Shown: one piece after another, positions 1 through 64,000 of the stretch
Numbering within the stretch: position 1 is the first letter of the stretch
How the letters are laid out: each line of letters starts with the position of its first letter
Source: Phycisphaerae bacterium
GTDB lineage: Bacteria > Planctomycetota > Phycisphaerae > Phycisphaerales > Phycisphaeraceae
Assembly: GCA_030432595.1 (NCBI GenBank)
Contig: JAUIGU010000005.1
Location: 1 to 64,000 of the forward strand
Direction: 5' to 3'
Length of the DNA stretch: 64,000 nucleotides
Notes under the pieces: model-generated
Told to the model about the DNA's origin: nothing
Databases searched by the model: none
Seen by the model: only the letters and a program-made list of their open reading frames with translations
Made by a program: the position numbers and the translations under genes

Positions 1-141
1 AGTGATGCCGCGCTGCGTAAGCAGCTCGGCACCGCCGCCGCCCAACGCGCGACCGAGTTCGACAATTTGGCCATCGCCCGGGGTTATCTGGAAGTGTTCG
101 AGAAAGCCATCGCCCACCGCCGCAGCCGGACGCCGGCCTGA
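1..141 (+). CDS. C-terminal end of a glycosyltransferase (partial)
   Basis: The window opens inside a reading frame whose last 46 residues are visible, ending at TGA 139-141. The tail has the pattern of a GT4-type glycosyltransferase C terminus: a run ending LGTAAAQRATEFD, then ARGYLEVFEKA, the helix that usually packs back on the N-terminal Rossmann domain. The two genes that follow on the same strand are also glycosyltransferases, which supports a surface-polysaccharide cluster extending to the left. The catalytic part lies outside the window, so the family assignment rests on the tail alone. Confidence 0.55.
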   Translation, partial: SDAALRKQLGTAAAQRATEFDNLAIARGYLEVFEKAIAHRRSRTPA

Positions 142-204
142 CCGATCTAGAGATACGGGCTCGCCCCCGTTCATGCGGAGAATTCAGAACCTGGAGTCTC
201 ACTT

Positions 205-1056
205 TTGTCCGACGCGAAGATCCCCATCTCGATCATGATCCTCACGCTGAACGAAGAGGCGAATATGCCCAAGGTGCTCGCCTCGGTCGCGGACTTCGAC
301 GAGGTCGTGGTCTACGACTCGTTGAGCACGGACCGCACGGTCGAGGTCAGCCGGGAGCTGGGGGCGAAGATCGTCGAGCGCAAGTTCGACAACTGGGCGG
401 GCCACCAGAACTGGGCAATGGAGAACATCGAGTTCAAGCACCCGTGGGTGTTTTATCTCGACGCCGACGAACGCATGACGCCCGAGCTGCAGGCCGAGGT
501 CACCAAGATCGTTAACGCCGACCCGGAAACGATCCCGCATCGTGCCTACTACGTCGGGCGTAAGAACTACTTCCTGGGTAAGTGGATCAAGCACGCGATG
601 CCGCCGGGCACGATCATGCGGTTCTTCCAGCCGCCGCACATCCGCTTTGAGCGTCTCGTGAACCCCGTCCCTGTCGTGGACGGCAGCATCGGATATCTCG
701 AACACCACTTCGAGCACTACAACTTCAGCAAGGGCGTCGGCGAGTGGTTCGAGAAACACAACCGCTACTCCGGGGCCGAGGCGATCGAAGCGATGAAGGT
801 CATCGGCGGCGAGCGTCTCCCGCTGAGCACGATCTTCAAAGGCGACCGCGCCGAGCGTCGGCAAGCGCTCAAGCAGCTCGCGTTCCGGCTGCCTTTCCGC
901 CCGTTCCTGCGGTTCTGTTACATGTACTTCGCGCAGCTCGGCTTCCTGGACGGCAAGGCTGGGTACCTCTACTGCAAGATGCAGGCGACGTACGAGTTCA
1001 TGATCGCGGTGAAGATGATGGAGCTGCAGCGGCGCGAGAAGGGCCTGGAGGTTTGA
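205..1056 (+). CDS. GT2 family glycosyltransferase (WaaE/KdtX-like), copy 1
   Basis: 283 aa. The N terminus PISIMILTLNEEANMPKVL is the nucleotide-sugar-binding start of GT-A family 2 enzymes, and FYLDADERMTPEL supplies the DxD metal site near residue 90. The overall pattern, with STDRT and a C-terminal basic region, resembles lipopolysaccharide-core glucosyltransferases of the WaaE/KdtX type, which act at the cytoplasmic face of the membrane. The start is TTG at 205, preceded by GGAG about 9 bases upstream. The next gene is a close paralogue, so this is a tandem duplication. Donor and acceptor sugars cannot be read from the sequence. Confidence 0.85.
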   Translation: MSDAKIPISIMILTLNEEANMPKVLASVADFDEVVVYDSLSTDRTVEVSRELGAKIVERKFDNWAGHQNWAMENIEFKHPWVFYLDADERMTPELQAEVTKIVNADPETIPHRAYYVGRKNYFLGKWIKHAMPPGTIMRFFQPPHIRFERLVNPVPVVDGSIGYLEHHFEHYNFSKGVGEWFEKHNRYSGAEAIEAMKVIGGERLPLSTIFKGDRAERRQALKQLAFRLPFRPFLRFCYMYFAQLGFLDGKAGYLYCKMQATYEFMIAVKMMELQRREKGLEV

Positions 1057-1119
1057 AACGATGGGCGCGCGTCGCGTTGCGACGCGGCTATCCATGAATC
1101 GTCAAACGCGGTTTCAGAA

Positions 1120-1962
1120 TTGCCCGACGCGATCCCCATCTCGATCCTCATCCTCGTCAAAGACGAGGAAGAGCACCTGCCCAAGCTGCTCGACACGCTC
1201 GACGGCTTCGAAGACGTCGTCGTGTTCGATTCGCTCAGCACGGACCGCACGGTCGAGATCGCCAAGGATCGCGGCTGCCGCGTCTACGAGCGTCCGTTCG
1301 ACGACTGGGCGGCGCACCAGAACTGGGCGATGGACCACATCGAGTTCAAGCACCGGTGGGTGTTCTATCTCGACGCGGACGAGCGCATGACGCCCGAGTT
1401 GCGTGAGGAGATCTCCGCGATTGCCGCGCTAGAGACGCCGCCGCACGTCGCGTACTTCTGCCGCCGCAAGAATTTCCTCATGGGCCGGTGGCTCAAGCAC
1501 GCGATGTCGTCCGGCTTTGTCATGCGGTTCTTCCAGCCCGGGCACATCCGCTTCACGCGCAAGATGAGCGTCCAGCCGGTGCTCGATTCACCGGCCGGCT
1601 ACCTGAAAGAGCAGTTCATCCACTACCACTTCAGCCGCGGGTTTCAGCAGTGGTTTGAGAAGCACGCGTGGTACGCCGGGCTCGAGGCCGAGGAGTGGGA
1701 CAAGGCGATCCGCGAGACGCCACTGTCGCTTGGGGCGCTGTTCTCACTGGACGGGGTGCGTCGGCAGCAGGCGCTCAAGCGCCTGAGCTACCACCTGCCG
1801 TTCCGCCCGTTTCTCAAGTTTCTGCACATGTACGTAATGAAGCTCGGCGTCCTCGACGGCGGGCCGGGCTTTCATTGCTGCTGCCTGATGGGTGTTTACG
1901 AGTACATGATCGGCCTGCGTTACCGCGAGTTGAAGCGGCGGCGGGCCGGGCTGGAGATCTGA
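1120..1962 (+). CDS. GT2 family glycosyltransferase (WaaE/KdtX-like), copy 2
   Basis: 280 aa, a paralogue of the gene just upstream. It shares the blocks FDSLSTDRTVEI, WAxHQNWAM, FKHxWVFYLDADERMTPEL, MRFFQP and LPFRPFLKF, but diverges in the middle (acceptor) region. It also starts with TTG, at 1120, 63 bases after the first copy's stop. The gap contains a short GCGTCGC-GTT-GCGACGC hairpin. The two copies probably add different or successive sugars in the same glycan. Like its twin it has no signal peptide and ends with a basic helix that could sit on the membrane. Confidence 0.85.
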   Translation: MPDAIPISILILVKDEEEHLPKLLDTLDGFEDVVVFDSLSTDRTVEIAKDRGCRVYERPFDDWAAHQNWAMDHIEFKHRWVFYLDADERMTPELREEISAIAALETPPHVAYFCRRKNFLMGRWLKHAMSSGFVMRFFQPGHIRFTRKMSVQPVLDSPAGYLKEQFIHYHFSRGFQQWFEKHAWYAGLEAEEWDKAIRETPLSLGALFSLDGVRRQQALKRLSYHLPFRPFLKFLHMYVMKLGVLDGGPGFHCCCLMGVYEYMIGLRYRELKRRRAGLEI

Positions 1963-1992
1963 ACCCGGAGTGAGCGTACCGGTTTGGTCCGC

Positions 1993-2016
1993 GCGCACCG
2001 CCCCTAAGCGGTGCGC
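1993..2016. terminator. Hairpin between convergent genes
   Basis: A perfect 9-bp stem (GCGCACCGC / GCGGTGCGC) with a 6-base loop. The loop carries the TAG stop of the minus-strand membrane protein. It lies 31 bases after the stop of the plus-strand glycosyltransferase. There is no T-tract, so it may be a weak bidirectional terminator or an mRNA-end stabiliser. Confidence 0.4.
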
Positions 2017-3323
2017 ACGCCCGGCGGCACATAGACCTGCGCATTGGTCGTGCGCACGATGCGTTCGAGGGGGTAGAGCATGAAGAGCATCGAGAAGATG
2101 CCCAGCAGGATGATGCCCAGGAAGATCGACGACTCGCCGCGGGACAGGGCGAACGTCTGCCCCAGCGAACACATATAGACGGCGACGCCCAACGGAGAGG
2201 TGGTGCCCACCGCCATCCAGGCGTCGAGGATGCCGAGGATGACGCCGATCGCCACGCCGTAGAACAGCGCCGCGTACCACCCGCCGTCAGCGGCGGCGTG
2301 GCCGACAATGCCCGGCCCGACGGTGTGCGTGCCGTGTGCAACGCCCTTGGTCTTGTTCTCCATCGGGATGCGCAGCGACTGGGGGTCGGGCTTGTCTTCG
2401 TATATGCCGCGGGGTACGAAGTGCAGGAAGAAGTACCGCGCAGCGAAGAGCGGCGAGTGCGCGATGTCGTCGGGGCGGGAGTCGATCAGGAACGCGGTGG
2501 CCAGCCCGGTGTCCGGGCCGTGAAAGGGCTCGAGCAGGTTCTCGACCGACATAAACCGGGCCATGTAGCTCAACCGTTCGGCACCCTCGATGTCGCGCTC
2601 GTTCCGCAAGGCGGAGAACGCGGTCAACACGACCATGCCGACGGCCAGGACCGGGATGATCTTCATCCACGCCGCCTTGGTCCGGCCTTCCACGAGGTGG
2701 GCGTAGTAGAGCCCGGCCAGGCAAGCGCCCAGAACGCCCACCAGCGGGCGGCGGCCGAACGCCGTCATGATCGCGTTGAGCCCGTCGATGAGCGCGATCG
2801 CCGTCCCGCCCAGCACGATGAACGGGTTGAGCAGCGACTTGCCGAACACGTAGAACACCACCGCCGCGGACGCCGCGGACGCCGCGATACACACGTGGTT
2901 GAGCAGCGGCCCGATCACGGGGATGAACCCCGAGAAACGCAGCATGATCGACACGATCGCCAGCAGCAGCGCCACGCCCAGAAAGAACACCGCGTTGGCC
3001 TGCCCGAAGAACATCGGCCGCTGGTTGGAGCCGGCCGTCTTGCGGTACGCGACCTCGTAAGACCAGTAAAAACTCACCATGAACAGGAACGACAGCCAGA
3101 TGAAGATCGCGCCCACCCGCGTCGTATCGACCACGACGTAAGGCCCGTAGTCGTCGGTCAGCATCGGGAAGATGAAGGCGTAGAACTGGTAGTACACCAT
3201 GCCCACCAGGAAGAACATGCGCAGGTTGATGAACCCCAGGTCGCGTCGCTGGCTGCCGCGGTACAGCGAGATCGCCACGACCAGGATCATCAGCACGCAG
3301 TAGATGGCCGCCAGGAGTGTCAT
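2004..3323 (-). CDS. Polytopic membrane protein, O-antigen polymerase-like
   Basis: 439 aa from ATG at 3323. The start overlaps the stop of the upstream sulfotransferase (ATGA), so the two are probably translationally coupled. About ten hydrophobic segments are visible, beginning MTLLAAIYCVLMILVVAISL. A large non-membrane loop (about residues 265-330, containing NERDIEGAERLSYMAR and FLHFVPRGIYEDKP) lies between later helices. A big periplasmic loop near the C terminus among many helices is typical of Wzy/EpsG-type polymerases and O-antigen ligases. With a sulfotransferase, flippase and glycosyltransferases around it, chain polymerisation or ligation is the best guess. No family motif is decisive. 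Confidence 0.6.
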   Translation of the reverse strand: MTLLAAIYCVLMILVVAISLYRGSQRRDLGFINLRMFFLVGMVYYQFYAFIFPMLTDDYGPYVVVDTTRVGAIFIWLSFLFMVSFYWSYEVAYRKTAGSNQRPMFFGQANAVFFLGVALLLAIVSIMLRFSGFIPVIGPLLNHVCIAASAASAAVVFYVFGKSLLNPFIVLGGTAIALIDGLNAIMTAFGRRPLVGVLGACLAGLYYAHLVEGRTKAAWMKIIPVLAVGMVVLTAFSALRNERDIEGAERLSYMARFMSVENLLEPFHGPDTGLATAFLIDSRPDDIAHSPLFAARYFFLHFVPRGIYEDKPDPQSLRIPMENKTKGVAHGTHTVGPGIVGHAAADGGWYAALFYGVAIGVILGILDAWMAVGTTSPLGVAVYMCSLGQTFALSRGESSIFLGIILLGIFSMLFMLYPLERIVRTTNAQVYVPPGVRTA

Positions 3324-4243
3324 GAGCCCGCGTCTCCCGAGGTTAATCCGGCCGTCTGCATCGTCGTTTCTTCTTCCACAAAAGTCGTCAGGTCCCACGG
3401 GCCGGCGTCCCATCCGCAAGCTGCGGCCAGGGCCCGCTGATCGGCTTCGAGGTCGGACGCGACACGTTCGAAGGCGTCGGCCGGCATCTTACGGAGTCGC
3501 GGCGGGGCCGCGGGCACCAGCCAGCGCACCAGCGTCTGCCGCGCCGCCGGCGGAAGCAGCGGACGGATCAACGCGCGGTACGGCCACATGAACTGTGCCT
3601 TGCGGATCGTGCCCTTGACCTGCGGCTTCCCGTCGCTGGCGTTGAACTTTGTTTCCGTGTCGGCGTCGGCGGCGTGTTCACAGCCCAGGAAGCCGCAGAG
3701 CGCCGCCACCGTTTCGTTTCGCCGCTGGATGTAGTCCTCGAACACCACTACGCGGATCCGGTCCATGCCGAAGCGCTGTGACCACGGTTCGAGCTGACGG
3801 GCGTAACAACTGAAGTCCAGCATGCCCGGCACCGCGTCAAGCGCTTCCAGAACCGTCCCCGCGAACGAGCCCTCGTTCACCGCGTGGTGGTAGTGGCTGA
3901 GCATCCGGTCGATGGGGTGGCGGACGACGTAGATGAGTTTGAGGTCCGTGCCCAGCAAGGCCTCGGCACGCTCCGGGATGCCCGGGAACTGCGACCGTTT
4001 CGTGTAACCCGTCGAAGCGTCGCCGCACAACGCGCCCGGTGGGGCGGCGCGGAACAGGCGGTCGTACTCGGCGAGCGCTTCGGCGTCGTCCTGGCGGTGC
4101 CAGAGCGTGTGCGGCTCCTTATCCGGCGGGATGTAGACGCCCGGCTGGCGGTTGAGGTCGTGGAACAGCGTCGTCGTGCCCGCCTTCATCGCGCCGATGA
4201 TCAGGAAGTCGGGGTTGCGGGTTGGACGGCCGTGTTCGGTCAT
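3320..4243 (-). CDS. Sulfotransferase domain protein
   Basis: 307 aa. The N-terminal block FLIIGAMKAGTTTLFHDL is the 5'-phosphosulfate-binding loop of PAPS-dependent sulfotransferases. KLIYVVRHPIDRMLSHYHH is the 3'-phosphate-binding segment, with its conserved Arg and Ser. The enzyme would transfer sulfate from PAPS to a sugar hydroxyl, making a sulfated surface polysaccharide. There is no signal peptide, so it would act in the cytoplasm, presumably on lipid-linked or nucleotide-linked sugars. It overlaps the downstream polymerase-like gene by 4 bases. A CysH-type reductase elsewhere in the window also uses PAPS, but the two genes are not adjacent. Confidence 0.85.
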   Translation of the reverse strand: MTEHGRPTRNPDFLIIGAMKAGTTTLFHDLNRQPGVYIPPDKEPHTLWHRQDDAEALAEYDRLFRAAPPGALCGDASTGYTKRSQFPGIPERAEALLGTDLKLIYVVRHPIDRMLSHYHHAVNEGSFAGTVLEALDAVPGMLDFSCYARQLEPWSQRFGMDRIRVVVFEDYIQRRNETVAALCGFLGCEHAADADTETKFNASDGKPQVKGTIRKAQFMWPYRALIRPLLPPAARQTLVRWLVPAAPPRLRKMPADAFERVASDLEADQRALAAACGWDAGPWDLTTFVEEETTMQTAGLTSGDAGS

Positions 4244-4356
4244 GGTGATGCGTCGGGGCCGGCGGCGGGGCGGAGAGCTTAGCGGAGTCGGCGGCGGCCT
4301 TGGGGTGTCGGGAACATGCCGGCTAAACCGGGGATGAAACCGGCCGTGATCCGGGG

Positions 4357-5946
4357 TTACGCCGCCTTGCGACGCAGCACCTGGGTCAGTCGGCGCAGAA
4401 TCTCTTCATAGGTCGGCCGGTCGAACAGCCGGATGAATAAGGCCGATAACGCGATCACCAGCGGACCGGCGACCAAGAGCCGGACGACCGGCGGCATCGG
4501 GATCGGCGTCGTCGCGCCCCACGCGAGCGCCGCGGCCAGGCCGGTGATCGCCACCGGCTGGGCAAAGACCTTCAGCGCCGCGGTAAACCGGCCTTCGGTC
4601 CCCGGGGCCAGCGACGCGGTGATGTGCCCGTACCCGTACAAGGCAAAGAACACCGACACGCCGACCGCCACCCCCGCCGCGCCGCCCAGCTTCACGCCGA
4701 CCCAGCACGCGAGCAGGAACGCCGCCGCGTTTACGCAATTCAGCACGAAGTATTTCTTCCACTGCCCGGTGGCCTGGAGGTAGAAGTTCGCGTTGTGCGC
4801 GACCAGCCGGAACCCCATGCCGATCGCCAGCCAGCGCAGGTACGTTGCCGCCGTTTCGTACCGGTTGTCGAATACCACCTCGATCAAAGGCTCGGCCACC
4901 ACCGCCAGCGACAGACAGACCGGCAGCCCGAACGTCGCGATCAGCTTGCACACATCCAGGAACGCGCGGTTCTGACGCGGCAGATCGCCACGCAGTTTCG
5001 ACAGCGTCGGCAACAAGACGCCGCCGAAGTTGATCGTGATCAGCATCATCGTCTGTGACGAGATCACGAACGCGAGGTAATACGCGCCGACGACCTCCTC
5101 GCTGAGGTACCGCCCGAGCACGATGTAGTCGCCCTGGTTGATGACCTGAATGATCAGGCCGCCCGCGGTGATCCATGTGATGCCGCTGAGCAGGTACTTC
5201 CAGTGGTGAAACTCCGGGCGGGGTTTGAACCTTGCCCCCGACGCCGCCCACATGACCGGCAGATAGAAGACCGAACCGATCAGTCGCGGCAGCACGAAAC
5301 TCAGCGCCCAGAACCCCGACATGGCCAGCACGATGGCCAGCACGGTCTGGAACAGGACGTGGCCGCCTTCGAGGAAAAAGAAACGTTTGAACTTCAGGTC
5401 GGCCAGCAGCTTGGAGTGCGGCACGATCTGAAGCGCCTCGAACGGGATCGCCGCGGCCAGGATCAGGATGATCAGCGTCAGCGGTTTGTCGAAAAAGACG
5501 GTCGCGAAGGGCGCCGCGACGGCGAGCCCGACGGCCGCGATCAGCCCGGTGGTCAGCGAGAGCCACGCGGCCGGGTTGGCCCAACGGTCGAACCGGCGTT
5601 GGCGTTGGATGAGCACGACGCCGATGCCCGCGTGGCGGATGAACCACGCGAAGGCGGCGACGCTGTACGCCGTCCCGATCAGCCCGAACGCGGCCGGCGA
5701 GAGCAGCCACGCCAGCACGATCTGTGAACCGAACTGCAAGGCCCGCGTGCCGAGGGTCAGCAGCGAGGTCCACGCGGTGCCGCGCGTCGCGGCGGCCCGG
5801 AGGCCCTGGGCCCGGCCGGTGGTCCGCGCGGCCGCGGGTTGAGGGCCGCGGGTCGGGTCGTCGGTCACGGACGCGTCCGCCGGTGTCGGGGGCGGTGCAT
5901 CGGTCGCGTCGGTCGCGGCGGGCTGGGCTGGGGAAGGCGGCGGCAC
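4357..5946 (-). CDS. Polysaccharide flippase (Wzx-like, MOP superfamily)
   Basis: 529 aa if the GTG at 5946 is used. The first 60 or so residues are Pro/Ala-rich and disordered, and the conserved part begins around TRGTAWTSLLTLGTRALQFGSQ, so a later in-frame GTG is possible. Twelve to fourteen hydrophobic segments follow in the pattern of lipid-linked oligosaccharide flippases of the MOP superfamily (WzxC/RfbX type). The role would be moving undecaprenyl-linked repeat units to the periplasmic side for polymerisation. It fits with the polymerase-like protein and glycosyltransferases next to it. The substrate is unknown. Confidence 0.8.
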   Translation of the reverse strand: MPPPSPAQPAATDATDAPPPTPADASVTDDPTRGPQPAAARTTGRAQGLRAAATRGTAWTSLLTLGTRALQFGSQIVLAWLLSPAAFGLIGTAYSVAAFAWFIRHAGIGVVLIQRQRRFDRWANPAAWLSLTTGLIAAVGLAVAAPFATVFFDKPLTLIILILAAAIPFEALQIVPHSKLLADLKFKRFFFLEGGHVLFQTVLAIVLAMSGFWALSFVLPRLIGSVFYLPVMWAASGARFKPRPEFHHWKYLLSGITWITAGGLIIQVINQGDYIVLGRYLSEEVVGAYYLAFVISSQTMMLITINFGGVLLPTLSKLRGDLPRQNRAFLDVCKLIATFGLPVCLSLAVVAEPLIEVVFDNRYETAATYLRWLAIGMGFRLVAHNANFYLQATGQWKKYFVLNCVNAAAFLLACWVGVKLGGAAGVAVGVSVFFALYGYGHITASLAPGTEGRFTAALKVFAQPVAITGLAAALAWGATTPIPMPPVVRLLVAGPLVIALSALFIRLFDRPTYEEILRRLTQVLRRKAA

Positions 5947-6101
5947 GGGGTCGATGAAGCGTGGGTGGCGTCGGCAATAGGGCGGATCGTTCTCGGACGG
6001 TGCGCCGTCGGTGATTCCCGGTACGTTGTGCCGCCCGCCCGGTTCGCGGGTTCACGGGATCAAGGGCTCGTCGGCCCGACGCCGGCGGGAGCGAGGACAC
6101 G

Positions 6102-8291
6102 ATGCCCCAGACCGTCATCGGCCAAAGACTACACCCGATCCTGCTGCTGGCCCTGGCGGGGTACTGGTCCGCATTCGCCCTGGCGTCGCACTGGCCGCGC
6201 CTGGACTTCAAGGCCGAAGGGGTTGCCGTCCCGTCGCCCTTCCTGGATAAGGCGGCCCACGTCGTCGCCTTCGCCGGGTTGGCCGTGCTGATCTGGGCGT
6301 CCGGCCTGGGCGCCGTCGCACTGAGAAGGTTCGGGGTGGAACGCCCGGCATGGGCCGCCCCCTGGCTCGGCACCGCGGCGCTGGCGTTTGGTTACGCGGT
6401 GATCGACGAAGGCACGCAGCAGTTCGTCGCCGGCCGGACCATGTCGGCACCGGACTTGCTGGCTGACGCGTCCGGCATCGTGCTGGGGATCGCGTGGGCG
6501 TGGTGGGTCTGGCGGTGGTGGCGGGGGGAAGTCCAAGAAAAACCGGAAACGCAGGAAACGCAGGAAGCGCAGGGGAAAGAGATACCACCTGGCGCATTAT
6601 CTACATCAACTGTTGATGAGGCGGGTGATCAACGAGATCGAAGCCCAGACCACGAATCAGATGACGGGTTTGTCGCGCACGCCGCTGTCGTCTCGATCCT
6701 GACCCTTGTGTCGCGCGTGACCGGGCTGGTGCGCGACGCCGTGCTTCTGGCGATCTTCGGCGCATCGCAGACGATGTCCGCGTTTTTCTTTGGCTTCATG
6801 GTGCCCAACCTCGCCCGCCGGCTGTTCGGCGAGGGCGCGTTGACCGCGGCGTTCCTGCCGCGCTACCGGCGGTTGATCGACGACGACCCGGGGCTGGCAC
6901 GGTCCTACGCGGTGGCGTGCGGCGTGCGCGTCACGCTCGTGCTGTTCGGGCTCGTGGCGTTGGGCGAATTAGTGCTGCTGGGTCTGTTGTTCGGGATCGA
7001 ACTCTCGGACAAAGCCGCGCTGGCGATCCGGCTCACGGCGTTGATGCTGCCGTACGCGCCGCTGGTGTGCGGGACGGCGTTCCTGGGCGCGGTGTTGCAG
7101 GCGCACGGCCGGTTCGCCGCGGTGGCTGTGGCGCCCGTGGGTTTGAATCTGGGCATGATCGCCGCGAGCGCGGTGGCCGTGTGGTCGGTCGAGGGCGACG
7201 TGAACCGGGCGATGGTCGTGGCCGTGGGCGTTTTGATCTGTGGAGCCGGGCAGGTCGCGTGGGTGGCGTGGGCGCTGCGGAGCAAACCCGCAATTGGCCG
7301 AACGAACACCGATGCGGGCCGTGGGTCCATGCGCCAACCGGAGACAACAGAACCGCTGTCACGATTGTTGCGATCCACCCTCGTCGCCATGGGCCCGATG
7401 ATCGTCGGGCTCGGGGTCTTCCAGATCAACACGCTGCTCGACGGCCTGATCGCGTACGGCCTGGCCGCGCCCGAGAGCGCCGACGCCGCCTCGACCTTGC
7501 AACTGCTCGGCCGATCCGTCGATTACCCCGTCGGCCCGGGCGCAATGGCGCAACTCACGGCCGCGCAGCGGCTCTACCAGTTCCCGCTGGGCGTGTTCGG
7601 CATCGCCATCGCCACCGCGATTTTCCCGGCCTTCGCCGCCGCCGGCCGCGACGGGCAGCGGCAGCGCTTCAGCGCCATCGTCCGCCGAGGCGTTCGGCTC
7701 ACGTGGTTCATCGGCCTGCCCGCCACCGTGGGCCTGCTGCTCGTGCGCGAGCCGCTGGTCCGCGTCATGTTCGAACGCGGCGCCTTCGAACGCGCCGACG
7801 CCGCCGCGGTGTCCTGGGTCCTGCTGGGGTACGGCACCGGCGTGTGGGCGTACTCGCTGACCCACGTCTTGACCCGCGCCTTCTACGCTCGGGACGACGC
7901 GGGCACACCGCTGAAGGTCGCCGTCGCCATGGTCGGGTTCAATCTGCTGCTCAACCTCACGCTCATCTGGCCGTTGGGCGCCGCGGGCCTGGCGTGGTCC
8001 ACCGCGGTCAGCGCGACCATGCAGTGCGTCGTGCTCTTGACGCTGCTGCAGAAACACGCCGACGCGCCGGTGGGGCAGGGCGTCGGGTCCGCCATGGGCA
8101 AAAGCTTCGTCGCCGTGGGCGCGATGGCGGCGGTGCTGATCGCGCTGCTGATCATGATCCCGACATCGACGCTGAACGTCCCGGGCTCGGCGGCGCTGTT
8201 GGCGGTGCTCGTGCCGACCGGCGCCGCGGTGTTCCTCGCCGTGGCGGTCGCGCTGCGCTGTGAAGAATTGCGCTGGCTGGTTAAGCGCTGA
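6102..8291 (+). CDS. murJ: VanZ-like domain fused to MurJ lipid II flippase
   Basis: 729 aa from ATG 6102 with a GAGG Shine-Dalgarno about 6 bases upstream. Residues 1-145 are a VanZ-like unit: helix, DKAAHVVAFAGLAVLIW, YAVIDEGTQQFVAGR, DLLADASGIVLG. After a charged linker (about residues 146-185, with repeated ET-Q-E) comes a complete MurJ/MviN domain: SRVTGLVRDAVLLAIFG, NLARRLFGEGALTAAFLP, then about 14 helices. MurJ moves lipid II across the inner membrane for peptidoglycan synthesis. VanZ-type proteins are small membrane proteins with less certain roles. The frame is continuous, so this reads as a genuine fusion, although an internal start in the linker cannot be excluded. Its 3' end overlaps the convergent gene by 11 bases. 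Confidence 0.85.
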   Translation: MPQTVIGQRLHPILLLALAGYWSAFALASHWPRLDFKAEGVAVPSPFLDKAAHVVAFAGLAVLIWASGLGAVALRRFGVERPAWAAPWLGTAALAFGYAVIDEGTQQFVAGRTMSAPDLLADASGIVLGIAWAWWVWRWWRGEVQEKPETQETQEAQGKEIPPGALSTSTVDEAGDQRDRSPDHESDDGFVAHAAVVSILTLVSRVTGLVRDAVLLAIFGASQTMSAFFFGFMVPNLARRLFGEGALTAAFLPRYRRLIDDDPGLARSYAVACGVRVTLVLFGLVALGELVLLGLLFGIELSDKAALAIRLTALMLPYAPLVCGTAFLGAVLQAHGRFAAVAVAPVGLNLGMIAASAVAVWSVEGDVNRAMVVAVGVLICGAGQVAWVAWALRSKPAIGRTNTDAGRGSMRQPETTEPLSRLLRSTLVAMGPMIVGLGVFQINTLLDGLIAYGLAAPESADAASTLQLLGRSVDYPVGPGAMAQLTAAQRLYQFPLGVFGIAIATAIFPAFAAAGRDGQRQRFSAIVRRGVRLTWFIGLPATVGLLLVREPLVRVMFERGAFERADAAAVSWVLLGYGTGVWAYSLTHVLTRAFYARDDAGTPLKVAVAMVGFNLLLNLTLIWPLGAAGLAWSTAVSATMQCVVLLTLLQKHADAPVGQGVGSAMGKSFVAVGAMAAVLIALLIMIPTSTLNVPGSAALLAVLVPTGAAVFLAVAVALRCEELRWLVKR

Positions 8292-11200
8292 GGGTTTGAT
8301 TCCGTCCAAACATTGCCAGGCCACACGCGATCAACAGCGCGGTTCCCGGCTCGGGAATGGCGGACCAGCGGAAGTCGGGCGTTGCGCTGTCGCCCCAGTT
8401 CGATAGCACCAGGTCCAGCTCGGTCTGCTCGACCAGGCCGCCGATGTTCCCGCCGGGCAACCCTGTGAAGTTGACCCACGTCCCCGGGACCGCGGTCGCG
8501 CCCCAGTTCTGGAGCACCAGGTCGAGGTCGCCCTGTTCGACCTGCCCCGACGCGTTGTAGTCGCCAGCGATCGCGTTGACGAGGAAGTCGCTGAGCACGA
8601 TCTCGTTGGCGGCAAACGCGCTGCCGAAGCCGTAGTGGACCTGGAACGACCCGCCGCCGTCGAGCGTGTCGAGGCGCTGCCCGGTCGTTACGTTGTCGAA
8701 GACGCCGACGATGCCGCCGGCCGAGCCCAACACGGTGAATGTGTCGGCCGGGTCGGGGATGAAGTCGATCAGTTGGAGATTCAGCTCGCCGTCAAGGATC
8801 GCCGTGCCCGCGATGCTGACCAGGTCGTATTCGAGGATCGCGGATTCGCCGGAAAGTTCGATGTCCAGGGCCGCGCCGTCCTGCTGGGTGTAGTTGCCGA
8901 GGATTGTGGTGACGCCGTACGTGTCCGAGCCGCCGGTGCCGCCCGGTGCGAGCGAGCCGGCGACGCTGGTGAGGTCGCCCGTGAACGTGCCGACTGCGAG
9001 TTCGCCACGTTCGAAGTTGAACGTCCCGCCGTTGGAGAGTGTGATCGAACCGGCGGCGAGGCGGGCGGAGAAGCCGTCGAGGTCCACGCGACCGCCGTCG
9101 ATGTTCAGGGCACCGTCGGCGGTGACCGCCCCCGCGATCATAAACGTCCCGGTGTTGCGGACCGTGTTGGCCGTTCCGCTGGTGCTCACCTCGCCGCCGG
9201 ACCGCACCTCCAGCGTTGCGGAGCCCAGCGAGGCGTGCCCGATGTCGATCCCGTCGAACGAGGGCACGGACAGCTTCCCGCCGAAATGCACGCGCAGGAC
9301 GCCCTGCGTCGTCGCGCCGGCGAGGGTGGCGATGTCCAGCCCGACCCCGCCGGCGACGAGTTCGCCTCCGAAACGGATGTCCAGCGACCCGTTGGTGTTG
9401 GGGCCCGTCCCGGCAGCCACCTGAGTGATGCTCGCGGTGACGGTGCCGTCCCTGAGGTCCATGACGCCCGTGCCCTGGTTGCCCCCGACGGTAAGCGTGC
9501 CGGTATCGACCGTCACCCCGGTGAAGAAATCCCCGTCGATGTTGAGCGTGCCCGACTGCTGGCTTTGGCCGAGCGTCAGGTTGTTGTTGACGACCAAGTC
9601 CGCGCTGTCCTCCAGCACGACGGTGGCGTTGCGTTGCACAAGCAAGCCGAACCCCATGTCCAGCTGGGCGTTGCCGTTGGCCGTGATTGTCAGGTCGTCG
9701 GCCCAGATCCCCAGGCCCGCCAGCGAGTCCCCGACGCTCAGCGTACCGTCGTCGATGGTCAGGTCGCCAAACAGCCGCAAGCCCCCGCCGCCGGTGACGC
9801 CGACGTTGACGGTCCCGGTGCGGTTGATGGTGAAAAGGCCCGGGCCGGTCTCGACGACCCCGCCGTCTTCGATGTCGATGGTGGCCGTGCCCTGGGACGC
9901 GTGGCCGACGGTGAAGGCGCCGGTGCCGTTGTGTACGAACTCCGATCCCTGCCCGGTCACGGTGAGCGTGCCCTGGGTGGTCGCGCCGCCAGCGCTGGCG
10001 ATCGAGACGTTCCTGGCCGTCAGGAACGCGCCCGACTCGATGTGCACATGGCCCGTGGTACCGGCCGCGGCGGACTCGGCGATCCAGAGCGTCCCGTTGT
10101 CATGGATCGTTCCGCCGGCGTCGTCGCGGAAGGTGAGCGTGCCGGTGTGCCCGAATCGGCCGATGCTGACGAACTCGGCCGAGAGACTGGTGCCGTCGCC
10201 GTCAAAACTCGCCGCCGCGTCGGCACCATCGGCCACGAGGAAGCTGACATCCATCAGGACGGACGCGTCGTTGGTGACATTCAAGTCGCCGTCGAAGGTT
10301 GCGTTGCCGCCGGACAGCGCCGATCCCGACCCGTTGACATTGATGGTGACGCCGCTGAAAGTCCGGGAGACGAGTTCGCTGAACAGCCCGCCGTTCTGGA
10401 TCGTCAGCGTGGTCCCGGGGGCGAAGGTCATCTTGTCCGCGTCGCTGCTGCTGCCGAAGTTGTTATTGCTCAACCAGCCGCCGTCGAGGGTGACGTCTCC
10501 GGCGAAGTGGACCTCGCCGTTGTCGTGGGCCATGAGGAAGCCATCGGACACGACGCGGGTGGTCCCCGCCACGTCGAGACGACCGCCGTCGAGCGCGTCG
10601 AGACGGCTTGCCAAAGCGGCCCCGGTGCCGCCGCCGACCAACAGGTCGCCGCCCACATCGAAGGTCGCCCCGGCACCCACGTCGAGCCGCACCGTGTCGG
10701 ACGCGGCGAACCCGTCGAGCGTGAAGTTGTCGGTCGGCCCCACCGGAGTCAAGGCGCCGTTGGTCACGGCCAGGACGCCGTTGCGGAAGTCGAGGCTGCC
10801 GGTCGTGGTGTCGAGCCCGGCGTTGGCGTTGAGCGTACCGCCGTCGATGTGGATGGTCGCGCCGGTGGACATCGACACGTCTCCGTTGGCGTTGAACACG
10901 CCGTCGCTGAGCACCTCGAGCGTGCCCGCCTGCCCGATCGTGACCGCACCGGTGCCGGAGGTGAACGCCCCGTTGTTGGACACCTCGACCTCGGCGAGGT
11001 GCCCCGCCTCGCCGGCCTTGCCGATCTTCAGCGTCGATGTACCGGTCATCGTGAGCGTCGAGCCGGCGCCGTCGATGTCGATCCGCCCGTCGAGGTTCGG
11101 GCCACCGGTCGTCAGCGGCGCGGCGATCTCGATGTCGCCCGTCTCCAGGACAGCGCCCGAGAACACGTTGACTCGGCCCGTGACGGCGTTGGTCGCTGCG

Positions 11201-11832
11201 CTGGCGAGGCGGAGGACATCCTCGATGTCGCCGGTCGCGCTGTCCTGCAGCGTCAGCGTGCCCAGCCACCCGGCCGAGCCGAGGTCCATGTCGTCGGTGA
11301 CCTCGAGCCGCGAGCCCGAGTTTTCGACCGTGATGAACCCGTTGCCGCCCAGACCGATGTTCGGTCCTTGGAAATGGGTGAGGCGCAGCAGGCTGCCGTG
11401 CCGGACGTTCACCGAGCCGTTGGTCACGTCGAACCGGGCGTCCGCAAAAAGGTCGAGCGGGTCGGACGCGGCACCGAGCGTCAGCGACGCGTTGTCGATG
11501 TCCACATCGCCCGAGAGGGTGTAGTCCCGGTTGGGCCCGAAGCTGCGCAGCGTGACGTCGCCCAGATTCATGTCCAGCGCGCCGGACGCCTCGTCGATGA
11601 TGAAGCGGACCTCGTAGCTGCCGGCTTGCGTGAATCGCGCGGTATCGCCCGCGTCCGGCGGGGCGGTGCCGGTGCCGTTGATCAGCGTCCAGTTCGCCGC
11701 GTCGATGTAATTCCCGCTGCTTGGGTTGGTCCACTCGAACACCGCGGCGTTGCTGGTGGTGCTGTACGCCAGGACGACGCCGAGCATCATGCGACCACAC
11801 AACCCGCGCCGGCCGTTCGCGTCAGTCTGCAT
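8281..11832 (-). CDS. Large secreted beta-repeat protein with dockerin-like pair and PEP-CTERM-like tail
   Basis: 1183 aa from ATG 11832 with AGGAG 7 bases upstream. A signal peptide (about residues 1-29) is followed by EWTNPSSGNYIDAANWT, then roughly 1000 residues of short beta-strand repeats (patterns such as GTLTLQDSATGDIEDVL, TQGVLRVHFGG, GTLNIDG). This architecture matches the T5SS/PEP-CTERM-associated repeats seen in planctomycetes. Near the C terminus are GDYNASGQVEQGDLDLVL and a second, degenerate copy, GGLVEQTELDLVL. IPEPGTALLIACGLAMFG forms the sorting signal and helix, though the usual terminal arginine cluster is reduced to a single Arg. It is probably exported, processed by an exosortase and held at or released from the cell surface. 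No catalytic motif was seen, so adhesion or structure is inferred. Confidence 0.75.
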   Translation of the reverse strand: MQTDANGRRGLCGRMMLGVVLAYSTTSNAAVFEWTNPSSGNYIDAANWTLINGTGTAPPDAGDTARFTQAGSYEVRFIIDEASGALDMNLGDVTLRSFGPNRDYTLSGDVDIDNASLTLGAASDPLDLFADARFDVTNGSVNVRHGSLLRLTHFQGPNIGLGGNGFITVENSGSRLEVTDDMDLGSAGWLGTLTLQDSATGDIEDVLRLASAATNAVTGRVNVFSGAVLETGDIEIAAPLTTGGPNLDGRIDIDGAGSTLTMTGTSTLKIGKAGEAGHLAEVEVSNNGAFTSGTGAVTIGQAGTLEVLSDGVFNANGDVSMSTGATIHIDGGTLNANAGLDTTTGSLDFRNGVLAVTNGALTPVGPTDNFTLDGFAASDTVRLDVGAGATFDVGGDLLVGGGTGAALASRLDALDGGRLDVAGTTRVVSDGFLMAHDNGEVHFAGDVTLDGGWLSNNNFGSSSDADKMTFAPGTTLTIQNGGLFSELVSRTFSGVTINVNGSGSALSGGNATFDGDLNVTNDASVLMDVSFLVADGADAAASFDGDGTSLSAEFVSIGRFGHTGTLTFRDDAGGTIHDNGTLWIAESAAAGTTGHVHIESGAFLTARNVSIASAGGATTQGTLTVTGQGSEFVHNGTGAFTVGHASQGTATIDIEDGGVVETGPGLFTINRTGTVNVGVTGGGGLRLFGDLTIDDGTLSVGDSLAGLGIWADDLTITANGNAQLDMGFGLLVQRNATVVLEDSADLVVNNNLTLGQSQQSGTLNIDGDFFTGVTVDTGTLTVGGNQGTGVMDLRDGTVTASITQVAAGTGPNTNGSLDIRFGGELVAGGVGLDIATLAGATTQGVLRVHFGGKLSVPSFDGIDIGHASLGSATLEVRSGGEVSTSGTANTVRNTGTFMIAGAVTADGALNIDGGRVDLDGFSARLAAGSITLSNGGTFNFERGELAVGTFTGDLTSVAGSLAPGGTGGSDTYGVTTILGNYTQQDGAALDIELSGESAILEYDLVSIAGTAILDGELNLQLIDFIPDPADTFTVLGSAGGIVGVFDNVTTGQRLDTLDGGGSFQVHYGFGSAFAANEIVLSDFLVNAIAGDYNASGQVEQGDLDLVLQNWGATAVPGTWVNFTGLPGGNIGGLVEQTELDLVLSNWGDSATPDFRWSAIPEPGTALLIACGLAMFGRNQTLSA

Positions 11833-11900
11833 CCGTCTCTCCTGATCCGAATAAAATGTTATTCGAGCAGGCTTTCGGTCCTAACTTCACGTATCCAGAA

Positions 11901-14900
11901 CTAAAGCAGCCGACGCCTTCGCGCTATCCCGACGCAACCGACCAACATCGCCACCACGATATTCGGCTCGGGCACCACGAACCCGCGGAAGTCCGGGGCC
12001 GCCGCGCTGCCCCAGTTCTGCAGCACTTGGTCCAGGTCGCCCTGTTCCACCTGGCCGTTGCCGTTGAGGTCGCCGGTGATCCAGGAGATGCCGTTGGCCT
12101 GCGCGGTCATCCCCCAGTTCTGGAGGATGGCGTCGAGGTCCCCCTGTTCGACCTGGCCGCTGAGGTTTGCGTCGCCCAGCAGCGCGGCACGGACCTGGAT
12201 GTCCTGCGCGGTGTAGAGCACGGCCAGGCCGAACCCGTTCTGCACCACGCCGTCGATCGACCAGAACACGCCGTCGAGCGTGGACGAGAAGATGCCGTTG
12301 AGGATCGTGTGCGTGGTGGTGTAGAGGTTGGGGACGTACCCGCCGGTCAGCGTGAGCCCGAGCATGCCCGCGATGTCCACGTCGCCGTCGGAGACGAGCA
12401 CGTCGTACAGCGTCGAGTTCGAACCGCCCAGGTCGACGTTCCACCGGCCGGTGCCGGTTTGGTCGAAGTCGTTGACGCTGGCGTCGGTGGTGCCGGCGAT
12501 CTCCAGGACGCCGCGGTTCCGCAGGTCGGACGTGCCCAGGGCCGCGTTGTCGAACATCACGAGCGACCCGGTGCTCTGGACATCGAGCGTGCCGCCGCCC
12601 GTGAACGTGGTGCCCGCGGCGACCGTGGTCAGGCCGCGCACGGCCAGACCGCTGGAGGCGTTCGCAAACTCAACGGTGCCGCTGCTCAGGAAATCGACAT
12701 CGGCGTCGATCCCGACCAGCGCGGAGACCTGCATGGTGCCGCCCAAACGCATCCGGCTGCCCTTGATGCGGTCGAGGTACGCGATGACGTTGCCGGCCAG
12801 GTCCGCGGTGCCCGACATCGTCCAACTGAAGTTGGGAAGGGTGAGGTTCACCGTGAGCGAGCTGGTGAAGCCGCCGTTGTCCAGGTCGAGCGTCCCGTTG
12901 TAAGTGCTGCCCGACGTTTCGATGCCGTCCACGTTGAGCACGAGCGACCCGTTGTTGACCCCGTCGCCGAACATGAGCACGGTGTTCCCGGCGGCACCGT
13001 CCATGTCGAAGATGTGGGCGTTGATCGTCGTCGTCCCGACGAATTGCGCGTTGCCGTTCTGCTGGATGACCAGGTCGGCCGACCCGCTCTCGTTGAGGGT
13101 GTAGCTGCTGTAGTTGGTCTGCGCGTTGAACTCGATGCGCGGGTCGAGCGTGCTGTTGATGTTGTTGATGGTGCTGACCGACGAGGTGCCGCTCACGTCG
13201 GTGGTGCCGTTGAAGTCGATCTGCGCACCGGTGCGAAGCGTGAAGTCGGTCCCGTCCAGGTCGGCGGTCGAGTTGAACTCGACGTTCGTGGGGACCCCCA
13301 CACTCTCGAGATTGACGTTGGAACCCAGCACGACCGCGCTGTCGAAGTCCACTTCGCCGGACGCCTCGATCTCGGCCGCGCCGTTCATCGTGAGTTGGCC
13401 GCCGAGGATCCGTGCCCGTTCGGCTTCGGTCGCCCCGCCGTTGAGGTCGAGCACGCCGCTGGCGCCCACGATCCAGGGCGCGTCGAAGCGGAAGAACTGG
13501 CCGGCCCCGACCGTGACCTCGCCGTCGAAGGCGTCGGTCATCGCACCGGTGTCGAACCAGACGCGGCCGTTGCTGGCGTTGATGCTGCCGTCGCCGCTGG
13601 TGCCGTCAAGGTCCCAGGGGGTGGGCGTCGTGGTCGAGAAATACAGCAGCGAGTCCTCGACCGAGGTCAGCGTGCCGTTGTTGATCAGCGTCTGGCTGAT
13701 CTGGACGGTCGCACTGCCGCCGTCGTAGGCGCGGAGCTGCGTGCCGGCGTCGATCACCACCCTCCGCGCGTCCAGTTCGCCGCCGCTCATCGCGACCTCG
13801 GCCTGGTTCTGGATAAACACCTGGTCGGCCTGAAGCTCGCCGCCGGGGTCGATGAGCACGTCGGTATTGAAGTCGGTAATCGTCACGTCCCCCGAAATGT
13901 TCAGGAGGAACGCCTGGGTGTCGACGTTGGCGCCCTCGCTGATGTTGAGGTTGCGGGCCGACGCGTTGGCGGTCAGGAACGCGGTCATCGTCGTGCCGGT
14001 CTGGGCGGCGCGGACGAACACGTCGTCGTTGAAGTCCGGCGCGTTGTTGCCGGACCAGTGGGCGTCGGTATTCCAGCTCCCTATGCCATCGCCGACGCTG
14101 TCGCCGTAGAACTCACGCCGCGGCACGTCGATGTTGGTGTATTCCTGGCTCGACGCCATGGTGAAAAAGTCGGTGTGGCTCATGTGCCGGCGGAAGCTTC
14201 CGTTCAGCCCCGGACGCATCCCCGCCGGGCCGGCATCGATGTGCCCGATGAAGTCCGTCGGGCGGTCGAGCGTGTCGGCGGCCAGCGTCCGCCCGAAGAT
14301 GAAGTCCGGGTCGAAGTCGTAGTCGTTGTCGACGCCCGCTTCGTTTTGCGTCTTGGTGGCCGACCCGCTCATCCCCAGCGCGTGCCCGACCTCGTGCAGC
14401 ACCAGTGAGAGCATGTCGATCGCGCCGTCCGCGGCGTCGCCGTTGACCGCGTTGCCGGTGAATCCGACCTCGAAGGTCTCGGGGATGTTCGTGCCGAAGT
14501 TGAACCAATCGTTCCGGTCGGTTGCGTTGACGTCACGCCACAGCGTCTGCTGCATCTCGAACTCGTCGTCGTCCTCGGGCGTGGGGTCGAAGAAGTAGTT
14601 CCGCAGGGTCCCGCCCGTATTCAGGTTGGTGTCGATCTTGATGTTGGCGACGTTTTCACGGTCGTTGGCATCTTCACTGACCCAGTCGTGGTTGCCCAGT
14701 GAGTTGTTGGCCAGGTCCTGGTACCAGAAGTTCACCGTGAGCGAGTGGCCCGAGTCTTGATAGATATCCGTGTAGAACGCATCGACGTACTCGAATATGT
14801 CGGCGAGCTGGTTGCCGAACGGGTCGAAAGACGGGCTGACCGAATTGCCGCCGCTGGCCCCGGGGTTGTAGACCGTCGTGATCGAGATCGCCGACGCCGT

Positions 14901-14978
14901 TCCCGCCAACCACAGGCTCGACGCGCACACCACCGCCGCGCCAATGCTCCGCGTCACCGCGCTCTTCTCAGTCCGCAT
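11901..14978 (-). CDS. Secreted metalloprotease-like beta-repeat protein with dockerin-like pair and PEP-CTERM anchor
   Basis: 1025 aa from ATG 14978, chosen because GAGGAAA precedes it by 6 bases. A signal peptide ends near ASAIS (residue 31). The N-terminal domain has HEVGHALGMSG near residue 194, the zinc motif HExxHxxG of matrixin-like proteases, but the expected third His three residues on is absent. From about residue 290 the protein is right-handed beta-repeat (SARNLNISEGANVDT and many similar). The C terminus carries two dockerin-like calcium loops (GDANLSGQVEQGDLDAIL and GDLNGNGQVEQGDLDQVL) and then VPEP, a hydrophobic helix and RRRRLL. This is a canonical PEP-CTERM signal for exosortase processing. 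It follows a related repeat protein on the same strand with a 68-base gap. Confidence 0.8.
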   Translation of the reverse strand: MRTEKSAVTRSIGAAVVCASSLWLAGTASAISITTVYNPGASGGNSVSPSFDPFGNQLADIFEYVDAFYTDIYQDSGHSLTVNFWYQDLANNSLGNHDWVSEDANDRENVANIKIDTNLNTGGTLRNYFFDPTPEDDDEFEMQQTLWRDVNATDRNDWFNFGTNIPETFEVGFTGNAVNGDAADGAIDMLSLVLHEVGHALGMSGSATKTQNEAGVDNDYDFDPDFIFGRTLAADTLDRPTDFIGHIDAGPAGMRPGLNGSFRRHMSHTDFFTMASSQEYTNIDVPRREFYGDSVGDGIGSWNTDAHWSGNNAPDFNDDVFVRAAQTGTTMTAFLTANASARNLNISEGANVDTQAFLLNISGDVTITDFNTDVLIDPGGELQADQVFIQNQAEVAMSGGELDARRVVIDAGTQLRAYDGGSATVQISQTLINNGTLTSVEDSLLYFSTTTPTPWDLDGTSGDGSINASNGRVWFDTGAMTDAFDGEVTVGAGQFFRFDAPWIVGASGVLDLNGGATEAERARILGGQLTMNGAAEIEASGEVDFDSAVVLGSNVNLESVGVPTNVEFNSTADLDGTDFTLRTGAQIDFNGTTDVSGTSSVSTINNINSTLDPRIEFNAQTNYSSYTLNESGSADLVIQQNGNAQFVGTTTINAHIFDMDGAAGNTVLMFGDGVNNGSLVLNVDGIETSGSTYNGTLDLDNGGFTSSLTVNLTLPNFSWTMSGTADLAGNVIAYLDRIKGSRMRLGGTMQVSALVGIDADVDFLSSGTVEFANASSGLAVRGLTTVAAGTTFTGGGTLDVQSTGSLVMFDNAALGTSDLRNRGVLEIAGTTDASVNDFDQTGTGRWNVDLGGSNSTLYDVLVSDGDVDIAGMLGLTLTGGYVPNLYTTTHTILNGIFSSTLDGVFWSIDGVVQNGFGLAVLYTAQDIQVRAALLGDANLSGQVEQGDLDAILQNWGMTAQANGISWITGDLNGNGQVEQGDLDQVLQNWGSAAAPDFRGFVVPEPNIVVAMLVGCVGIARRRRLL

Positions 14979-15121
14979 GTTGTTTCCTCGCATCCGCTGA
15001 ATCAGACCAGTAAGGTGCCGCGACAACCGTTGTGACGGCCCTCAGACTCCGACAACGTCTTTCATAACCGCTGGCGGGGTAAATGCCTAGAGGGAAGTCC
15101 GCCTTTTTGCCACAGAAATGA

Positions 15122-15149
15122 AGAAAAACCGCGTTGCAGGGCAACGCGG
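15122..15149 (-). terminator. Rho-independent terminator of the ferritin-like gene
   Basis: Read on the minus strand it is a perfect 9-bp stem CCGCGTTGC / GCAACGCGG with loop CCT, followed directly by TTTTTCTT. It lies about 52 bases past the ferritin-like gene's stop. Confidence 0.8.
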
Positions 15150-15200
15150 CGCGGTAAGGACTTCAATTAAACGTCGTGCAGACCAGCGTTCAAACGCGCC

Positions 15201-15719
15201 TCAGTCCCCCTTGAACATCTGCTTTAGCGCTTCGTACTCCCGCAGGAACCCGAGGAACTCGCGGCGATGTTCCTCTTCGTCGGCCTTGAGGGTGACCGCC
15301 AGGTCTTCGGTCACCGGATCGACATCGCCCGACGCCTCGATGATCTGCTGGTACAGGTCGATCGCGCCGTCCTCCGCGTCGATCACGCCCAGGATCACCG
15401 CCTTGACGTCCACCGTGCTGTCCGGCGGCTGCAGAGTGCTCTGGGTCATTTCCAGGGCTTGCGACCCCGGGACTTTGCCGCCGAGCACCTTGATGCGCCG
15501 CGCGAGTTGCTGGGCGTGGCCGAGCTCTTCGGTGACGTCTTCTTCGAGGGACTCTTTGACCTCCATCGCGAGCATGCCGTCGAGGTGGATCGAGTTGGCG
15601 ATGTAGTTGGCAACGGTCTCGATCTCGGCGTTGTAGGCCTTGGTGAGCAGGCCGATGAGTTCCTCACGCTTGGCGTCATCGAGGGTGTCGGCCTTCTTGA
15701 GTTGGGTCTGGGCGGTCAT
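15201..15719 (-). CDS. Ferritin-like diiron protein (bacterioferritin/Dps-like)
   Basis: 172 aa, starting at ATG 15719 with AAGGA about 8 bases upstream. Four helices carry ferritin-type metal ligands in order: EIETVANYI, EELGHAQQLARRI (ExxH), DAEDGAIDLYQQII and ADEEEHRREF (ExxH). This pattern fits ferroxidase proteins of the bacterioferritin/ferritin-like superfamily, which bind iron at a diiron centre and protect from peroxide. A haem-binding Met specific to true bacterioferritin cannot be assigned with confidence. It is divergent from an AhpD-like peroxidase, separated by about 108 bases, so the pair may share an oxidative-stress promoter region. A clear terminator follows it. Confidence 0.85.
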   Translation of the reverse strand: MTAQTQLKKADTLDDAKREELIGLLTKAYNAEIETVANYIANSIHLDGMLAMEVKESLEEDVTEELGHAQQLARRIKVLGGKVPGSQALEMTQSTLQPPDSTVDVKAVILGVIDAEDGAIDLYQQIIEASGDVDPVTEDLAVTLKADEEEHRREFLGFLREYEALKQMFKGD

Positions 15720-15827
15720 GGTCGGTTCCTTTCCAGGAAAGATCAGGGCTAGCTAGACTTAGGTCGAAATAAAGACCCGCATGTCCGGGTTGACCTCATG
15801 CCTGATGCTAGGCACGGAGAACTGAAC

Positions 15828-16445
15828 ATGGCCTTAACCCCGCCGATCAAAGACGAAGACGCCGCCGGCGAAGTCGCCGAGCTGTTCGAGCACGTCAAGT
15901 CCCGCCGCGGCGGCCGCATCTACACCGAGTTCCGCATGATGGGCCACGCCCCCGGGCTCGCGAAGTCCGCGTTGGACCTGCAGGACCGGCACCTCCACGC
16001 CGACGACGACGTGCTCGACGCCAAGACCCGTGAGGCCATCGCCCTGGCCACCAGCATCGCCAACGGCTGCGCGGACTGCGTGAAGTCCCACGCGATGCGT
16101 GCGAAGAAGCTCGGTTGGACCGACGGCGACGTCGCCGAAATCCTCGGCCTGGTTGCCGAGTGTTCCATGCTCAACGCCTACCACCGGCACCGCCACCTCG
16201 ACGAATCACTGGGCCTGAACGAAAAGTCGGGGATGCCCATGCACCTGACCGCCGCGCCCACCATCGGCCGCAAGACCGCCGAGCTGATTGCCGTGGTCGT
16301 GTCCGGCCTCAACGCCTGCACCTTTTGCGTGAAGTACCACACCCAGGCCGCCAAAGCCCAGGGCACCACCGACGAACAGATCCAGGAAGCCGTCCGCGTC
16401 GGCGCGGCGATGACCGCGTTCAACACCTTCTTCCGCATCCAGTGA
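15828..16445 (+). CDS. Carboxymuconolactone decarboxylase/AhpD-like protein
   Basis: 205 aa from ATG 15828, chosen because GGAGA lies upstream; an earlier ATG at 15798 would add only ten unconserved residues. Two tandem CMD domains are visible, each with the redox CxxC followed by His: CADCVKSHA near residue 80 and CTFCVKYHT near residue 165. Such motifs are found in AhpD-type alkylhydroperoxidases, where the two Cys reduce peroxides using a thiol partner, and in uncharacterised CMD proteins. Divergent transcription from a ferritin-like gene supports a role against peroxide. The physiological electron donor is unknown. Confidence 0.8.
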   Translation: MALTPPIKDEDAAGEVAELFEHVKSRRGGRIYTEFRMMGHAPGLAKSALDLQDRHLHADDDVLDAKTREAIALATSIANGCADCVKSHAMRAKKLGWTDGDVAEILGLVAECSMLNAYHRHRHLDESLGLNEKSGMPMHLTAAPTIGRKTAELIAVVVSGLNACTFCVKYHTQAAKAQGTTDEQIQEAVRVGAAMTAFNTFFRIQ

Positions 16446-16459
16446 GTCAAGCCTTCGGC

Positions 16460-16581
16460 TTGAGGGTTCGGGGTGCAGGGTCTAGGGTTCAGGGCCAAAG
16501 CGTCGCGCGTCGTGCACGAACCCGCCGCCCGCCGCTTGCGTGCTGACCCTCAACCCCGTACCCCGAACCCCAGACCCCAAC
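16460..16581. repeat. Inverted GGGTTCGGGG-type low-complexity repeats
   Basis: The gap between the AhpD-like gene and the guanylyltransferase carries a G-rich run (GAGGGTTCGGGGTGCAGGG, then TCTAGGGTTCAGGG) at about 16461-16495. A matching C-rich run (CCCTCAACCCCGTACCCCG, then AACCCCAGACCCC) lies at 16547-16579. The two are imperfect inverted copies separated by about 50 bases. The next gene's leader lies inside the right arm, so the guanylyltransferase has no visible Shine-Dalgarno. Confidence 0.6.
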
Positions 16582-17697
16582 ATGCGATACGCCATGATCA
16601 TGGCCGGCGGCTCCGGCACCCGCCTCTGGCCCATGTCCACCAAGGACCTGCCCAAGCAACTCATCCCCTTCATCGGCGAGGGGGCGCAGCCCAAGTCCCT
16701 CCTCCAGATCGCCATGGACCGCCTCGACGGCTTCCTGCCCGACGCCCAGCTCTACGTCTGCGCCGGCGAGGCCACCCGCGCGGTCATGCTCGACAAACTC
16801 GACAAGCTCGCCGCCGACCGCTTCATCGGCGAGCCCACCGGCCGGGACACGCTCAACGCCGTGGGCCTCACCGCCGCCGTGCTGCATCATCTCGACAAGG
16901 ACGCCGTCTTCGCCGTCTTCACCGCCGACCACATCATCGAGCCCGTCGATAGGTTCCAGATAATCGTCAACGCCGGCTTCGAGCTCGCCGAGCGCGACAC
17001 GCCCACGCTCGTCACCTTCGGCATCGCGCCCACCCACGCCGCCACCGGCTACGGCTACCTGCAGCTCGGCGACGCCATCGCGGGCCAATCTTCCGGGGGC
17101 CACGTCGTCGATGAATTCAAGGAGAAGCCCGATGCCGACAGGGCCGAGCAATACTATGCTGCTGGCCCCGCAAAGTACCTCTGGAACTCCGGCATGTTCG
17201 TGTGGAAGGCGTCCGTCGTCCTCGACGCGATCCAGAAGTTCGCCCCCAAAAACCACGCCGCGCTCCTCGACGTCGCGAGCAAGTGGGGCACCCCGGAATA
17301 CGACGACAAGATCGCGGAGGTTTATCCCAAGCTCGACAAGATCAGCGTCGACTTCGCGATCATGGAGCCCAGCAGCACCGACGACGCGTTCACCGTCGCC
17401 GCCGTCCCCATGCCGCTCAAGTGGCTCGACGTCGGCAGCTGGCCCAGCTTCTGCGAAACCCTCGCCCCCGACGACGCCGGCAACGTGCGCAGCGGCGTCA
17501 AGTCCGTCGCGATCGACAGCAAGGGCACCCTCACCGCCGGCGACGACCCGCACCACGTCATCGCCACCATTGGCTGCGAAGACCTCATCATCATCCACAC
17601 GAAAAACGCCACGCTCGTCTGCCCCAAAGACCAGGCCGAGCGGATCAAAGAACTGCACAAAGCGGTGGGCGAAAAGTGCGGGCAGGAGTACCTTTGA
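16582..17697 (+). CDS. manC: Mannose-1-phosphate guanylyltransferase
   Basis: 371 aa from ATG 16582. MIMAGGSGTRLWPMS near the N terminus is the nucleotide-binding loop of sugar-nucleotide transferases, and DLPKQLIPF and FTADHIIEP are the following signature blocks of GDP-mannose pyrophosphorylases. It makes GDP-mannose from mannose-1-phosphate and GTP, supplying mannose, fucose or similar donors for the polysaccharide and glycoprotein pathways. It has the length of the single-domain type without the C-terminal phosphomannose isomerase part. The stop TGA overlaps the TTG start of the next small gene by 3 bases. Confidence 0.9.
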   Translation: MRYAMIMAGGSGTRLWPMSTKDLPKQLIPFIGEGAQPKSLLQIAMDRLDGFLPDAQLYVCAGEATRAVMLDKLDKLAADRFIGEPTGRDTLNAVGLTAAVLHHLDKDAVFAVFTADHIIEPVDRFQIIVNAGFELAERDTPTLVTFGIAPTHAATGYGYLQLGDAIAGQSSGGHVVDEFKEKPDADRAEQYYAAGPAKYLWNSGMFVWKASVVLDAIQKFAPKNHAALLDVASKWGTPEYDDKIAEVYPKLDKISVDFAIMEPSSTDDAFTVAAVPMPLKWLDVGSWPSFCETLAPDDAGNVRSGVKSVAIDSKGTLTAGDDPHHVIATIGCEDLIIIHTKNATLVCPKDQAERIKELHKAVGEKCGQEYL

Positions 17698-17996
17698 TCT
17701 GCAGGCACTGCGGTCATCGTTTTGATGCGAACTGGCAACTTCAAGTTGCGCCAGGTGGGCAAGAATCACCAGGTACGTTTCTGTTGGTTGCTTTATTCAC
17801 GCTAGTTGTCTGCGGGGTCCTCGCCTCACTTGGAATGTATTTCGACCTACTATGGCTTACTGGAATTGCCGTAGTTACCACCGTCATAGCAATTCCCCTC
17901 GTGTTGATTCAAGTGCCGATTGCTTGGTCAGATTGTCGCGGCACAGTTTGTCCGAAATGCGGCACCGTAGCCACGGTTTATCCTTGGTCGCGCTGA
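17694..17996 (+). CDS. Small zinc-ribbon membrane protein, function unknown
   Basis: 100 aa from TTG 17694, which overlaps the upstream stop and is preceded by AGGAG 5 bases away. It begins MICRHCGHRF (CxxC), continues with two hydrophobic helices around residues 29-75, and ends with CPKCGTVATVYPW (CxxC). The two half-ribbons on either side of the helices could join to bind one zinc on the same face of the membrane. Codon use is more AT-rich than in the neighbours. The family was not recognised. The Shine-Dalgarno and the stop/start overlap are the main support that it is real. Confidence 0.6.
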   Translation: MICRHCGHRFDANWQLQVAPGGQESPGTFLLVALFTLVVCGVLASLGMYFDLLWLTGIAVVTTVIAIPLVLIQVPIAWSDCRGTVCPKCGTVATVYPWSR

Positions 17997-17999
17997 ACC

Positions 18000-18410
18000 A
18001 TGCGTTACCTCGCCATCGACCTCGGCGCCAAGCGCACCGGCCTCGCCACCGGCGACGACGAGTCGCGCATCGCCTCGCCGCTCACGACCATCGACACCGC
18101 CGCCGACCAAGAGCGCTGGCGGCAGCTCACCAAAATCATCGAAGTCGAACAGCCGGACGCCCTGGTGCTCGGCCTGCCGCTCAACATGGACGACACCGAA
18201 GGCCCGGCCGCCCAGGCCGCCCGCGCGTTTGCCGAGCAACTCGCCCAGCGCTTCAACCTGCCCGTCCACCTGCAGGACGAACGCCTCACCTCCGCCGCCG
18301 CCGACGCGCAGATGGCCCGCACCGGCCTGACCCACGCCCAGAAAAAACAACGCCGCGACGCCCTCGCCGCCGCCGCCATCCTCCGCGCGTTCTTCGACGC
18401 CTCTATATAA
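18000..18410 (+). CDS. ruvX: RuvX/YqgF family RNase H-fold nuclease
   Basis: 136 aa. MRYLAIDLGAKRTGLATGD gives the first catalytic Asp of the RNase H fold. LGLPLNMDDTEG, HLQDERLTS (Glu) and RRDALAAAAILRAFFD (Asp) are the other conserved blocks of the YqgF/RuvX family. Members process 16S rRNA 5' ends and have been called putative Holliday-junction resolvases. The length matches the family. It follows the small membrane protein by 3 bases, so the two are likely co-transcribed. Confidence 0.9.
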   Translation: MRYLAIDLGAKRTGLATGDDESRIASPLTTIDTAADQERWRQLTKIIEVEQPDALVLGLPLNMDDTEGPAAQAARAFAEQLAQRFNLPVHLQDERLTSAAADAQMARTGLTHAQKKQRRDALAAAAILRAFFDASI

Positions 18411-18413
18411 AGC

Positions 18414-18464
18414 GGCGGCCGGTGGCCGCCGTCTCTATTCCAACCGTGTTGCGTCGCAACACGG
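18414..18464. repeat. Two adjacent hairpins downstream of ruvX
   Basis: GGCGGCC-GGT-GGCCGCC (18414-18430) is followed by CCGTGTTGC-GTC-GCAACACGG (18444-18464), both perfect. Neither is followed by a T-tract. The second, with GGCTAAACGTCAA after it, loosely resembles the GCGTCGC palindromes elsewhere in the window. Confidence 0.55.
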
Positions 18465-18594
18465 CTAAACGTCAACCCCCGTGCACACCGCCGAGGCCGT
18501 CGGCGCCTTTATAGAACACCCCAGCTTCCGCCCAACCCCGCCCATCCGTTATCATCTCCGGCTCGCCCGTTTTTCACATCTCTGGAGTTCCCCC

Positions 18595-19746
18595 GTGGCC
18601 GAAGTCCTCATCCGCGACGTCGTCAAGACCTACCCCGGCAACGTCACCGCCGTCAAGGGCATCAACCTCGACATCCCCGACGGCGAGTTCACCGTCCTCG
18701 TCGGGCCCTCCGGCTGCGGCAAGTCCACCACTCTCCGCATGGTCGCCGGCCTCGAAGACATCACCGAGGGCACCATCTCCATCGGCGAGCGCGTCGTCAA
18801 CGACGTCGCCCCCAAGGACCGCGACATCGCCATGGTCTTCCAGAACTACGCCCTCTACCCGCACATGACCGTGTACAAAAACATGGCGTTCGGGCTCAAG
18901 CTCCGCAAGTTCCCCAAAACCGAAATCGACGAACGCGTCAACAACGCCGCCAAGATCCTCGGCATCGAAAAACTCCTCGACCGCAAACCCAAGGCCCTCT
19001 CCGGCGGCCAGCGCCAACGCGTCGCGCTCGGCCGCGCCATTGTGCGTGACCCCGCGGTCTTCCTCTTCGACGAACCGCTCTCCAACCTGGACGCCAAGCT
19101 GCGCGTCGAGACCCGCGCCGAGCTCAAACGCCTGCACAAGCGCCTCGCCACCACCACGATCTACGTCACCCACGACCAGGAAGAGGCCATGACGCTCGGC
19201 GACCGCGTGGTCGTCATGTCCGAGGGCCTCATCCAGCAGTGCGATACGCCGCTGAACGTCTACCAGCACCCGGTCAACCGCTTCGTCGCCGCCTTCCTGG
19301 GCACCCCGCCGATGAACTTCATCGACGGCAGACTCGAGCAAGGGCAGAACGGCCTGAGCTTCGTCGCCCGCGGCATCGAGATCGCGCTCCGCGGCCACCA
19401 CGCCGATCTCGCCGCCGGCCACGTCGGCAAAGAGGTCGTGCTCGGCGTCCGCCCCGAGGCCCTCTTCCTCCGACCCGCCGACACCGCCAACAGCGACGAC
19501 CAGACCATCCCCGCCACCGTCGGCGTCGTCGAACCCCTGGGCAACACCATGGACGTCTTCGCCGTCATCGGCGGCGACACCATGACGCAAGACAACGCCC
19601 GCCGCGTCACCGCCCGCGTCAAGGCCGAGGTCCTCGACGAAGACACGCCCGTCACCCTCTACGTCGACGACACCAAGCTCCACCTCTTCGAGCCCGGCGA
19701 ATACGGCGAAAACATCACGCTGCAGCACGCGGCGGCGGTGGTGTGA
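18595..19746 (+). CDS. Sugar ABC transporter ATPase (UgpC/MsmK/MalK family)
   Basis: 383 aa from GTG 18595, chosen over an upstream start because CTGGAG precedes it and the conserved domain starts at once. All ATPase motifs are present: Walker A GPSGCGKSTT, Q-loop VFQNYALYPHMTV, signature LSGGQRQRVALGRA, Walker B VFLFDEPLSNLD and switch His in VTHDQEEAMTLGD. The C-terminal 130 residues form the TOBE/OB-fold regulatory domain typical of ATPases that serve many carbohydrate importers. No permease or binding-protein gene is adjacent, so it is probably a shared ATPase acting with permeases encoded elsewhere. Confidence 0.88.
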   Translation: MAEVLIRDVVKTYPGNVTAVKGINLDIPDGEFTVLVGPSGCGKSTTLRMVAGLEDITEGTISIGERVVNDVAPKDRDIAMVFQNYALYPHMTVYKNMAFGLKLRKFPKTEIDERVNNAAKILGIEKLLDRKPKALSGGQRQRVALGRAIVRDPAVFLFDEPLSNLDAKLRVETRAELKRLHKRLATTTIYVTHDQEEAMTLGDRVVVMSEGLIQQCDTPLNVYQHPVNRFVAAFLGTPPMNFIDGRLEQGQNGLSFVARGIEIALRGHHADLAAGHVGKEVVLGVRPEALFLRPADTANSDDQTIPATVGVVEPLGNTMDVFAVIGGDTMTQDNARRVTARVKAEVLDEDTPVTLYVDDTKLHLFEPGEYGENITLQHAAAVV

Positions 19747-19841
19747 GGTATTCACCAATGCCAGACAGTTTTTCGCTTCGCGTAGTTTGGGATTAGTGAA
19801 AATGTACTGCGTGTCTAGGTTGGTATTGCAAAGGAATAGGT

Positions 19842-20492
19842 TTATGGCGCGATTGGATCCGAATGCTCTGGATGAAGAAGTTGGCCGCAGCGAATATGTT
19901 TTTCGTTGTCCCACGCGTTTTCGTCGGTCAGTGTAAACCGAAATCCACACCTTGGGCACTTTACCCAGCTCGACTTATAGATTGATGCATTTAATCGTGG
20001 TCCGAACGGATTACTTCGATCCACTTTTATCTTTGAGTTACGTTCGAAGTCGCGATAGGCTGCTCGACGAATGAGCTGAAATGCTTCTACACCTTGCCTC
20101 CATCCTTTAGTTCTGGTCTGCCAACATACGCAGCCATCAGTGCAGATGGCCAGTACGGCTGAAGTCAGTTGTGCAACTAAGGCATTTGCACTGTTGTGTT
20201 CGTTCCAGCAGAAAGTAGCGGAACGATCACAGTCTTGCAGAGGATCAAACTCTTCCTCGATAGACGATGTATTAGTTGAGAATTTTCTGATTCTTAGTTG
20301 AAATTTGCACGTCACTTCTCCAACACGCATCGACACCTCTGAACCTTCGTTGATAATTTCAGTCGCCTCACCTGTGGGGAACTGAGACAGATCAAGAACT
20401 CCAATAGGCAGCTTGCGTTTTGAGACCGTCTCATCCCAATGACGTTGTTCTGGAGTGGATTCTGAATTGTAGTAGACAGTAAGAGTTACCAT
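19842..20492 (-). CDS. Hypothetical protein with C-terminal zinc-finger-like motif, AT-rich
   Basis: 216 aa from ATG 20492 (MVTLTVYYNSE); starts at 20513 or further upstream are possible and no clear Shine-Dalgarno favours one. The family is unrecognised. The C terminus has CPRCGFRFTL and later IRCGQLLHPEH, which could bind zinc. The middle has several Cys (TDGCVCW). Codon use is markedly more AT-rich than the surrounding genes (many AAT, TTT, GAA, AGA), which suggests recent acquisition. It stands alone on its strand, with a long hairpin on its upstream side. Confidence 0.5.
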   Translation of the reverse strand: MVTLTVYYNSESTPEQRHWDETVSKRKLPIGVLDLSQFPTGEATEIINEGSEVSMRVGEVTCKFQLRIRKFSTNTSSIEEEFDPLQDCDRSATFCWNEHNSANALVAQLTSAVLAICTDGCVCWQTRTKGWRQGVEAFQLIRRAAYRDFERNSKIKVDRSNPFGPRLNASIYKSSWVKCPRCGFRFTLTDENAWDNEKHIRCGQLLHPEHSDPIAP

Positions 20493-20543
20493 GATTCGAT
20501 ATACCACTCTCATTTTAGCTTGACTATTCAAGTCTACCTTGCC

Positions 20544-20629
20544 GGGTGCCACGCCTCAGCCGCAGCGTGATCTGTGCCGGTTGCAAACAAGCTAACCGTA
20601 CACATCGCCTGCGGCGGGGTGTGGCACCC
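20544..20629. repeat. Long imperfect inverted repeat (GGGTGCCAC ... GTGGCACCC)
   Basis: An approximately 86-base imperfect palindrome. The left arm reads GGGTGCCACGCCTCAGCCGC and continues to CCGGTT. The right arm is its imperfect complement, ending GCGGGGTGTGGCACCC. The loop is about CAAACAAG. It lies between the start of the AT-rich hypothetical gene and the trpF-like gene, so it would be in the 5' leader of either transcript. Confidence 0.65.
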
Positions 20630-20646
20630 CACCGTATTCTCTCGGC

Positions 20647-21318
20647 GTGAAAACGTGCCCCCGCTTCAAAGTCTGCTGCATCGCCTCCGTCGCCGAGGCG
20701 CAACTGGCCGTCGACGCCGGGGCGGCGGCGGTGGGGTTGGTGTCGGCGATGCCCAGCGGGCCCGGGCCGATCGACGAAGCGCTCATCACGCAGATCGCGG
20801 CGACGGTGCCGCCGGGGGTGAGCGCGTTCTTGTTGACGAGTCTGCGGGACGTGGACGCGATCGTGGCGCAGCAGCGGCGCTGCCGGACGGACACGATCCA
20901 GTTGTGCGATGCGCTCCAGGACGGCGACCACGCACGCCTGCGTGCCGAGCTTACGGGGGTCCGGCTGGTGCAGGTCGTCCACGTCGAGGACGAGCGCGCG
21001 GTCGACGAAGCGCAGCGCGTCGCGCCGCACGTGGATGCCGTCCTGCTCGACTCGGGCCGGCCGAGTGCGGCGGTGAAAGAACTCGGCGGCACCGGCCGCC
21101 GCCACGACTGGGCCATCAGCCGGCGGGTCGTCGAGACCTGCGGCAAACCCGTCTACCTCGCCGGCGGGCTCAACGCAGACAACGCCGCCGAGGCCATCGC
21201 CGCCGTCCGCCCCTTCGGCCTGGACGTGTGCTCGGGCCTGCGTACCGCCGGCCGCCTCGACCCGCAGAAACTCCACGCCTTCGCCGACGCGGTCCGCAAG
21301 GCGGCGACTTCAAACTGA
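20647..21318 (+). CDS. trpF: Phosphoribosylanthranilate isomerase-like protein (TrpF family)
   Basis: 223 aa from GTG 20647. The (beta/alpha)8 signature blocks are in order: FKVCCIAS (family K-V/I-C-G, with the catalytic Cys first), LVQVVHV, VDAVLLDS (catalytic Asp) and GGTGRRHDW, then YLAGGLNADNAAEAI and LDVCSGL for phosphate binding. The enzyme converts phosphoribosylanthranilate to the carboxyphenylamino-deoxyribulose phosphate in tryptophan synthesis. The usual Gly after the catalytic Cys is Cys here. It is not next to other trp genes in this window, so a diverged paralogue with another role is possible. Confidence 0.72.
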   Translation: MKTCPRFKVCCIASVAEAQLAVDAGAAAVGLVSAMPSGPGPIDEALITQIAATVPPGVSAFLLTSLRDVDAIVAQQRRCRTDTIQLCDALQDGDHARLRAELTGVRLVQVVHVEDERAVDEAQRVAPHVDAVLLDSGRPSAAVKELGGTGRRHDWAISRRVVETCGKPVYLAGGLNADNAAEAIAAVRPFGLDVCSGLRTAGRLDPQKLHAFADAVRKAATSN

Positions 21319-21340
21319 TCAGCTCAACCTCCACATGAAG

Positions 21341-21361
21341 CCCACGGTCTCAGGCCGTGGG
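21341..21361. terminator. Hairpin between convergent trpF-like and oxidoreductase genes
   Basis: A perfect 7-bp stem CCCACGG / CCGTGGG with a 7-base loop, followed by a further GCCGTGGGCCCAC palindrome. It sits 22 bases after the trpF-like stop and between convergent genes. It has no T-tract, so terminator activity is only plausible. Confidence 0.4.
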
Positions 21362-21475
21362 CCGTGGGCCCACCCGCGCTCAAAGCGTCGGACTTCGAAT
21401 TAAACAGAACCAATCCAGTTCTCGCGACGGCACCTCGTTCTTTCCCGGAAAAAAACGAGTATGTCTTGCGGCCTA

Positions 21476-22669
21476 TCAACCGCCGAGAGATACGACCTGT
21501 CCCGTCCCGTGTGACCGCAGCGCCGCGTCGAGGATGTCGTGGTGCCGCCGGGCTTCATCGGGCGTCGCGCAATGGAAAGGCGTCTCGCCGGTCTGCCGCA
21601 TGCCGTCTCGGCCGTTCGTCATCTCATCGCAGAACGCGGCCCACATCTGCTGGATGGCGTCGGCGAAGCCGAACTCGAAGATGCCGCCCGTGACCGAAGC
21701 GTAGCGCGGAGCGAACGGGACGTCCGCCACGTTCCAGGCCTGCGTTGCGCCCGGGCTGGCGTAGGGCATCGTCCGGAGGGTCTTCGGGTTCTCGGTGGAG
21801 AAGTGGGCGGACTGCCGCGTGCCCGCGATCTTTACGAACCAGGTGTTCTGATGCCCGGGCGCGATGCGTTTCACGCTGACGGTCATGGGGAAGTCCTGAT
21901 CGTCGGTGCGGACGTGGGTCAGCATCGTCGCGTTGTCCCACGTCTCGCAGGGGACGCGCACGCTGTCGCCGGCGGCCCGCGGGCGCGACGTCACGACGTT
22001 GTTGAGCACGCAGCGCACGTCCCGCGGAACCCATCCGAAGCGCAGGGGCAGGTGGAGCGGGTGCAAGCCCAGATCGCCGAGCACGCCGTATTCGCCGCAG
22101 TGCGCGACCTGCCGTTTCCAGTTGATCGGCTTGTCGGGGTTGAGGTCGCTGTTGTGCCAGAACCCCGCCTCGACGTCGAGGATCGTGCCGAACGCGCCGC
22201 GCTGCACCATCTCGACGATGCGCTGGGCCCCGGGGAAGAACGGGATCTCGCTGCTGCAGCGTACGAACGCTTTCGGGTGTGCTTCGATGGCTTCGGTGAT
22301 GCGTGCGTTGGCGGCGTGGTCGATGCCGAAGGGTTTCTCGCCGAGCATGGCTTTGCCGCTGCGGACGACGTCGGTGTAGATGCGTTCGTGCAGGTCGTGG
22401 GGCACGGCGACGTAAACCGCGTCGAGGTCGTCCGCCGACAGCAGCGCCGTGTAGTCGTCGGTGTCGTGCTCGATCGGGCAGTTGCGGTTGAACCAGTCGC
22501 GAACGGCGGGGCTCAGGTCGCAGATGCCGGCGATGACCGGCTCGAAGTCCGGCGGGTGCGGGCCCGCGTCGAGCTGACACCAGCGCGCCGCGGCCGCCGC
22601 GAACTCGCGCCCCATCAGGCCGCCGCCGATGACGCCGAACCGGATCGGCTTGCGTGCGGACGCGCTCAC
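21476..22669 (-). CDS. Gfo/Idh/MocA family oxidoreductase
   Basis: 397 aa. IRFGVIGGGLMGREFAAAAA at the N terminus is the Rossmann dinucleotide-binding motif. VYVAVPHDLHERI and GKAMLGEKPFGID (the EKP motif) are hallmark blocks of the Gfo/Idh/MocA family of NAD(P)-dependent sugar and inositol dehydrogenases. The C-terminal half is the substrate-binding beta-sheet domain. It is the last gene of a minus-strand run and overlaps the upstream aldolase by 4 bases (ATGA). It probably oxidises or epimerises an intermediate of the sugar handled by this locus. Confidence 0.88.
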   Translation of the reverse strand: MSASARKPIRFGVIGGGLMGREFAAAAARWCQLDAGPHPPDFEPVIAGICDLSPAVRDWFNRNCPIEHDTDDYTALLSADDLDAVYVAVPHDLHERIYTDVVRSGKAMLGEKPFGIDHAANARITEAIEAHPKAFVRCSSEIPFFPGAQRIVEMVQRGAFGTILDVEAGFWHNSDLNPDKPINWKRQVAHCGEYGVLGDLGLHPLHLPLRFGWVPRDVRCVLNNVVTSRPRAAGDSVRVPCETWDNATMLTHVRTDDQDFPMTVSVKRIAPGHQNTWFVKIAGTRQSAHFSTENPKTLRTMPYASPGATQAWNVADVPFAPRYASVTGGIFEFGFADAIQQMWAAFCDEMTNGRDGMRQTGETPFHCATPDEARRHHDILDAALRSHGTGQVVSLGG

Positions 22670-23505
22670 TTCGGACCCCCGAGGTGTTGTGCGGCCTGCT
22701 CGACGTCCGCGTCGTCGTGCAGCATGGCCATGAGTGCCTTCGTGATCCCGCGCGGGTTGTCGTGCTGGATCACGTTGCGCCCGTACACGATCCCGCGGGC
22801 GCCCTGGGCCAGCAGCGCGCGGGTTCGGGCCAGCAGTTCGCGGTCATCGACTTTGCCGCCTCCGCGCACCAGCACCGGGATGTTCGACGCGGTCTCGATC
22901 ACGCGGTGGTAATCTTCGGGGTTGTCGGTCGGGTCGGCCTTGATCACGTCGGCGCCCAGCTCGACCGCCTGCCGCACGAGCGGGACGATCTTCTCCGGGT
23001 CGCCGTCGACCATGTACCCGCCGGCCTTCTTGTTGGGCTGAAACACGAGCGGCTCGATCATCAGCGGTATCGCGTAACGCTCGCTCTGGGCCTTGAGTTG
23101 CAGGATGTTGTCGATGCAGTCGTCGGTGACCGTCGGCTCGCCGGGGATGCGGAAAAGGTTGACCACGATGCACGCGGCGTCGAGCCGGACGGCCTGCTCG
23201 GCCGCGTCGTCGATCACCTTGCTGAACAGGTGGTCCGGCAGGTCCTTGCCGTAGACGTTGGCGACGTCGGTCCGCAGCACGAGCGCCGGTCGGTCCTTGC
23301 CGGCGATCTCCTGCAGCAGCCGGGCCTGGCCGATGGTCAACTGGATCGCGTCGGGGCCCGCGTCGGCCAGCACCCTGATCGCGGAAGGCAGGTCTTCGAT
23401 CCCCGAGAGGAACGAACCCTCGTTGAAGAACCCGTGGTCCACGGCGACGTCGAAACATCGGCCGCTGCGGGCGTTAAACAGTCGGTTGAGACGGTATTGT
23501 TTCAT
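22666..23505 (-). CDS. Class I aldolase family protein (DhnA/LsrF-like)
   Basis: 279 aa. The blocks GRCFDVAVDHGFFNEG and YAIPLMIEPLVF match the DhnA/LsrF group of Schiff-base TIM-barrel aldolases, as do GADVIKADPTDNPEDYHRV (candidate Schiff-base Lys in VIKAD), IPVLVRGGGK and ARGIVYGRNVIQ. Members include archaeal-type fructose-bisphosphate aldolase and the LsrF thiolase-like enzyme. The substrate is probably a phosphorylated sugar produced in this operon. It lies 21 bases downstream of the DeoR regulator and overlaps the oxidoreductase gene, which supports a single transcript. Confidence 0.82.
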   Translation of the reverse strand: MKQYRLNRLFNARSGRCFDVAVDHGFFNEGSFLSGIEDLPSAIRVLADAGPDAIQLTIGQARLLQEIAGKDRPALVLRTDVANVYGKDLPDHLFSKVIDDAAEQAVRLDAACIVVNLFRIPGEPTVTDDCIDNILQLKAQSERYAIPLMIEPLVFQPNKKAGGYMVDGDPEKIVPLVRQAVELGADVIKADPTDNPEDYHRVIETASNIPVLVRGGGKVDDRELLARTRALLAQGARGIVYGRNVIQHDNPRGITKALMAMLHDDADVEQAAQHLGGPK

Positions 23506-23526
23506 TGAATGTTTCTGTGTTTCGGA

Positions 23527-24285
23527 TTATGAATCGGCCACGAGAACCTTGCACGCCACGGAACCAAATCCACGCGGCGGTCGGCGGTCCACGACCCAGT
23601 GATCGAACGCGTTCCAGTCGGCAAAACCGATTGCCGCCGGTTGCTTGCATTTGCTGGCGTCGCACACCAGGATGCTGTGTCGTGATCGTTCAAGCACGGA
23701 CGACTTGACCGCGGACTCGCTCAATTCGGTGGTGCTCGCGCCGTCGGCGCGGTCCAGGCCACTCGCGCCGATCACCGCGTAATCGAACCGCAGGCGTCCG
23801 AGCCAGGTGTCGGAGGCACCGCCGACCAACGCACAGCTGACTTCGCGGACTTCGCCGCCGATAGCGGTTACCGACGCGTCTGATCCGTGCCTGATGGCGG
23901 CCGCCAGGAGCGACACGTTGTTGGTGAAGATCCGCAGGTCTCGCCGCGTGAGCAGTTGCATCCCGACCGACATCGCCGTCGAGCCTGCGTCGATGAACAC
24001 GCAGGTGCCGCGGGGGACCAGTGCCGCGGCGGCGGAAGCGATCTTTCGTTTGGCCGGCAGATTCTGTCGGCTGCGGCGCCGCAGTGTGCTTTCTCCGCCG
24101 ACGTGCTGCGGGTGAACCACGCCCCCGTGCACCCGGACGACCTCGCCCCGCGATTCAAGCTCACGCAGGTCGCGTTGCAGCGTCGAGCGGGAGACGTCCA
24201 GTTCGTTCTGAAGCGCGTCGACCGTGAACCGATGCTGGTGGGCCAGCCGCTCGAGAATCGCGCGTTGCCGGTCGTGGGACAGCAT
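23527..24285 (-). CDS. DeoR family transcriptional regulator
   Basis: 252 aa from ATG 24285; an ATG two codons upstream at 24291 is equally possible. The N-terminal HTH reads RQRAILERLAHQHRFTVDALQ, then DVSRSTLQRDLRELE and VVRVHGGVV, the DeoR signature. The C-terminal sugar-phosphate sensor domain has FIDAGSTAMSVGMQL, FTNNVSLLAAAI and IGGEVRE. Such proteins repress sugar operons until a phosphorylated intermediate binds. The start codon abuts a perfect 10-bp palindrome, consistent with autoregulation. It is the first gene before an aldolase and an oxidoreductase, and lies 263 bases after the NagB-like gene. Confidence 0.88.
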   Translation of the reverse strand: MLSHDRQRAILERLAHQHRFTVDALQNELDVSRSTLQRDLRELESRGEVVRVHGGVVHPQHVGGESTLRRRSRQNLPAKRKIASAAAALVPRGTCVFIDAGSTAMSVGMQLLTRRDLRIFTNNVSLLAAAIRHGSDASVTAIGGEVREVSCALVGGASDTWLGRLRFDYAVIGASGLDRADGASTTELSESAVKSSVLERSRHSILVCDASKCKQPAAIGFADWNAFDHWVVDRRPPRGFGSVACKVLVADS

Positions 24286-24308
24286 GACCATTTTGTACCA
24301 AAATGGTC
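24286..24308. promoter_or_regulatory. Putative DeoR operator: perfect 10-bp palindrome at the regulator's start
   Basis: GACCATTTTG-TAC-CAAAATGGTC, a perfect inverted repeat with 10-bp arms and a 3-base spacer. It ends exactly at the ATG at 24285 and contains the alternative ATG at 24291. Binding here would block the promoter or ribosome access. That the DeoR protein binds it is inferred from position only. Confidence 0.7.
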
Positions 24309-24554
24309 ACAAAGGGTCAAGTAAGATAGTCTTTATGAAGGGATCGTGTATTTGGATCGCCTTAGTCCTCGGCTCGCGTGGTCACATGTGGGCAGAATGC
24401 ATCGAAGTGCCCGGTAGCGCTGCTTGAAAGCAGGTTTTCATACCGGCCGGAATGACTTCCTGAAAACGTGGATCGGCAAACGGGGTCCTCACAGGTTTTG
24501 TGCTGGTTCGAACGGTTTCAGCGATGTCGTGTACGCCTCGGCAATTGAATTGTG

Positions 24555-25493
24555 TTAGTGCATCTGAACATCGACGCTGCCCACGCCGTGTCGGAAGTAG
24601 CTGAAGACGACGTCGGGGTGGTCGGCGAGAAGACTCATGGGGACGGCGGTGTCAATGATGCCCTTGCTGATCATGAACGCGGAGAGCCGCATGCCGAAGG
24701 GGTTGTCGTGGTGGCCGGGGTGCCAGATGCTGACGCGTTGGGCCTTCCAGGTTTCGCGCGGCCCGACCGTGCAGGCGCGCGTCGGTACCTGGGGCACATA
24801 CCCGCCGCCACTGGTGCGGGCGTTCTGGATGATGGTCATGGGGTGCAGATCGGTCACGCGCGTCCCCAGCGCGCGATACCAGTCCGCGGGAGGCGGCTCA
24901 TCGCGGAACTCGCCTTGGCGCTGCGGCGGGTCGTTGAATGCCCAGTGTTTGACTTCGCCCTGCCCCCCCTGCATGACAACGCAACGGATGCTGTCGTAGC
25001 TGTCGGAGTACGCCTCGAGGTCGCCCGACGGGAAGTGCAGGTTGCCGTCGGGTATGGAAAGTTTCGGGTCGATGCGGTTGAAGCACAGTTCGCGGTCGGC
25101 CTTCTCGAAGCTCAAGGGGAAGTCGGCATCGACGGGGACGCCATCGTCATTCACCCACTCGTCCATGCCCCAGAAGTGTGCTTCGTGCTTGCCCAGGTCC
25201 AGCCCCAGCGCGTTGACCATGCGTGCGACCAGGGGGAGTTGCTCGGTCGGGCCGATCGGTCCGCAGATGCCCGCGGGGTTGTCGGGGGTCGATTGCCGCC
25301 AGGCGTCGATGTATTCCAGAGCTTGAGCGCAGTAGAATTCTTCGAGCGTGTTGAAGATGCGGACACGAAAGCCGGGCCGGTCGAGTTGGTGCAGGTCGTC
25401 GATGGTGAGCCGGGCGGCGTCGGCGAGCAGGCCTTCGTCGAGGGTGGTGTAGTCCCACCAATCGGCAGCCACTTTGCTGAGGGGTCTTGCCAT
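24555..25493 (-). CDS. Glucosamine-6-phosphate deaminase-like protein (NagB family)
   Basis: 312 aa. Blocks aligned with the NagB/sugar-phosphate isomerase family are [24 protein letters not shown] (catalytic Asp) and [15 protein letters not shown], which corresponds to the family G-x-G-x-DGH-x-AFNEP. The catalytic His and neighbouring Asn are kept, but the DG before the His is VK and the Glu after the Asn is Asp. It therefore may act on a non-canonical amino-sugar phosphate or be an isomerase. It lies 42 bases after the PIG-L deacetylase gene, which suggests the deacetylase supplies its amine substrate. Confidence 0.72.
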
Positions 25494-25535
25494 GGGTTGT
25501 TCCTTTGGTTGTGTGTATGCGCGTGGTCGCGCGGA

Positions 25536-26327
25536 TCAAGTGGCTTTGAGAAGCCGGGCCAACAGGTCGGATTGCGGGTAGGCGTGGCCGCGGTGCTGGA
25601 CGAAGGCTTCGGCGTAGGGCACGCCGACCTCGTCTCCGCGGCGTCGGGCGTGCCGCTTCATGGCGTCGAGGTACTCGTCCATGCCGTGGTGGGCACGCAA
25701 CCACTCGCGTTGCGAGGCGTGGGCGGCGAGGGCGTCGGCCTTACGGTCCATCACGCCGGCAACATCGACATGCACCGAGGGCGTTACGGGGAGGCCCGAG
25801 TACGGGTCCACGCCTTCGAGTGGGTCGACGTAGTAGAGCCACGGGACTTGTGATCCGTCTCGGACCGGCTGCGCCGATGCGTTGGGGATGGCGTAGCTGA
25901 ACGTCGCGGCGCGGGCGAGCAGGTGGGTCTGCTCGTGGTCCAGCATGTAGTCGAATCGCGGATGCGTGAAGACAAGCGTCGGAGCAATCTCGCGGAACAG
26001 ATCAATCACGGCTTGGATCGACGACGGATCGAACGCGACGTGGACGTCTTTGAGCCCCAGACAGTGGAATGTGCCGCCCAGCAATGCCGCCCCTCGCGTG
26101 CCTTCGTCGTGACGGATCTCCGCGATCTGGTCGGGCGGCAGCGTCGCCGAGCCGCAGTCACCGGATGCGGTGGTCGCCACATGCAAGTCCCAGCTCAGGT
26201 CGGCGAGGCGGATCAGTGTTCCACCGCAAAGGATCTCGGCGTCGTCCGGATGGGCCATGAGGCACACGGCCACGCGACGAGGCGGGATCGAGGCTCCGGC
26301 TCCCGAAGAGTCGGTACGCGTACTCAC
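25536..26327 (-). CDS. PIG-L family N-deacetylase
   Basis: 263 aa from GTG 26327, whose first bases overlap the stop of the upstream isomerase-like gene (GTGA). [20 protein letters not shown] carries the AHPDD zinc motif (His, Asp) near residue 26, and [15 protein letters not shown] supplies the third-ligand His region, as in LmbE/PIG-L zinc deacetylases. Family members remove acetyl groups from GlcNAc-containing molecules such as GlcNAc-PI, mycothiol or bacillithiol precursors, and chitobiose. Its place before a NagB-like gene suggests catabolism of an N-acetylated sugar here. No signal peptide was seen, so it is cytoplasmic. Confidence 0.85.
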
Positions 26328-28009
26328 GCGCCGTCTTTCCCCGTCCCGCACACGTGAACGACGATGCCCAACGCCGCGGCCATCGCGGCCTTGGCGGACA
26401 GGGCGCGGTCGGCGGCGTCGGCGTCGTCCGGCGGGTCGGCGTAGACGAGCTGGATGTGGTTGGACTGGTGCCGGGCCATCATCTGGTCGCGCGACACGCC
26501 GTAGGTCACCGCGTGCATGATCGGCCACTGGCTGGTCGTCGCGTCCCAGCGGCGCTGCGTTTCCGCCAGGGGTAGCTCGATCGCTTTGCAACGCCCGATG
26601 TCCATATGCAGCGCACCATCCTGGATGAAGATGCGGGACCACACACATTCGCCGGGCTTGCTGATGCCCTTGATCGTGCCACCGCCGAGGCGGAAGTACA
26701 TCGCGGGCTGGCGTTCGGACGTCGCGCCCTTCCACCCGTCGGCGAAGTGTGTCGGCGGGACGGAGCCGGAAATCTCGAACACCCAGACGTACTCGTCGGT
26801 CGTGCCGCTGCGGTCCGGGTCGCCCCAGCGCAGGTCGTGCAGCGTGTTGTCCGGCTGCATGCCCATCGCCGACCAGACGCGTTGCGTGATCAGCCCGTCG
26901 AGGCCGGCGCACTCGTCAACCTCGTTGAAGTGCGTGACCGGCTCGCCGTCGCGGATGACCGCCCCGGAAGTGCCGTCCGCGTTTTTCAGGGTCACCGGCG
27001 GACGGATGGAACAGTTCAGCGTGCCTTCCACGAGGTCGCTGGCTGGCGCGAGGTCCTTGAGGCCCTGCTGGTACTGGATGCCGATCGCGTCGCAGCCGAA
27101 CTCGTCGGCGATCCGCACGGCGGCAATGTACATCTTGCATTGCTGAAGAATCTGGGCGTCGGTCAGGTGCTCGGCTTCGTTTGAACCGGTCTCGAAGGTG
27201 ATCCCTGAGTCGTCGTACCAGTCGCGCGCGACTTGCGCCTCGTCGTCGCTCACCTGGGTCATCGCGAAGTACAACGCCGACTGCGACAGTCGTTCCTTGA
27301 ACACGCCCAGCGGGTTAAGCAGGTGGTCCGGGATGATGGCGTTGAACATGCCCATGCAGCCCTCGTCGAAGACGCCGAGGATCGCGGGGGTCTGCCGCAG
27401 CTCGGCCGCGAGCGATTCGCCGAGTTGCCGTTCGTCGGCAGGAAGTTCTTTGAAGTCGAGCTCGGTCACGTGCGACGTGTCGTGCGTGATCGTGCCGGTG
27501 TCGCACCACTGCTTGAGCTTCCCCCGGAAGTGTTCGTCGGAGAAGCTTTCGCCCCAGAGCAGCGCGTAGTCCCGGCCCGCCTTGGTCAGCGAGCCGCGCA
27601 GGTTCAGTGCGCCGACCAGCCCCGGCCAGGTGCCCGACCAGTTCGCCAGGATCAGGATCGGCCCCCGGTGCCGCAGCAGCCCCGGCAGCACGTGGTGTGA
27701 GTACTGCCACACCGCCTCGGCGACCACCAGCGGCGCATCGGGGTGGATGCCGTTGAACACCTCACGGCCACGCTTCTGGCTGTTGATGAAGCCGTGCGGG
27801 CCGAATTCGGACGGTTGTTCGTCGTGCGCGCGTTTGAGCGTCCATCCCAGCGACGCAAGCGCCTCGGCCGCGTCGGCCTCGAGCTGTTGCTGCGCCTCCC
27901 AGCACGTCGCGTTGGCGCTGTCACGCAGGTCGCCATTGGCAATAAGCAATGCCGTGTGGTCAGGGATCGGATCGGGTGAGCACGTTTTGGGGAGGCGGTA
28001 CTTGGTCAT
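26324..28009 (-). CDS. L-fucose/L-arabinose isomerase-like protein
   Basis: 561 aa from ATG 28009 ([10 protein letters not shown]). The length and order of blocks resemble the L-fucose isomerase superfamily: [47 protein letters not shown], and [14 protein letters not shown] followed by VEGTLN and [14 protein letters not shown], which offers Glu/Asp metal ligands. Such enzymes interconvert aldose and ketose forms with Mn2+. The next upstream gene is a class II aldolase, the usual partner of fucose and rhamnose isomerases, which supports a deoxysugar or pentose pathway. The substrate is not determinable. It overlaps the PIG-L gene by 4 bases. Confidence 0.7.
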
Positions 28010-28079
28010 GGGTCGCACTCTAACCGAGCATCGTGGCTCGATACCGACGAGGCAACGACCTGAGAGCCAGAAATAGGGT

Positions 28080-29240
28080 TTATGACCGTGCCGCCACTTG
28101 CCGTCGGTACGACTCAACTTCCCACTCTTCGATGAAGCGCCGATGACCTTCAAGCAAGGGTTGAATGCCGCCGAGTGCTTGGGCGCGTTGCATCATTTCG
28201 GCCGCGTCTGCGTAAAGCGCAGCGGTTGTCGCGGCCAATTTCGACGACTCACGGATCGCCAGACCACCCAGGCCCGGAAGCAGGACGACCCACGGGTCCC
28301 GCCCGTGACGATGCCGATACGCATCCACGGCGCCCCGCCACTGAGCCGCGCCTTCGTTGCGATCGATTGCGGGCTCATCGATCCAGAGGGGGTCGCTCTG
28401 GCAATATACGATCTGGTCCGGCGTCAACGGCCCGCCGAGCGCCGCGGCACGCCCGTCCGCCGTGCTCAGCAGCCACGCCATCGCCGGCGAATCGATCGGA
28501 CGCACAACCGTGTCGTCCCGGGACTCTTCAGCTAACGCCTGGTGCAACAAGAAACGTGCGGCGTCGCGCTCGCCGTCTTCGTGCTTAGGCGTCGTCACGC
28601 GGTGCCGCTTGTTGAATTCGGCATCACATCGTGCGAGCACTTCGGTGCTCGTTAACTCAATCTGGTCGATGTCATCACCGGACACGATCAAGCCGTGGTT
28701 CTCAAGCAGCACTGTCGTGACGCCGTGGGGATCGTCATCCACAAGCCTCTCCCGAAGCGCTTTGGCCAGCACGAGCCCCGGATCGACGTACGGCTGCCAG
28801 ATCGCCTCGGGCAAGACGGGTGAAGAAAGATGTCGCCCTTCGGTACAGCACGTCAGGCCATTGACCGCGGTGGGGTGGGTGTGGACGACGAACCGCCCGG
28901 GCATCAGGTGGTGCAGCAACGCCTCGACGCTTGGTCGTTGCCCCCGCTGCGGCTCGACACGGGCCGCCATCACCGCGTCTTTAAACGCTGCCTCACGAGC
29001 GTGCCGTTCGTGCGGCCAGTCTCGGTCCAGCATCACGGCCAGCGCCGCGCGTTCGAGCTCGACAAACCCGTCTCGCTCGATGGTGCCCAACGCGTGACCG
29101 CTGGCTTTCACCCACAACCGGTCGTCTGTCTTGAGCGACGTGTTCCCGCCGCCCGCTAGAACATAGCGCGGATCACGGCCGTAATGATGAGACAATTGAA
29201 CGACCGAGAGAAGCGGATCGTCGGCGTGTTCCATCTGCAT
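28080..29240 (-). CDS. Class II aldolase/adducin family protein
   Basis: 386 aa. The N-terminal two thirds form a class II aldolase domain: [14 protein letters not shown] (phosphate loop), [27 protein letters not shown] (zinc ligands HxH) and [15 protein letters not shown] (further His). The domain is longer than fuculose-1-phosphate aldolase (about 215 aa) and resembles the N-terminal half of the rhamnulose-1-phosphate aldolase/alcohol dehydrogenase proteins, here without the dehydrogenase half. It would split a ketose-1-phosphate to DHAP and an aldehyde. It is the first gene of the minus-strand sugar operon and is divergent from the GH38 gene. Confidence 0.82.
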
Positions 29241-29372
29241 CGTGCGCTAGTGGTCAAAGTCTTGTTTGCCGACGACGTTTGGGTTGGCCCAGCAGTGACT
29301 CCTCGTCGTCGATGTCAAATCGCAGGAGATGATAACGAGCGCGTCTTTTGCGTGAGATGCTAACGTTGCGGC
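29241..29372. promoter_or_regulatory. Divergent promoter region of the sugar locus
   Basis: 132 bases separate the class II aldolase start and the GH38 start, so promoters for both directions must lie here unless transcription comes from further away. No convincing -10/-35 pair and no copy of the DeoR-gene palindrome could be found. Confidence 0.4.
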
Positions 29373-32300
29373 ATGCTGCCGCCGACCTCGTTCCAACAAT
29401 TGCTCCTGCCGCGCCTGGCCAAGGCCCGGGACCGTTTGTCCGCCATGATCTGGGCGGTGGACCCGGCGCCCCTTGCGGTGTGGCAGACCCGGGCGACCGC
29501 CGCGCACGGCACGTTTGACGACGCGAAGGGTGAAGCGTTTGATCCCGTCAAGGACCGGCCGCATCACTGGGGGCGGATGTTTGATCAGTGCTGGTGGCGT
29601 GTGGAAATGCCGGCGGCTGACGAGTCCGCGACGCGTTACCTGCGTTGGCTGGACCAGGGCGAGGCAACGGTTTATGTCGACGGCGTGCCGTACTACGGCA
29701 TCGACCCCGGGCACCCGTTCGCGCCGCTGCCAACCGGTTGCGAAACCCTGCACATCGAATCGCTTTGCGCGCGGACCGGCGTGTGGGTGACCGGCGAGCC
29801 GCAGGGCCTGGACCCGTCGGTCGGAAGCCGATTCGACGGGGCGTTTCTGGCTAGCCGAAACGACGAGGCGTGGCACGCGTTTCACGACCTGGAGGTGTTG
29901 ATCCGCGTGGCGGGACTGATGAGCCGGCCGGAGTATCCGCCGGGGCACGACCTGTGGGGCCGCGGCGCGTACCGGCCGGAGATCACGCTCGCCGATCCGC
30001 TGTTCCGCAAGCTGATCGACCGGATGAACCGCGCGATCGACGCTTTGGACGCGGAAGGCGTAGCGGCGTGTCGTGGCGTTATGCGAACCATCTACGACGA
30101 CTTGCCCGCCGCGCCCGACGCGATGACCGCCGTGCTCACCGGGCACGCGCACGTCGATCTGGTCTGGCTCTGGCCCGAGAAGGCCGGCGAGTTCAAGGCG
30201 GTGCACTCGTTCGCCAACGCGCTGCACGTGATGTCGCAGTACCCCGAGGCGACGTTCGGCTACTCGCAGCCGGCGAGCTACGAAGCGGCGGAGAAGCGCA
30301 GCCCGGCGTTGCTCGCCAAAGTCCGCGACGCCATCGGCCGGGGTAACTGGGAGGCGACCGGAGCGATGTACGTCGAGTCGGACGTGCAACTCCCGTGCGG
30401 CGAGGCACTGGTGCGGGCGTTCGAACTGGGGCAGCAGGGGTTTCGAGGACTGACGGGCCGCGACAGCCGGTGCGTGTGGCTGCCGGACGTGTTCGGGTAC
30501 AGCGCGTGCCTGCCGACGATCATGGCGGGCTTCGGCGTGCCGTACTTCTACACGACCAAGCTGCATTGGTCGGGCGCGACGCGGTTCCCGTACAGCAGCT
30601 TCCGCTGGGTCGGCATGGACGGCAGCGTTGCGGTGTCGCACATCTCGTGGAACCACTACAACCAGGAGGTCACCCCGGAAGAACTGCACAAGTGCAACGT
30701 GCAGCACCGGCAGAGCGCAGTACACGGCGAGGGGTTATTCCCCTGCGGGTACGGCGACGGCGGCGGCGGGCTGACCGAGGCGATGTGCGAGCGGGCGCGG
30801 CGGCTGGAAAACCTCGCGTCGATGCCGCGAGCGCAGTGGGGCACGATCGAGTCGTTCTTCGACCGTTTGAACGAGCGGCGTGGCGCGTTGCCGTCGTGGC
30901 GCGGCGAGATGTATCTTGAGTTTCACCGCGGGGTGCAGACCACGCACGGCCGACTCAAGGCGGCGTTCCGCGCGGCCGAGCGAGGCCTGCAGATTTGGGA
31001 GGCGGTGCGGTGCGCGACCGGCGGCGGGCCGGTGGACGAAGCGATATGGAAACGCGTGTGTTTCGCGCAGTTCCACGACTACATTCCCGGCAGCTCGATC
31101 CAGGCGGTGTACGACGAAGCGGTTCCGGAATTGGAGCAGATCGCGGAGACGTGTCTGCGGAACGCGGAGCGTGAATTGTCTGCGGCGGCGGATCCGGGAG
31201 ATGCGGAGGATTGCGTGTTCAACCCGTTGCCGATGAAGCGCCGCACGTTGCTCGACGGGCGGTGCGTCGAGTTGCCGCCGCTGGCCGGGGTAGTGGTTGC
31301 GTCGTTGGAGACGGTGCCGACGAAGGCTGTGAATGCCGATGAGCGGACGTTGAGCAACGGCCGTGTCGCCGCGACGTTTTCGGAGGACGGCGAGATCGCG
31401 TCGCTGGTCGTGGACGGACACGTGGTTTCACTTGCCGAACCCGTCGGCCAGGCGTGGACGTTCCCCGACATGCCGGCGGCGTACGACGCGTGGGATATCG
31501 ATCGCTACACGCTGAGCAACGGCACGCATCACCGGGCCTGCGGTTCGAGCGAAGTCCGGGAAGGCGGCGGCGAGGCGTCGGTGACGTTTACGCGTCGTTT
31601 GGGCGAGGCCGGTTCGATGTCGATCACGTACCGGCTCGAAGCGGGAAGTGCGGCGATGATTCTGGATGTTGACCTTGAACTCAATGCACCGCAAACGCTG
31701 GTCAAGCTCGCCTTCCCCACGGCCTACCGCGGGCGTGAAGCGCGGTACGGCGGGCCGTTCGGCAGCGTGAAGCGGCCGCAGTGGGCGGGGCCGCTCTCGA
31801 ACGAAGCGATGTTCGAGAACCCCGCGAGCCGGTGGGCGTGCGTGGCCGACGACGACGAACGCGACGGTTTGATGCTGATCTCCGAAGCGAAGTACGGCTT
31901 CGGCGTCCGCGAAGGCGTGCTGCACGTCTCGCTCGCGCGTTCGGCGCAGGTGACGGCCCCCAACGTCAGCGGCGGGACCACCACGCTGGCGAACGCTCAA
32001 TCCGGCAAGACCTACGCGGATTTGGGCCGGCACCGCATTCGCTTGGCGCTGGGTCGCTTTCGCGCCGATGCGCCGGCCGAGGAACAACCCGCGGCGCTCG
32101 CCGACACGCTCTTCACGCCGCCGATCCGGTATCGCGGGCGACCGATCGATGCGGGTTTCTTCGGCGTCGAAGGCCCGCCGTCGTGGGTGCCCGCCTGGGC
32201 CAAGCCGCACCCCGACGGCTCGTGGACGCTGCGTCTGCACGAAACGCTCGGCGGGCGAGGGGCGTATCAAACGCGACTGGCTGACGGATTGAAAGCCGTG

Positions 32301-32393
32301 CCCACCGACCTGCGCGACGAGCCGTTGCCGGATGCGTCGGCGGTAAACGAAGTCACGCCTTACACATTGCACAGCCTGCACATCCGGCAATGA
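29373..32393 (+). CDS. Alpha-mannosidase, glycoside hydrolase family 38
   Basis: 1006 aa. The catalytic domain starts near residue 250 with TGHAHVDLVWLWP (zinc-binding HxD). TGAMYVESDVQLP, and WLPDVFGYSACLP (nucleophile Asp), follow, then FYTTKLHWSGATRFPYSSF. These are GH38 hallmarks. An N-terminal galactose-binding-like beta domain and a C-terminal beta-sandwich (from about residue 690) complete the usual bacterial layout. It removes alpha-linked mannose from oligosaccharides with retention. No signal peptide is visible, so it likely works on imported oligosaccharides. It is divergent from the operon of aldolase, isomerase and deacetylase genes, making mannose-containing glycans a likely input. 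Confidence 0.92.
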   Translation: MLPPTSFQQLLLPRLAKARDRLSAMIWAVDPAPLAVWQTRATAAHGTFDDAKGEAFDPVKDRPHHWGRMFDQCWWRVEMPAADESATRYLRWLDQGEATVYVDGVPYYGIDPGHPFAPLPTGCETLHIESLCARTGVWVTGEPQGLDPSVGSRFDGAFLASRNDEAWHAFHDLEVLIRVAGLMSRPEYPPGHDLWGRGAYRPEITLADPLFRKLIDRMNRAIDALDAEGVAACRGVMRTIYDDLPAAPDAMTAVLTGHAHVDLVWLWPEKAGEFKAVHSFANALHVMSQYPEATFGYSQPASYEAAEKRSPALLAKVRDAIGRGNWEATGAMYVESDVQLPCGEALVRAFELGQQGFRGLTGRDSRCVWLPDVFGYSACLPTIMAGFGVPYFYTTKLHWSGATRFPYSSFRWVGMDGSVAVSHISWNHYNQEVTPEELHKCNVQHRQSAVHGEGLFPCGYGDGGGGLTEAMCERARRLENLASMPRAQWGTIESFFDRLNERRGALPSWRGEMYLEFHRGVQTTHGRLKAAFRAAERGLQIWEAVRCATGGGPVDEAIWKRVCFAQFHDYIPGSSIQAVYDEAVPELEQIAETCLRNAERELSAAADPGDAEDCVFNPLPMKRRTLLDGRCVELPPLAGVVVASLETVPTKAVNADERTLSNGRVAATFSEDGEIASLVVDGHVVSLAEPVGQAWTFPDMPAAYDAWDIDRYTLSNGTHHRACGSSEVREGGGEASVTFTRRLGEAGSMSITYRLEAGSAAMILDVDLELNAPQTLVKLAFPTAYRGREARYGGPFGSVKRPQWAGPLSNEAMFENPASRWACVADDDERDGLMLISEAKYGFGVREGVLHVSLARSAQVTAPNVSGGTTTLANAQSGKTYADLGRHRIRLALGRFRADAPAEEQPAALADTLFTPPIRYRGRPIDAGFFGVEGPPSWVPAWAKPHPDGSWTLRLHETLGGRGAYQTRLADGLKAVPTDLRDEPLPDASAVNEVTPYTLHSLHIRQ

Positions 32394-32423
32394 ACGTCGC
32401 GAGAAGCTCCACGACATTTCTGC

Positions 32424-33236
32424 TCAGAGGTCCGAACTCGTCCGGCTCGCGTCCTCGGCGGCGGACATCGGCAGGTGCAGGCCGCACTCTTGTTTGAGTC
32501 CCTGGAAACGCCCGGCGCGTTCGTCCTGGCCGGCGGTGATGGGCAGGGTGCTGTGCCAGTCGCCGATGCTCGCGTAGCCCTGGTCGTGCAGCGGGTGGAA
32601 AGGCAGGTCGTGGGCCTTGAGGTACTGGTGCACGTCCTTGGTGGTCCAGCGCAGGATCGGGCTGACCTTGTACCGGCCGTCTTGCAACTCAACGTGTCGG
32701 AGGTTCGCGCGGTGGTTGGTTTGTTGCTTGCGCAAACCCGCGAGCGTGGCGACCGGGTCGAGTTCCGACAGCGCGCGTTGCATCGGCTCGACCTTGCGGA
32801 GGAAGTCGTAGCGGTTGAGGTCGTCGGGGTTGTGCGAGTCCCAGAGCGGGCCGTTGCGGGCGACGAACCACGACGGGCTGACCGGCGGCTGGTAGACCTT
32901 GAGGTTCAGGCCGAGCTTCTGCGTGAGTTGGTCCGCGAACGCGTAGGTTTCCTGAAAGTGGAACCCGGTGTCGATGAAGATCACGGGGATGTCGGCATTG
33001 ACGCGGGTCACCAGGTGGAGCATGACCGCGGCCTGCACGCCGAAGCTGGTCGTGAGGATCATGCGGTCGCCGAAGGTCTCGACGGCCCAGGCGACGATGT
33101 CCGTGGCGGCGATCTTCGAGAGCTTCGCTTCGAGCGCGTCGAGGTCGAGGTTCAGTTCAAGCTCGCGGGACGGTTCGGGCACGGCGCGTCGGGCCTCGGT
33201 GGGTGCGGCGGCGGGTTGGTTGTCGGGGCGGGGCAT
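32424..33236 (-). CDS. cysH: Phosphoadenosine phosphosulfate reductase
   Basis: 270 aa from ATG 33236; a GTG at 33266 is an alternative. MILTTSFGVQAAVMLHLV is the ATP-pyrophosphatase-type PP-loop region. IPVIFIDTGFHFQETYAF and VSPILRWTTKDVHQYL are core blocks. The C-terminal GRFQGLKQECGLH contains the catalytic Cys. The CC and CxxC cysteines that bind the iron-sulfur cluster in APS reductases are absent, so it should be the PAPS-specific, thioredoxin-dependent type. It reduces PAPS to sulfite for cysteine synthesis. It competes with sulfotransferases for PAPS. Confidence 0.9.
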   Translation of the reverse strand: MPRPDNQPAAAPTEARRAVPEPSRELELNLDLDALEAKLSKIAATDIVAWAVETFGDRMILTTSFGVQAAVMLHLVTRVNADIPVIFIDTGFHFQETYAFADQLTQKLGLNLKVYQPPVSPSWFVARNGPLWDSHNPDDLNRYDFLRKVEPMQRALSELDPVATLAGLRKQQTNHRANLRHVELQDGRYKVSPILRWTTKDVHQYLKAHDLPFHPLHDQGYASIGDWHSTLPITAGQDERAGRFQGLKQECGLHLPMSAAEDASRTSSDL

Positions 33237-33430
33237 GTCGCGAGTGGGACGGCTCGTAACCGGCACGGGCCTTGGGGTATCGAACGGGACATCATAGCAA
33301 CAACCCGGTGTTCCCCGGCATCATTCCCGCGACTTTGGTTTGTGTGGCGTGGCGTGGTTTGTATTGATGGTTTGGTGGTCTGGAGCTTTGGAGGTTTGCG
33401 GGGCCGGGGGCACCGGGCGAGGATAGGGCG

Positions 33431-33979
33431 ATGCGGACGGCGACCATCGCGCTGGGGTCCAACCTCGGAGACCGCGTGTCACTGATGCGGCGGGCGGTGG
33501 CCGCGGTGTCGGCGCTGCCGGGCGTGGAAGGCGTGCGTTGCAGCCGGCTGTACGAGACGCCCGCGGTCGGTTTCGACGGGGTCGGGGCGGCAACGGGGCA
33601 GGGGGCCTTCCTCAACGCGGCGGCCAGGCTCGACACGACACTCGGACCGCGCGAGTTGCTGGACGCGCTGCTTTTGATCGAGGCGGCGCTGGGGCGGGTG
33701 GAGCGAAATAAGCGCGAGAAATGGTCGGCCCGGCCGATCGACCTGGATTTGTTGACGTTCAACGACGCCGTGATCGACGAGCCGGGCATGACGGTGCCGC
33801 ACCCGGGGATCGCGGCGCGGTGGTTCGTGCTCAAGCCGCTGTGCGACGTTGCGCCCGACGCGAAACACCCGGTGTTGAATCGTACGATGCGCGAGCTGCT
33901 CGAAGCCGTGGAAGCTTTTGACGACAAAAACACGGGTAAAGGCGTGCTATTCGAAGACGCGTCGATCGATCCGGTGTAA
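33431..33979 (+). CDS. folK: 2-amino-4-hydroxy-6-hydroxymethyldihydropteridine pyrophosphokinase
   Basis: 182 aa. IALGSNLGDRVSLMRRAV is the N-terminal HPPK motif. SRLYETPAVG and FLNAAARLDT bind pterin. RPIDLDLLTFND is the catalytic signature with the metal-binding Asp pair, followed by VPHPGIAARWFVLKPLCD. The enzyme transfers pyrophosphate from ATP to hydroxymethyl-dihydropterin in folate synthesis. It is divergent from cysH and has no folate neighbours in the window. Confidence 0.93.
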   Translation: MRTATIALGSNLGDRVSLMRRAVAAVSALPGVEGVRCSRLYETPAVGFDGVGAATGQGAFLNAAARLDTTLGPRELLDALLLIEAALGRVERNKREKWSARPIDLDLLTFNDAVIDEPGMTVPHPGIAARWFVLKPLCDVAPDAKHPVLNRTMRELLEAVEAFDDKNTGKGVLFEDASIDPV

Positions 33980-34039
33980 CGCCGTAGCGCTTCATCAGAG
34001 CCGGGAGCGTCAGCGGCCGGTTCGTGCGTGATCCAGACG

Positions 34040-35527
34040 TCAAGTTCGGATCGCCACGTCACGCGCGGCGGCGAGAAACTCTTCCGTCAAATCCTCTTGG
34101 GATCGGCGTCGGCTGGCGTGCCCGGGTTGGTCGCGTCCCGTCGGGTCGACCGTGGCGAAGGCCTTGAGCAACCGGTTCCGCAGAAATGTTTCGAAGGATG
34201 TATTCCCCGAAGCGTTGAACTGCTCGACGGCGTCGGCAAGCACCGGCAGCGCCGCGGTCAGCAGTCGGAGCAACGCCGACGTCTTGGCACGCGGTTCGTG
34301 TTTTGAGCCGGAGAGTTGCCGGCGGGCGACCGACAACACCGGGGGCAGGTGGTCGGCCAACAACGCGCGGCGCGTCCGTCCCGCCCGTCGGATCGCGCCT
34401 TCGATCTCCGAAAGCTCACGGGCCCGCAGTTGGTACGGCTTGGGCAGGGCGTCCCGCAGTCGCGCGGCCTTGGATTTGAGGAAGTTGAAGCGCAGAAACG
34501 CCCGGTGGGCCTGGTCGTTGTCGGGCGGCGTGATCGAGAAAAACCGGCGCAGCGTTGCGGGCAAGTCGTCGGTCGGTGCCGGCGGCTTGTGGGCGGTTTG
34601 TTCAGTCGGCGTGGAACGAAGAAACACCTCTTCCGCGTCCTGCCTTTCGAACAACGGCGAAGGCACGAACCGGATCGGCACCCGCCGGATCACCTCGGCC
34701 CGGTGTTCGAGCCCGGCGCGTTGCAGGGCGGGCGCACTCTTGCCGAAGCGCTTTGTCAACGCGGCTAGCGGAACGCCTTGACGACGCAGCCGCCGCAGGT
34801 CCCGGCGCTGGGCGGCGTCGAGTGGCCCGCGGCGCGCCGCGAACACGGCGTCGTCCGGGTGCTCCGTGTCGTGTTTATCGAGTTGCAGCCGGACTGTCTC
34901 GTGGGCCCGGCCGAGTTCGTCGGCGAGTTGTTTCGCGACGTCGTTGAGCGAGCGTTGCGGGTTGGCGTCGGCGAGCCGGCGGGCGCACTCGATCAACGCC
35001 TTGCGCGTTTTCGTGTCGGTTTGTGAGAAGTCGAGTGCCTTGGCGAAGCGCTGGGGGTGCTGGCTTTTGAAGTGTTCGAACGCATCGGCGGTGTGCCCGA
35101 TGACGCGCCGGCCGCCCGAGGCCGGGGTGATCCAGCGCCAGCGCAGGCCGGCCTCGCGCCAGCGGCGCAGGGTCTTGGGGTTCACGTTCAGCCGCATCGC
35201 CCAGTCGTCAACGCCGCGGGCGTCGTCCTGCGCGGCCGGCAGGGGCGTGGTTCGGCCGAGCGCGTCGATGATCCAGCGCAGGTCGTGGAGTACGGCGTCG
35301 CCGACGTAGAGGGCATCGTCGCCGTGGTCCCGGCGAAAACCGGTCAACCGAAACGCGAGGAAGTCGAACGGGTAGGTCTGCTCGGCGTCGAGCGTGTCGT
35401 GCAGCTGTTCGGCGTGGCGGATCACCTCGGCGCGGCGGGCTTCGGGCAGCGCGGCGAGGCGCGGCAGCAGTGCGGCCAGCGCGGAACAGCGCAGCGGCGG
35501 TTCAGGATGACGCGGTCGTCGGCTCAC
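34040..35527 (-). CDS. Sigma-70-like protein with N-terminal helix-turn-helix, lacking region 4
   Basis: 495 aa from GTG 35527, which overlaps the end of mqnA; no Shine-Dalgarno is visible, so the start is uncertain. Around residue 110, DWAMRLNVNPKTLRRWREA looks like a MerR/excisionase-type helix-turn-helix. A second HTH-like segment (GVPLAALTKRFGKSAPAL) follows. The C-terminal third resembles sigma-70 region 2: FLRFNFLKSKAARLRD, LLADHLPPVLSVARRQL (compare N-L-R-L-V-V-S-I-A-R) and AVEQFNASGNTSFETFLRN (compare A-V-E-K-F-D...G-x-x-F-S-T-Y-A). Region 2.4 is degenerate and there is no region 3/4 after it. It is likely a member of the planctomycete sigma-like group. Promoter activity is uncertain. 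Confidence 0.55.
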   Translation of the reverse strand: MSRRPRHPEPPLRCSALAALLPRLAALPEARRAEVIRHAEQLHDTLDAEQTYPFDFLAFRLTGFRRDHGDDALYVGDAVLHDLRWIIDALGRTTPLPAAQDDARGVDDWAMRLNVNPKTLRRWREAGLRWRWITPASGGRRVIGHTADAFEHFKSQHPQRFAKALDFSQTDTKTRKALIECARRLADANPQRSLNDVAKQLADELGRAHETVRLQLDKHDTEHPDDAVFAARRGPLDAAQRRDLRRLRRQGVPLAALTKRFGKSAPALQRAGLEHRAEVIRRVPIRFVPSPLFERQDAEEVFLRSTPTEQTAHKPPAPTDDLPATLRRFFSITPPDNDQAHRAFLRFNFLKSKAARLRDALPKPYQLRARELSEIEGAIRRAGRTRRALLADHLPPVLSVARRQLSGSKHEPRAKTSALLRLLTAALPVLADAVEQFNASGNTSFETFLRNRLLKAFATVDPTGRDQPGHASRRRSQEDLTEEFLAAARDVAIRT

Positions 35528-36347
35528 GGAAGGCGGGCATGGGGCCGGCGGCGGGCGCGGCGTGGGTGACCAGTCCGGCGAAACGCCGGATCGCCTCGCG
35601 CTCGGCCTCGCCGATACGGAAGCGCAGGATGTCGCCGAGGTAGGCGCGGGCCAGGCCGCGCGGCCAGGCGTGTGCGGCGGCATACGCAGCGACGATCTCG
35701 TCGAGGTTCCGAAGATTGCGTTCGAGCTTCTCGGTCAGCGTCTCGGGTAGTTCGTCCAGCTCGGTGCCGGGCCGTGTCATCCACACGGCGAACACGAACG
35801 GCAGCCCCGTGAGCTCGTGCCAAGCCTCGCCCAGGTCGAGTTCGTGCGGGAAGTCGTTGGCGTCGGGCGGCCGGGTCACGACTTTGTCACCGATCAGAAG
35901 GGCGGCCTGCGCACCATTAGGCAGCGGACGGGCGAAATCGTGATCGATCCAATCCGGCGTCCGGCCGAACTGTTCCCGCAGGATGATGCGCACCAGCTCA
36001 ACGGAGGTGTGGCTGTCGGTGTCGAGGAACACGCGTTCGACCTGGTCGATCGGGACGCGGCTAAACAAACGCACCGTGAACGTCGGCCCTGCGCAGCCGA
36101 TGCCGCCGACCGGCACGATCTCCAGTTCGTCGGCGTGGCGGATCGCGTCCATCACCGGGCACAGCGCCAGATCGAAGCGGCCGCCGAGCAACCCGTCGAG
36201 CAGCGCGCTGGGCACCGCGTATTCGACGCGCGTCAGTTCGTCTTCCACGCCGTGGATCAGCGGCTTGGCGTTGAGGTAGCTGACGCAGCCGATCGTGAAT
36301 CGGGCGTCGTTTTCGGCGGCGTCGGTGGTCGGCTCGGCGGCGGGCAT
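35502..36347 (-). CDS. mqnA: Chorismate dehydratase, menaquinone synthesis (MqnA)
   Basis: 281 aa from ATG 36347; an ATG at 36449 would add 34 low-complexity residues. FTIGCVSYLNAKPLIHGVE is the N-terminal signature of the MqnA/MqnD periplasmic-binding-protein-like fold. LALCPVMDAIRHADELEIV and VFLDTDSHTSVELVRII follow. It removes water from chorismate in the futalosine route to menaquinone. It is divergent from the NtrC-type regulator and overlaps the sigma-like gene by 26 bases. Confidence 0.87.
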   Translation of the reverse strand: MPAAEPTTDAAENDARFTIGCVSYLNAKPLIHGVEDELTRVEYAVPSALLDGLLGGRFDLALCPVMDAIRHADELEIVPVGGIGCAGPTFTVRLFSRVPIDQVERVFLDTDSHTSVELVRIILREQFGRTPDWIDHDFARPLPNGAQAALLIGDKVVTRPPDANDFPHELDLGEAWHELTGLPFVFAVWMTRPGTELDELPETLTEKLERNLRNLDEIVAAYAAAHAWPRGLARAYLGDILRFRIGEAEREAIRRFAGLVTHAAPAAGPMPAFREPTTASS

Positions 36348-36447
36348 GTCGGGGGAGTATATTTCGGGGCTTGTTGGTGGGCCGGCGTTGTTGGAGGTTT
36401 GTTCCGGACCTTCGTTTTCTAAGGTCGGGGTCCGCGGGTTTTCAGTC

Positions 36448-37833
36448 ATGGCGGAAGCGAACGAACAACCCACGGCCCAGGTGCTCCTGGTCGACGACGA
36501 GCCGGACCACGCAGAGGTGATGGCCGAGGCGCTGCGGCGGATGGGGCACGTGTGCACGCTGGTCAACGACCTGGACGCCGCGAACGACGAGCTTGATCAT
36601 GGCCAATTCGACCTTGTCGTCACCGACCTGGTGATGGCGTCCGAAGACGACGGCATGAAGGTGCTCGAACGCGCCCGGGGCACGCAGCCCAACGCCGAGG
36701 TCGTGATGGTCACCGCTCACGGCGACGTTGCCACGGCCAAGCAGGCGATCAAGGGCGGTGCGTTCGACTTCATCGAGAAGCCCTTGGACCTGGACGTCTT
36801 CCGCACGCTGTGCAGCAACGCGATCAACACGGTGTTCCTCCGGGCGCAGAACACGGACCTGCGCCAGCAGCTCGACGAGACGCTGGGCTTTGAGGGCATC
36901 CTCGGCACGTCGCCGGCGATCCGGCAGGTCATCGCGCAGATGAAACAGGTCGCGCCGTCGCCGCTTCCGGTGCTGATCACCGGCGAGTCGGGCACGGGCA
37001 AGGAGCTGGTCGCCCGCGCGATCCACAACCACAGCCGACGCGCCAACCGGCAGTTTGTGCCGATCAACTGCGCGGGGTTGAGCGAGTCGATCCTCGAGGA
37101 CGAATTGTTCGGGCACGTCCGCGGCGCGTTCACCGGCGCGGAGAAGGATCGTCAGGGCCGGTTCGAGTACGCGTCGGGCGGCACGATGTTCCTCGACGAG
37201 ATCGGAGACATGCCCAAGCCGATGCAGGCGAAGCTCCTGCGCGTGCTTGAGTCCGGCGAGGTCGTGCGCCTGGGCAGCAACGACGCGAAACACGTCGACA
37301 TCCGCCTGATCAGCGCGACCAACGTCGATCTCGACGCGCAGGTGAAGGACGGCACGTTCCGCGAGGACCTGTTCTTCCGCATCAAGGGCGTGCAGATCGA
37401 ACTTCCCCCGCTGCGGGCGCGGCGTGAAGATGTCCCGATCCTGGTGCGCAACTTCGTCGCGCGGTTCGCCAAGGAGATGGACCGCCCAACGCCCGGCGTC
37501 GCTGAGGACGCGATGGCGGCGCTCCAGAACCACGACTGGCCCGGCAACGTGCGGCAGCTTATGAACGCCGTCCAGAACACCGTCGTGATGACCGACGGCG
37601 ACACCATCGAGCCGCGCCACCTGCCCCCGGAGATCAAGCAGGCCGCAGGCGTGAGCAACGGCGACGGCGGCGGCCTGAGCGCCGACGCCCCGCTCAACCT
37701 GGATCAGCTCGAAAAGCAGGCCATCCGTAACGCGCTAAGGGTGGCCGGCGGCAACCGCGAGAAGGCGGCGAAGATGCTGGGCATCGGGGAGCGGACGCTG
37801 TACCGGAAGTTGAACGAGTATGGATTGAAATAA
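36448..37833 (+). CDS. NtrC-family sigma-54-dependent response regulator
   Basis: 461 aa from ATG 36448. The receiver domain (residues 10-125) has VLLVDDEPDH, phospho-Asp in LVVTDLVMA and VTAHGD...FIEKPLD. The AAA+ domain has Walker A TGESGTGKELVARAI, the sigma-54-contacting GAFTGA loop, FLDEIGDMP (Walker B) and arginine-finger region. The C-terminal Fis-type HTH is GNREKAAKMLGIGERTLYRKL. It activates sigma-54 promoters when phosphorylated. No histidine kinase is adjacent. Its stop codon overlaps (TAATG) the first ATG of the following cassette ORF, so the cassette is translationally coupled to it. Confidence 0.93.
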   Translation: MAEANEQPTAQVLLVDDEPDHAEVMAEALRRMGHVCTLVNDLDAANDELDHGQFDLVVTDLVMASEDDGMKVLERARGTQPNAEVVMVTAHGDVATAKQAIKGGAFDFIEKPLDLDVFRTLCSNAINTVFLRAQNTDLRQQLDETLGFEGILGTSPAIRQVIAQMKQVAPSPLPVLITGESGTGKELVARAIHNHSRRANRQFVPINCAGLSESILEDELFGHVRGAFTGAEKDRQGRFEYASGGTMFLDEIGDMPKPMQAKLLRVLESGEVVRLGSNDAKHVDIRLISATNVDLDAQVKDGTFREDLFFRIKGVQIELPPLRARREDVPILVRNFVARFAKEMDRPTPGVAEDAMAALQNHDWPGNVRQLMNAVQNTVVMTDGDTIEPRHLPPEIKQAAGVSNGDGGGLSADAPLNLDQLEKQAIRNALRVAGGNREKAAKMLGIGERTLYRKLNEYGLK

Positions 37834-38275
37834 TGGCGGATGGCGGATGGCGGATGGCGGATGGATCGGAAGGGATGTCGCCCGAGGCGATGATCCAGCG
37901 GACCCGTGACTTCGCCAACCGCGTTTCCAAACTTTGTCAGGCGCTGCCATCCGGCCCGGAATCACAGAATGTGCGGCGACAGCTCGGTCGGTGCTCAAGC
38001 TCAGTCGCAGCGAATTATCGCGCGGCCCAGCGGGCGAGGTCCAAGGCCGAGTTCCGTGCCAAGCTGGGTATCGTCGAGGAAGAAGCCGACGAATCGATTC
38101 ATTGGTTGCGAACGGTGATCGACCAAGAGATGTTGACGAAGTCACGTGTCGAGCCGCTTCTCGATGAGGCCAATCAACTGACCGCGATTGTGGTTTCCGC
38201 TATCCGGAGTGCCAAGTCAAGAAAGACTGGTCCGACAAAGGAACCATCCGCTATCCGCCATCCGCCATCCGCCAT
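37833..38275. mobile_element. 443-bp cassette with 32-bp ATGGCGG-repeat terminal inverted repeats
   Basis: The left arm 37833-37864 is four ATGGCGG units plus ATGG. The right arm 38244-38275 is its reverse complement with one mismatch (31 of 32). Between them lies only the four-helix-bundle coding region. The cassette starts at the stop codon of the NtrC-type gene and ends at the first codons of ispF. Four-helix-bundle (S23) genes are known from rRNA intervening sequences and scattered insertions. The transposition mechanism, if any, is unknown, and no transposase is inside. Confidence 0.75.
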
Positions 38276-38744
38276 ATTCAAGGTCGGCCACGGCTTCGAC
38301 CTGCATCGCCTCGAAGCCGGCCTGCCACTGATCGTGGCCGGGGTGAGTTTGGAACACGACCTCGGGTGCGTTGCGCACTCGGATGGGGACGTGGTGTACC
38401 ACGCGGTGACGGATGCGCTGCTCGGAGCGCTCGCGCTGGGCGACATCGGGACCCTTTTTCCTGATGACGATCCGCGCTGGAAGGGGGCCGACTCGCGGGT
38501 GTTCGTGGAGGAGGCGGTGCGGCGGGTCGAGGACGCTGGTTATGTCGTAGGCAACGTCGATGTCACCGTCGTGCTCGAACGCCCGAAGCTGCGGCCGCAC
38601 ATCGACACGATGCGGGCGAACCTCGCGGGGTTGCTCGGTGTGGAGGTCTCAGCGGTGAGCGTCAAGGGCAAGACACACGAGAAGGTCGATGCCGTGGGGC
38701 GCGGCGATGCGATCGCGTGTCACGTGGTGGCGATGCTGATGTAG
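37833..38744 (+). CDS. ispF: In-frame fusion: S23/IVS-type four-helix-bundle protein - IspF
   Basis: 303 aa. Residues 1-10 (MADGGWRMAD) are the translated repeat arm. Residues 15-135 are a four-helix-bundle protein of the 23S-rRNA-intervening-sequence family (RTRDFANRVSKLCQ, SSSVAANYRAAQRARSKAEF, EEADESIHWL, LLDEANQLTAIVV). Residues 139-148 (SAIRHPPSAI) are the right repeat arm. From residue 149 there is complete IspF: KVGHGFDLHR (zinc Asp, His), CVAHSDGDVVYHAVTDALLG, GDIGTLFPDDDP and VDAVGRGDAIACHVVAMLM. IspF makes methylerythritol cyclodiphosphate in isoprenoid synthesis. No ATG, GTG or TTG exists at the natural IspF start (the codon is ATA), so it appears to be made as a fusion or from a non-canonical start. 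Confidence 0.85.
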   Translation: MADGGWRMADGSEGMSPEAMIQRTRDFANRVSKLCQALPSGPESQNVRRQLGRCSSSVAANYRAAQRARSKAEFRAKLGIVEEEADESIHWLRTVIDQEMLTKSRVEPLLDEANQLTAIVVSAIRSAKSRKTGPTKEPSAIRHPPSAIFKVGHGFDLHRLEAGLPLIVAGVSLEHDLGCVAHSDGDVVYHAVTDALLGALALGDIGTLFPDDDPRWKGADSRVFVEEAVRRVEDAGYVVGNVDVTVVLERPKLRPHIDTMRANLAGLLGVEVSAVSVKGKTHEKVDAVGRGDAIACHVVAMLM

Positions 38745-38804
38745 GTGTCTTCCGAGTGACCTCGGCGTGTTAATAGCCTTTTGCGCCAGGCAAAGGTAAA
38801 ACAC

Positions 38805-40355
38805 TCACAACATCAGGTGCGAACCGCTGCCCTGCACCGGCACTTGCGGACGCGGTGGGTGAGTGTTCTGCTCGTCCGGCCAACGCCAGCGCGGGTCGCG
38901 GGTGATCTGCAAGGCTTCTTTGACGTCCACACCCATCGCGGCCTGCTGCGCGAGCAGGTCGCAGCGCTGTTCCCATTTCGCACGCTCCGCCTGGCCCGGC
39001 GTGACTGCTTTCCGGCAGGGCGCTTGGTTCCCCATGAGCATGACGAGAAAGCCCTCGGTGCCGAAGTCGTTGACGAAGTCGGGGATGAGGTGGTGGATAA
39101 GCGGCGACGGGCCGTTCTCTTCGTAGAAGTCGAGTACGTCCTGGATGCCCGACAGGTCGGTTTCTTTGCGGCAGCGCTTCCAGAACGGTGTATCGAGTGC
39201 GGTGTTGAACTTGTAATGCAGCCCCAGGAAGTCGCGGATGAGCGACCACTCGGTGGTCTGCAGGTCGTTGTAGATCTTGCGGATGCCCGGCGTGGGATCA
39301 AGGCCCGACTGCTGGAGCATCACCGCCAGCGATTTGCACTGGTTGCAGATCACCATGAGCGCGGTGGCTTCGAGCGGCTCGACGAAACCCGCGGAGTTGC
39401 CGAGGGCAAACACGTTTTTGACCCATGGCCGGCGGCGGTGGCCCGCGACGAACGGCACGAACCGCGGCGTGTCCGGGACCTTCGGGTTCTTACGGCGGAA
39501 CTCTTCGAACGCCTGCTCGTCGGAGATCATGTCGCCGCTGAACACGTAGCCGCGGTTGATGAAGTGCTCGTGCTCGATCTGCCAGCACCAGCCGGCGTCC
39601 ATCTGCTCGGCGGTGGTGTACGGCAGGATCGGCTCGTCGGTCCGCGCCCAGCCGCCGATGACCGCGCGGTTGCAGAACAGCGTTTGGTCGAAGTTCACGT
39701 ACGGCTCGTCCAGTACACCCTTGATCAGCTCGCCGCGGAAGCCGCTGGCGTCGACGAAGAAGTCTGCCTGGATGCGCCGGCCGTCTTCGAGGCGGATCGC
39801 GGTGAGGCCGTGGTCGTCACGGTCCGCTTCGGTCATCTTGCCGTCGATGAACTCGACGCCGGCCTCGCGGCTCTCGGCCTCGAGCGCGTGCACGAGGTTC
39901 TCGTTCTCGACGTGGAAGGAGAACCAGCTCTGAATGAACGGCACGCCGTTGGGTTGGCGGACGAACACCTTGCCCTGGTTCATCAGTGCCGAGGACAGCG
40001 ACGCGTTGTCGAGCGTGTCCTGGCAGAAGAAACCGTTGGGCACCTTCAGTTCGACGTAGGCCTTGTCGAGCTGCTGATCGAAGGTGTAGTCGAACCGGCC
40101 GCGCGGCCCCCAGAGGAAGCGGATGCCCAGCTTCCACGTGGGCTTGGCGGTCTCGTAGAACCGGCGGCGCTGGACGCCGACGAAGTCGAAGAGGTGTTTG
40201 ACGAAGTTGGGCGTGCTGCCTTCGCCGACGCCGATGACGCCGAGGTTCGGGTCGCGCACGATGACGACGCGGACGTCGGGCAGGCGGCGCTTGAGGGTGA
40301 GCGCCGCGATCAGGCCGGCGCTGCCGGAGCCGAGGACGACGATGCGTTGGATCAT
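38805..40355 (-). CDS. Flavin-dependent tryptophan halogenase-like protein
   Basis: 516 aa from ATG 40355, chosen because GGAAAGG lies 6 bases upstream. IQRIVVLGSGSAGLIAAL is the FAD-binding GxGxxG. VIGVGEGSTPNF and KPTWKLGIRF (candidate catalytic Lys) are typical of the family, as are GWCWQIEH (variant of the W-x-W-x-I-P motif, with EH in place of P) and FALGNSAGFVEPLEATAL. Members chlorinate or brominate tryptophan or other aromatic rings using FADH2 from a partner reductase. No reductase or natural-product enzymes are adjacent, and the altered WxWxI end may signal a different substrate or reaction. Confidence 0.82.
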   Translation of the reverse strand: MIQRIVVLGSGSAGLIAALTLKRRLPDVRVVIVRDPNLGVIGVGEGSTPNFVKHLFDFVGVQRRRFYETAKPTWKLGIRFLWGPRGRFDYTFDQQLDKAYVELKVPNGFFCQDTLDNASLSSALMNQGKVFVRQPNGVPFIQSWFSFHVENENLVHALEAESREAGVEFIDGKMTEADRDDHGLTAIRLEDGRRIQADFFVDASGFRGELIKGVLDEPYVNFDQTLFCNRAVIGGWARTDEPILPYTTAEQMDAGWCWQIEHEHFINRGYVFSGDMISDEQAFEEFRRKNPKVPDTPRFVPFVAGHRRRPWVKNVFALGNSAGFVEPLEATALMVICNQCKSLAVMLQQSGLDPTPGIRKIYNDLQTTEWSLIRDFLGLHYKFNTALDTPFWKRCRKETDLSGIQDVLDFYEENGPSPLIHHLIPDFVNDFGTEGFLVMLMGNQAPCRKAVTPGQAERAKWEQRCDLLAQQAAMGVDVKEALQITRDPRWRWPDEQNTHPPRPQVPVQGSGSHLML

Positions 40356-40481
40356 GCCGGACCTTTCCACCCCGACGGCGTGCGGAATCCCGTGAGGCTC
40401 TGCCGATGGTATCGGTCGGAAAAACCCAGCTCGATCATCGATTTGGCCCGCAGTTTTCGCGACTTCAAGAATTGGATGCGT

Positions 40482-41108
40482 TCACGCCCGCTGCGCCACT
40501 GCGGGCACGCCCATGAGCAGCAGCCCGTCGTCGAAGTTGCGGGTGACCACGGCCCCGGACCCGACCACGCAGTGCGATCCTACAGATAGTCTCGGCAGCA
40601 CCTTCGCGCCCAGCCCGATCAGTGTGCGGTCGCCGATGGTGACGCCGCCGCCAAGGGCGGCCCCGGGCGCGAGGTGGGCGAAGTCGCCGAGCGTGCAGTG
40701 GTGCTCGACGATGGCGGACGAGTTGATGATGCAGCCGTCGCCGACGGTCGCGTGGGCGTTGATGACGGCCTGGGGTCCGACGTAGACGCCGTGGCCCAGC
40801 GTCGCGCGCGGGCTGACCGCGGCGGTGGGGTGGACGACGTTGACGACCTTACCGCCGAGCTGCTCGATCTTCTGCATCACGGCGGCGCGGGCGTCATTGT
40901 CGCCGATGGCCGGGATGAAACATGCGCCGGCCAGGTTCGGGTCGTTCTGGCTGAGCAGCTGGTCGGCGGGGGCGAGCGTGGCTTGCTCGCGGTCGTCGAG
41001 GAAGCCCAGCAGCGTCAGGCCGGACAACTCGGCGGCGTCGGCGACGACCGTGCCGTGCCCGCCGGCGCCGTAGACCACGAGGGGCGGATGGTTTGCGTGC
41101 GTGTTCAT
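40482..41108 (-). CDS. NeuD/PglD-type sugar O- or N-acyltransferase
   Basis: 208 aa. The N-terminal PLVVYGAGGHGTVVADAA is the Rossmann-like nucleotide-sugar-binding unit. The C-terminal half is a left-handed beta-helix with hexapeptide repeats (ATLGHGVYVGPQAVINAHAT, VTIGDRTLIGLGAKVLP, VVGSGAVVTRNF). EHHCTLGDFAHLAPGAALG includes the catalytic His. Such enzymes acetylate UDP-linked amino sugars or sialic-acid precursors for surface glycans. It lies 126 bases upstream of the halogenase-like gene on the same strand, so they may be co-transcribed, with no obvious functional link. Confidence 0.85.
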   Translation of the reverse strand: MNTHANHPPLVVYGAGGHGTVVADAAELSGLTLLGFLDDREQATLAPADQLLSQNDPNLAGACFIPAIGDNDARAAVMQKIEQLGGKVVNVVHPTAAVSPRATLGHGVYVGPQAVINAHATVGDGCIINSSAIVEHHCTLGDFAHLAPGAALGGGVTIGDRTLIGLGAKVLPRLSVGSHCVVGSGAVVTRNFDDGLLLMGVPAVAQRA

Positions 41109-41130
41109 GGGAGCGACCGGACGGCGGTTT

Positions 41131-41580
41131 TCATTTCGCGAAACGTTCCGCGGTGGCGGCGTCCCAACGCGGGTGGCCGCGCTTGATCGGCACGCCGCGG
41201 TACACGGCTTGACAGAGATAGCACACCAGGTGCGGCTTGTTGTAAACCCACAGCAGCACGTCCGCGGTCAGCACGACCAGCGTAGACGCCAGCGCAGCCT
41301 TCCATGTGTACACGCCGTACCACCACAGGAACGCCGTCGCCAGCGCGAGGATCATCACGAACACGGTCAGCCGCGGGAATCGCTTCTGCATGTAGAGCTC
41401 GTGGCAGCCGCAGACCGGACAGTGGCGGAGATAGCCCGCGTCATCGACCGCGCGGTCCCAGTTGAGCGTGACCGGCGAGCCGCGTCCGTCCTCGGCCTTG
41501 ACCACGGTGGGGGGCTTGGCCGGGTCGACGTGGACGGTCAGCCGCGGCCGGCCCTGGTTGTCGCGGATGTCGATCTGCAC
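41131..41580 (-). CDS. Hypothetical zinc-ribbon membrane protein
   Basis: 149 aa from GTG 41580; the frame stays open to an ATG at 41652, but that extra part is the repeat arm of an inverted-repeat element, so the later start is preferred. After a soluble N-terminal part come HCPVCGCHELYM (CxxCxC), two hydrophobic helices (LTVFVMILALATAFLWWYG and ALASTLVVLTADVLLWVY) and HLVCYLCQAVYRG (CxxC). It is likely anchored with both Cys clusters on one side binding zinc. The family is not recognised. It ends 22 bases before the acyltransferase start. Confidence 0.55.
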   Translation of the reverse strand: MQIDIRDNQGRPRLTVHVDPAKPPTVVKAEDGRGSPVTLNWDRAVDDAGYLRHCPVCGCHELYMQKRFPRLTVFVMILALATAFLWWYGVYTWKAALASTLVVLTADVLLWVYNKPHLVCYLCQAVYRGVPIKRGHPRWDAATAERFAK

Positions 41581-41608
41581 GTCGGGAGTGTAATCCGCGG
41601 ATCGATCG

Positions 41609-41903
41609 AACCGCCAAGACGCCGAGGACGCCAAGACAGGTTTTCCGCACATTTCGCAGATGGACGCAGATTTGGATAACAGCCGAGCAGGGAATCAGGA
41701 AATAGTTCGCAGGAAGAGCGGTGGAAAGCAGGATGATCAGGATGGATCAGAATGAAGCGTCGACATCCATGCCTTGATCCTGATTGATCGTGGCCATCCT
41801 GAATCAAAACTCTGATGCATTCATTTCTGAATCTGTGTCCATCTGCGAAATCTGCGGAATACCTTCTTGGTTTTGTCTTGGCGTCCTTGGCGTCTTGGCG
41901 GTT
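41609..41903. repeat. 295-bp inverted-repeat element (CGCCAAGACGCC arms), no intact ORF
   Basis: This fills the gene-free stretch between the zinc-ribbon membrane gene and nnrE. The left arm 41609-41672 reads AACCGCCAAGACGCCGAGGA, then CGCCAAGACA and ATTTCGCAGATGGACGCAG. The right arm 41830-41903 is its near-perfect inverse, with a short insertion. An inner pair built of GATCAGGATG units is also inverted (about 41730-41757 and 41776-41807). The core encodes nothing convincing. Such arms resemble those flanking small S23 or GxxExxY genes in other bacteria, so this may be an emptied or decayed cassette. Confidence 0.7.
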
Positions 41904-41931
41904 GAATACGTTCGGCGGTTACGATCCTGGC

Positions 41932-42696
<765 letters not shown>

Positions 42697-42811
42697 CCCG
42701 GCCCGCCGGAGCCGCGATACTGCCCGGCTCGCCATGATTTGGCCCTTCCCGCCGCAGGCGAACTGTCCCAAGACGATCCCGCCGACCCCGAGCCCTTTTC
42801 CGAGCCCGACC

Positions 42812-43141
42812 ATGCCCGCGATCTCCGACCTCACCCCCGGCAAGCCGGTCACCGTGACCGTCAAGTCCGCCCCGACCAACGCCGCGGCGACCAAGACCTT
42901 GGTCCGCCTGCTGTCCAAGGACCCCGCCACCGCCAAGCGGAATTCGAAGATCAAGCGGAACCGCTGGATCGACCCGAAGTTTTCGCCGCGCGGCGGCCGG
43001 TGGCGCGTCTGGGAAGGCCGCCAGCCCAAGGTCCGCACCGTGACCGGCCAGGCCGGCGAGTCCGCAACTTTCACCGCCGGCGTCCAGGAGCTCCGCGACC
43101 TCGCCTCGGTCGAGCGATTCGTCGAGGTCAAGGCCGGCTGA
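42812..43141 (+). CDS. Small basic hypothetical protein
   Basis: 109 aa from ATG 42812. It is rich in Lys and Arg in its first two thirds (KTLVRLLSKDPATAKRNSK, then IKRNRW and PRGGRWRVWEGRQPK) and ends in an acidic helix (VQELRDLASVERFVEVKA). The basic character suggests nucleic-acid or ribosome contact, but no domain was recognised. It lies 115 bases after nnrE and is followed by a strong intrinsic terminator, which supports real expression. Confidence 0.6.
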   Translation: MPAISDLTPGKPVTVTVKSAPTNAAATKTLVRLLSKDPATAKRNSKIKRNRWIDPKFSPRGGRWRVWEGRQPKVRTVTGQAGESATFTAGVQELRDLASVERFVEVKAG

Positions 43142-43174
43142 GTCGGCGTCCGACAACTTGCTGCAAGAAGTGGG

Positions 43175-43217
43175 CCCGTGGGAACTTGGAGGAAGGTTCC
43201 CACGGGTCTTTTTCTTT
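43175..43217 (+). terminator. Strong rho-independent terminator
   Basis: A perfect 11-bp stem CCCGTGGGAAC / GTTCCCACGGG with a 10-base loop, followed by TCTTTTTCTTT. It ends the nnrE/small basic protein transcript. Confidence 0.9.
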
Positions 43218-43496
43218 GCGCATTCGGCACCGCGTCTTCTCGGGCGCGAGCGCGTTCACTTGGCGGGTTTCCGGGCCGGACTCGTTTTCGCGGCTCTGCG
43301 AATCCAGGGATCAACCTACCCGCTTCCGCGAAATCACTTCGGGATTACCCGAACTGGCGGTACAATCGCGGCACTCGGCTCTGAGAGCGCCGGTTCACGG
43401 GCTCTCGCATCCATTGTTCCCTTTTTCGCCGAGTACACCGCCGGAACCATCGTCAGGGCGTTGTCCTGCGCGGCCTCCGGCTGGAGGACCGCGCTC
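43218..43496. other. Leader region of the aspartic-protease-like gene
   Basis: Together with the terminator this is a 355-base stretch with no gene. A possible -10 box TACAAT lies at 43369-43374 without a good -35 partner. A clear GGAGG at 43483-43487 serves the ATG at 43497. Nothing else was seen. Confidence 0.4.
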
Positions 43497-45758
43497 ATGC
43501 TCATGCACGCCGACTCGAAACAACCTCACCACCACGCCCACCACCGGCACAGCTTCATGTTCTACGTGACGCTCTCGGCGGTGGTCCTCGCCGCGATCGC
43601 CCTGTGCGTGTCGGTCGCGCTGGCCGAAGTTGACGACGTGCCGATCGGCGGGTTCCAGCCGTGGGTCGCTTTCACCCTCACCGACGAGTTCTCGACGGAG
43701 AACCAGGACGACCTGTTCTTCGTCGCCGACGTCGACAGCAGTTACATCGCCAACCGGGCGATCCCCAGCCCCGGCAGCCCGCGGTACGAGATCGGCCTGC
43801 TCGACTCGGGGGCGCAGGTCAGCCTGCTGCAGTGGCAGACCATGCTCGACTTCGACCTGCCCGGCCAGGGCTTCACCGGCACCGAGTTCATCCCCGCCGT
43901 CGGCGTGTCCGGCACCGAGTTCCTCCGCGTCGAGGACCCGCTGGGCATGTTCGCCGCCGGGCTCCAGCACGCCACCACCGGCACGCCGGGCCTGGGGGAC
44001 GAGGTCTTCGTCTCCGACACCACCACGCTGCGCGGCCTGAAGTCCAATGCGCCCGCGACCGCGCCCATCGATTCGCAACTGCCCAACGTCGTCGGGCTGC
44101 CGATGATGTCCACGCACACCACCGTCATCCGCAACTCGCAGCCGCAGTTCGTCACGCACCAGGACGAGTCGTTCCGCGCTCCGTCGGTCGAGTTTCTTCC
44201 GCTGGGCGCGGCGATCCCGGGCGACTTCACCCGCCGTGCGGCGCTGTCGCTGGACGTCAACGCCACTTTTGGCACCACCGAGCCGCTCTACGTCTTCAAC
44301 GTCAACAACGTGCTGTCCGGCCTGCCCCTGCACGAAGACCCGTCCACGCCCACCGCCGTCGGCGGCGCGTTCTTCACCGATCTGGAACTCACGAACAACG
44401 GCACGAACAAAACCGCCGAGGTCTTCTTCGACACCGGTGCGCAGGTCAGCGTGGTCAACGAGCTCGTCGCGGCGCAGCTCGGGTTCGACGTGGTCAACGA
44501 CGACCCCGAGTTCACCGTCCCGATCCTCGGCGTGGGCGGCACCATCACCGAGATCCCCGGCTTCACCGTCGACCAGCTCGTGCTGCCCGCGGTCGGCGGC
44601 AACTTCGTCGCGAATGATGTGCCGTTCATCGTCCTCACCGAGATCCCCAACCCCACGGGAACCGGCATCCTCGACGGCATCCTGGGCACGAACGTCTTCT
44701 GGGACCGCGACCTGGTGATCGACCCGGACGGCAGCCGGCTGTGGATCAGTGACCCGGTGTACACGACGCTGACTTCGACCGGTTCCCACATCGATTGGCA
44801 GGAACCGGCAACCTGGAATCAGAATGCGATCCCGACGGCCACGACGTTGGTGAACGTACACGGCGATTCTTCGGGATCGCCCGACGGCGTCGGGATTGGT
44901 GGTGTACTCGCGCGGACGGCGGGTGTTGATATTCGAACGGTCTCGGGCTCGGCAGATACATATCTAGCGATTGGTTCGGGGGAGCGGCTTGACGTCTACA
45001 ACAACATTGATATTGGGGCGCAAGGTCTTCTGGTTCTATGGGACCAAGTTAAGGTCAATGCCGGTCGTGTCGAAGTTGAAGCTGGCGGGCAGATTATCCT
45101 CGCGCGGGTTCCGACATCGGGTATCGAAGTTGAAGCCGACGTTCGCAACGCCGGTGTGATCGAAGCCGGGTTTACAATCAATGGCGACTACGATCAGACG
45201 TCCGAGGGCACACTGAGGTTTTACAAAGGCGATGTTTCGTGGGCGCCATTGGCCGACGTTGATGAGCCGTTGCAAGTCACGGGTTCAGCATTGCTTGATG
45301 GTGTCTTGTTGATGCCTGTGAATACGAGTCGAACGATCCTGGGCGTCGAAACGACGATTCTGACGGCCGATTCAATTGCCGGCGTGTTCAGTGAGGTGAT
45401 GAATATTCCGGCTGGCATTTACGCAAACGCGATCACCTATTCCGATACCGAAGTGCTTTCAACAATTGCCCTCCTCGGCGACGCCAACCTCTCCGGGCAG
45501 ATCGAGCAGGGCGACCTCGACGCGGTCTTGCAGAACTGGGGGCAGAGCAACTTCGACGGCGACGATGTGTTCGTGTCCTGGGTCACCGGTGACCTCAACG
45601 GCAACGGGCAGGTCGAGCAGGGTGACCTGGACGCGGTCCTGCAGAACTGGGGAGACGCGGCCGCGCCCGACCTGCGCGGGTTCGTCGTGCCCGAGCCGAC
45701 GGCGGCGTTGGTGTGTTTAGTGTTCTTAGCCGGCCGCCGTTCACGACGGTGCGATTGA
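43497..45758 (+). CDS. Two-lobed retropepsin-like protein with dockerin-like pair and PEP-CTERM anchor
   Basis: 753 aa from ATG 43497 with GGAGG 9 bases upstream. A His-rich N terminus precedes a hydrophobic signal segment (FYVTLSAVVLAAIALCVSVALA). Two aspartic-protease active-site motifs occur in one chain: LLDSGAQVSLL near residue 103 and FFDTGAQVSVV near residue 310. Each is followed by a hydrophobic-Gly block (GLPMMST and GILGTNVFW). Beta-repeat sequence follows, then GDANLSGQIEQGDLDAVL, GDLNGNGQVEQGDLDAVL, and VPEP + helix + RRSRR. It is probably a secreted, exosortase-processed aspartyl protease. Activity and substrate are not shown. Confidence 0.75.
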   Translation: MLMHADSKQPHHHAHHRHSFMFYVTLSAVVLAAIALCVSVALAEVDDVPIGGFQPWVAFTLTDEFSTENQDDLFFVADVDSSYIANRAIPSPGSPRYEIGLLDSGAQVSLLQWQTMLDFDLPGQGFTGTEFIPAVGVSGTEFLRVEDPLGMFAAGLQHATTGTPGLGDEVFVSDTTTLRGLKSNAPATAPIDSQLPNVVGLPMMSTHTTVIRNSQPQFVTHQDESFRAPSVEFLPLGAAIPGDFTRRAALSLDVNATFGTTEPLYVFNVNNVLSGLPLHEDPSTPTAVGGAFFTDLELTNNGTNKTAEVFFDTGAQVSVVNELVAAQLGFDVVNDDPEFTVPILGVGGTITEIPGFTVDQLVLPAVGGNFVANDVPFIVLTEIPNPTGTGILDGILGTNVFWDRDLVIDPDGSRLWISDPVYTTLTSTGSHIDWQEPATWNQNAIPTATTLVNVHGDSSGSPDGVGIGGVLARTAGVDIRTVSGSADTYLAIGSGERLDVYNNIDIGAQGLLVLWDQVKVNAGRVEVEAGGQIILARVPTSGIEVEADVRNAGVIEAGFTINGDYDQTSEGTLRFYKGDVSWAPLADVDEPLQVTGSALLDGVLLMPVNTSRTILGVETTILTADSIAGVFSEVMNIPAGIYANAITYSDTEVLSTIALLGDANLSGQIEQGDLDAVLQNWGQSNFDGDDVFVSWVTGDLNGNGQVEQGDLDAVLQNWGDAAAPDLRGFVVPEPTAALVCLVFLAGRRSRRCD

Positions 45759-45762
45759 TCTC

Positions 45763-45849
45763 CCTGTTTAGCGGGCGACGCACAGCGTCCCACGCCGGTC
45801 ATCGCTAACCGCCGGATCGCGGGACGCTGCGCGTCGCCCGCTAAACAGG
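45763..45849. repeat. 29-bp near-perfect inverted repeat with 29-bp spacer
   Basis: The left arm 45763-45791 (CCTGTTTAGCGGGCGACGCA, then CAGCGTCCC) and the right arm 45821-45849 are inverse copies with 28 of 29 matches. The element begins 5 bases after the PEP-CTERM gene's stop and ends 121 bases before clpP. No T-tract follows. It could end transcription, stabilise the mRNA, or be a small palindromic repeat element. Confidence 0.75.
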
Positions 45850-45970
45850 ATCCCGACTTCATCAGGTGTTTCGTGGTGTTGCCCCGACTTTGGTCGGGCG
45901 CTTGGGCTATGATCGCGCCCGACACGGATGTTCCCGCACGGACGTACATGAGGCCTCCAAGGACCCGCCG

Positions 45971-46672
45971 ATGAACCCGACCGACGTTGCCAGCCTGATC
46001 CCCTCGCTCACCCCCGGCGTCAACGCGATGACCCCCGGAACCTCCGGGATCGACCCGCGCCTCGACCCCGCCCGCCCGCTGAGCGCCCCGCCCCAGATGC
46101 AGCGCTACCGCGAGATGACCATCGACGAGCTGCTGCTCGAGAACCGCGTCATCTTCCTGGTCGGCGAGATCCACCACGGCACGGCGATGGGCGTGGTCAT
46201 GCGGCTGCTGCACCTGGCCAACACCAAGCCCGGCCAGGACATCAACCTCTACATCAACTCGCCCGGCGGCAGCGTCGACGACACGCTCGCCATGATCGAC
46301 ACGATGAACTTCCTGCCCTGCGACGTCGCGACGTACTGCATCGGCAAGGCGATGTCGGGCGGGGCGCTCACGCTCGCGGCCGGCGCCAAGGGCAAGCGCT
46401 ACTGCCTGCCGCACGCCAAAGTGATGATCCACCAGCCCTACGGCGGGATCTACGGCCAGACGACAGACGTACAGATCCAGGCCGAGGAGATCCTCAAGAC
46501 CAAGGACGAGCTGAACAAGATGCTCGCGGACTTCACCGGCCAGCCGGTCGAGAAGGTCGCGGAGGACTCCGAGCGCGACAAGTTCTTCTCGGCGCAGGAA
46601 GCGAAGGACTACGGGCTGGTGGACGAGGTCATCGTGCAGCAGACCCCGAGCGAATCCAAGCCGCCGGCGTGA
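45971..46672 (+). CDS. clpP: ATP-dependent Clp protease proteolytic subunit
   Basis: 233 aa from ATG 45971. The catalytic triad is in place: Ser in GKAMSGGALTLAAG (family GQAASMGA), His in VMIHQPYGG, and Asp in SERDKFFSAQEAKDYGLVDE. INLYINSPGGSV is the oxyanion-side block. An extra approximately 35-residue Pro-rich N terminus precedes the core. The replacement of GQAAS by GKAMS marks it as a diverged paralogue group of the kind found where bacteria carry several clpP genes. It forms the cytoplasmic proteolytic barrel with ClpX or ClpA. No Clp ATPase is adjacent. Confidence 0.9.
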   Translation: MNPTDVASLIPSLTPGVNAMTPGTSGIDPRLDPARPLSAPPQMQRYREMTIDELLLENRVIFLVGEIHHGTAMGVVMRLLHLANTKPGQDINLYINSPGGSVDDTLAMIDTMNFLPCDVATYCIGKAMSGGALTLAAGAKGKRYCLPHAKVMIHQPYGGIYGQTTDVQIQAEEILKTKDELNKMLADFTGQPVEKVAEDSERDKFFSAQEAKDYGLVDEVIVQQTPSESKPPA

Positions 46673-46724
46673 GAATCGACAAAAGAATCGGTGTTTTTCA
46701 AGCGCTCGGACTGGTCGCTTAGAG

Positions 46725-46816
46725 CGCATCGCGAAATGATTGCCTTTTAGCTGCGACGCGTCGCAGTCTTATTGTCAATCATCGGTGACACCTGCGACGC
46801 GGTGCGTCGCAGCTAA
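46725..46816. repeat. Dispersed palindromic repeat, copy A
   Basis: Located between the convergent clpP and CYTH genes. It contains TTAGCTGCGACGC near the start and the inverse GCGTCGCAGCTAA at the end, with GTCAATCATCGGTG between. The last 43 bases match copy B (58431-58527) with only two differences. Confidence 0.8.
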
Positions 46817-46869
46817 GCGCGACAGACAGTGATGCAAAATGCGTAAGCGACCCGTCCCGATCGGAGTGA

Positions 46870-47460
46870 TCACGCGCTGACGCGCAGCGGTTCGTCGTCG
46901 GGGAAGCGGATGACCTGCGTGTCGTTGCCTTCTTTGCGCAGGTGGTCCTGCAGCATGGCGATGTAGCTGGCTTTGATGATCGGCACGTCGGACAGGCCGA
47001 GCTTGTCGCGGACGGCGAGGACGGCCGGCTCGTCGGGGCCTTCGATCTCGATGAAGTCTCCGAGGTAGGGCAGCGTGTCCAGCTCGACGCGGCAGCCGTC
47101 CAAGACGAAGCGCTCGCGGCGCTTCTCGAAGCTGATCACCGGGTGGTAGCCCAGGGCGGCGAGCAGCGCCGCGGCGTGGTCGGCGTTGTCGACGACGGCT
47201 TCGGTCTCGGCGCGGCTCTTGAGCTTGCCGTGGGCGCGCGGGCCCTTGTGGGTGAGGTACGTCCGCTTGGCGCCGTCGTCGTGTTGCTCGACGCGGATGC
47301 GCAGCCCCTGGTCGGAGGTCTTGAGTTCGCCGTCGTGGTTGTCGTAGAAGGTGTTGACTTCCCGGAACCGCGCGGCCGGCTGGGCGGCGAGCGACCCCAG
47401 CCGCGCAATCATCGCGGCCCGATCGTTCAGGCGCATCTTCGCTTCGATTTCAATGGCCAT
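46870..47460 (-). CDS. CYTH domain protein (class IV adenylate cyclase/triphosphatase fold)
   Basis: 196 aa from ATG 47460 (MAIEIEAK). The EIEAKMRL start is the ExExK metal-triphosphate motif of the CYTH superfamily. TFYDN, LRIRVEQ, YLTHKGP, RAETEAVV, RERFVLDGCRVELDTLP and GDFIEIEGP supply alternating charged strands of the tunnel fold. Such proteins include CyaB-type adenylate cyclases, thiamine triphosphatases and inorganic triphosphatases. Which reaction applies cannot be told. Convergent with clpP, with copy A of the palindromic repeat between them. Confidence 0.85.
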   Translation of the reverse strand: MAIEIEAKMRLNDRAAMIARLGSLAAQPAARFREVNTFYDNHDGELKTSDQGLRIRVEQHDDGAKRTYLTHKGPRAHGKLKSRAETEAVVDNADHAAALLAALGYHPVISFEKRRERFVLDGCRVELDTLPYLGDFIEIEGPDEPAVLAVRDKLGLSDVPIIKASYIAMLQDHLRKEGNDTQVIRFPDDEPLRVSA

Positions 47461-47531
47461 GGTGGGTACTGCTTGGGGGGACAATCAATCGGCCGAAAGT
47501 TGCGGGCGACCGTCGGCACGCGCGACCGAGT

Positions 47532-48254
47532 TTAGAGCCCCGCAAGGCGTACGTCTTGCGCGAACCTCGTAGCCGTATCGGGTGTTGGCTCGCCGGGCTT
47601 TCCTATTTTGACATGGGTGGGGGATTTGCGGCGGTCGGGTGCGTCGAAGTCCGAGTCGGCGTGGCGGTCGTGACTGAAGACTGCCCGCTGGATCGCGCCC
47701 AGACGCCGGTGGACGGATTGCCGACGGCGGGCGGGCAGGCCCGCGGCGTACTGCCGGCCGTGGTGGTAGAGCGTGCCCGAGGCGACCAGCAGGGTCAGCG
47801 GCGTAGGCAATTTCGCGGAACGCGCGATGCGCCAGAGCAGCCAGCGGTCGCGCCAGCCCAGGTCGAACCGGCCGGCGTACCGGAGGAACGCGCTGCGCGG
47901 CGCGAGCGCGTCGGGCCCGGCCCGGAACCGGCGGTGCAGCGAGACGCCCGCGGCGATGGCCGCCGCCAGCCCCAGGCCCGCGACGATTACGCCCCACGGC
48001 GTGTCGCCGCCCTGGACCGCGTGCCGGCTGATCTCCGACAGCGATGCCTTGGTCAGACGCCCCGAGTCGGCGGGCGGGACGAAGTCGGCGTCGGTGTCGC
48101 CGCGTTGCTCGGCGGTGATCTGCTCGGCCGTGCGCGGCTCGACCAGTTCGCGCTGCGCGAACGCTGAGCCAACCATGGAAGACGACAGCAACAGCGTCCC
48201 GGCCACGAAGACCCCCGCCGTGTGCCGAGCCGTGCGCGACCATCGAGCGCTCAT
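47532..48254 (-). CDS. Hypothetical exported/membrane protein
   Basis: 240 aa from ATG 48254, which overlaps the stop of the upstream HEAT-repeat gene (ATGA). It has a signal peptide (AGVFVAGTLLLSSSMVGSAFA, cleavage near residue 33), an acidic spacer with EQITAEQRGDTDADF, a single transmembrane helix (WGVIVAGLGLAAAIAAGVSL) and a basic C-terminal region. No family was recognised. Coupling to the HEAT-repeat gene suggests the two work together. Confidence 0.6.
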   Translation of the reverse strand: MSARWSRTARHTAGVFVAGTLLLSSSMVGSAFAQRELVEPRTAEQITAEQRGDTDADFVPPADSGRLTKASLSEISRHAVQGGDTPWGVIVAGLGLAAAIAAGVSLHRRFRAGPDALAPRSAFLRYAGRFDLGWRDRWLLWRIARSAKLPTPLTLLVASGTLYHHGRQYAAGLPARRRQSVHRRLGAIQRAVFSHDRHADSDFDAPDRRKSPTHVKIGKPGEPTPDTATRFAQDVRLAGL

Positions 48255-50200
48255 GCCGCGGCCCCCTGGTCGTCGTCGGCGCGGCCGTAGAGTTCGGCGA
48301 GCAACTCGTGGACGGTGGCGGCCTGTTCGTCGATCTCGTCGGGGTGGAGGCCGCGCGAGGGCGGGGGCGGTGTCGAAGCGGGGATCGTGTTTTGCGCCGC
48401 GTGTGCGTCCGGGGTGTCGGATTGTTGTTGCCGGTCGAGCAGCCCGGCGATCCGTGCCAGCCACAGGGCCGAGCGGCGGTGTTCGGGGCGGTCGTCGCGC
48501 AGCATTTCGCTGAGGGCGCGGAGGCCGGCGGTGTAGTCGTCGGAGAACAGGGCCCGGATCGCGTTGGCGCGCGGGCGCGGGGCGTGGTCGTCGGCCCACG
48601 CGGCGAAGGACACCGGCGCGGCGTCGTCGGCCCGCAGTTGGGCGAGGGCTTCGATCGCGTTGGCGCGGACCCGGGCGTCGGCGTGCTCGGTCAGTTCACC
48701 GAGCCGGGCCGCGCCGGCGGGGTCGTCGCAGTCGGCCAGCGCCGTGGCGGCGCTCGCCACGGTCCGGGCGTCGTCGTGCGAGGTCAGGGCCAGCGTCGCC
48801 GCCACGAACGGCCCGGGGCAGCCGAGCATAGAGACGAAGCGCAGGGCCCGGGCGGGGTCGGCGGGTTGGGACTGCTGTGTCGCCGCCGAATCGACGGCCA
48901 GCCGCGCCGCCAGCCGGGCGTCGAACCCAGGGTCCAGCTTGCGCAGGGCCCGCAGCGCCGCGCCCAGGACCGAAGGCGGCTGGCGCTTGGGCGACGCCCA
49001 CAGTTTGTCGAAGAGGGCGGGTCCGAGCCGCACGCCCGCCGCCGCCCGCACCGACGCGTGGGCCGATCCGGCCAAACCCGCGTGGTCGCCCGGTCGGCCG
49101 GCTCGAACCGACGCCCGATCCAACGCCCGCGCTGCCAGCCGGGCGACGGACGCGTCGGCGTCGTGGGCGAACGCGACGAATAGTTGCCGGCGCGCCGCGG
49201 CCACGTCTGTGTCGAGGGTTTGGTCAAACATCGCGTCGGCGGCGCGCACCGCCGCCAGCCGCGTGCCCCGGTCCGAGGCGTCGCGCAGCGTGTCGAGCAT
49301 CTGCACGAGCCGGCCCGGCTTGATCGGCAGCGCCGACCACAACGCCGGCAGCCACCGCCGCGCCTCCGGCGCCAACGCGGCGCTGTGCGGCGGCAGCGGG
49401 AGAAGCGCTTCGTGTTCGGTCATGTGTTGCAACGCGTTGGCCACGCCTGGCTCGTCGATCACGTGCGCGTGCGTCAAGAGGTCGGACAGTCCGTCTCGCG
49501 CCGCCGCTTTGTTGAGCCCCGCGGCGGCGGAGCGTGCCAAGGCCGGCCACGCGCACAACGGAAGCAACGCGCGCCGCACCCAGGGCGCGTCCGCGTTCTC
49601 GATCATTGGCCGAAGCGTGCGGACCGCCGCGTGCTCTTGGTCGCGCAGCGCTGCGAACGCCCTGGGCATCGGGTGGGGCAGCAGCCGGAGAAACACCTCG
49701 AGGATGCCCGGATGCCGGTGCCGGTCGTACGCCGCCACGGCTTCGTCGATGGCCTGGCAAAGCGACGCCAGGTCGGCGGCCTCCAATTCGTCTTCTTGCG
49801 CCAGTTCGACCAACACGGCGGCGGCACGGTCGGGCTGGCCGTCGTCGCCGTGGCGGATCAGCCCGGTCAGCAGGTACGCCAGCCGGGTCAGCCGACACGC
49901 CCGCACCAACTCGAGCGCGTGGTCGCACCCTTGGCCGTGGCCCCGGTCCAGCAGTGTCCGGATCGCCCCGTCCAGGTCGCGCTCACCCGCCAGGATCAGC
50001 CCCGACCGCTGGGCCGGGTCGTCGAGGTCGGCCCACTCCACCGCCGCGGTCAGGCCCTTGAGATTCCCGCGTTTGAGAATCACACCGATCAACTCGGCCC
50101 GCTCGTCCGCCTTGGCGGTCGGCAGGGCGGCGGCCAGGGCGGCGTCCACCGTCGGGTCGGGGTCGGCCCGGAGCTGTGCGTGCGTGTCGGTGGCGGCCAT
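48251..50200 (-). CDS. HEAT-repeat protein
   Basis: 649 aa from ATG 50200. It is Ala-rich and almost entirely alpha-helical, with repeated paired helices of HEAT/PBS-lyase type, for example ALVVAAATALADCDDPAGAARL-like units near residues 505-590 (ADARVRANAIEALAQL, RPRANAIRALFSDDYTAGL, RPEHRRSALWLARI). There is no signal peptide, so it is likely a cytoplasmic scaffold. The last 50 residues are disordered, then a helix. No catalytic motif was seen. It precedes and overlaps the exported hypothetical protein. Confidence 0.7.
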   Translation of the reverse strand: MAATDTHAQLRADPDPTVDAALAAALPTAKADERAELIGVILKRGNLKGLTAAVEWADLDDPAQRSGLILAGERDLDGAIRTLLDRGHGQGCDHALELVRACRLTRLAYLLTGLIRHGDDGQPDRAAAVLVELAQEDELEAADLASLCQAIDEAVAAYDRHRHPGILEVFLRLLPHPMPRAFAALRDQEHAAVRTLRPMIENADAPWVRRALLPLCAWPALARSAAAGLNKAAARDGLSDLLTHAHVIDEPGVANALQHMTEHEALLPLPPHSAALAPEARRWLPALWSALPIKPGRLVQMLDTLRDASDRGTRLAAVRAADAMFDQTLDTDVAAARRQLFVAFAHDADASVARLAARALDRASVRAGRPGDHAGLAGSAHASVRAAAGVRLGPALFDKLWASPKRQPPSVLGAALRALRKLDPGFDARLAARLAVDSAATQQSQPADPARALRFVSMLGCPGPFVAATLALTSHDDARTVASAATALADCDDPAGAARLGELTEHADARVRANAIEALAQLRADDAAPVSFAAWADDHAPRPRANAIRALFSDDYTAGLRALSEMLRDDRPEHRRSALWLARIAGLLDRQQQSDTPDAHAAQNTIPASTPPPPSRGLHPDEIDEQAATVHELLAELYGRADDDQGAAA

Positions 50201-50455
50201 GGTTATGCGGATATCGGTCCGCCTGCGCTCGGCGCTGCACCGCACGGCCTTGGGACTTCAAGGCACTTCCCGCGGGCCGTATCGGGACATCCACGATGCC
50301 TCGACAAAAACCCAAGAAAATGGTTCAAAAGGGGTTCACATTCCGTCAACCCGTGACTATCATCCCGCTCCAACGATCAGGTTGATCCACCGCCGCTCCT
50401 CCCCCCTGGCGGCGGTTCAACCCCTTGCAAACCCCCAACAAGGACGTTGCCTACC

Positions 50456-51001
50456 ATGAGCGTGAGTTCTAAAGCTTCACAATTGCAGATGTTGCGGATG
50501 ATGCTGTACCGGCGTCCGCTTCACCCCGAGCTCTTCAAGTTCGAGACCCGCCGCAGCGTCCGCCACGGCGAGTACGAGGCCGAGCTCTGGTTGACGCGCG
50601 GCGGACACGTCGTGCGCTTCCAGGTCCCCGGCCAGTCGCTCACCGAGGTCGTCATCGAGTCCGGCGAGCACCTGCCCGAGACCGGCCTGGTCCACGCCCT
50701 GCCCGCGTTCGGCGAGAAGGAATACGAGATGCCCGCCGAGGGCCGGCTCGGGTTCTTCACCACCATCCAGACCGAGACGCTCACCGACAACCTCTACCAA
50801 TCGACCTACCGCGAGATGGTCGACTTCGCCAAGGAGACCGGCTCGCTGACGCTGTCCTACAACGACCCCGACGGCGGGCCGTGCCTCTCGCTCATCGACG
50901 CCCAGAAGTACAAGCGCGAGTACCACATCCAGAGCTACCACCTCCAGTCCGCCACCGGCCTGGTGCTCCGCACGCAGTCGATCTTCGAGATGACCGGCTG
51001 A
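50456..51001 (+). CDS. DUF2617-like protein
   Basis: 181 aa from ATG 50456 with AAGGA upstream. The pattern MLYRRPLHPELFKFETRR, LTRGGHVVRFQ, LTEVVIESGEHLPE and ending RTQSIFEMTG resembles the uncharacterised DUF2617 family found in planctomycetes and some actinobacteria. It is mixed alpha/beta, with no signal peptide or membrane segment. A hairpin and T-rich run follow. The family assignment is from memory of its N-terminal pattern and no function is known. Confidence 0.6.
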   Translation: MSVSSKASQLQMLRMMLYRRPLHPELFKFETRRSVRHGEYEAELWLTRGGHVVRFQVPGQSLTEVVIESGEHLPETGLVHALPAFGEKEYEMPAEGRLGFFTTIQTETLTDNLYQSTYREMVDFAKETGSLTLSYNDPDGGPCLSLIDAQKYKREYHIQSYHLQSATGLVLRTQSIFEMTG

Positions 51002-51032
51002 CCGCCGGCTGAACCACGACATCCCAATACCA

Positions 51033-51068
51033 CACGCGCGCCGTCCACCCCGGGCGGCGTGTTGTTTT
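51033..51068 (+). terminator. Probable terminator of the DUF2617-like gene
   Basis: An imperfect GC-rich stem (ACACGCGCGCCG / CGGCGTGT with a bulge) 32 bases past the stop, followed by TGTTTTTG. Confidence 0.55.
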
Positions 51069-51179
51069 TGGGTCCGGGGTTCGTTCAACCCCCGTGGACG
51101 AACGGCGGAACACCTCGCTAGCATGCCGCGGAAGGCCTGTCTGCTTTCCCGTCTCATCTCTATCGAAGGAGCCGCAACC

Positions 51180-51317
51180 ATGCTGAAGAACCTCTCCATG
51201 CTCGCCCTGTTGTCCGTGTTTATGCTGAGCATCACCGCCTGCAACACGATCGAAGGCGCCGCCCAGGGTGGCAAGGAAGACATCGAAGCGGTCGGCGACG
51301 CCATCGACGGCGAATGA
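51180..51317 (+). CDS. Entericidin A/B family small lipoprotein
   Basis: 45 aa from ATG 51180 with AAGGAG upstream. The N-terminal helix LSMLALLSVFMLSITAC ends in a lipobox Cys. The mature part CNTIEGAAQGGKEDIEAVGD, ending in AID, matches the entericidin pattern (C-N-T-x-x-G-x-G-x-D-x-x-x-x-G). Entericidins are small membrane lipoproteins; in E. coli EcnA/EcnB form an antidote/bacteriolysis pair. Planctomycete homologues have no tested role. The following gene also carries a short lipoprotein signal. Confidence 0.82.
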   Translation: MLKNLSMLALLSVFMLSITACNTIEGAAQGGKEDIEAVGDAIDGE

Positions 51318-51359
51318 CGACCCGGCGTCACGCCCCGCGCGACGCCGCCTGAAAACTCG

Positions 51360-51716
51360 TTGGCGACCGCGGAAACAGCCGACGTTGTTCCCGTGACCCG
51401 CCCGCGTGACACCCCGAACCGCGTGATCGGTGCCCCGCGCCGACGCGCGGTTTTCGTGTGGACATCGACCGCCCGGAGCGTCGCATTGGCCGGCGGATTG
51501 CTGTGCGGCCTGGCCGGGTGCCACTCGATCAACGGCCTGGCCGACGGCTTCGAGCGCGACGTGGACACGCTCGTCGCCCGCATCGACGCCTGGGGCGACG
51601 AACTCCTCCCGCCCGGCGGCGTCGGCCCGCAACGATACCAGCCCACCCACGTCGACCTGCCCGACCGCCCCTCGCGCTACGCCGGCCACACCCGCTTCGG
51701 GAAACCGCACCAGTGA
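51360..51716 (+). CDS. Putative small lipoprotein
   Basis: 118 aa if the TTG at 51360 is used; in-frame GTG codons nearer the signal peptide are alternatives and no Shine-Dalgarno decides. The hydrophobic stretch SVALAGGLLCGLAGC ends in a lipobox. HSINGLADGFERDVDTLVAR follows and faintly echoes the entericidin mature region. The rest is Pro-rich. It lies 42 bases after the entericidin gene. It is supported mainly by the lipobox and an open frame. Confidence 0.45.
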   Translation: MATAETADVVPVTRPRDTPNRVIGAPRRRAVFVWTSTARSVALAGGLLCGLAGCHSINGLADGFERDVDTLVARIDAWGDELLPPGGVGPQRYQPTHVDLPDRPSRYAGHTRFGKPHQ

Positions 51717-51814
51717 TCCACGCCCCGCCGTGCGGCGGGTGCCCGTCTCGACCGGCGAACCTCACACCCTGATGTGTCTGCGAAAGCGCGATCCGCGTCC
51801 GCTATCTTCCGGCC

Positions 51815-53266
51815 ATGTCTTTCATCACCGACGACTTCCTGCTCGACACCGATCCCGCCCGCCGGCTCTACCACGACCACGCCGCCGGCCGGCCCATCTA
51901 CGACTACCACTGCCACCTGCCCCCGCCCGACCTCGCGAACAACCGCACCTTCGACAACCTCTTCGAGGCCTGGCTCGAGGGCGACCACTACAAGTGGCGC
52001 GCGATGCGCGCCCACGGCGTCGAGGAGCGCTTCTGCACCGGCGACGCCGAGCCGATCGAGAAGTTCCGCGCCTACGCCCGCACCGTGCCCTACACCCTCG
52101 GCAACCCGCTGTACCACTGGACGCACCTCGAGCTCAAACGCTACTTCGGCATCGACACGCTGCTCAACGAAGACACCGCCGACGACATCTGGAACGAGGC
52201 GAGCCGGCAACTGCAGAACATGCCGGTCGGCGACATCCTGAAGAAGTTCGACGTCCGCCTCATCGGCACCACCGACGACCCGGCAGACAACCTCGAACAC
52301 CACCAGGCCCTTCAGGCCAAGCCGCTGGGCGACACCAAGATTGTCCCCGCCTTCCGGCCGGACAAGGCGTACTTCCTCCACGACCCCGCGGCGTGGAACG
52401 CCTACGTCGACAAACTCGGCGAAGCGGCCGGCGTGAAGATCAAACGCCTCGACGACCTGCTGGATGCGCTCAGCAAGCGGCACGCGTACTTCCACGAGAT
52501 GGGCTCGCGCCTCAGCGACCACGGGCTCGAGAATCTTCCCGACGTGGAATGCTCCGACGCCGACGCCCGCGACATCTTCGACCGCGCCCGCGGCAGCGCC
52601 GCCGCCGACACCGCCTCGGGCTGGGACGACGGATCGAGCGACATCTCGCCCCTGCACCAGCGCAAGTTCCTCGCCTACATGATGCTGTTCTTCGGCAAGC
52701 TCGACGCCCAGGCGGGCTGGACGAAACAACTCCACTTGGGGGCCATGCGAAACAACAACGGTTGGGCCAACGAGCACCTCGGCCCCGACACCGGGTTCGA
52801 CTCCATCGGCGACTTCCCCCAAGGCCCGGGCCTGAAGCGCTACCTCGGCACGCTCGCTAAGCGCGGCCACCTGCCCCAGACCGTGCTCTACAACCTCAAC
52901 CCGGCCGACAACCATTTGTTCGCAACCATGGCCGGCAACTTCAACCTCAACATCGGTGCGTCCCGCGAGGGCCGACCCGCAAAGATGCAGCACGGAAGCG
53001 CCTGGTGGTTCCTCGACCAGAAGGACGGCATGCGCGACCAGATGGGCACGCTCGCCAACCTGGGCCTGCTCCGCCACTTCGTCGGCATGCTCACCGACTC
53101 CCGCAGCTTCCTGAGCTACCCCCGCCACGAATACTTCCGCCGGACGCTCTGCGGCATGCTCGGGCAGCAGATGGAGGCCGGCGAACTGCCCGACGACTTC
53201 GACCTTGTCGGCTCGATGGTCGAGGGCATCTGCTACGGCAACGCGGAGGCGTATTTCGACATGTGA
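51815..53266 (+). CDS. uxaC: Glucuronate isomerase
   Basis: 483 aa. IYDYHCHLPPPDLANNRTF near residue 28 has the HxH metal ligands of the amidohydrolase fold. Typical UxaC blocks are LFEAWLEGDHYKWRAMRAHG, YTLGNPLYHWTHLELKRYFG, KFDVRLIGTTDDPADNLEHH, VVPAFRPDKAY-like and QLHLGAMRNNN...LGPDTGFDSIGD. It interconverts D-glucuronate and fructuronate (or galacturonate and tagaturonate), the first step in uronate use. No other uronate genes are adjacent, so it may serve polysaccharide degradation loci elsewhere. Confidence 0.93.
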   Translation: MSFITDDFLLDTDPARRLYHDHAAGRPIYDYHCHLPPPDLANNRTFDNLFEAWLEGDHYKWRAMRAHGVEERFCTGDAEPIEKFRAYARTVPYTLGNPLYHWTHLELKRYFGIDTLLNEDTADDIWNEASRQLQNMPVGDILKKFDVRLIGTTDDPADNLEHHQALQAKPLGDTKIVPAFRPDKAYFLHDPAAWNAYVDKLGEAAGVKIKRLDDLLDALSKRHAYFHEMGSRLSDHGLENLPDVECSDADARDIFDRARGSAAADTASGWDDGSSDISPLHQRKFLAYMMLFFGKLDAQAGWTKQLHLGAMRNNNGWANEHLGPDTGFDSIGDFPQGPGLKRYLGTLAKRGHLPQTVLYNLNPADNHLFATMAGNFNLNIGASREGRPAKMQHGSAWWFLDQKDGMRDQMGTLANLGLLRHFVGMLTDSRSFLSYPRHEYFRRTLCGMLGQQMEAGELPDDFDLVGSMVEGICYGNAEAYFDM

Positions 53267-53383
53267 CCTCGAATCCTCGCGGCCTTCTTGCATCAAGCCG
53301 GGAAATCCTGCAAAATGCCCGGCTCGGCGAACGGCCGAGCAGAACCCGTACCCCCGCCCGTATTCCCCAGGAACCCCCGACCC

Positions 53384-53563
53384 ATGGCGATCCGGATCAA
53401 AGCCCGTAACGGCGAGTCGGCCGAGCAGATGCTCCGCCGGTTCAAGAAGCTCTGCGAGAAGGAAGGTCTCACCAAGGACATCAAGAAGCGGGCCTACTAC
53501 GAGAAGCCCTCCGAGCGCAAGCAGCGCGCCCAGCGCAAGAGCGTCAAGCGGCAGGGCCCCTGA
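53384..53563 (+). CDS. rpsU: 30S ribosomal protein S21
   Basis: 59 aa from ATG 53384. IKARNGESAEQMLRRFKKLC, then EKEGLTKDIKKRAYYEKPSE with a basic KRKQRAQRKS-type tail, is the S21 pattern. It binds near the 3' end of 16S rRNA and helps initiation. It stands alone and is followed by a clear terminator. Confidence 0.92.
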   Translation: MAIRIKARNGESAEQMLRRFKKLCEKEGLTKDIKKRAYYEKPSERKQRAQRKSVKRQGP

Positions 53564-53602
53564 ACCCGTTCGCACGGACGGTTTCATTGATCTGAGCACA
53601 AG

Positions 53603-53627
53603 ACCGGCTGCCCCGGCGGCCGGTTTT
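53603..53627 (+). terminator. Rho-independent terminator of rpsU
   Basis: Stem ACCGGC-T-GCC / GGC-G-GCCGGT with a CC loop, followed by TTTTT. It begins 40 bases past the rpsU stop. Confidence 0.85.
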
Positions 53628-53885
53628 TAATGCGCGGCGGCGCATCTTCCGTTTGCAGCCGCAGTCCCACGGCCTGCGCGCCCCGTGCAGGCGAGCGACC
53701 CGGCGCGCCGCCCGTTGGACTGCGGCTGGAGAGTGTCGGCGCTTTCCCGTGTGGGTTCGAAGTTGCGGTGGCCCCGCTCGGCCTGCCGATGGTTATGCAA
53801 CTTGCGTTGGAGTGCGGAGTCTCTAGTCTGTTTTCCACATCCACGCAACCTTCGAATTGAATCACGCCATCGAGAGAACCCCGAC

Positions 53886-56474
<2,589 letters not shown>

Positions 56475-56534
56475 GCGCCGCCCCGCTCGGACGGCCGTGG
56501 AGGTTTGTCGATGGCCATCGCGTAGACTGACCGC

Positions 56535-56957
56535 ATGACCGAGACCGGCACGTTTACCACCCGCGCGGCCGCTTCGTCCGAAGCCGCCGGCGACGCCCAC
56601 GCCTTCGCCGTCGAGTCCGCACGCCTCATGGCCGACCTCAAGTGCGAGGACGTCGTCATCTTCGACGTGCGCGGCCTCAGCGAGGTGACCCACTTTGTCG
56701 TCATCGGCAGCGGCACCTCCGACCGGCAGATGAAGTCCGTCGCCGACGACCTCAAGGAACTCGGCGCCGAAACCGGCTTCCACCGCTACGGCAACGAACG
56801 CGACGAGGCGACGACGTGGGTCGTCGCCGACTTCGTCGAGGTCGTCGCCCACCTGTTCGAGCCCGGCACGCGGGCGCACTACGACCTGGAAATGATGTGG
56901 GGCGACGCGCCGAAGGTGGGTTGGCACCGCGGAACAACGGACGAGAATTCACCGTAG
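56535..56957 (+). CDS. rsfS: Ribosomal silencing factor RsfS
   Basis: 140 aa. LKCEDVVIFDVRGLSEVTHF, then VVIGSGTSDRQMKSVADDL and WVVADFVEVVAHLF with FEPGTRAHYDLEMMWGD, are the conserved blocks of the RsfS/Iojap family. It binds ribosomal protein L14 and keeps the subunits apart during starvation. An extra 20-residue N terminus is Ala/Thr-rich. Located 60 bases after hppA and 36 before thrC. Confidence 0.92.
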   Translation: MTETGTFTTRAAASSEAAGDAHAFAVESARLMADLKCEDVVIFDVRGLSEVTHFVVIGSGTSDRQMKSVADDLKELGAETGFHRYGNERDEATTWVVADFVEVVAHLFEPGTRAHYDLEMMWGDAPKVGWHRGTTDENSP

Positions 56958-56993
56958 CAGGCACGAACGCCCGCCCGACCGCGGAGAAGCGCG

Positions 56994-58412
56994 TTGCGAT
57001 ACATCAGCACGCGGGGTGACGCCCCCGCCCTGGAATTCGAGGACGTCCTGCTCGAGGGTCTGGCCCGCGACGGCGGGTTGTATGTGCCTCAAACCTGGCC
57101 GACCCTTTCACCCGACACCTTCGAAAACATCCGGGGCAAGCACTACGCCTCCGTCGCCTGTGACGTGATGTGGCCCTTCGTCGACGGCGCGATTGGTCGC
57201 GACGACTTCGAGCGCATCGTCTGCGGCGCGTACTCGAAATTCCGGCACCAGAGCGTCGCGCCGCTCGTGCAGATCGGGCCCAACCTCTGGGTCATGGAGC
57301 TCTTCCACGGCCCGACGCTGGCCTTCAAAGACGTCGCGATGCAGGTGCTCGGCGGGCTCTTCGACCACGTTCTCGCCAAACGCGATGCGCACCTCACCAT
57401 CGTCGGCGCGACCTCCGGCGACACCGGCAGCGCCGCCATCGAGGCCGTGCGCGGCAGCGATCGGGCCGACATCTTCATCATGCACCCCAAGGGCCGGACA
57501 AGCGATGTCCAGCGGAAGCAGATGACCACCGTCGACGCGCCCAACGTGCACAACCTCGCGGTCGAGGGCACGTTCGACGATTGCCAGGCGCTGCTCAAGG
57601 CGATGTTCAACGACGCCGCGTTCCGCGACCGCACGCACCTGTCCGGCGTCAACTCAATCAACTGGGCGCGGGTGTTGCCGCAGGCCGTGTACTACGTCGC
57701 CGCCGCCGCGTCGCTCGGGGCGCTCAACGGCGGCGCCGCGCCACGCTTCTGCGTGCCCACCGGCAACTTCGGCGACATCTACGCCGGCTACATCGCCCAA
57801 AAGCTCGGCCTGGCCGTCGAACGCCTGGTCGTCGCGTCCAACCAGAACGACATCCTCACCCGCGTCTTCCGCACCGGCGACCACACGCTCGGCGACGTCT
57901 ACGCCACCATGTCCCCCTCCATGGACATCCAGGTCAGCTCGAACTTCGAGCGCCTGCTCTTCGACGTCCTCGACCGCGACCCCCGCAAAGTGCAGGACCT
58001 CATGGGCAAGCTCAAGAGTGACCGCACGTTCAAACTCGACGCTGACACCGTTGCGAAGCTCGCCGAAACCTTCAGCGCCCACCGCGTGGACGAATCCGAA
58101 ACCCTCGACACCATCCGCAAGGTCTATAAGCAGACCGGCTACCTCATCGACCCGCATACCGCCGTGGGCGTCGCCGCCGCGTGGCACGAGATGAACGCGA
58201 CCGACGCCGCCGCCCCGATGGTCGTGCTTTCGACGGCTCACCCCGCGAAGTTCCCCGACGCCGTCGAGAAGGCCACGGGCGTCCGCCCGCCGCTCCCGGA
58301 CTTCCTCGCCGACCTGTACGAGCGCGAGGAACGTTTCGACGTGGTCGAAAACGATTTGACGTCAGTCCAGCGCACGATCGAATACGCGATTCAAGCCAAT
58401 AATCCACGGTAA
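56994..58412 (+). CDS. thrC: Threonine synthase
   Basis: 472 aa from TTG 56994 with GGAG about 9 bases upstream. MRYISTRG is the characteristic N terminus. MELFHGPTLAFKDVAMQ holds the PLP Lys. IVGATSGDTGSAAIEAV and FCVPTGNFGDIYAGYIA are the phosphate- and cofactor-binding loops. It makes threonine from O-phosphohomoserine. The length fits the class found in many proteobacteria and fungi. A copy of the dispersed palindromic repeat follows. Confidence 0.95.
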   Translation: MRYISTRGDAPALEFEDVLLEGLARDGGLYVPQTWPTLSPDTFENIRGKHYASVACDVMWPFVDGAIGRDDFERIVCGAYSKFRHQSVAPLVQIGPNLWVMELFHGPTLAFKDVAMQVLGGLFDHVLAKRDAHLTIVGATSGDTGSAAIEAVRGSDRADIFIMHPKGRTSDVQRKQMTTVDAPNVHNLAVEGTFDDCQALLKAMFNDAAFRDRTHLSGVNSINWARVLPQAVYYVAAAASLGALNGGAAPRFCVPTGNFGDIYAGYIAQKLGLAVERLVVASNQNDILTRVFRTGDHTLGDVYATMSPSMDIQVSSNFERLLFDVLDRDPRKVQDLMGKLKSDRTFKLDADTVAKLAETFSAHRVDESETLDTIRKVYKQTGYLIDPHTAVGVAAAWHEMNATDAAAPMVVLSTAHPAKFPDAVEKATGVRPPLPDFLADLYEREERFDVVENDLTSVQRTIEYAIQANNPR

Positions 58413-58430
58413 TCAGTGCCAGATTGAGTG

Positions 58431-58527
58431 TGCATTGCGAGATGAATGCTTTTTAACTGCGACGCACCGCGTCGCTGTTTAATCGTCAATCATCGGTGGC
58501 ATCTGCGACGCGGTGCGTCGCAGCTAA
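58431..58527. repeat. Dispersed palindromic repeat, copy B
   Basis: Located between the convergent thrC and M3 peptidase genes. AACTGCGACGC and the terminal GCGTCGCAGCTAA flank GTCAATCATCGGTGGCAT. Its last 43 bases match copy A (46725-46816) at 41 positions. The left side matches more loosely. Confidence 0.8.
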
Positions 58528-58599
58528 CAGACAAAAAGGCCTGCGGCTGCGCTTGAATCTGCTGATCTTGAATCTGAGTTGGCTTGCGATCTTCCGCGG

Positions 58600-60333
58600 T
58601 CACTCCGGCAACTTCGCAAGCTCCTCCATCACCGCCGCGATCAGCGGCTCCAGCGTGCTCCGCGTGAAATCGAACCGCAGCCCCGCCGCCTCGAAAAGTT
58701 CGGGCAGCGTGCGCGTCCCGCCCAGCGTGAGCGCTTCCTGGTACTGCCGCAGCGCCTGCTTGGCGTCCTGCTGGTAGTTCTGCCAGAGCTGGAGCGCGCC
58801 CAGTTGCGCGATTCCGTACTCGACGTAGTAGAACGGGTGGTGGAACAGGTGCAGCTGCGCGTGCCAGCGCGCGTCGAACGCCCCTTCGTGTCCCGACCAG
58901 TCCACGGCGTCCGAGCCGTACCGGCCGAAGATCTCGCGCCACTTGCCGGTGCGCTCTTCCGTGGTGTGGCCCGGGTGCGTATAGATCCAGTGCTGGAACG
59001 CGTCGATGGTCGCCATCCACGGGAAGAACCGCACGATGCCTTCGAGCTGTTTGCGTTTCGCCCGCGCGGCCTTCGCCTCGCCGTCCGGGCCGTCGTAGAA
59101 CACGCCGTAGTGGTCGCACGCCAGCAGCTCCATGCCCATCGACGCGACTTCGCAGAACTCCAGCGGCGCGTGGTGCAGGAACACCAACGGCTCCACCGCC
59201 GCCGCCCACTGGTAGTGGAACGCGTGCCCGCCCTCGTGCAGCATCGTGTCCACGTCCCGCTGCACGCCCGCCGCGTTCATGAAGATGAACGGCTCGCGCA
59301 CGTCCGTCAGCGACGACTGGAACCCGCCGGCCCGCTTGCCCTTCCGGCTCTTGAGGTCGAGGTTCCGCCCGTCCTTGAGCTTGGCGAACTGCTCGGCCAG
59401 CAGCGGGCTGACCTTCGCGAACGTCGCCCGGCTGCCGTCGATCAGCGCCGCCGGGTCTTCCGCGTCGAACGGCCGCAGCGGGTCCCGGCCCTTCAAATCC
59501 ACCGAGCCGTCCCACGGCCGGAGCGCATCGACACCGAGCGCCTCACGCCGCTGCTCGTCCAGCTTCTGCACGCGCGGCACGCACACCTGCTCGATCGCGT
59601 CGTCGAAATCCAGGCAATCCTGCGGCGTGTAGTCGAACCGCTCCATCGCCTTCCACGTGTACGCCCGGAAGTCGGGCAGGTCCGCGTTGCCGGCGATCTT
59701 CCCACGCAGGGCGATCATGGCGTTGAAGACCTCGTCGATCTTGTCGCGGTCTTCGAGCCGGCGGTTGACGGACATCGTCCATGTTTCCTGCCGCACCGAG
59801 CGGTCCGTCTCTTCCTGGAACCGCGCGAGCTGCTGCAGGGTGTACGACTCGCCCTGGTAGTCGATCAGCATCGCGCCGTTGAGCTTGTCATAGGTCACCG
59901 TGTGCTTGGACAACTCGGTGAACAGCGGGATGTTCGCGTCGCGGTAGATCTCGACGTCCGCCTGCCACGAGCGCCCGATCATGCGGTAACGCTGGTCGCC
60001 CGCTTCGAGCGCCGCCCGGCCCGGGGCTTCGAGGTACTTGCGCGAGAGCTTGTCGCCGTACGGCGAGATCGCGGGCACCACCGTCTCGACCCAGTGCAGG
60101 AACGCCTTTTCGATGGCCTCGTCCTCGGTGTGGCAGGCCTTGTCGATGTGCCGGCGGGCGCTGTACCCACGCACCACGCTCGCCAGCTCGGAGTAATCGA
60201 GCAGCCATTGGCCCAGCGCATTAGCGTCGGGCAGGTCGCGCTCGAGCAGGCGCTCGTACTGCGGGATCAATTCGTCGAGCTTCGACGGGTCGAGTGAATC
60301 AGGCACAAAACCGCGGGTCGTGGCTTGGGACAT
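58600..60333 (-). CDS. M3 family oligoendopeptidase (PepF-like)
   Basis: 577 aa. MLHEGGHAFHYQWA near residue 370 is the HExxH zinc motif, and LEFCEVASMGMELL about 25 residues later supplies the third ligand Glu. SRKGKRAGGFQSSL and the C-terminal FYYVEYGIAQLGALQLW block are typical of M3B oligoendopeptidases. There is no signal peptide, so it is cytoplasmic and degrades short peptides. It is transcribed as a single gene. Confidence 0.92.
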   Translation of the reverse strand: MSQATTRGFVPDSLDPSKLDELIPQYERLLERDLPDANALGQWLLDYSELASVVRGYSARRHIDKACHTEDEAIEKAFLHWVETVVPAISPYGDKLSRKYLEAPGRAALEAGDQRYRMIGRSWQADVEIYRDANIPLFTELSKHTVTYDKLNGAMLIDYQGESYTLQQLARFQEETDRSVRQETWTMSVNRRLEDRDKIDEVFNAMIALRGKIAGNADLPDFRAYTWKAMERFDYTPQDCLDFDDAIEQVCVPRVQKLDEQRREALGVDALRPWDGSVDLKGRDPLRPFDAEDPAALIDGSRATFAKVSPLLAEQFAKLKDGRNLDLKSRKGKRAGGFQSSLTDVREPFIFMNAAGVQRDVDTMLHEGGHAFHYQWAAAVEPLVFLHHAPLEFCEVASMGMELLACDHYGVFYDGPDGEAKAARAKRKQLEGIVRFFPWMATIDAFQHWIYTHPGHTTEERTGKWREIFGRYGSDAVDWSGHEGAFDARWHAQLHLFHHPFYYVEYGIAQLGALQLWQNYQQDAKQALRQYQEALTLGGTRTLPELFEAAGLRFDFTRSTLEPLIAAVMEELAKLPE

Positions 60334-60396
60334 GGGCGGATCATAGAACGAACGGCCGTTCGACGTGATTCGCTCCGCGCTTGAGCGGTGGAGGTT

Positions 60397-61374
60397 TTAT
60401 GCGCCCAGCGCCAACTGATCCGCGATCACCCGGTCCACGATCTGGTTGTACTTCTCGTTGCGCGGTTTCTGGTCGGCCTCGTCGTTGTTCGCGGCGACGG
60501 CCCGCATGAACTCGTCCAGCGTCGTGTCGCATTGGAAGTCGCCCACGACCGACTTGATCTTGCTGTTGTCGAAGATCGCGCACCAGGTCTTGTCGCCCAG
60601 CAGCGGGCCGGACCAATCGGGGTTGTAGCGCACGAGCGTGTCGGTCGCGACGTGGACGATCTCCAGGTCCTCGACGCCGATCGCGCGGGCCATGGCCTTG
60701 TAGATCTCGTTCCACATATAGTAGTTGTCGGAGGTGAGGTGGAAGTCCTCGTTGAGCGCGCCGTCATTGCCCAGCAGCTTGACGAACGGCGGCGCAAAGT
60801 CGCGCGACAGCGTGATCGTCCACAGGCTCGTGCCGTCGCCGTGCAGGAGCGCCGGCTTGCCCGCCCGCATGCGCTGCACGACCTCGTCGCTCTCGCCCAT
60901 CGCGGTCGTCCATTTGTCCCGGCTCGTGTGGCTGGGCCGGACGATCGTGTACGGCAGGGCGGTCTGACTCTCCAGCAGCTTCTCCATCTCCGCCTTCGCC
61001 CGGCTGTAGCCCCAGTACGGGTTGATCAGCGGCGTCTCTTCGGTGATCACGTGGTGCGTGGGCTTCTTCTGGTACGCCGACGCCGAGCTGATGAAGACGT
61101 ACTGGTCGCAGTGCCCGGCGAACAGGCCGATGTCGCGTTTGATCTCGTCCGGCGAGAACAGGTGGAACTGGCACACGGCGTCAAAGCCGTGCTCGGCGAG
61201 CTTGAAGTAGGTGTCGTCGTCGTGGATGTCGCCCGCCAGGTGCGTGATCGCGTCGGGCAGCCCGGCGTTGTGGTGGCCGCGGTTGTAGACGTAGACGTCG
61301 TGCCCGGCTTTCACGCTCTCGTGGATGCAGTCGAAGCTGATCTGCCCGGTGCCGCCGATGTAGAGGACTTTCAT
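60397..61374 (-). CDS. NAD-dependent epimerase/dehydratase (extended SDR)
   Basis: 325 aa from ATG 61374. MKVLYIGGTGQISFDCIHES has a TGxxGxxG-like Rossmann loop (GGTGQIS). DVYVYNRG binds the ribose. YVFISSASAYQ and the catalytic YxxxK in YWGYSRAKAEME are present, with VRPSHTS after. The overall pattern resembles the CsrB/IsnR-type atypical SDR proteins that act on nucleotide sugars. The substrate is unknown. It is divergent from the secreted metalloprotease-like gene, with 218 bases between. Confidence 0.85.
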   Translation of the reverse strand: MKVLYIGGTGQISFDCIHESVKAGHDVYVYNRGHHNAGLPDAITHLAGDIHDDDTYFKLAEHGFDAVCQFHLFSPDEIKRDIGLFAGHCDQYVFISSASAYQKKPTHHVITEETPLINPYWGYSRAKAEMEKLLESQTALPYTIVRPSHTSRDKWTTAMGESDEVVQRMRAGKPALLHGDGTSLWTITLSRDFAPPFVKLLGNDGALNEDFHLTSDNYYMWNEIYKAMARAIGVEDLEIVHVATDTLVRYNPDWSGPLLGDKTWCAIFDNSKIKSVVGDFQCDTTLDEFMRAVAANNDEADQKPRNEKYNQIVDRVIADQLALGA

Positions 61375-61592
61375 GGCGGGAGGATAGCCCAAACCGGGCG
61401 GATTCACTTGTTGGCACAAACAAAAGACCGCCCGCCGCCTGAACGCGCCCGGGAGGGTTGTACGCCGCGTGCTTATCGGCCCGGCGTTTGGAGGGCGCTG
61501 CGCGTCGTGCGGGCTGCGCCGCTTATATCGCCGCCCCCGCGCGTCGATGCCCCCGGTGAGACACGCCCACGCCGGGCGTCGGAGGCTTCGAC

Positions 61593-62585
61593 ATGCGACG
61601 CGTGCTGTTTGTGCTGGTGTTCGTGCTGGTGACGCTGGGGCTGACCCGCCCGCTGGGCGCCATCACCATCAACCTGACCTACGTCCAGCCCGGCGAGGCG
61701 TTCGGCTTCTCGCCGACGCAGTTCGCCACGAACGGGCCGGGGGCCAACGCCCGCGGCGGCGGCAACATCCAGGACATCATGGACGTCGCCGCCAACGTCT
61801 GGGAGAACATCCTCCCCGGCGAGTTCACCGTCGATATCGAGTACGGCTGGCAGAACATCGGCGGCAGCCACGACATCGGTCGGCACGTCGGACGCGGCGT
61901 CCGCATCAGCAACAACGTCACCCGCAACAAGGGTGCCTGGATCATGTTCGATCCCGGCTACCGCAACTGGTTCCTCGACCGCACGCCCTACGACGACAAG
62001 GAGTACGGCAGCGTCCGCGAGAACAGCGGCACCTACGACGGCAAGACCATCAACGACGAACGCCGCTTCACCAACCCCAACACCTCCGACGCCGGCGGCA
62101 TGGACCTGCTCACCCTCGCCATGCACGAGATCGGCCACGCGCTGGGCCTGACCACTTCGAATCTCGCCGACTACCGCTACGACACCAAACGCGGCGTCGA
62201 CGACGGCGTGCGCATCGCGACCGGCCTGCCCGGGGCGGGCATCACTGTCGACCTCCACGGCACGCACCCCGAGGGCATCGACACGCTGCTGATGGCTCAC
62301 CTGCTCCACGACGGGCAGCGCGTGTTCCCCTCGGTGCTGGACATCGCGACGATCGCGACGGTCTCGCGCTACGACCAGGTCCAGACGTCGTTCGAGGCCC
62401 TCCGCGCCGCGACCCGCAACCCGCGCAACGAGATCTTCAAGTCCCTCGTGCAGTTGCCCGGCGGCGGCACCCAGCAGATCGACCTGGGCGACATCCAGGT
62501 GCTGCCCGAACCGAGCGTGGCTACGGCCCTGGCGGCGCTGGTCGGGGTTCTGGGCGTGGCCCGCCCGCGTCGACGGGTGTCTTGA
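61593..62585 (+). CDS. Secreted matrixin-like metalloprotease with PEP-CTERM anchor
   Basis: 330 aa from ATG 61593 with GGAGG 8 bases upstream. A signal peptide (VLFVLVFVLVTLGLTRPLGA) precedes a compact domain with LLTLAMHEIGHALGLTTSN near residue 178. This is the HExxHxxG zinc motif without the usual third His. The C terminus is VLPEPSVATALAALVGVLGV then RPRRR, a PEP-CTERM signal. It is probably processed by an exosortase. It is a short relative of the large metalloprotease-like protein at 11.9-15.0 kb, without the beta-repeats or dockerin pair. Confidence 0.8.
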   Translation: MRRVLFVLVFVLVTLGLTRPLGAITINLTYVQPGEAFGFSPTQFATNGPGANARGGGNIQDIMDVAANVWENILPGEFTVDIEYGWQNIGGSHDIGRHVGRGVRISNNVTRNKGAWIMFDPGYRNWFLDRTPYDDKEYGSVRENSGTYDGKTINDERRFTNPNTSDAGGMDLLTLAMHEIGHALGLTTSNLADYRYDTKRGVDDGVRIATGLPGAGITVDLHGTHPEGIDTLLMAHLLHDGQRVFPSVLDIATIATVSRYDQVQTSFEALRAATRNPRNEIFKSLVQLPGGGTQQIDLGDIQVLPEPSVATALAALVGVLGVARPRRRVS

Positions 62586-62817
62586 CCATATTTTTGTTGC
62601 AAATCTCTTTAAAATAGAATATTACGATAAATGATGTGCCGATTTTGATGTCTTGGTCGATCGATCGGCTCAGATCATGTCCCGACTCGGTTCCGGCGAA
62701 TCAGGGATTATACCTAAGCCATTTCTCCCTAGTTGATTTGCTTCTCTCGTTTCGCTATTCTGCTGATACTGGCGGAAGAAGATTTATCGATTCACTTGCT
62801 AGGGGAGAGAACGATTC

Positions 62818-63639
62818 ATGAACTCGCTGAAATCCACATCGCGGTTTTTATCGGCAGGGGCGGCGTTGCTCGTCGGTGCGAGCGCGGCGAACGCCGTAGT
62901 CATCGACTTCGAAACCGAAGACGACTTCGTCACCCCGCTGATCAACGGCCAAATCGTGGACGCCGCGTATGACGCGGTGGACACCGAATTCGGCAACCTG
63001 ATCACCGTGTCCTCGACGCGGGCCAACGCGCTGGGCAACCTCGGCGCGACCATCTTCGACTCCGACGCCGCGGACCAACTGCCCAACACGCAGGACCCCG
63101 ACCTGCTCGTCGGCACCGGCAACATCCTCATCCTCCAGAACGACGAGAGCCCCGCGACCTCGGTCGATGCGACCTACGGCCTCGTCTACGACTTCCCCAA
63201 CGATGAAGACGACGGTGCCGACCGCGGCAGCCTCGTCATCACCTTCCTCACGCCGTCGGAACTTCGCTCCGTCGATCTGGTCGATGTCAACGGCGGCGTC
63301 GAGTTCGACGTGATCCTCACCGACGTCAACAACCTCACCCGCACCTACTCGGCCGGCCCGAAGTGGACCACCGACGTCACCGTCAACCCCACCGGCTACA
63401 AGACTCTCGACCTGACCACCCTGGCCGACCAGCCGGGTGAGCCGCTCGCCACCGGTGGCCCGGCCACCGCCGTGGAAGACGCCGGCTACGACCCGTTCAA
63501 CGTGGTCAGTCTCGAAGTCGTCATCGGCGGCTCCCGGCCCTCCGGCGGCATCGACAACATCGTCTTCGTCCCCGAGCCCGCCACCGCCGCCCTGGCCGGT
63601 CTGGCCACCGTGCTCGTCGCCGGCCGTCGTCGCCGCTGA
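62818..63639 (+). CDS. PEP-CTERM sorting domain protein
   Basis: 273 aa from ATG 62818 with GGGGAGAG about 8 bases upstream. A signal peptide (RFLSAGAALLVGASAANA) is followed by VVIDFETEDDF, a beta-rich lectin- or CBM-like region with many Asp, and the C-terminal VPEPATAALAGLATVLVAG with RRRR. No enzyme motif was seen. The 232-base leader is AT-rich compared with the rest of the window and likely carries its promoter. A strong terminator follows, so it is a single-gene unit. Confidence 0.85.
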   Translation: MNSLKSTSRFLSAGAALLVGASAANAVVIDFETEDDFVTPLINGQIVDAAYDAVDTEFGNLITVSSTRANALGNLGATIFDSDAADQLPNTQDPDLLVGTGNILILQNDESPATSVDATYGLVYDFPNDEDDGADRGSLVITFLTPSELRSVDLVDVNGGVEFDVILTDVNNLTRTYSAGPKWTTDVTVNPTGYKTLDLTTLADQPGEPLATGGPATAVEDAGYDPFNVVSLEVVIGGSRPSGGIDNIVFVPEPATAALAGLATVLVAGRRRR

Positions 63640-63672
63640 AGTCCGGCAACGATCTTTCGCGAAACCCTCACG

Positions 63673-63703
63673 ACCCCGCTCTTCCGGAGCGGGGTTGTTT
63701 TTT
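63673..63703 (+). terminator. Rho-independent terminator of the PEP-CTERM gene
   Basis: Stem ACCCCGCTC / GAGCGGGGT with loop TTCCG, followed by TGTTTTTTG. It begins 33 bases after the stop. Confidence 0.9.
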
Positions 63704-63704
63704 G

Positions 63705-64000
63705 TTGGATAGGCCCACGCATCTCATTCACGACAGGGACACCAAGTTGACCCGCGGATTCGACCGGCTGTTGGGGACCGCGGGTATCCGGATCGTCAAG
63801 TCGCCGTTCATGGCCCCCAACGCCAACGCGTACGCCGAGTCGTGGATTGCGTGGATCCGACGGGAGTGCCTGGACCACTTCTGGTGCTTCAGCCTCAGCC
63901 ACTTAGATCATCTGGTGCAGACCTACGTCAGGTACTACAACGAGCATCGGCCCCATCAGGGGATGAAGAATCAAGTGCTTCAGCCAGCCACGCGACTCCG
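63705..64000 (+). pseudogene. 5'-truncated DDE transposase (integrase core), running off the window
   Basis: The plus-strand frame reads LIHDRDTKLTRGFDRLLGT, then APNANAYAESWIAWIRRECL and YVRYYNEHRPHQGMKN. This is the C-terminal half of an rve-type integrase core with the second catalytic Asp (HDRD) and the Glu (YAES). The N-terminal HTH and first catalytic Asp, which should need at least 100 more codons, are missing. The frame runs back only into the preceding terminator. It is therefore a remnant of an IS481/IS3-like element, truncated on its left. Its right end lies beyond the window, so the insertion ends are unknown. Confidence 0.8.

Follow-up and report, generated by a model that had tools for sequence, protein, structure and literature searches.

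Organization of the locus

The window analyzed here is a stretch of 64 kb, and eight genes are present at the locus within it. Open reading frame and profile scans bore out the gene run, the strands, the overlap and the divergent alpha-mannosidase described in the first-pass annotation, with seven genes on the minus strand and one on the plus strand. In reading order, the minus-strand run begins with a class II aldolase similar to RhaD and FucA (ALD2, 386 aa, 28080..29240; PF00596, 57.4 bits against a cut-off of 22.2), followed by an L-fucose-isomerase-like isomerase (ISO, 561 aa, 26324..28009; PF02952, 24.5 bits, and predicted fold), a PIG-L (LmbE-like) deacetylase (263 aa, 25536..26327; a member of PF02585 with 80.3 bits against a cut-off of 28.2) and a NagB-superfamily protein of a subfamily with a Lys-His loop (312 aa, 24555..25493; predicted fold and TIGR00502, 26.1 bits). 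These are followed by a DeoR-family regulator (254 aa, 23527..24291; PF00455, 134.5 bits, and PF08220, 44.3 bits), a DhnA-like class I aldolase of the DeoC/LacD family (279 aa, 22666..23505; PF01791, 106 bits) and a Gfo/Idh/MocA oxidoreductase (397 aa, 21476..22669; PF01408, 44.4 bits). The plus-strand gene, which is divergent from ALD2 and separated from it by 132 bp, encodes a GH38 alpha-mannosidase (1006 aa, 29373..32393; PF01074, 208.3 bits, PF07748, 88.2 bits, and PF09261, 54.7 bits) in which the motif DVFG is present. The Pfam cut-offs were passed by PIG-L, DeoR, DeoC/LacD, Aldolase_II, Gfo and GH38. The start of ISO is the ATG at 28009, and the mechanical reading frame starts with a TTG at 28153. 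A foreign origin was considered on the grounds of base composition and was rejected, as the GC content of the genes (0.638-0.685, against 0.66 for the window) gave no sign of it.

From ALD2 to the Gfo/Idh gene, the successive spacings are 70 bp, a 4-bp overlap, 42 bp, 263 bp, 21 bp and another 4-bp overlap. The 263-bp gap between the NagB-like gene and DeoR has a GC content of 0.506, compared with 0.66 in the window, and ends in an inverted repeat at the DeoR start (24285..24309; 11-bp arms and a 3-base centre), which was detected by pattern scan. Because of this low-GC gap and the repeat in front of DeoR, the run is probably divided into two transcription units, ALD2-ISO-PIGL-NagB probably being one transcript and DeoR-DhnA-Gfo the second. 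Judged by its sequence and position, the repeat is a candidate DeoR operator. With up to 3 mismatches allowed, it occurs only once in the window; zero matches were obtained in shuffled sequences, as would be the case for any pattern of 25 bases, and this does not argue for a palindrome. DeoR control of the first four genes found no support: neither a second copy of the repeat (at most 3 mismatches) nor a half-site (at most 2) is present in 29241..29372, an absence with which readthrough may be compatible. The minus strand of the NagB-DeoR gap showed no terminator-like site, and therefore one long transcript may be possible. The search for sigma-70-like promoters returned none where 0.9 were expected, a count that is uninformative. 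An overlap of 4 bp, as between ISO and PIG-L, is characteristic of genuine operons, and the two halves that meet there may therefore be used together at this locus.

The isomerase and the two aldolases

The score of ISO against Fucose_iso_C (PF02952, 24.5 bits) is below the gathering score of 29.3. Searches of solved structures by sequence, with ISO alone and as a profile, gave no match, and profile comparison of the ISO family with L-fucose isomerase FucI gave a probability of 1.5%, so ISO was placed by fold comparison only. The predicted model (pLDDT 86) matched FucI with a Z of 36 over 336-340 residues (1fui: Z 36.3 over 336 residues, model residues 190-561), and the first 184 residues lie outside the coverage of the isomerase rows. 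The model thus predicts a FucI fold for ISO. The metal ligands of FucI are, we assume, Glu337, Asp361 and His528. His528 aligns to H518 of ISO, and the alignment of Glu337 and Asp361 depends on the method, the invariant E363 and D392 being candidates. The ISO clade consists of 8 rows, namely the window protein and seven relatives, with a tree support of 99/100.

The best NCBIfam matches of ALD2 are to the RhaD-ADH group, all of them below cut-off (NF006190, 134.1 against 1014 bits). The dehydrogenase domain of that group is absent from this protein of 386 aa, in which Aldolase_II is the sole Pfam match. The motifs HTH (residues 120-122) and NHG (residue 181) presumably form its metal site.

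The DhnA-type aldolase passes PF01791, and all of its NCBIfam matches are below cut-off, including NF040816 (105.3 against 430 bits) and five others; it thereby fails the equivalog cut-offs of known class I aldolases, among them the archaeal fructose-bisphosphate aldolase. It contains the motif GADVIKADP, the lysine of which we take to be the role-bearing residue. For the adjoining Gfo/Idh/MocA protein, the best NCBIfam match is levoglucosan dehydrogenase (69.9 against 650 bits).

The PIG-L deacetylase and the NagB-like protein

The PIG-L protein carries the motif HPDD at residue 26. The NagB-like protein has no Pfam match at an E value of 0.001, and its TIGR00502 score is far from the cut-off of 236.9 bits. 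Its predicted model (pLDDT 87) matched the NagB structure 2bkv with a Z of 25.2 and an rmsd of 2.1 over 231 residues, and the top nine rows are all NagB, which points to a NagB fold at the level of the model. The first-pass annotation had regarded the catalytic loop as altered (VKH instead of DGH). This observation is correct, and the change is family-wide, K182 and H183 being invariant in 17/17 aligned sequences, window included. An xKH loop is also present in 80/80 contig loci (the best 80 of at least 573 relatives), a count biased by the use of KHWAFND as one of the two search peptides.

Asp72 and His143 of E. coli NagB, the former presumably a catalytic residue, align to D111 and H183, both of which are invariant in 17/17 sequences. 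Among the residues that we take to be phosphate contacts of NagB, Arg172 aligns to R226, kept in 17/17, and Lys208 aligns to D263 in one pairwise alignment, just past the end of the profile alignment. The positions of E. coli Asp141, Gly142 and Glu148 are occupied by V181, K182 and D188, and that of Asp141 is V, I or T across the family. Excerpts of published work call His143 catalytic (PMC4008608) and describe Asp141 and Glu148 as allosteric contacts in E. coli NagB (PMC4281351); by alignment, the loss of the latter two may mean a loss of allostery only.

According to record titles, among the matches listed, the NagB-like family occurs in Planctomycetota, Verrucomicrobia, Lentisphaerae, Kiritimatiellota, Armatimonadetes, Chloroflexi and others. 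Among 133 same-strand neighbors of 200-420 aa, collected from 54 of the 80 contig loci, there are 17 Gfo/Idh proteins, 10 xylose-isomerase-like TIM barrels and 5 3-keto-disaccharide hydrolase domains. Such neighbors would suit a 3-keto-sugar route in which the NagB-like protein, instead of being a deaminase, would be an isomerase, a lactonase-like protein or another NagB-fold enzyme, Gfo/Idh would run the oxidative route and PIG-L would remove an acyl group. The replacement of Asp141 by V, I or T, of Gly142 by Lys and probably of Lys208 by Asp also fits this proposal, as does the fold comparison, in which the best 6-phosphogluconolactonase row (Z 19.5) ties with the NagB rows of lowest score (Z 20.1). 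However, the best NagB rows reach a Z of 24-25, well above that lactonase row, the residues matching Asp72, His143 and Arg172 are all kept, and the changes at Asp141 and Glu148 may be explained by allostery; we consider the proposal unlikely.

PIG-L and the NagB-like protein seemingly form a widespread, uncharacterised set. A further and rather doubtful possibility is that this set carries out deacetylation and deamination on a free hexosamine, and the ketose is phosphorylated later. The NagB-like protein, in which the loop glycine is replaced by the invariant lysine and Lys208 is missing, would then act on an unphosphorylated hexosamine, and the set would include PfkB or ketohexokinase neighbors and, at the window locus, the DhnA aldolase.

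Gene linkage in relatives

The genes of relatives were called by a simple, error-prone ORF picker; among 111 loci, 11 duplicates were removed and 2 lacked a matching ORF. Some records among the 80 contig loci recur in the class or family sample, so that counts overlap, and contig breaks could conceal linkage in fragmentary genomes in all of the following tallies.

Three linkage groups are found in relatives. In the first, PIG-L adjoins the NagB-like gene within about 1.5 kb in 20 of 27 other class-sample genomes and lies within 6 kb of it in 52 of the 80 contig loci. In the second, the DhnA-type aldolase gene is at most 1 kb from a Gfo/Idh gene in 13/13 relatives of at least 57% identity (10/10 phylum-sample relatives, G026, G072 and L207), sometimes with a PfkB kinase added; no such Gfo was seen in the short flanks of 27 remote DhnA relatives (at most 34% identity, L104-L130). 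The third group joins the isomerase to an FGGY kinase, next door in 4/7 relatives of the ISO clade (G072 and G143 by Pfam, G159 and G164 by tblastn, G159 also by NCBIfam), and to a class II aldolase, which shares a run with the isomerase in 3/7 (G143, G068 and G163). Neither kinase nor aldolase was seen in G183, and PIG-L or NagB was near the ISO-clade gene in 0/7.

The first-pass annotation had proposed that the deoxysugar and amino-sugar genes form one new pathway. In such a pathway the isomerase and class II aldolase would work in series with PIG-L and the NagB-like protein on a single substrate; an N-acetylated deoxyhexosamine, for instance, would be deacetylated and deaminated to a deoxyketose and then cleaved by the class II aldolase. 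The tight spacing and the overlap of ISO and PIG-L agree with this, and so does a Thermoguttaceae locus (L176) in which PIG-L, the NagB-like gene and a relative of the isomerase fit into about 6 kb, although two minus-strand genes separate the latter two. In 5/22 other class-sample genomes with remote relatives of both aldolases (about 26-33% identical to those of the window), the two are also found within 3 kb of each other. On the other hand, 30 other genomes (class, family and phylum samples) contain both a NagB-like and an isomerase gene, and the two are together in none of them; the NagB-like gene is also unlinked to the class II aldolase in 13/13 other class-sample genomes with both. The rows of these tallies and of the two-aldolase and NagB-DhnA counts of the class sample were chosen by hand, at 58-61% identity or more for NagB-like, fragments included, and at least 33% for the isomerase, with weaker rows omitted. 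The isomerase clade pairs instead with a kinase or an aldolase, and an aldose isomerase would be superfluous if NagB already gives a ketose. A single conserved operon or pathway joining the two halves is not supported by these tallies, and the proposal of one pathway is only partly supported; we judge it improbable.

The scattering of these genes in relatives, which the first-pass annotation had named as evidence against its proposal, thus holds between the isomerase and NagB-like halves and is partial within the amino-sugar half. There, the PIG-L/NagB-like and DhnA/Gfo pairs are conserved, but NagB-like genes show no linkage to DhnA-family genes in any of the 15 other class-sample genomes with both, mostly with remote DhnA relatives, or in any of 4 such phylum-sample genomes. 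Only two of the loci seen bring the two pairs together. One is in a Verrucomicrobium (L207), where NagB, DhnA and Gfo follow one another behind a weak PIG-L match (31%) that is truncated at the start of the contig; the other, with the link made by Gfo and PfkB, is one record seen twice (L188/L266; PIG-L-NagB-GlcNAc 2-epimerase-Gfo-PfkB). In G026, GH38 is divergent from DeoR-DhnA-Gfo-PfkB and the four genes that separate GH38 and DeoR in the window are missing; an insertion of these four genes is weakly indicated, because the two GH38 proteins are only 28% identical over 353 residues.

The arrangement in the window is one unusual combination, and the full set was seen only here. This would be expected of chance neighbors, that is, unrelated sugar genes without a functional link, and Gfo, PIG-L and aldolase families are indeed frequent around these loci in relatives (frequencies cover 96 of 109 and 97 of 118 listed neighbors, the remainder being left out by hand). 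The short gaps and overlaps on one strand argue against chance, as does the recurrence of the PIG-L/NagB-like and DhnA/Gfo pairs in more than one phylum, and we hold it to be very unlikely.

Kinases and the proposed function of the locus

As had been stated in the first-pass annotation, the locus is without a kinase: none is present among the ten proteins scanned by profile, and FGGY and PfkB queries against the whole genome gave no match on the contig of the window. The kinases for the locus most likely come from elsewhere. Candidates in the same genome are a rhamnulokinase-like FGGY protein on contig C11, in what looks like a rhamnose operon, and a PfkB protein on contig C31. In relatives, the missing kinases adjoin the same genes, FGGY beside the isomerase and PfkB beside NagB or Gfo/DhnA.

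We lean towards the reading that two catabolic modules are united beside the alpha-mannosidase. Module 1, comprising PIG-L, the NagB-like protein, DeoR, the DhnA-type aldolase and Gfo/Idh, would break down an N-acetylated hexosamine, its two conserved pairs presumably serving one route here. PIG-L would take off the acetyl group, the NagB-like enzyme would release ammonia from the amino sugar to give a ketose, the ketose would be phosphorylated by a PfkB kinase whose gene lies elsewhere, and the class I aldolase would split the product into triose units; Gfo/Idh would oxidize the sugar or its glycoside at some step. Module 2 would consist of the isomerase, converting a deoxyhexose or pentose to a ketose, and the class II aldolase, yielding DHAP and an aldehyde after phosphorylation by the FGGY kinase of another locus. 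The DeoR-DhnA-Gfo transcript would be controlled at the inverted repeat. With the modules combined, perhaps recently, and perhaps co-expressed, the cell could use a mixed glycan once GH38 has opened it. Against this reading stands the fact that module 1 itself is mostly split in relatives.

Comparison with known systems

The catabolism of GlcNAc and GalNAc in E. coli (NagA-NagB; AgaA-AgaS, tagatose-6-P and tagatose-1,6-BP aldolase) shares the logic of deacetylase, deaminase/isomerase and aldolase, and the aga route includes a tagatose-6-P kinase. The aga system also has a DeoR-type regulator, AgaR, against whose model the window DeoR scores 122.9 of the 260 bits set as cut-off. The nag and aga steps are outlined in an excerpt of PMC3668189. 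Unlike these systems, the locus has a PIG-L deacetylase, a deaminase that is only remotely related to NagB and altered in the loop, a DhnA-like aldolase beside a Gfo/Idh gene and no PTS protein among the ten scanned.

The combination of PIG-L and NagB by itself is nothing new, since the same two domains are together in the NagB/PIG-L fusion NF002557 (PRK02122, 'glucosamine-6-phosphate deaminase-like protein'), which relatives of the window genome also encode (cut-off 384 bits, against which L272 scores 1013.7 and L273 scores 1028.8). These fusions have an RTGH loop and pass TIGR00502 (256.4 and 262.8 bits), whereas the window protein is separate, has VKH and scores 26.1 bits. The L-fucose operon of E. 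coli (fucI, fucK, fucA) has the isomerase fold in common with the window and resembles the isomerase/FGGY/class II aldolase set of G143, but the window run is without a kinase and its aldolase is nearer to the RhaD-ADH group. In the archaeal chitin route, a PIG-L/LmbE-like diacetylchitobiose deacetylase acts before phosphorylation, and the deaminase is of a different family. The fucose/rhamnose microcompartment route of Planctomycetes and Verrucomicrobia also breaks down methyl-pentoses in the same phyla, with an aldolase that gives lactaldehyde according to an excerpt of PMC8857213; no shell protein is present among the window genes scanned. A description of the present gene set was not found in the titles and abstract openings searched, with few terms and partial coverage.

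Significance of the PIG-L/NagB-like pair

What recurs across several phyla is a pair of PIG-L and a NagB relative that is far below the curated cut-off and has a changed loop, often with Gfo/Idh and sometimes with PfkB. Caution is needed in naming these proteins 'glucosamine-6-phosphate deaminase' ahead of an assay. If free amino sugars are indeed their substrates, the pair would represent another way to use hexosamines.

Organization of the locus

The locus is best read as two modules, one that would comprise the PIG-L deacetylase, the NagB-like protein, the DhnA-type class I aldolase (DhnA) and the Gfo/Idh/MocA oxidoreductase (Gfo), and another that would comprise the L-fucose-isomerase-like protein (ISO) and the class II aldolase (ALD2); the observed part of this reading is confined to gene content, predicted folds and linkage. 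The minus-strand run described in the first-pass annotation is borne out, with ALD2, ISO, PIG-L, NagB-like, DeoR regulator, DhnA and Gfo genes in this order and an alpha-mannosidase gene (GH38) divergent from them. In this order, ALD2 and ISO are 70 bp apart, ISO and PIG-L overlap by 4 bp, the next three gaps measure 42, 263 and 21 bp, and DhnA and Gfo overlap by 4 bp. The sole long gap (263 bp, between the NagB-like and DeoR genes) has a GC content of 0.506 vs 0.66 for the window, and at its end an inverted repeat with 11-bp arms and a 3-base centre (24285-24309), of which no second copy was found within the window, overlaps the DeoR start. We infer two transcription units, ALD2-ISO-PIG-L-NagB and DeoR-DhnA-Gfo; a search of the minus strand of the gap found no terminator-like site. 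ORFs of 236 and 547 aa are also present on the minus strand at 19842-20552 and 34040-35683.

The NagB-like protein

The NagB-like protein had no Pfam match at E 0.001 and scored 26.1 bits against the NagB profile (cut-off 236.9). Its structure model (pLDDT 87, built from 17 sequences) matched NagB structures with Z 20-25 and 6-phosphogluconolactonases with Z 16.5-19.5. By alignment, Asp72, Glu73, His143, Arg158 and Arg172 of E. coli K-12 NagB correspond to D111, E112, H183, R212 and R226, while Asp141, Gly142 and Glu148 are replaced by V181, K182 and D188, and Lys208, in a probable alignment only, by D263. D111, E112, K182, H183, D188, R212, R226 and D263 are invariant in 17/17 aligned NagB-like sequences. 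The loop lysine seems to mark the subfamily, because the loop is EGH in L029 and TGH in L030, two remoter NagB relatives from the class; an xKH loop was present in 80/80 loci from the contig-database scan, a count biased by the use of KHWAFND as search peptide. His143 of NagB is called catalytic (PMC4008608), and Asp141, Glu148 and Arg158 are named among the allosteric-activator contacts (PMC4281351); the loss of Asp141 may therefore reflect lost allostery, not lost catalysis. No account of the Lys-His subfamily or its neighbours was found among the titles and abstract openings covered by a literature search.

The isomerase

The Pfam match of ISO lies below threshold (24.5 vs 29.3 bits), a search of solved-structure sequences gave no match, and profile comparison with L-fucose isomerase (FucI) gave no significant match. 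The ISO model (pLDDT 86, 19 sequences) aligned at Z 34-36 (336-340 residues) with L-fucose and D-arabinose isomerases and at Z 28-32 with L-arabinose isomerases (AraA), and this predicted fold places ISO among the remote members of the FucI/AraA fold group. FucI His528, a metal ligand, and Gln302 align to H518 and Q314; alignment placed neither of the remaining two FucI metal ligands in ISO. A maximum-likelihood tree of 35 isomerases grouped ISO with seven others in one clade (support 99/100). The isomerase of G157, the only other genome of the window genus among those examined, falls outside this clade.

Linkage in related genomes

The linkage of the two halves that had been expected in relatives did not hold. 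Both NagB-like and isomerase genes occur in 31 genomes of the class, family and phylum samples, counted by our own identity cut and including some remote isomerases (33-45%). They were seen together in the window genome only and apart in 30/30 others, either on separate contigs or at long distances along a single contig (G137, G189 at 147 kb, G351, G504, G542), although a contig break could mask a link in a few. Among the best 80 of at least 573 NagB-like relatives in the contig-database scan, an isomerase relative lies within 6 kb in 1/80 loci and PIG-L in 52/80. A near case for a single locus is L176, in which NagB is followed by an opposite-strand aminotransferase and Gfo-type oxidoreductase, then the isomerase. 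NagB-like and class II aldolase genes were linked in 0/13 cases.

PIG-L and NagB are already known jointly from the fusion family NF002557 (e.g., L272, L273). Of the 150 class-sample genomes, 28, counting the window's, carry a NagB-like gene of close relationship (identity 61-100%, fragments in some), and in 20/27 of the others the fetched flank contains PIG-L, some flanks ending at contig ends. As labeled in their records, the contig loci belong to Planctomycetota, Verrucomicrobia, Lentisphaerae, Kiritimatiellota, Armatimonadetes, Chloroflexi and a handful of others. Pfam families of 133 same-strand close neighbours at 54 of the 80 loci included PIG-L (35), Gfo/Idh (17), xylose-isomerase-like TIM barrel (10), PfkB kinase (5), 3-keto-disaccharide hydrolase (5) and prokaryotic ketohexokinase (2); 96 neighbours on both strands at 20 class-sample loci included PIG-L (14), Gfo/Idh (5), TIM barrel (3) and PfkB (3). 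The common xylose-isomerase-like, Gfo/Idh and 3-keto-disaccharide hydrolase neighbours in the contig loci (L172-L251) hint at a 3-keto-sugar link. In G137 (L026, C1:6738400-6739334) the NagB-like gene matched as two overlapping pieces, one with stops, and looks broken; PIG-L matches adjoin it.

Close DhnA relatives are rarer than close NagB-like genes, being found in 12/392 phylum-sample genomes, counting the window's, at an E value of 1e-60 or lower; besides the window, the class sample holds two relatives above 34% identity, in G026 and G072. Gfo and DhnA are at most 1 kb apart in 13/13 cases (all ten other phylum relatives, G026, G072 and locus L207), and the short flanks fetched for 27 remote relatives (L104-L130) showed no such Gfo gene. 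In G026, GH38 is divergent from DeoR-DhnA-Gfo-PfkB; in G072, PfkB-Gfo-DhnA is accompanied by two permeases, a solute-binding protein and GH4. The PIG-L/NagB and DhnA/Gfo pairs come together in L207, where a weak, truncated PIG-L match precedes NagB, DhnA and Gfo, and, via Gfo and PfkB, in the single record L188/L266. NagB-like and DhnA-family genes were linked in 0/15 other class-sample genomes carrying both and in 0/4 phylum-sample genomes with both (G247, G266, G298, G355), which counts against a fixed module. In 5/22 class-sample genomes (G005, G015, G036, G065, G116), remote DhnA-like and RhaD-like aldolase genes are no more than 3 kb apart, perhaps another two-aldolase pathway, which favours some shared use of both types elsewhere.

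An isomerase, an FGGY kinase and a class II aldolase form a textbook set. The isomerase occurs commonly across the class (37/150 genomes, counting the window's, at an identity of at least 33%) but mostly lacks conserved neighbours: clustering of genes around 20 of its loci gave few families in common, save in two collinear relatives. These neighbourhoods, L085 (G041) and L087 (G016), belong to one genus and are collinear across nearly all 19 kb. Within the clade, the isomerase has an FGGY kinase as its neighbour in four genomes: G072 and G143 by Pfam, G159 and G164 by tblastn (G159 also by NCBIfam). ALD2 belongs to the isomerase run in G143, G068 and G163, and G183 showed neither gene; PIG-L or NagB adjoined the isomerase in 0/7 other members, some contigs ending nearby. 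Isomerase and class II aldolase were linked in 3/14 cases. The linked kinases of G143 and G159 are rhamnulokinase-like, below the curated NCBIfam cut-off, and that of G072 is a pentulose kinase above its cut-off. Among isomerases that fall outside the clade, a remote one overlaps an FGGY kinase in G102, one in G525 adjoins a kinase match of 28%, and one in G074 adjoins an ALD2 match. In G163 (L254:6588-7727), the ALD2-ISO pair has an integrase-core (rve_3) gene about 0.4 kb upstream, a possible sign that the pair is mobile.

Proposed pathways

The proposed step order takes the Nag and Aga pathways of E. coli, as outlined in PMC3668189, as its model. In the first module, PIG-L would convert an N-acetylhexosamine to the hexosamine, the NagB-like protein the hexosamine to a ketose and ammonia, a PfkB kinase in trans the ketose to its phosphate, and DhnA the ketose phosphate to trioses; Gfo/Idh would add one step with no fixed place. 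In the second, ISO would convert an aldose to a ketose, an FGGY kinase in trans would phosphorylate it, and ALD2 would cleave the ketose phosphate to DHAP and an aldehyde. Two kinases of the window's own assembly could serve in trans: a rhamnulokinase-like FGGY protein on contig C11 (42-44% identity to the kinases found beside the isomerase in G143 and G159) and a PfkB on contig C31 (46-50% to the DhnA-linked PfkB of G072). The former lies in a likely L-rhamnose operon (L145:7049-12149) with a RhaI-like isomerase (below cut-off) and a bifunctional RhaD aldolase/dehydrogenase (above cut-off). Deamination of a free, unphosphorylated amino sugar is weakly suggested, because no kinase or PTS protein was found among ten window proteins scanned, Lys208 is probably lost, and GlcNAc 2-epimerase and ketose-type kinases lie nearby in some relatives.
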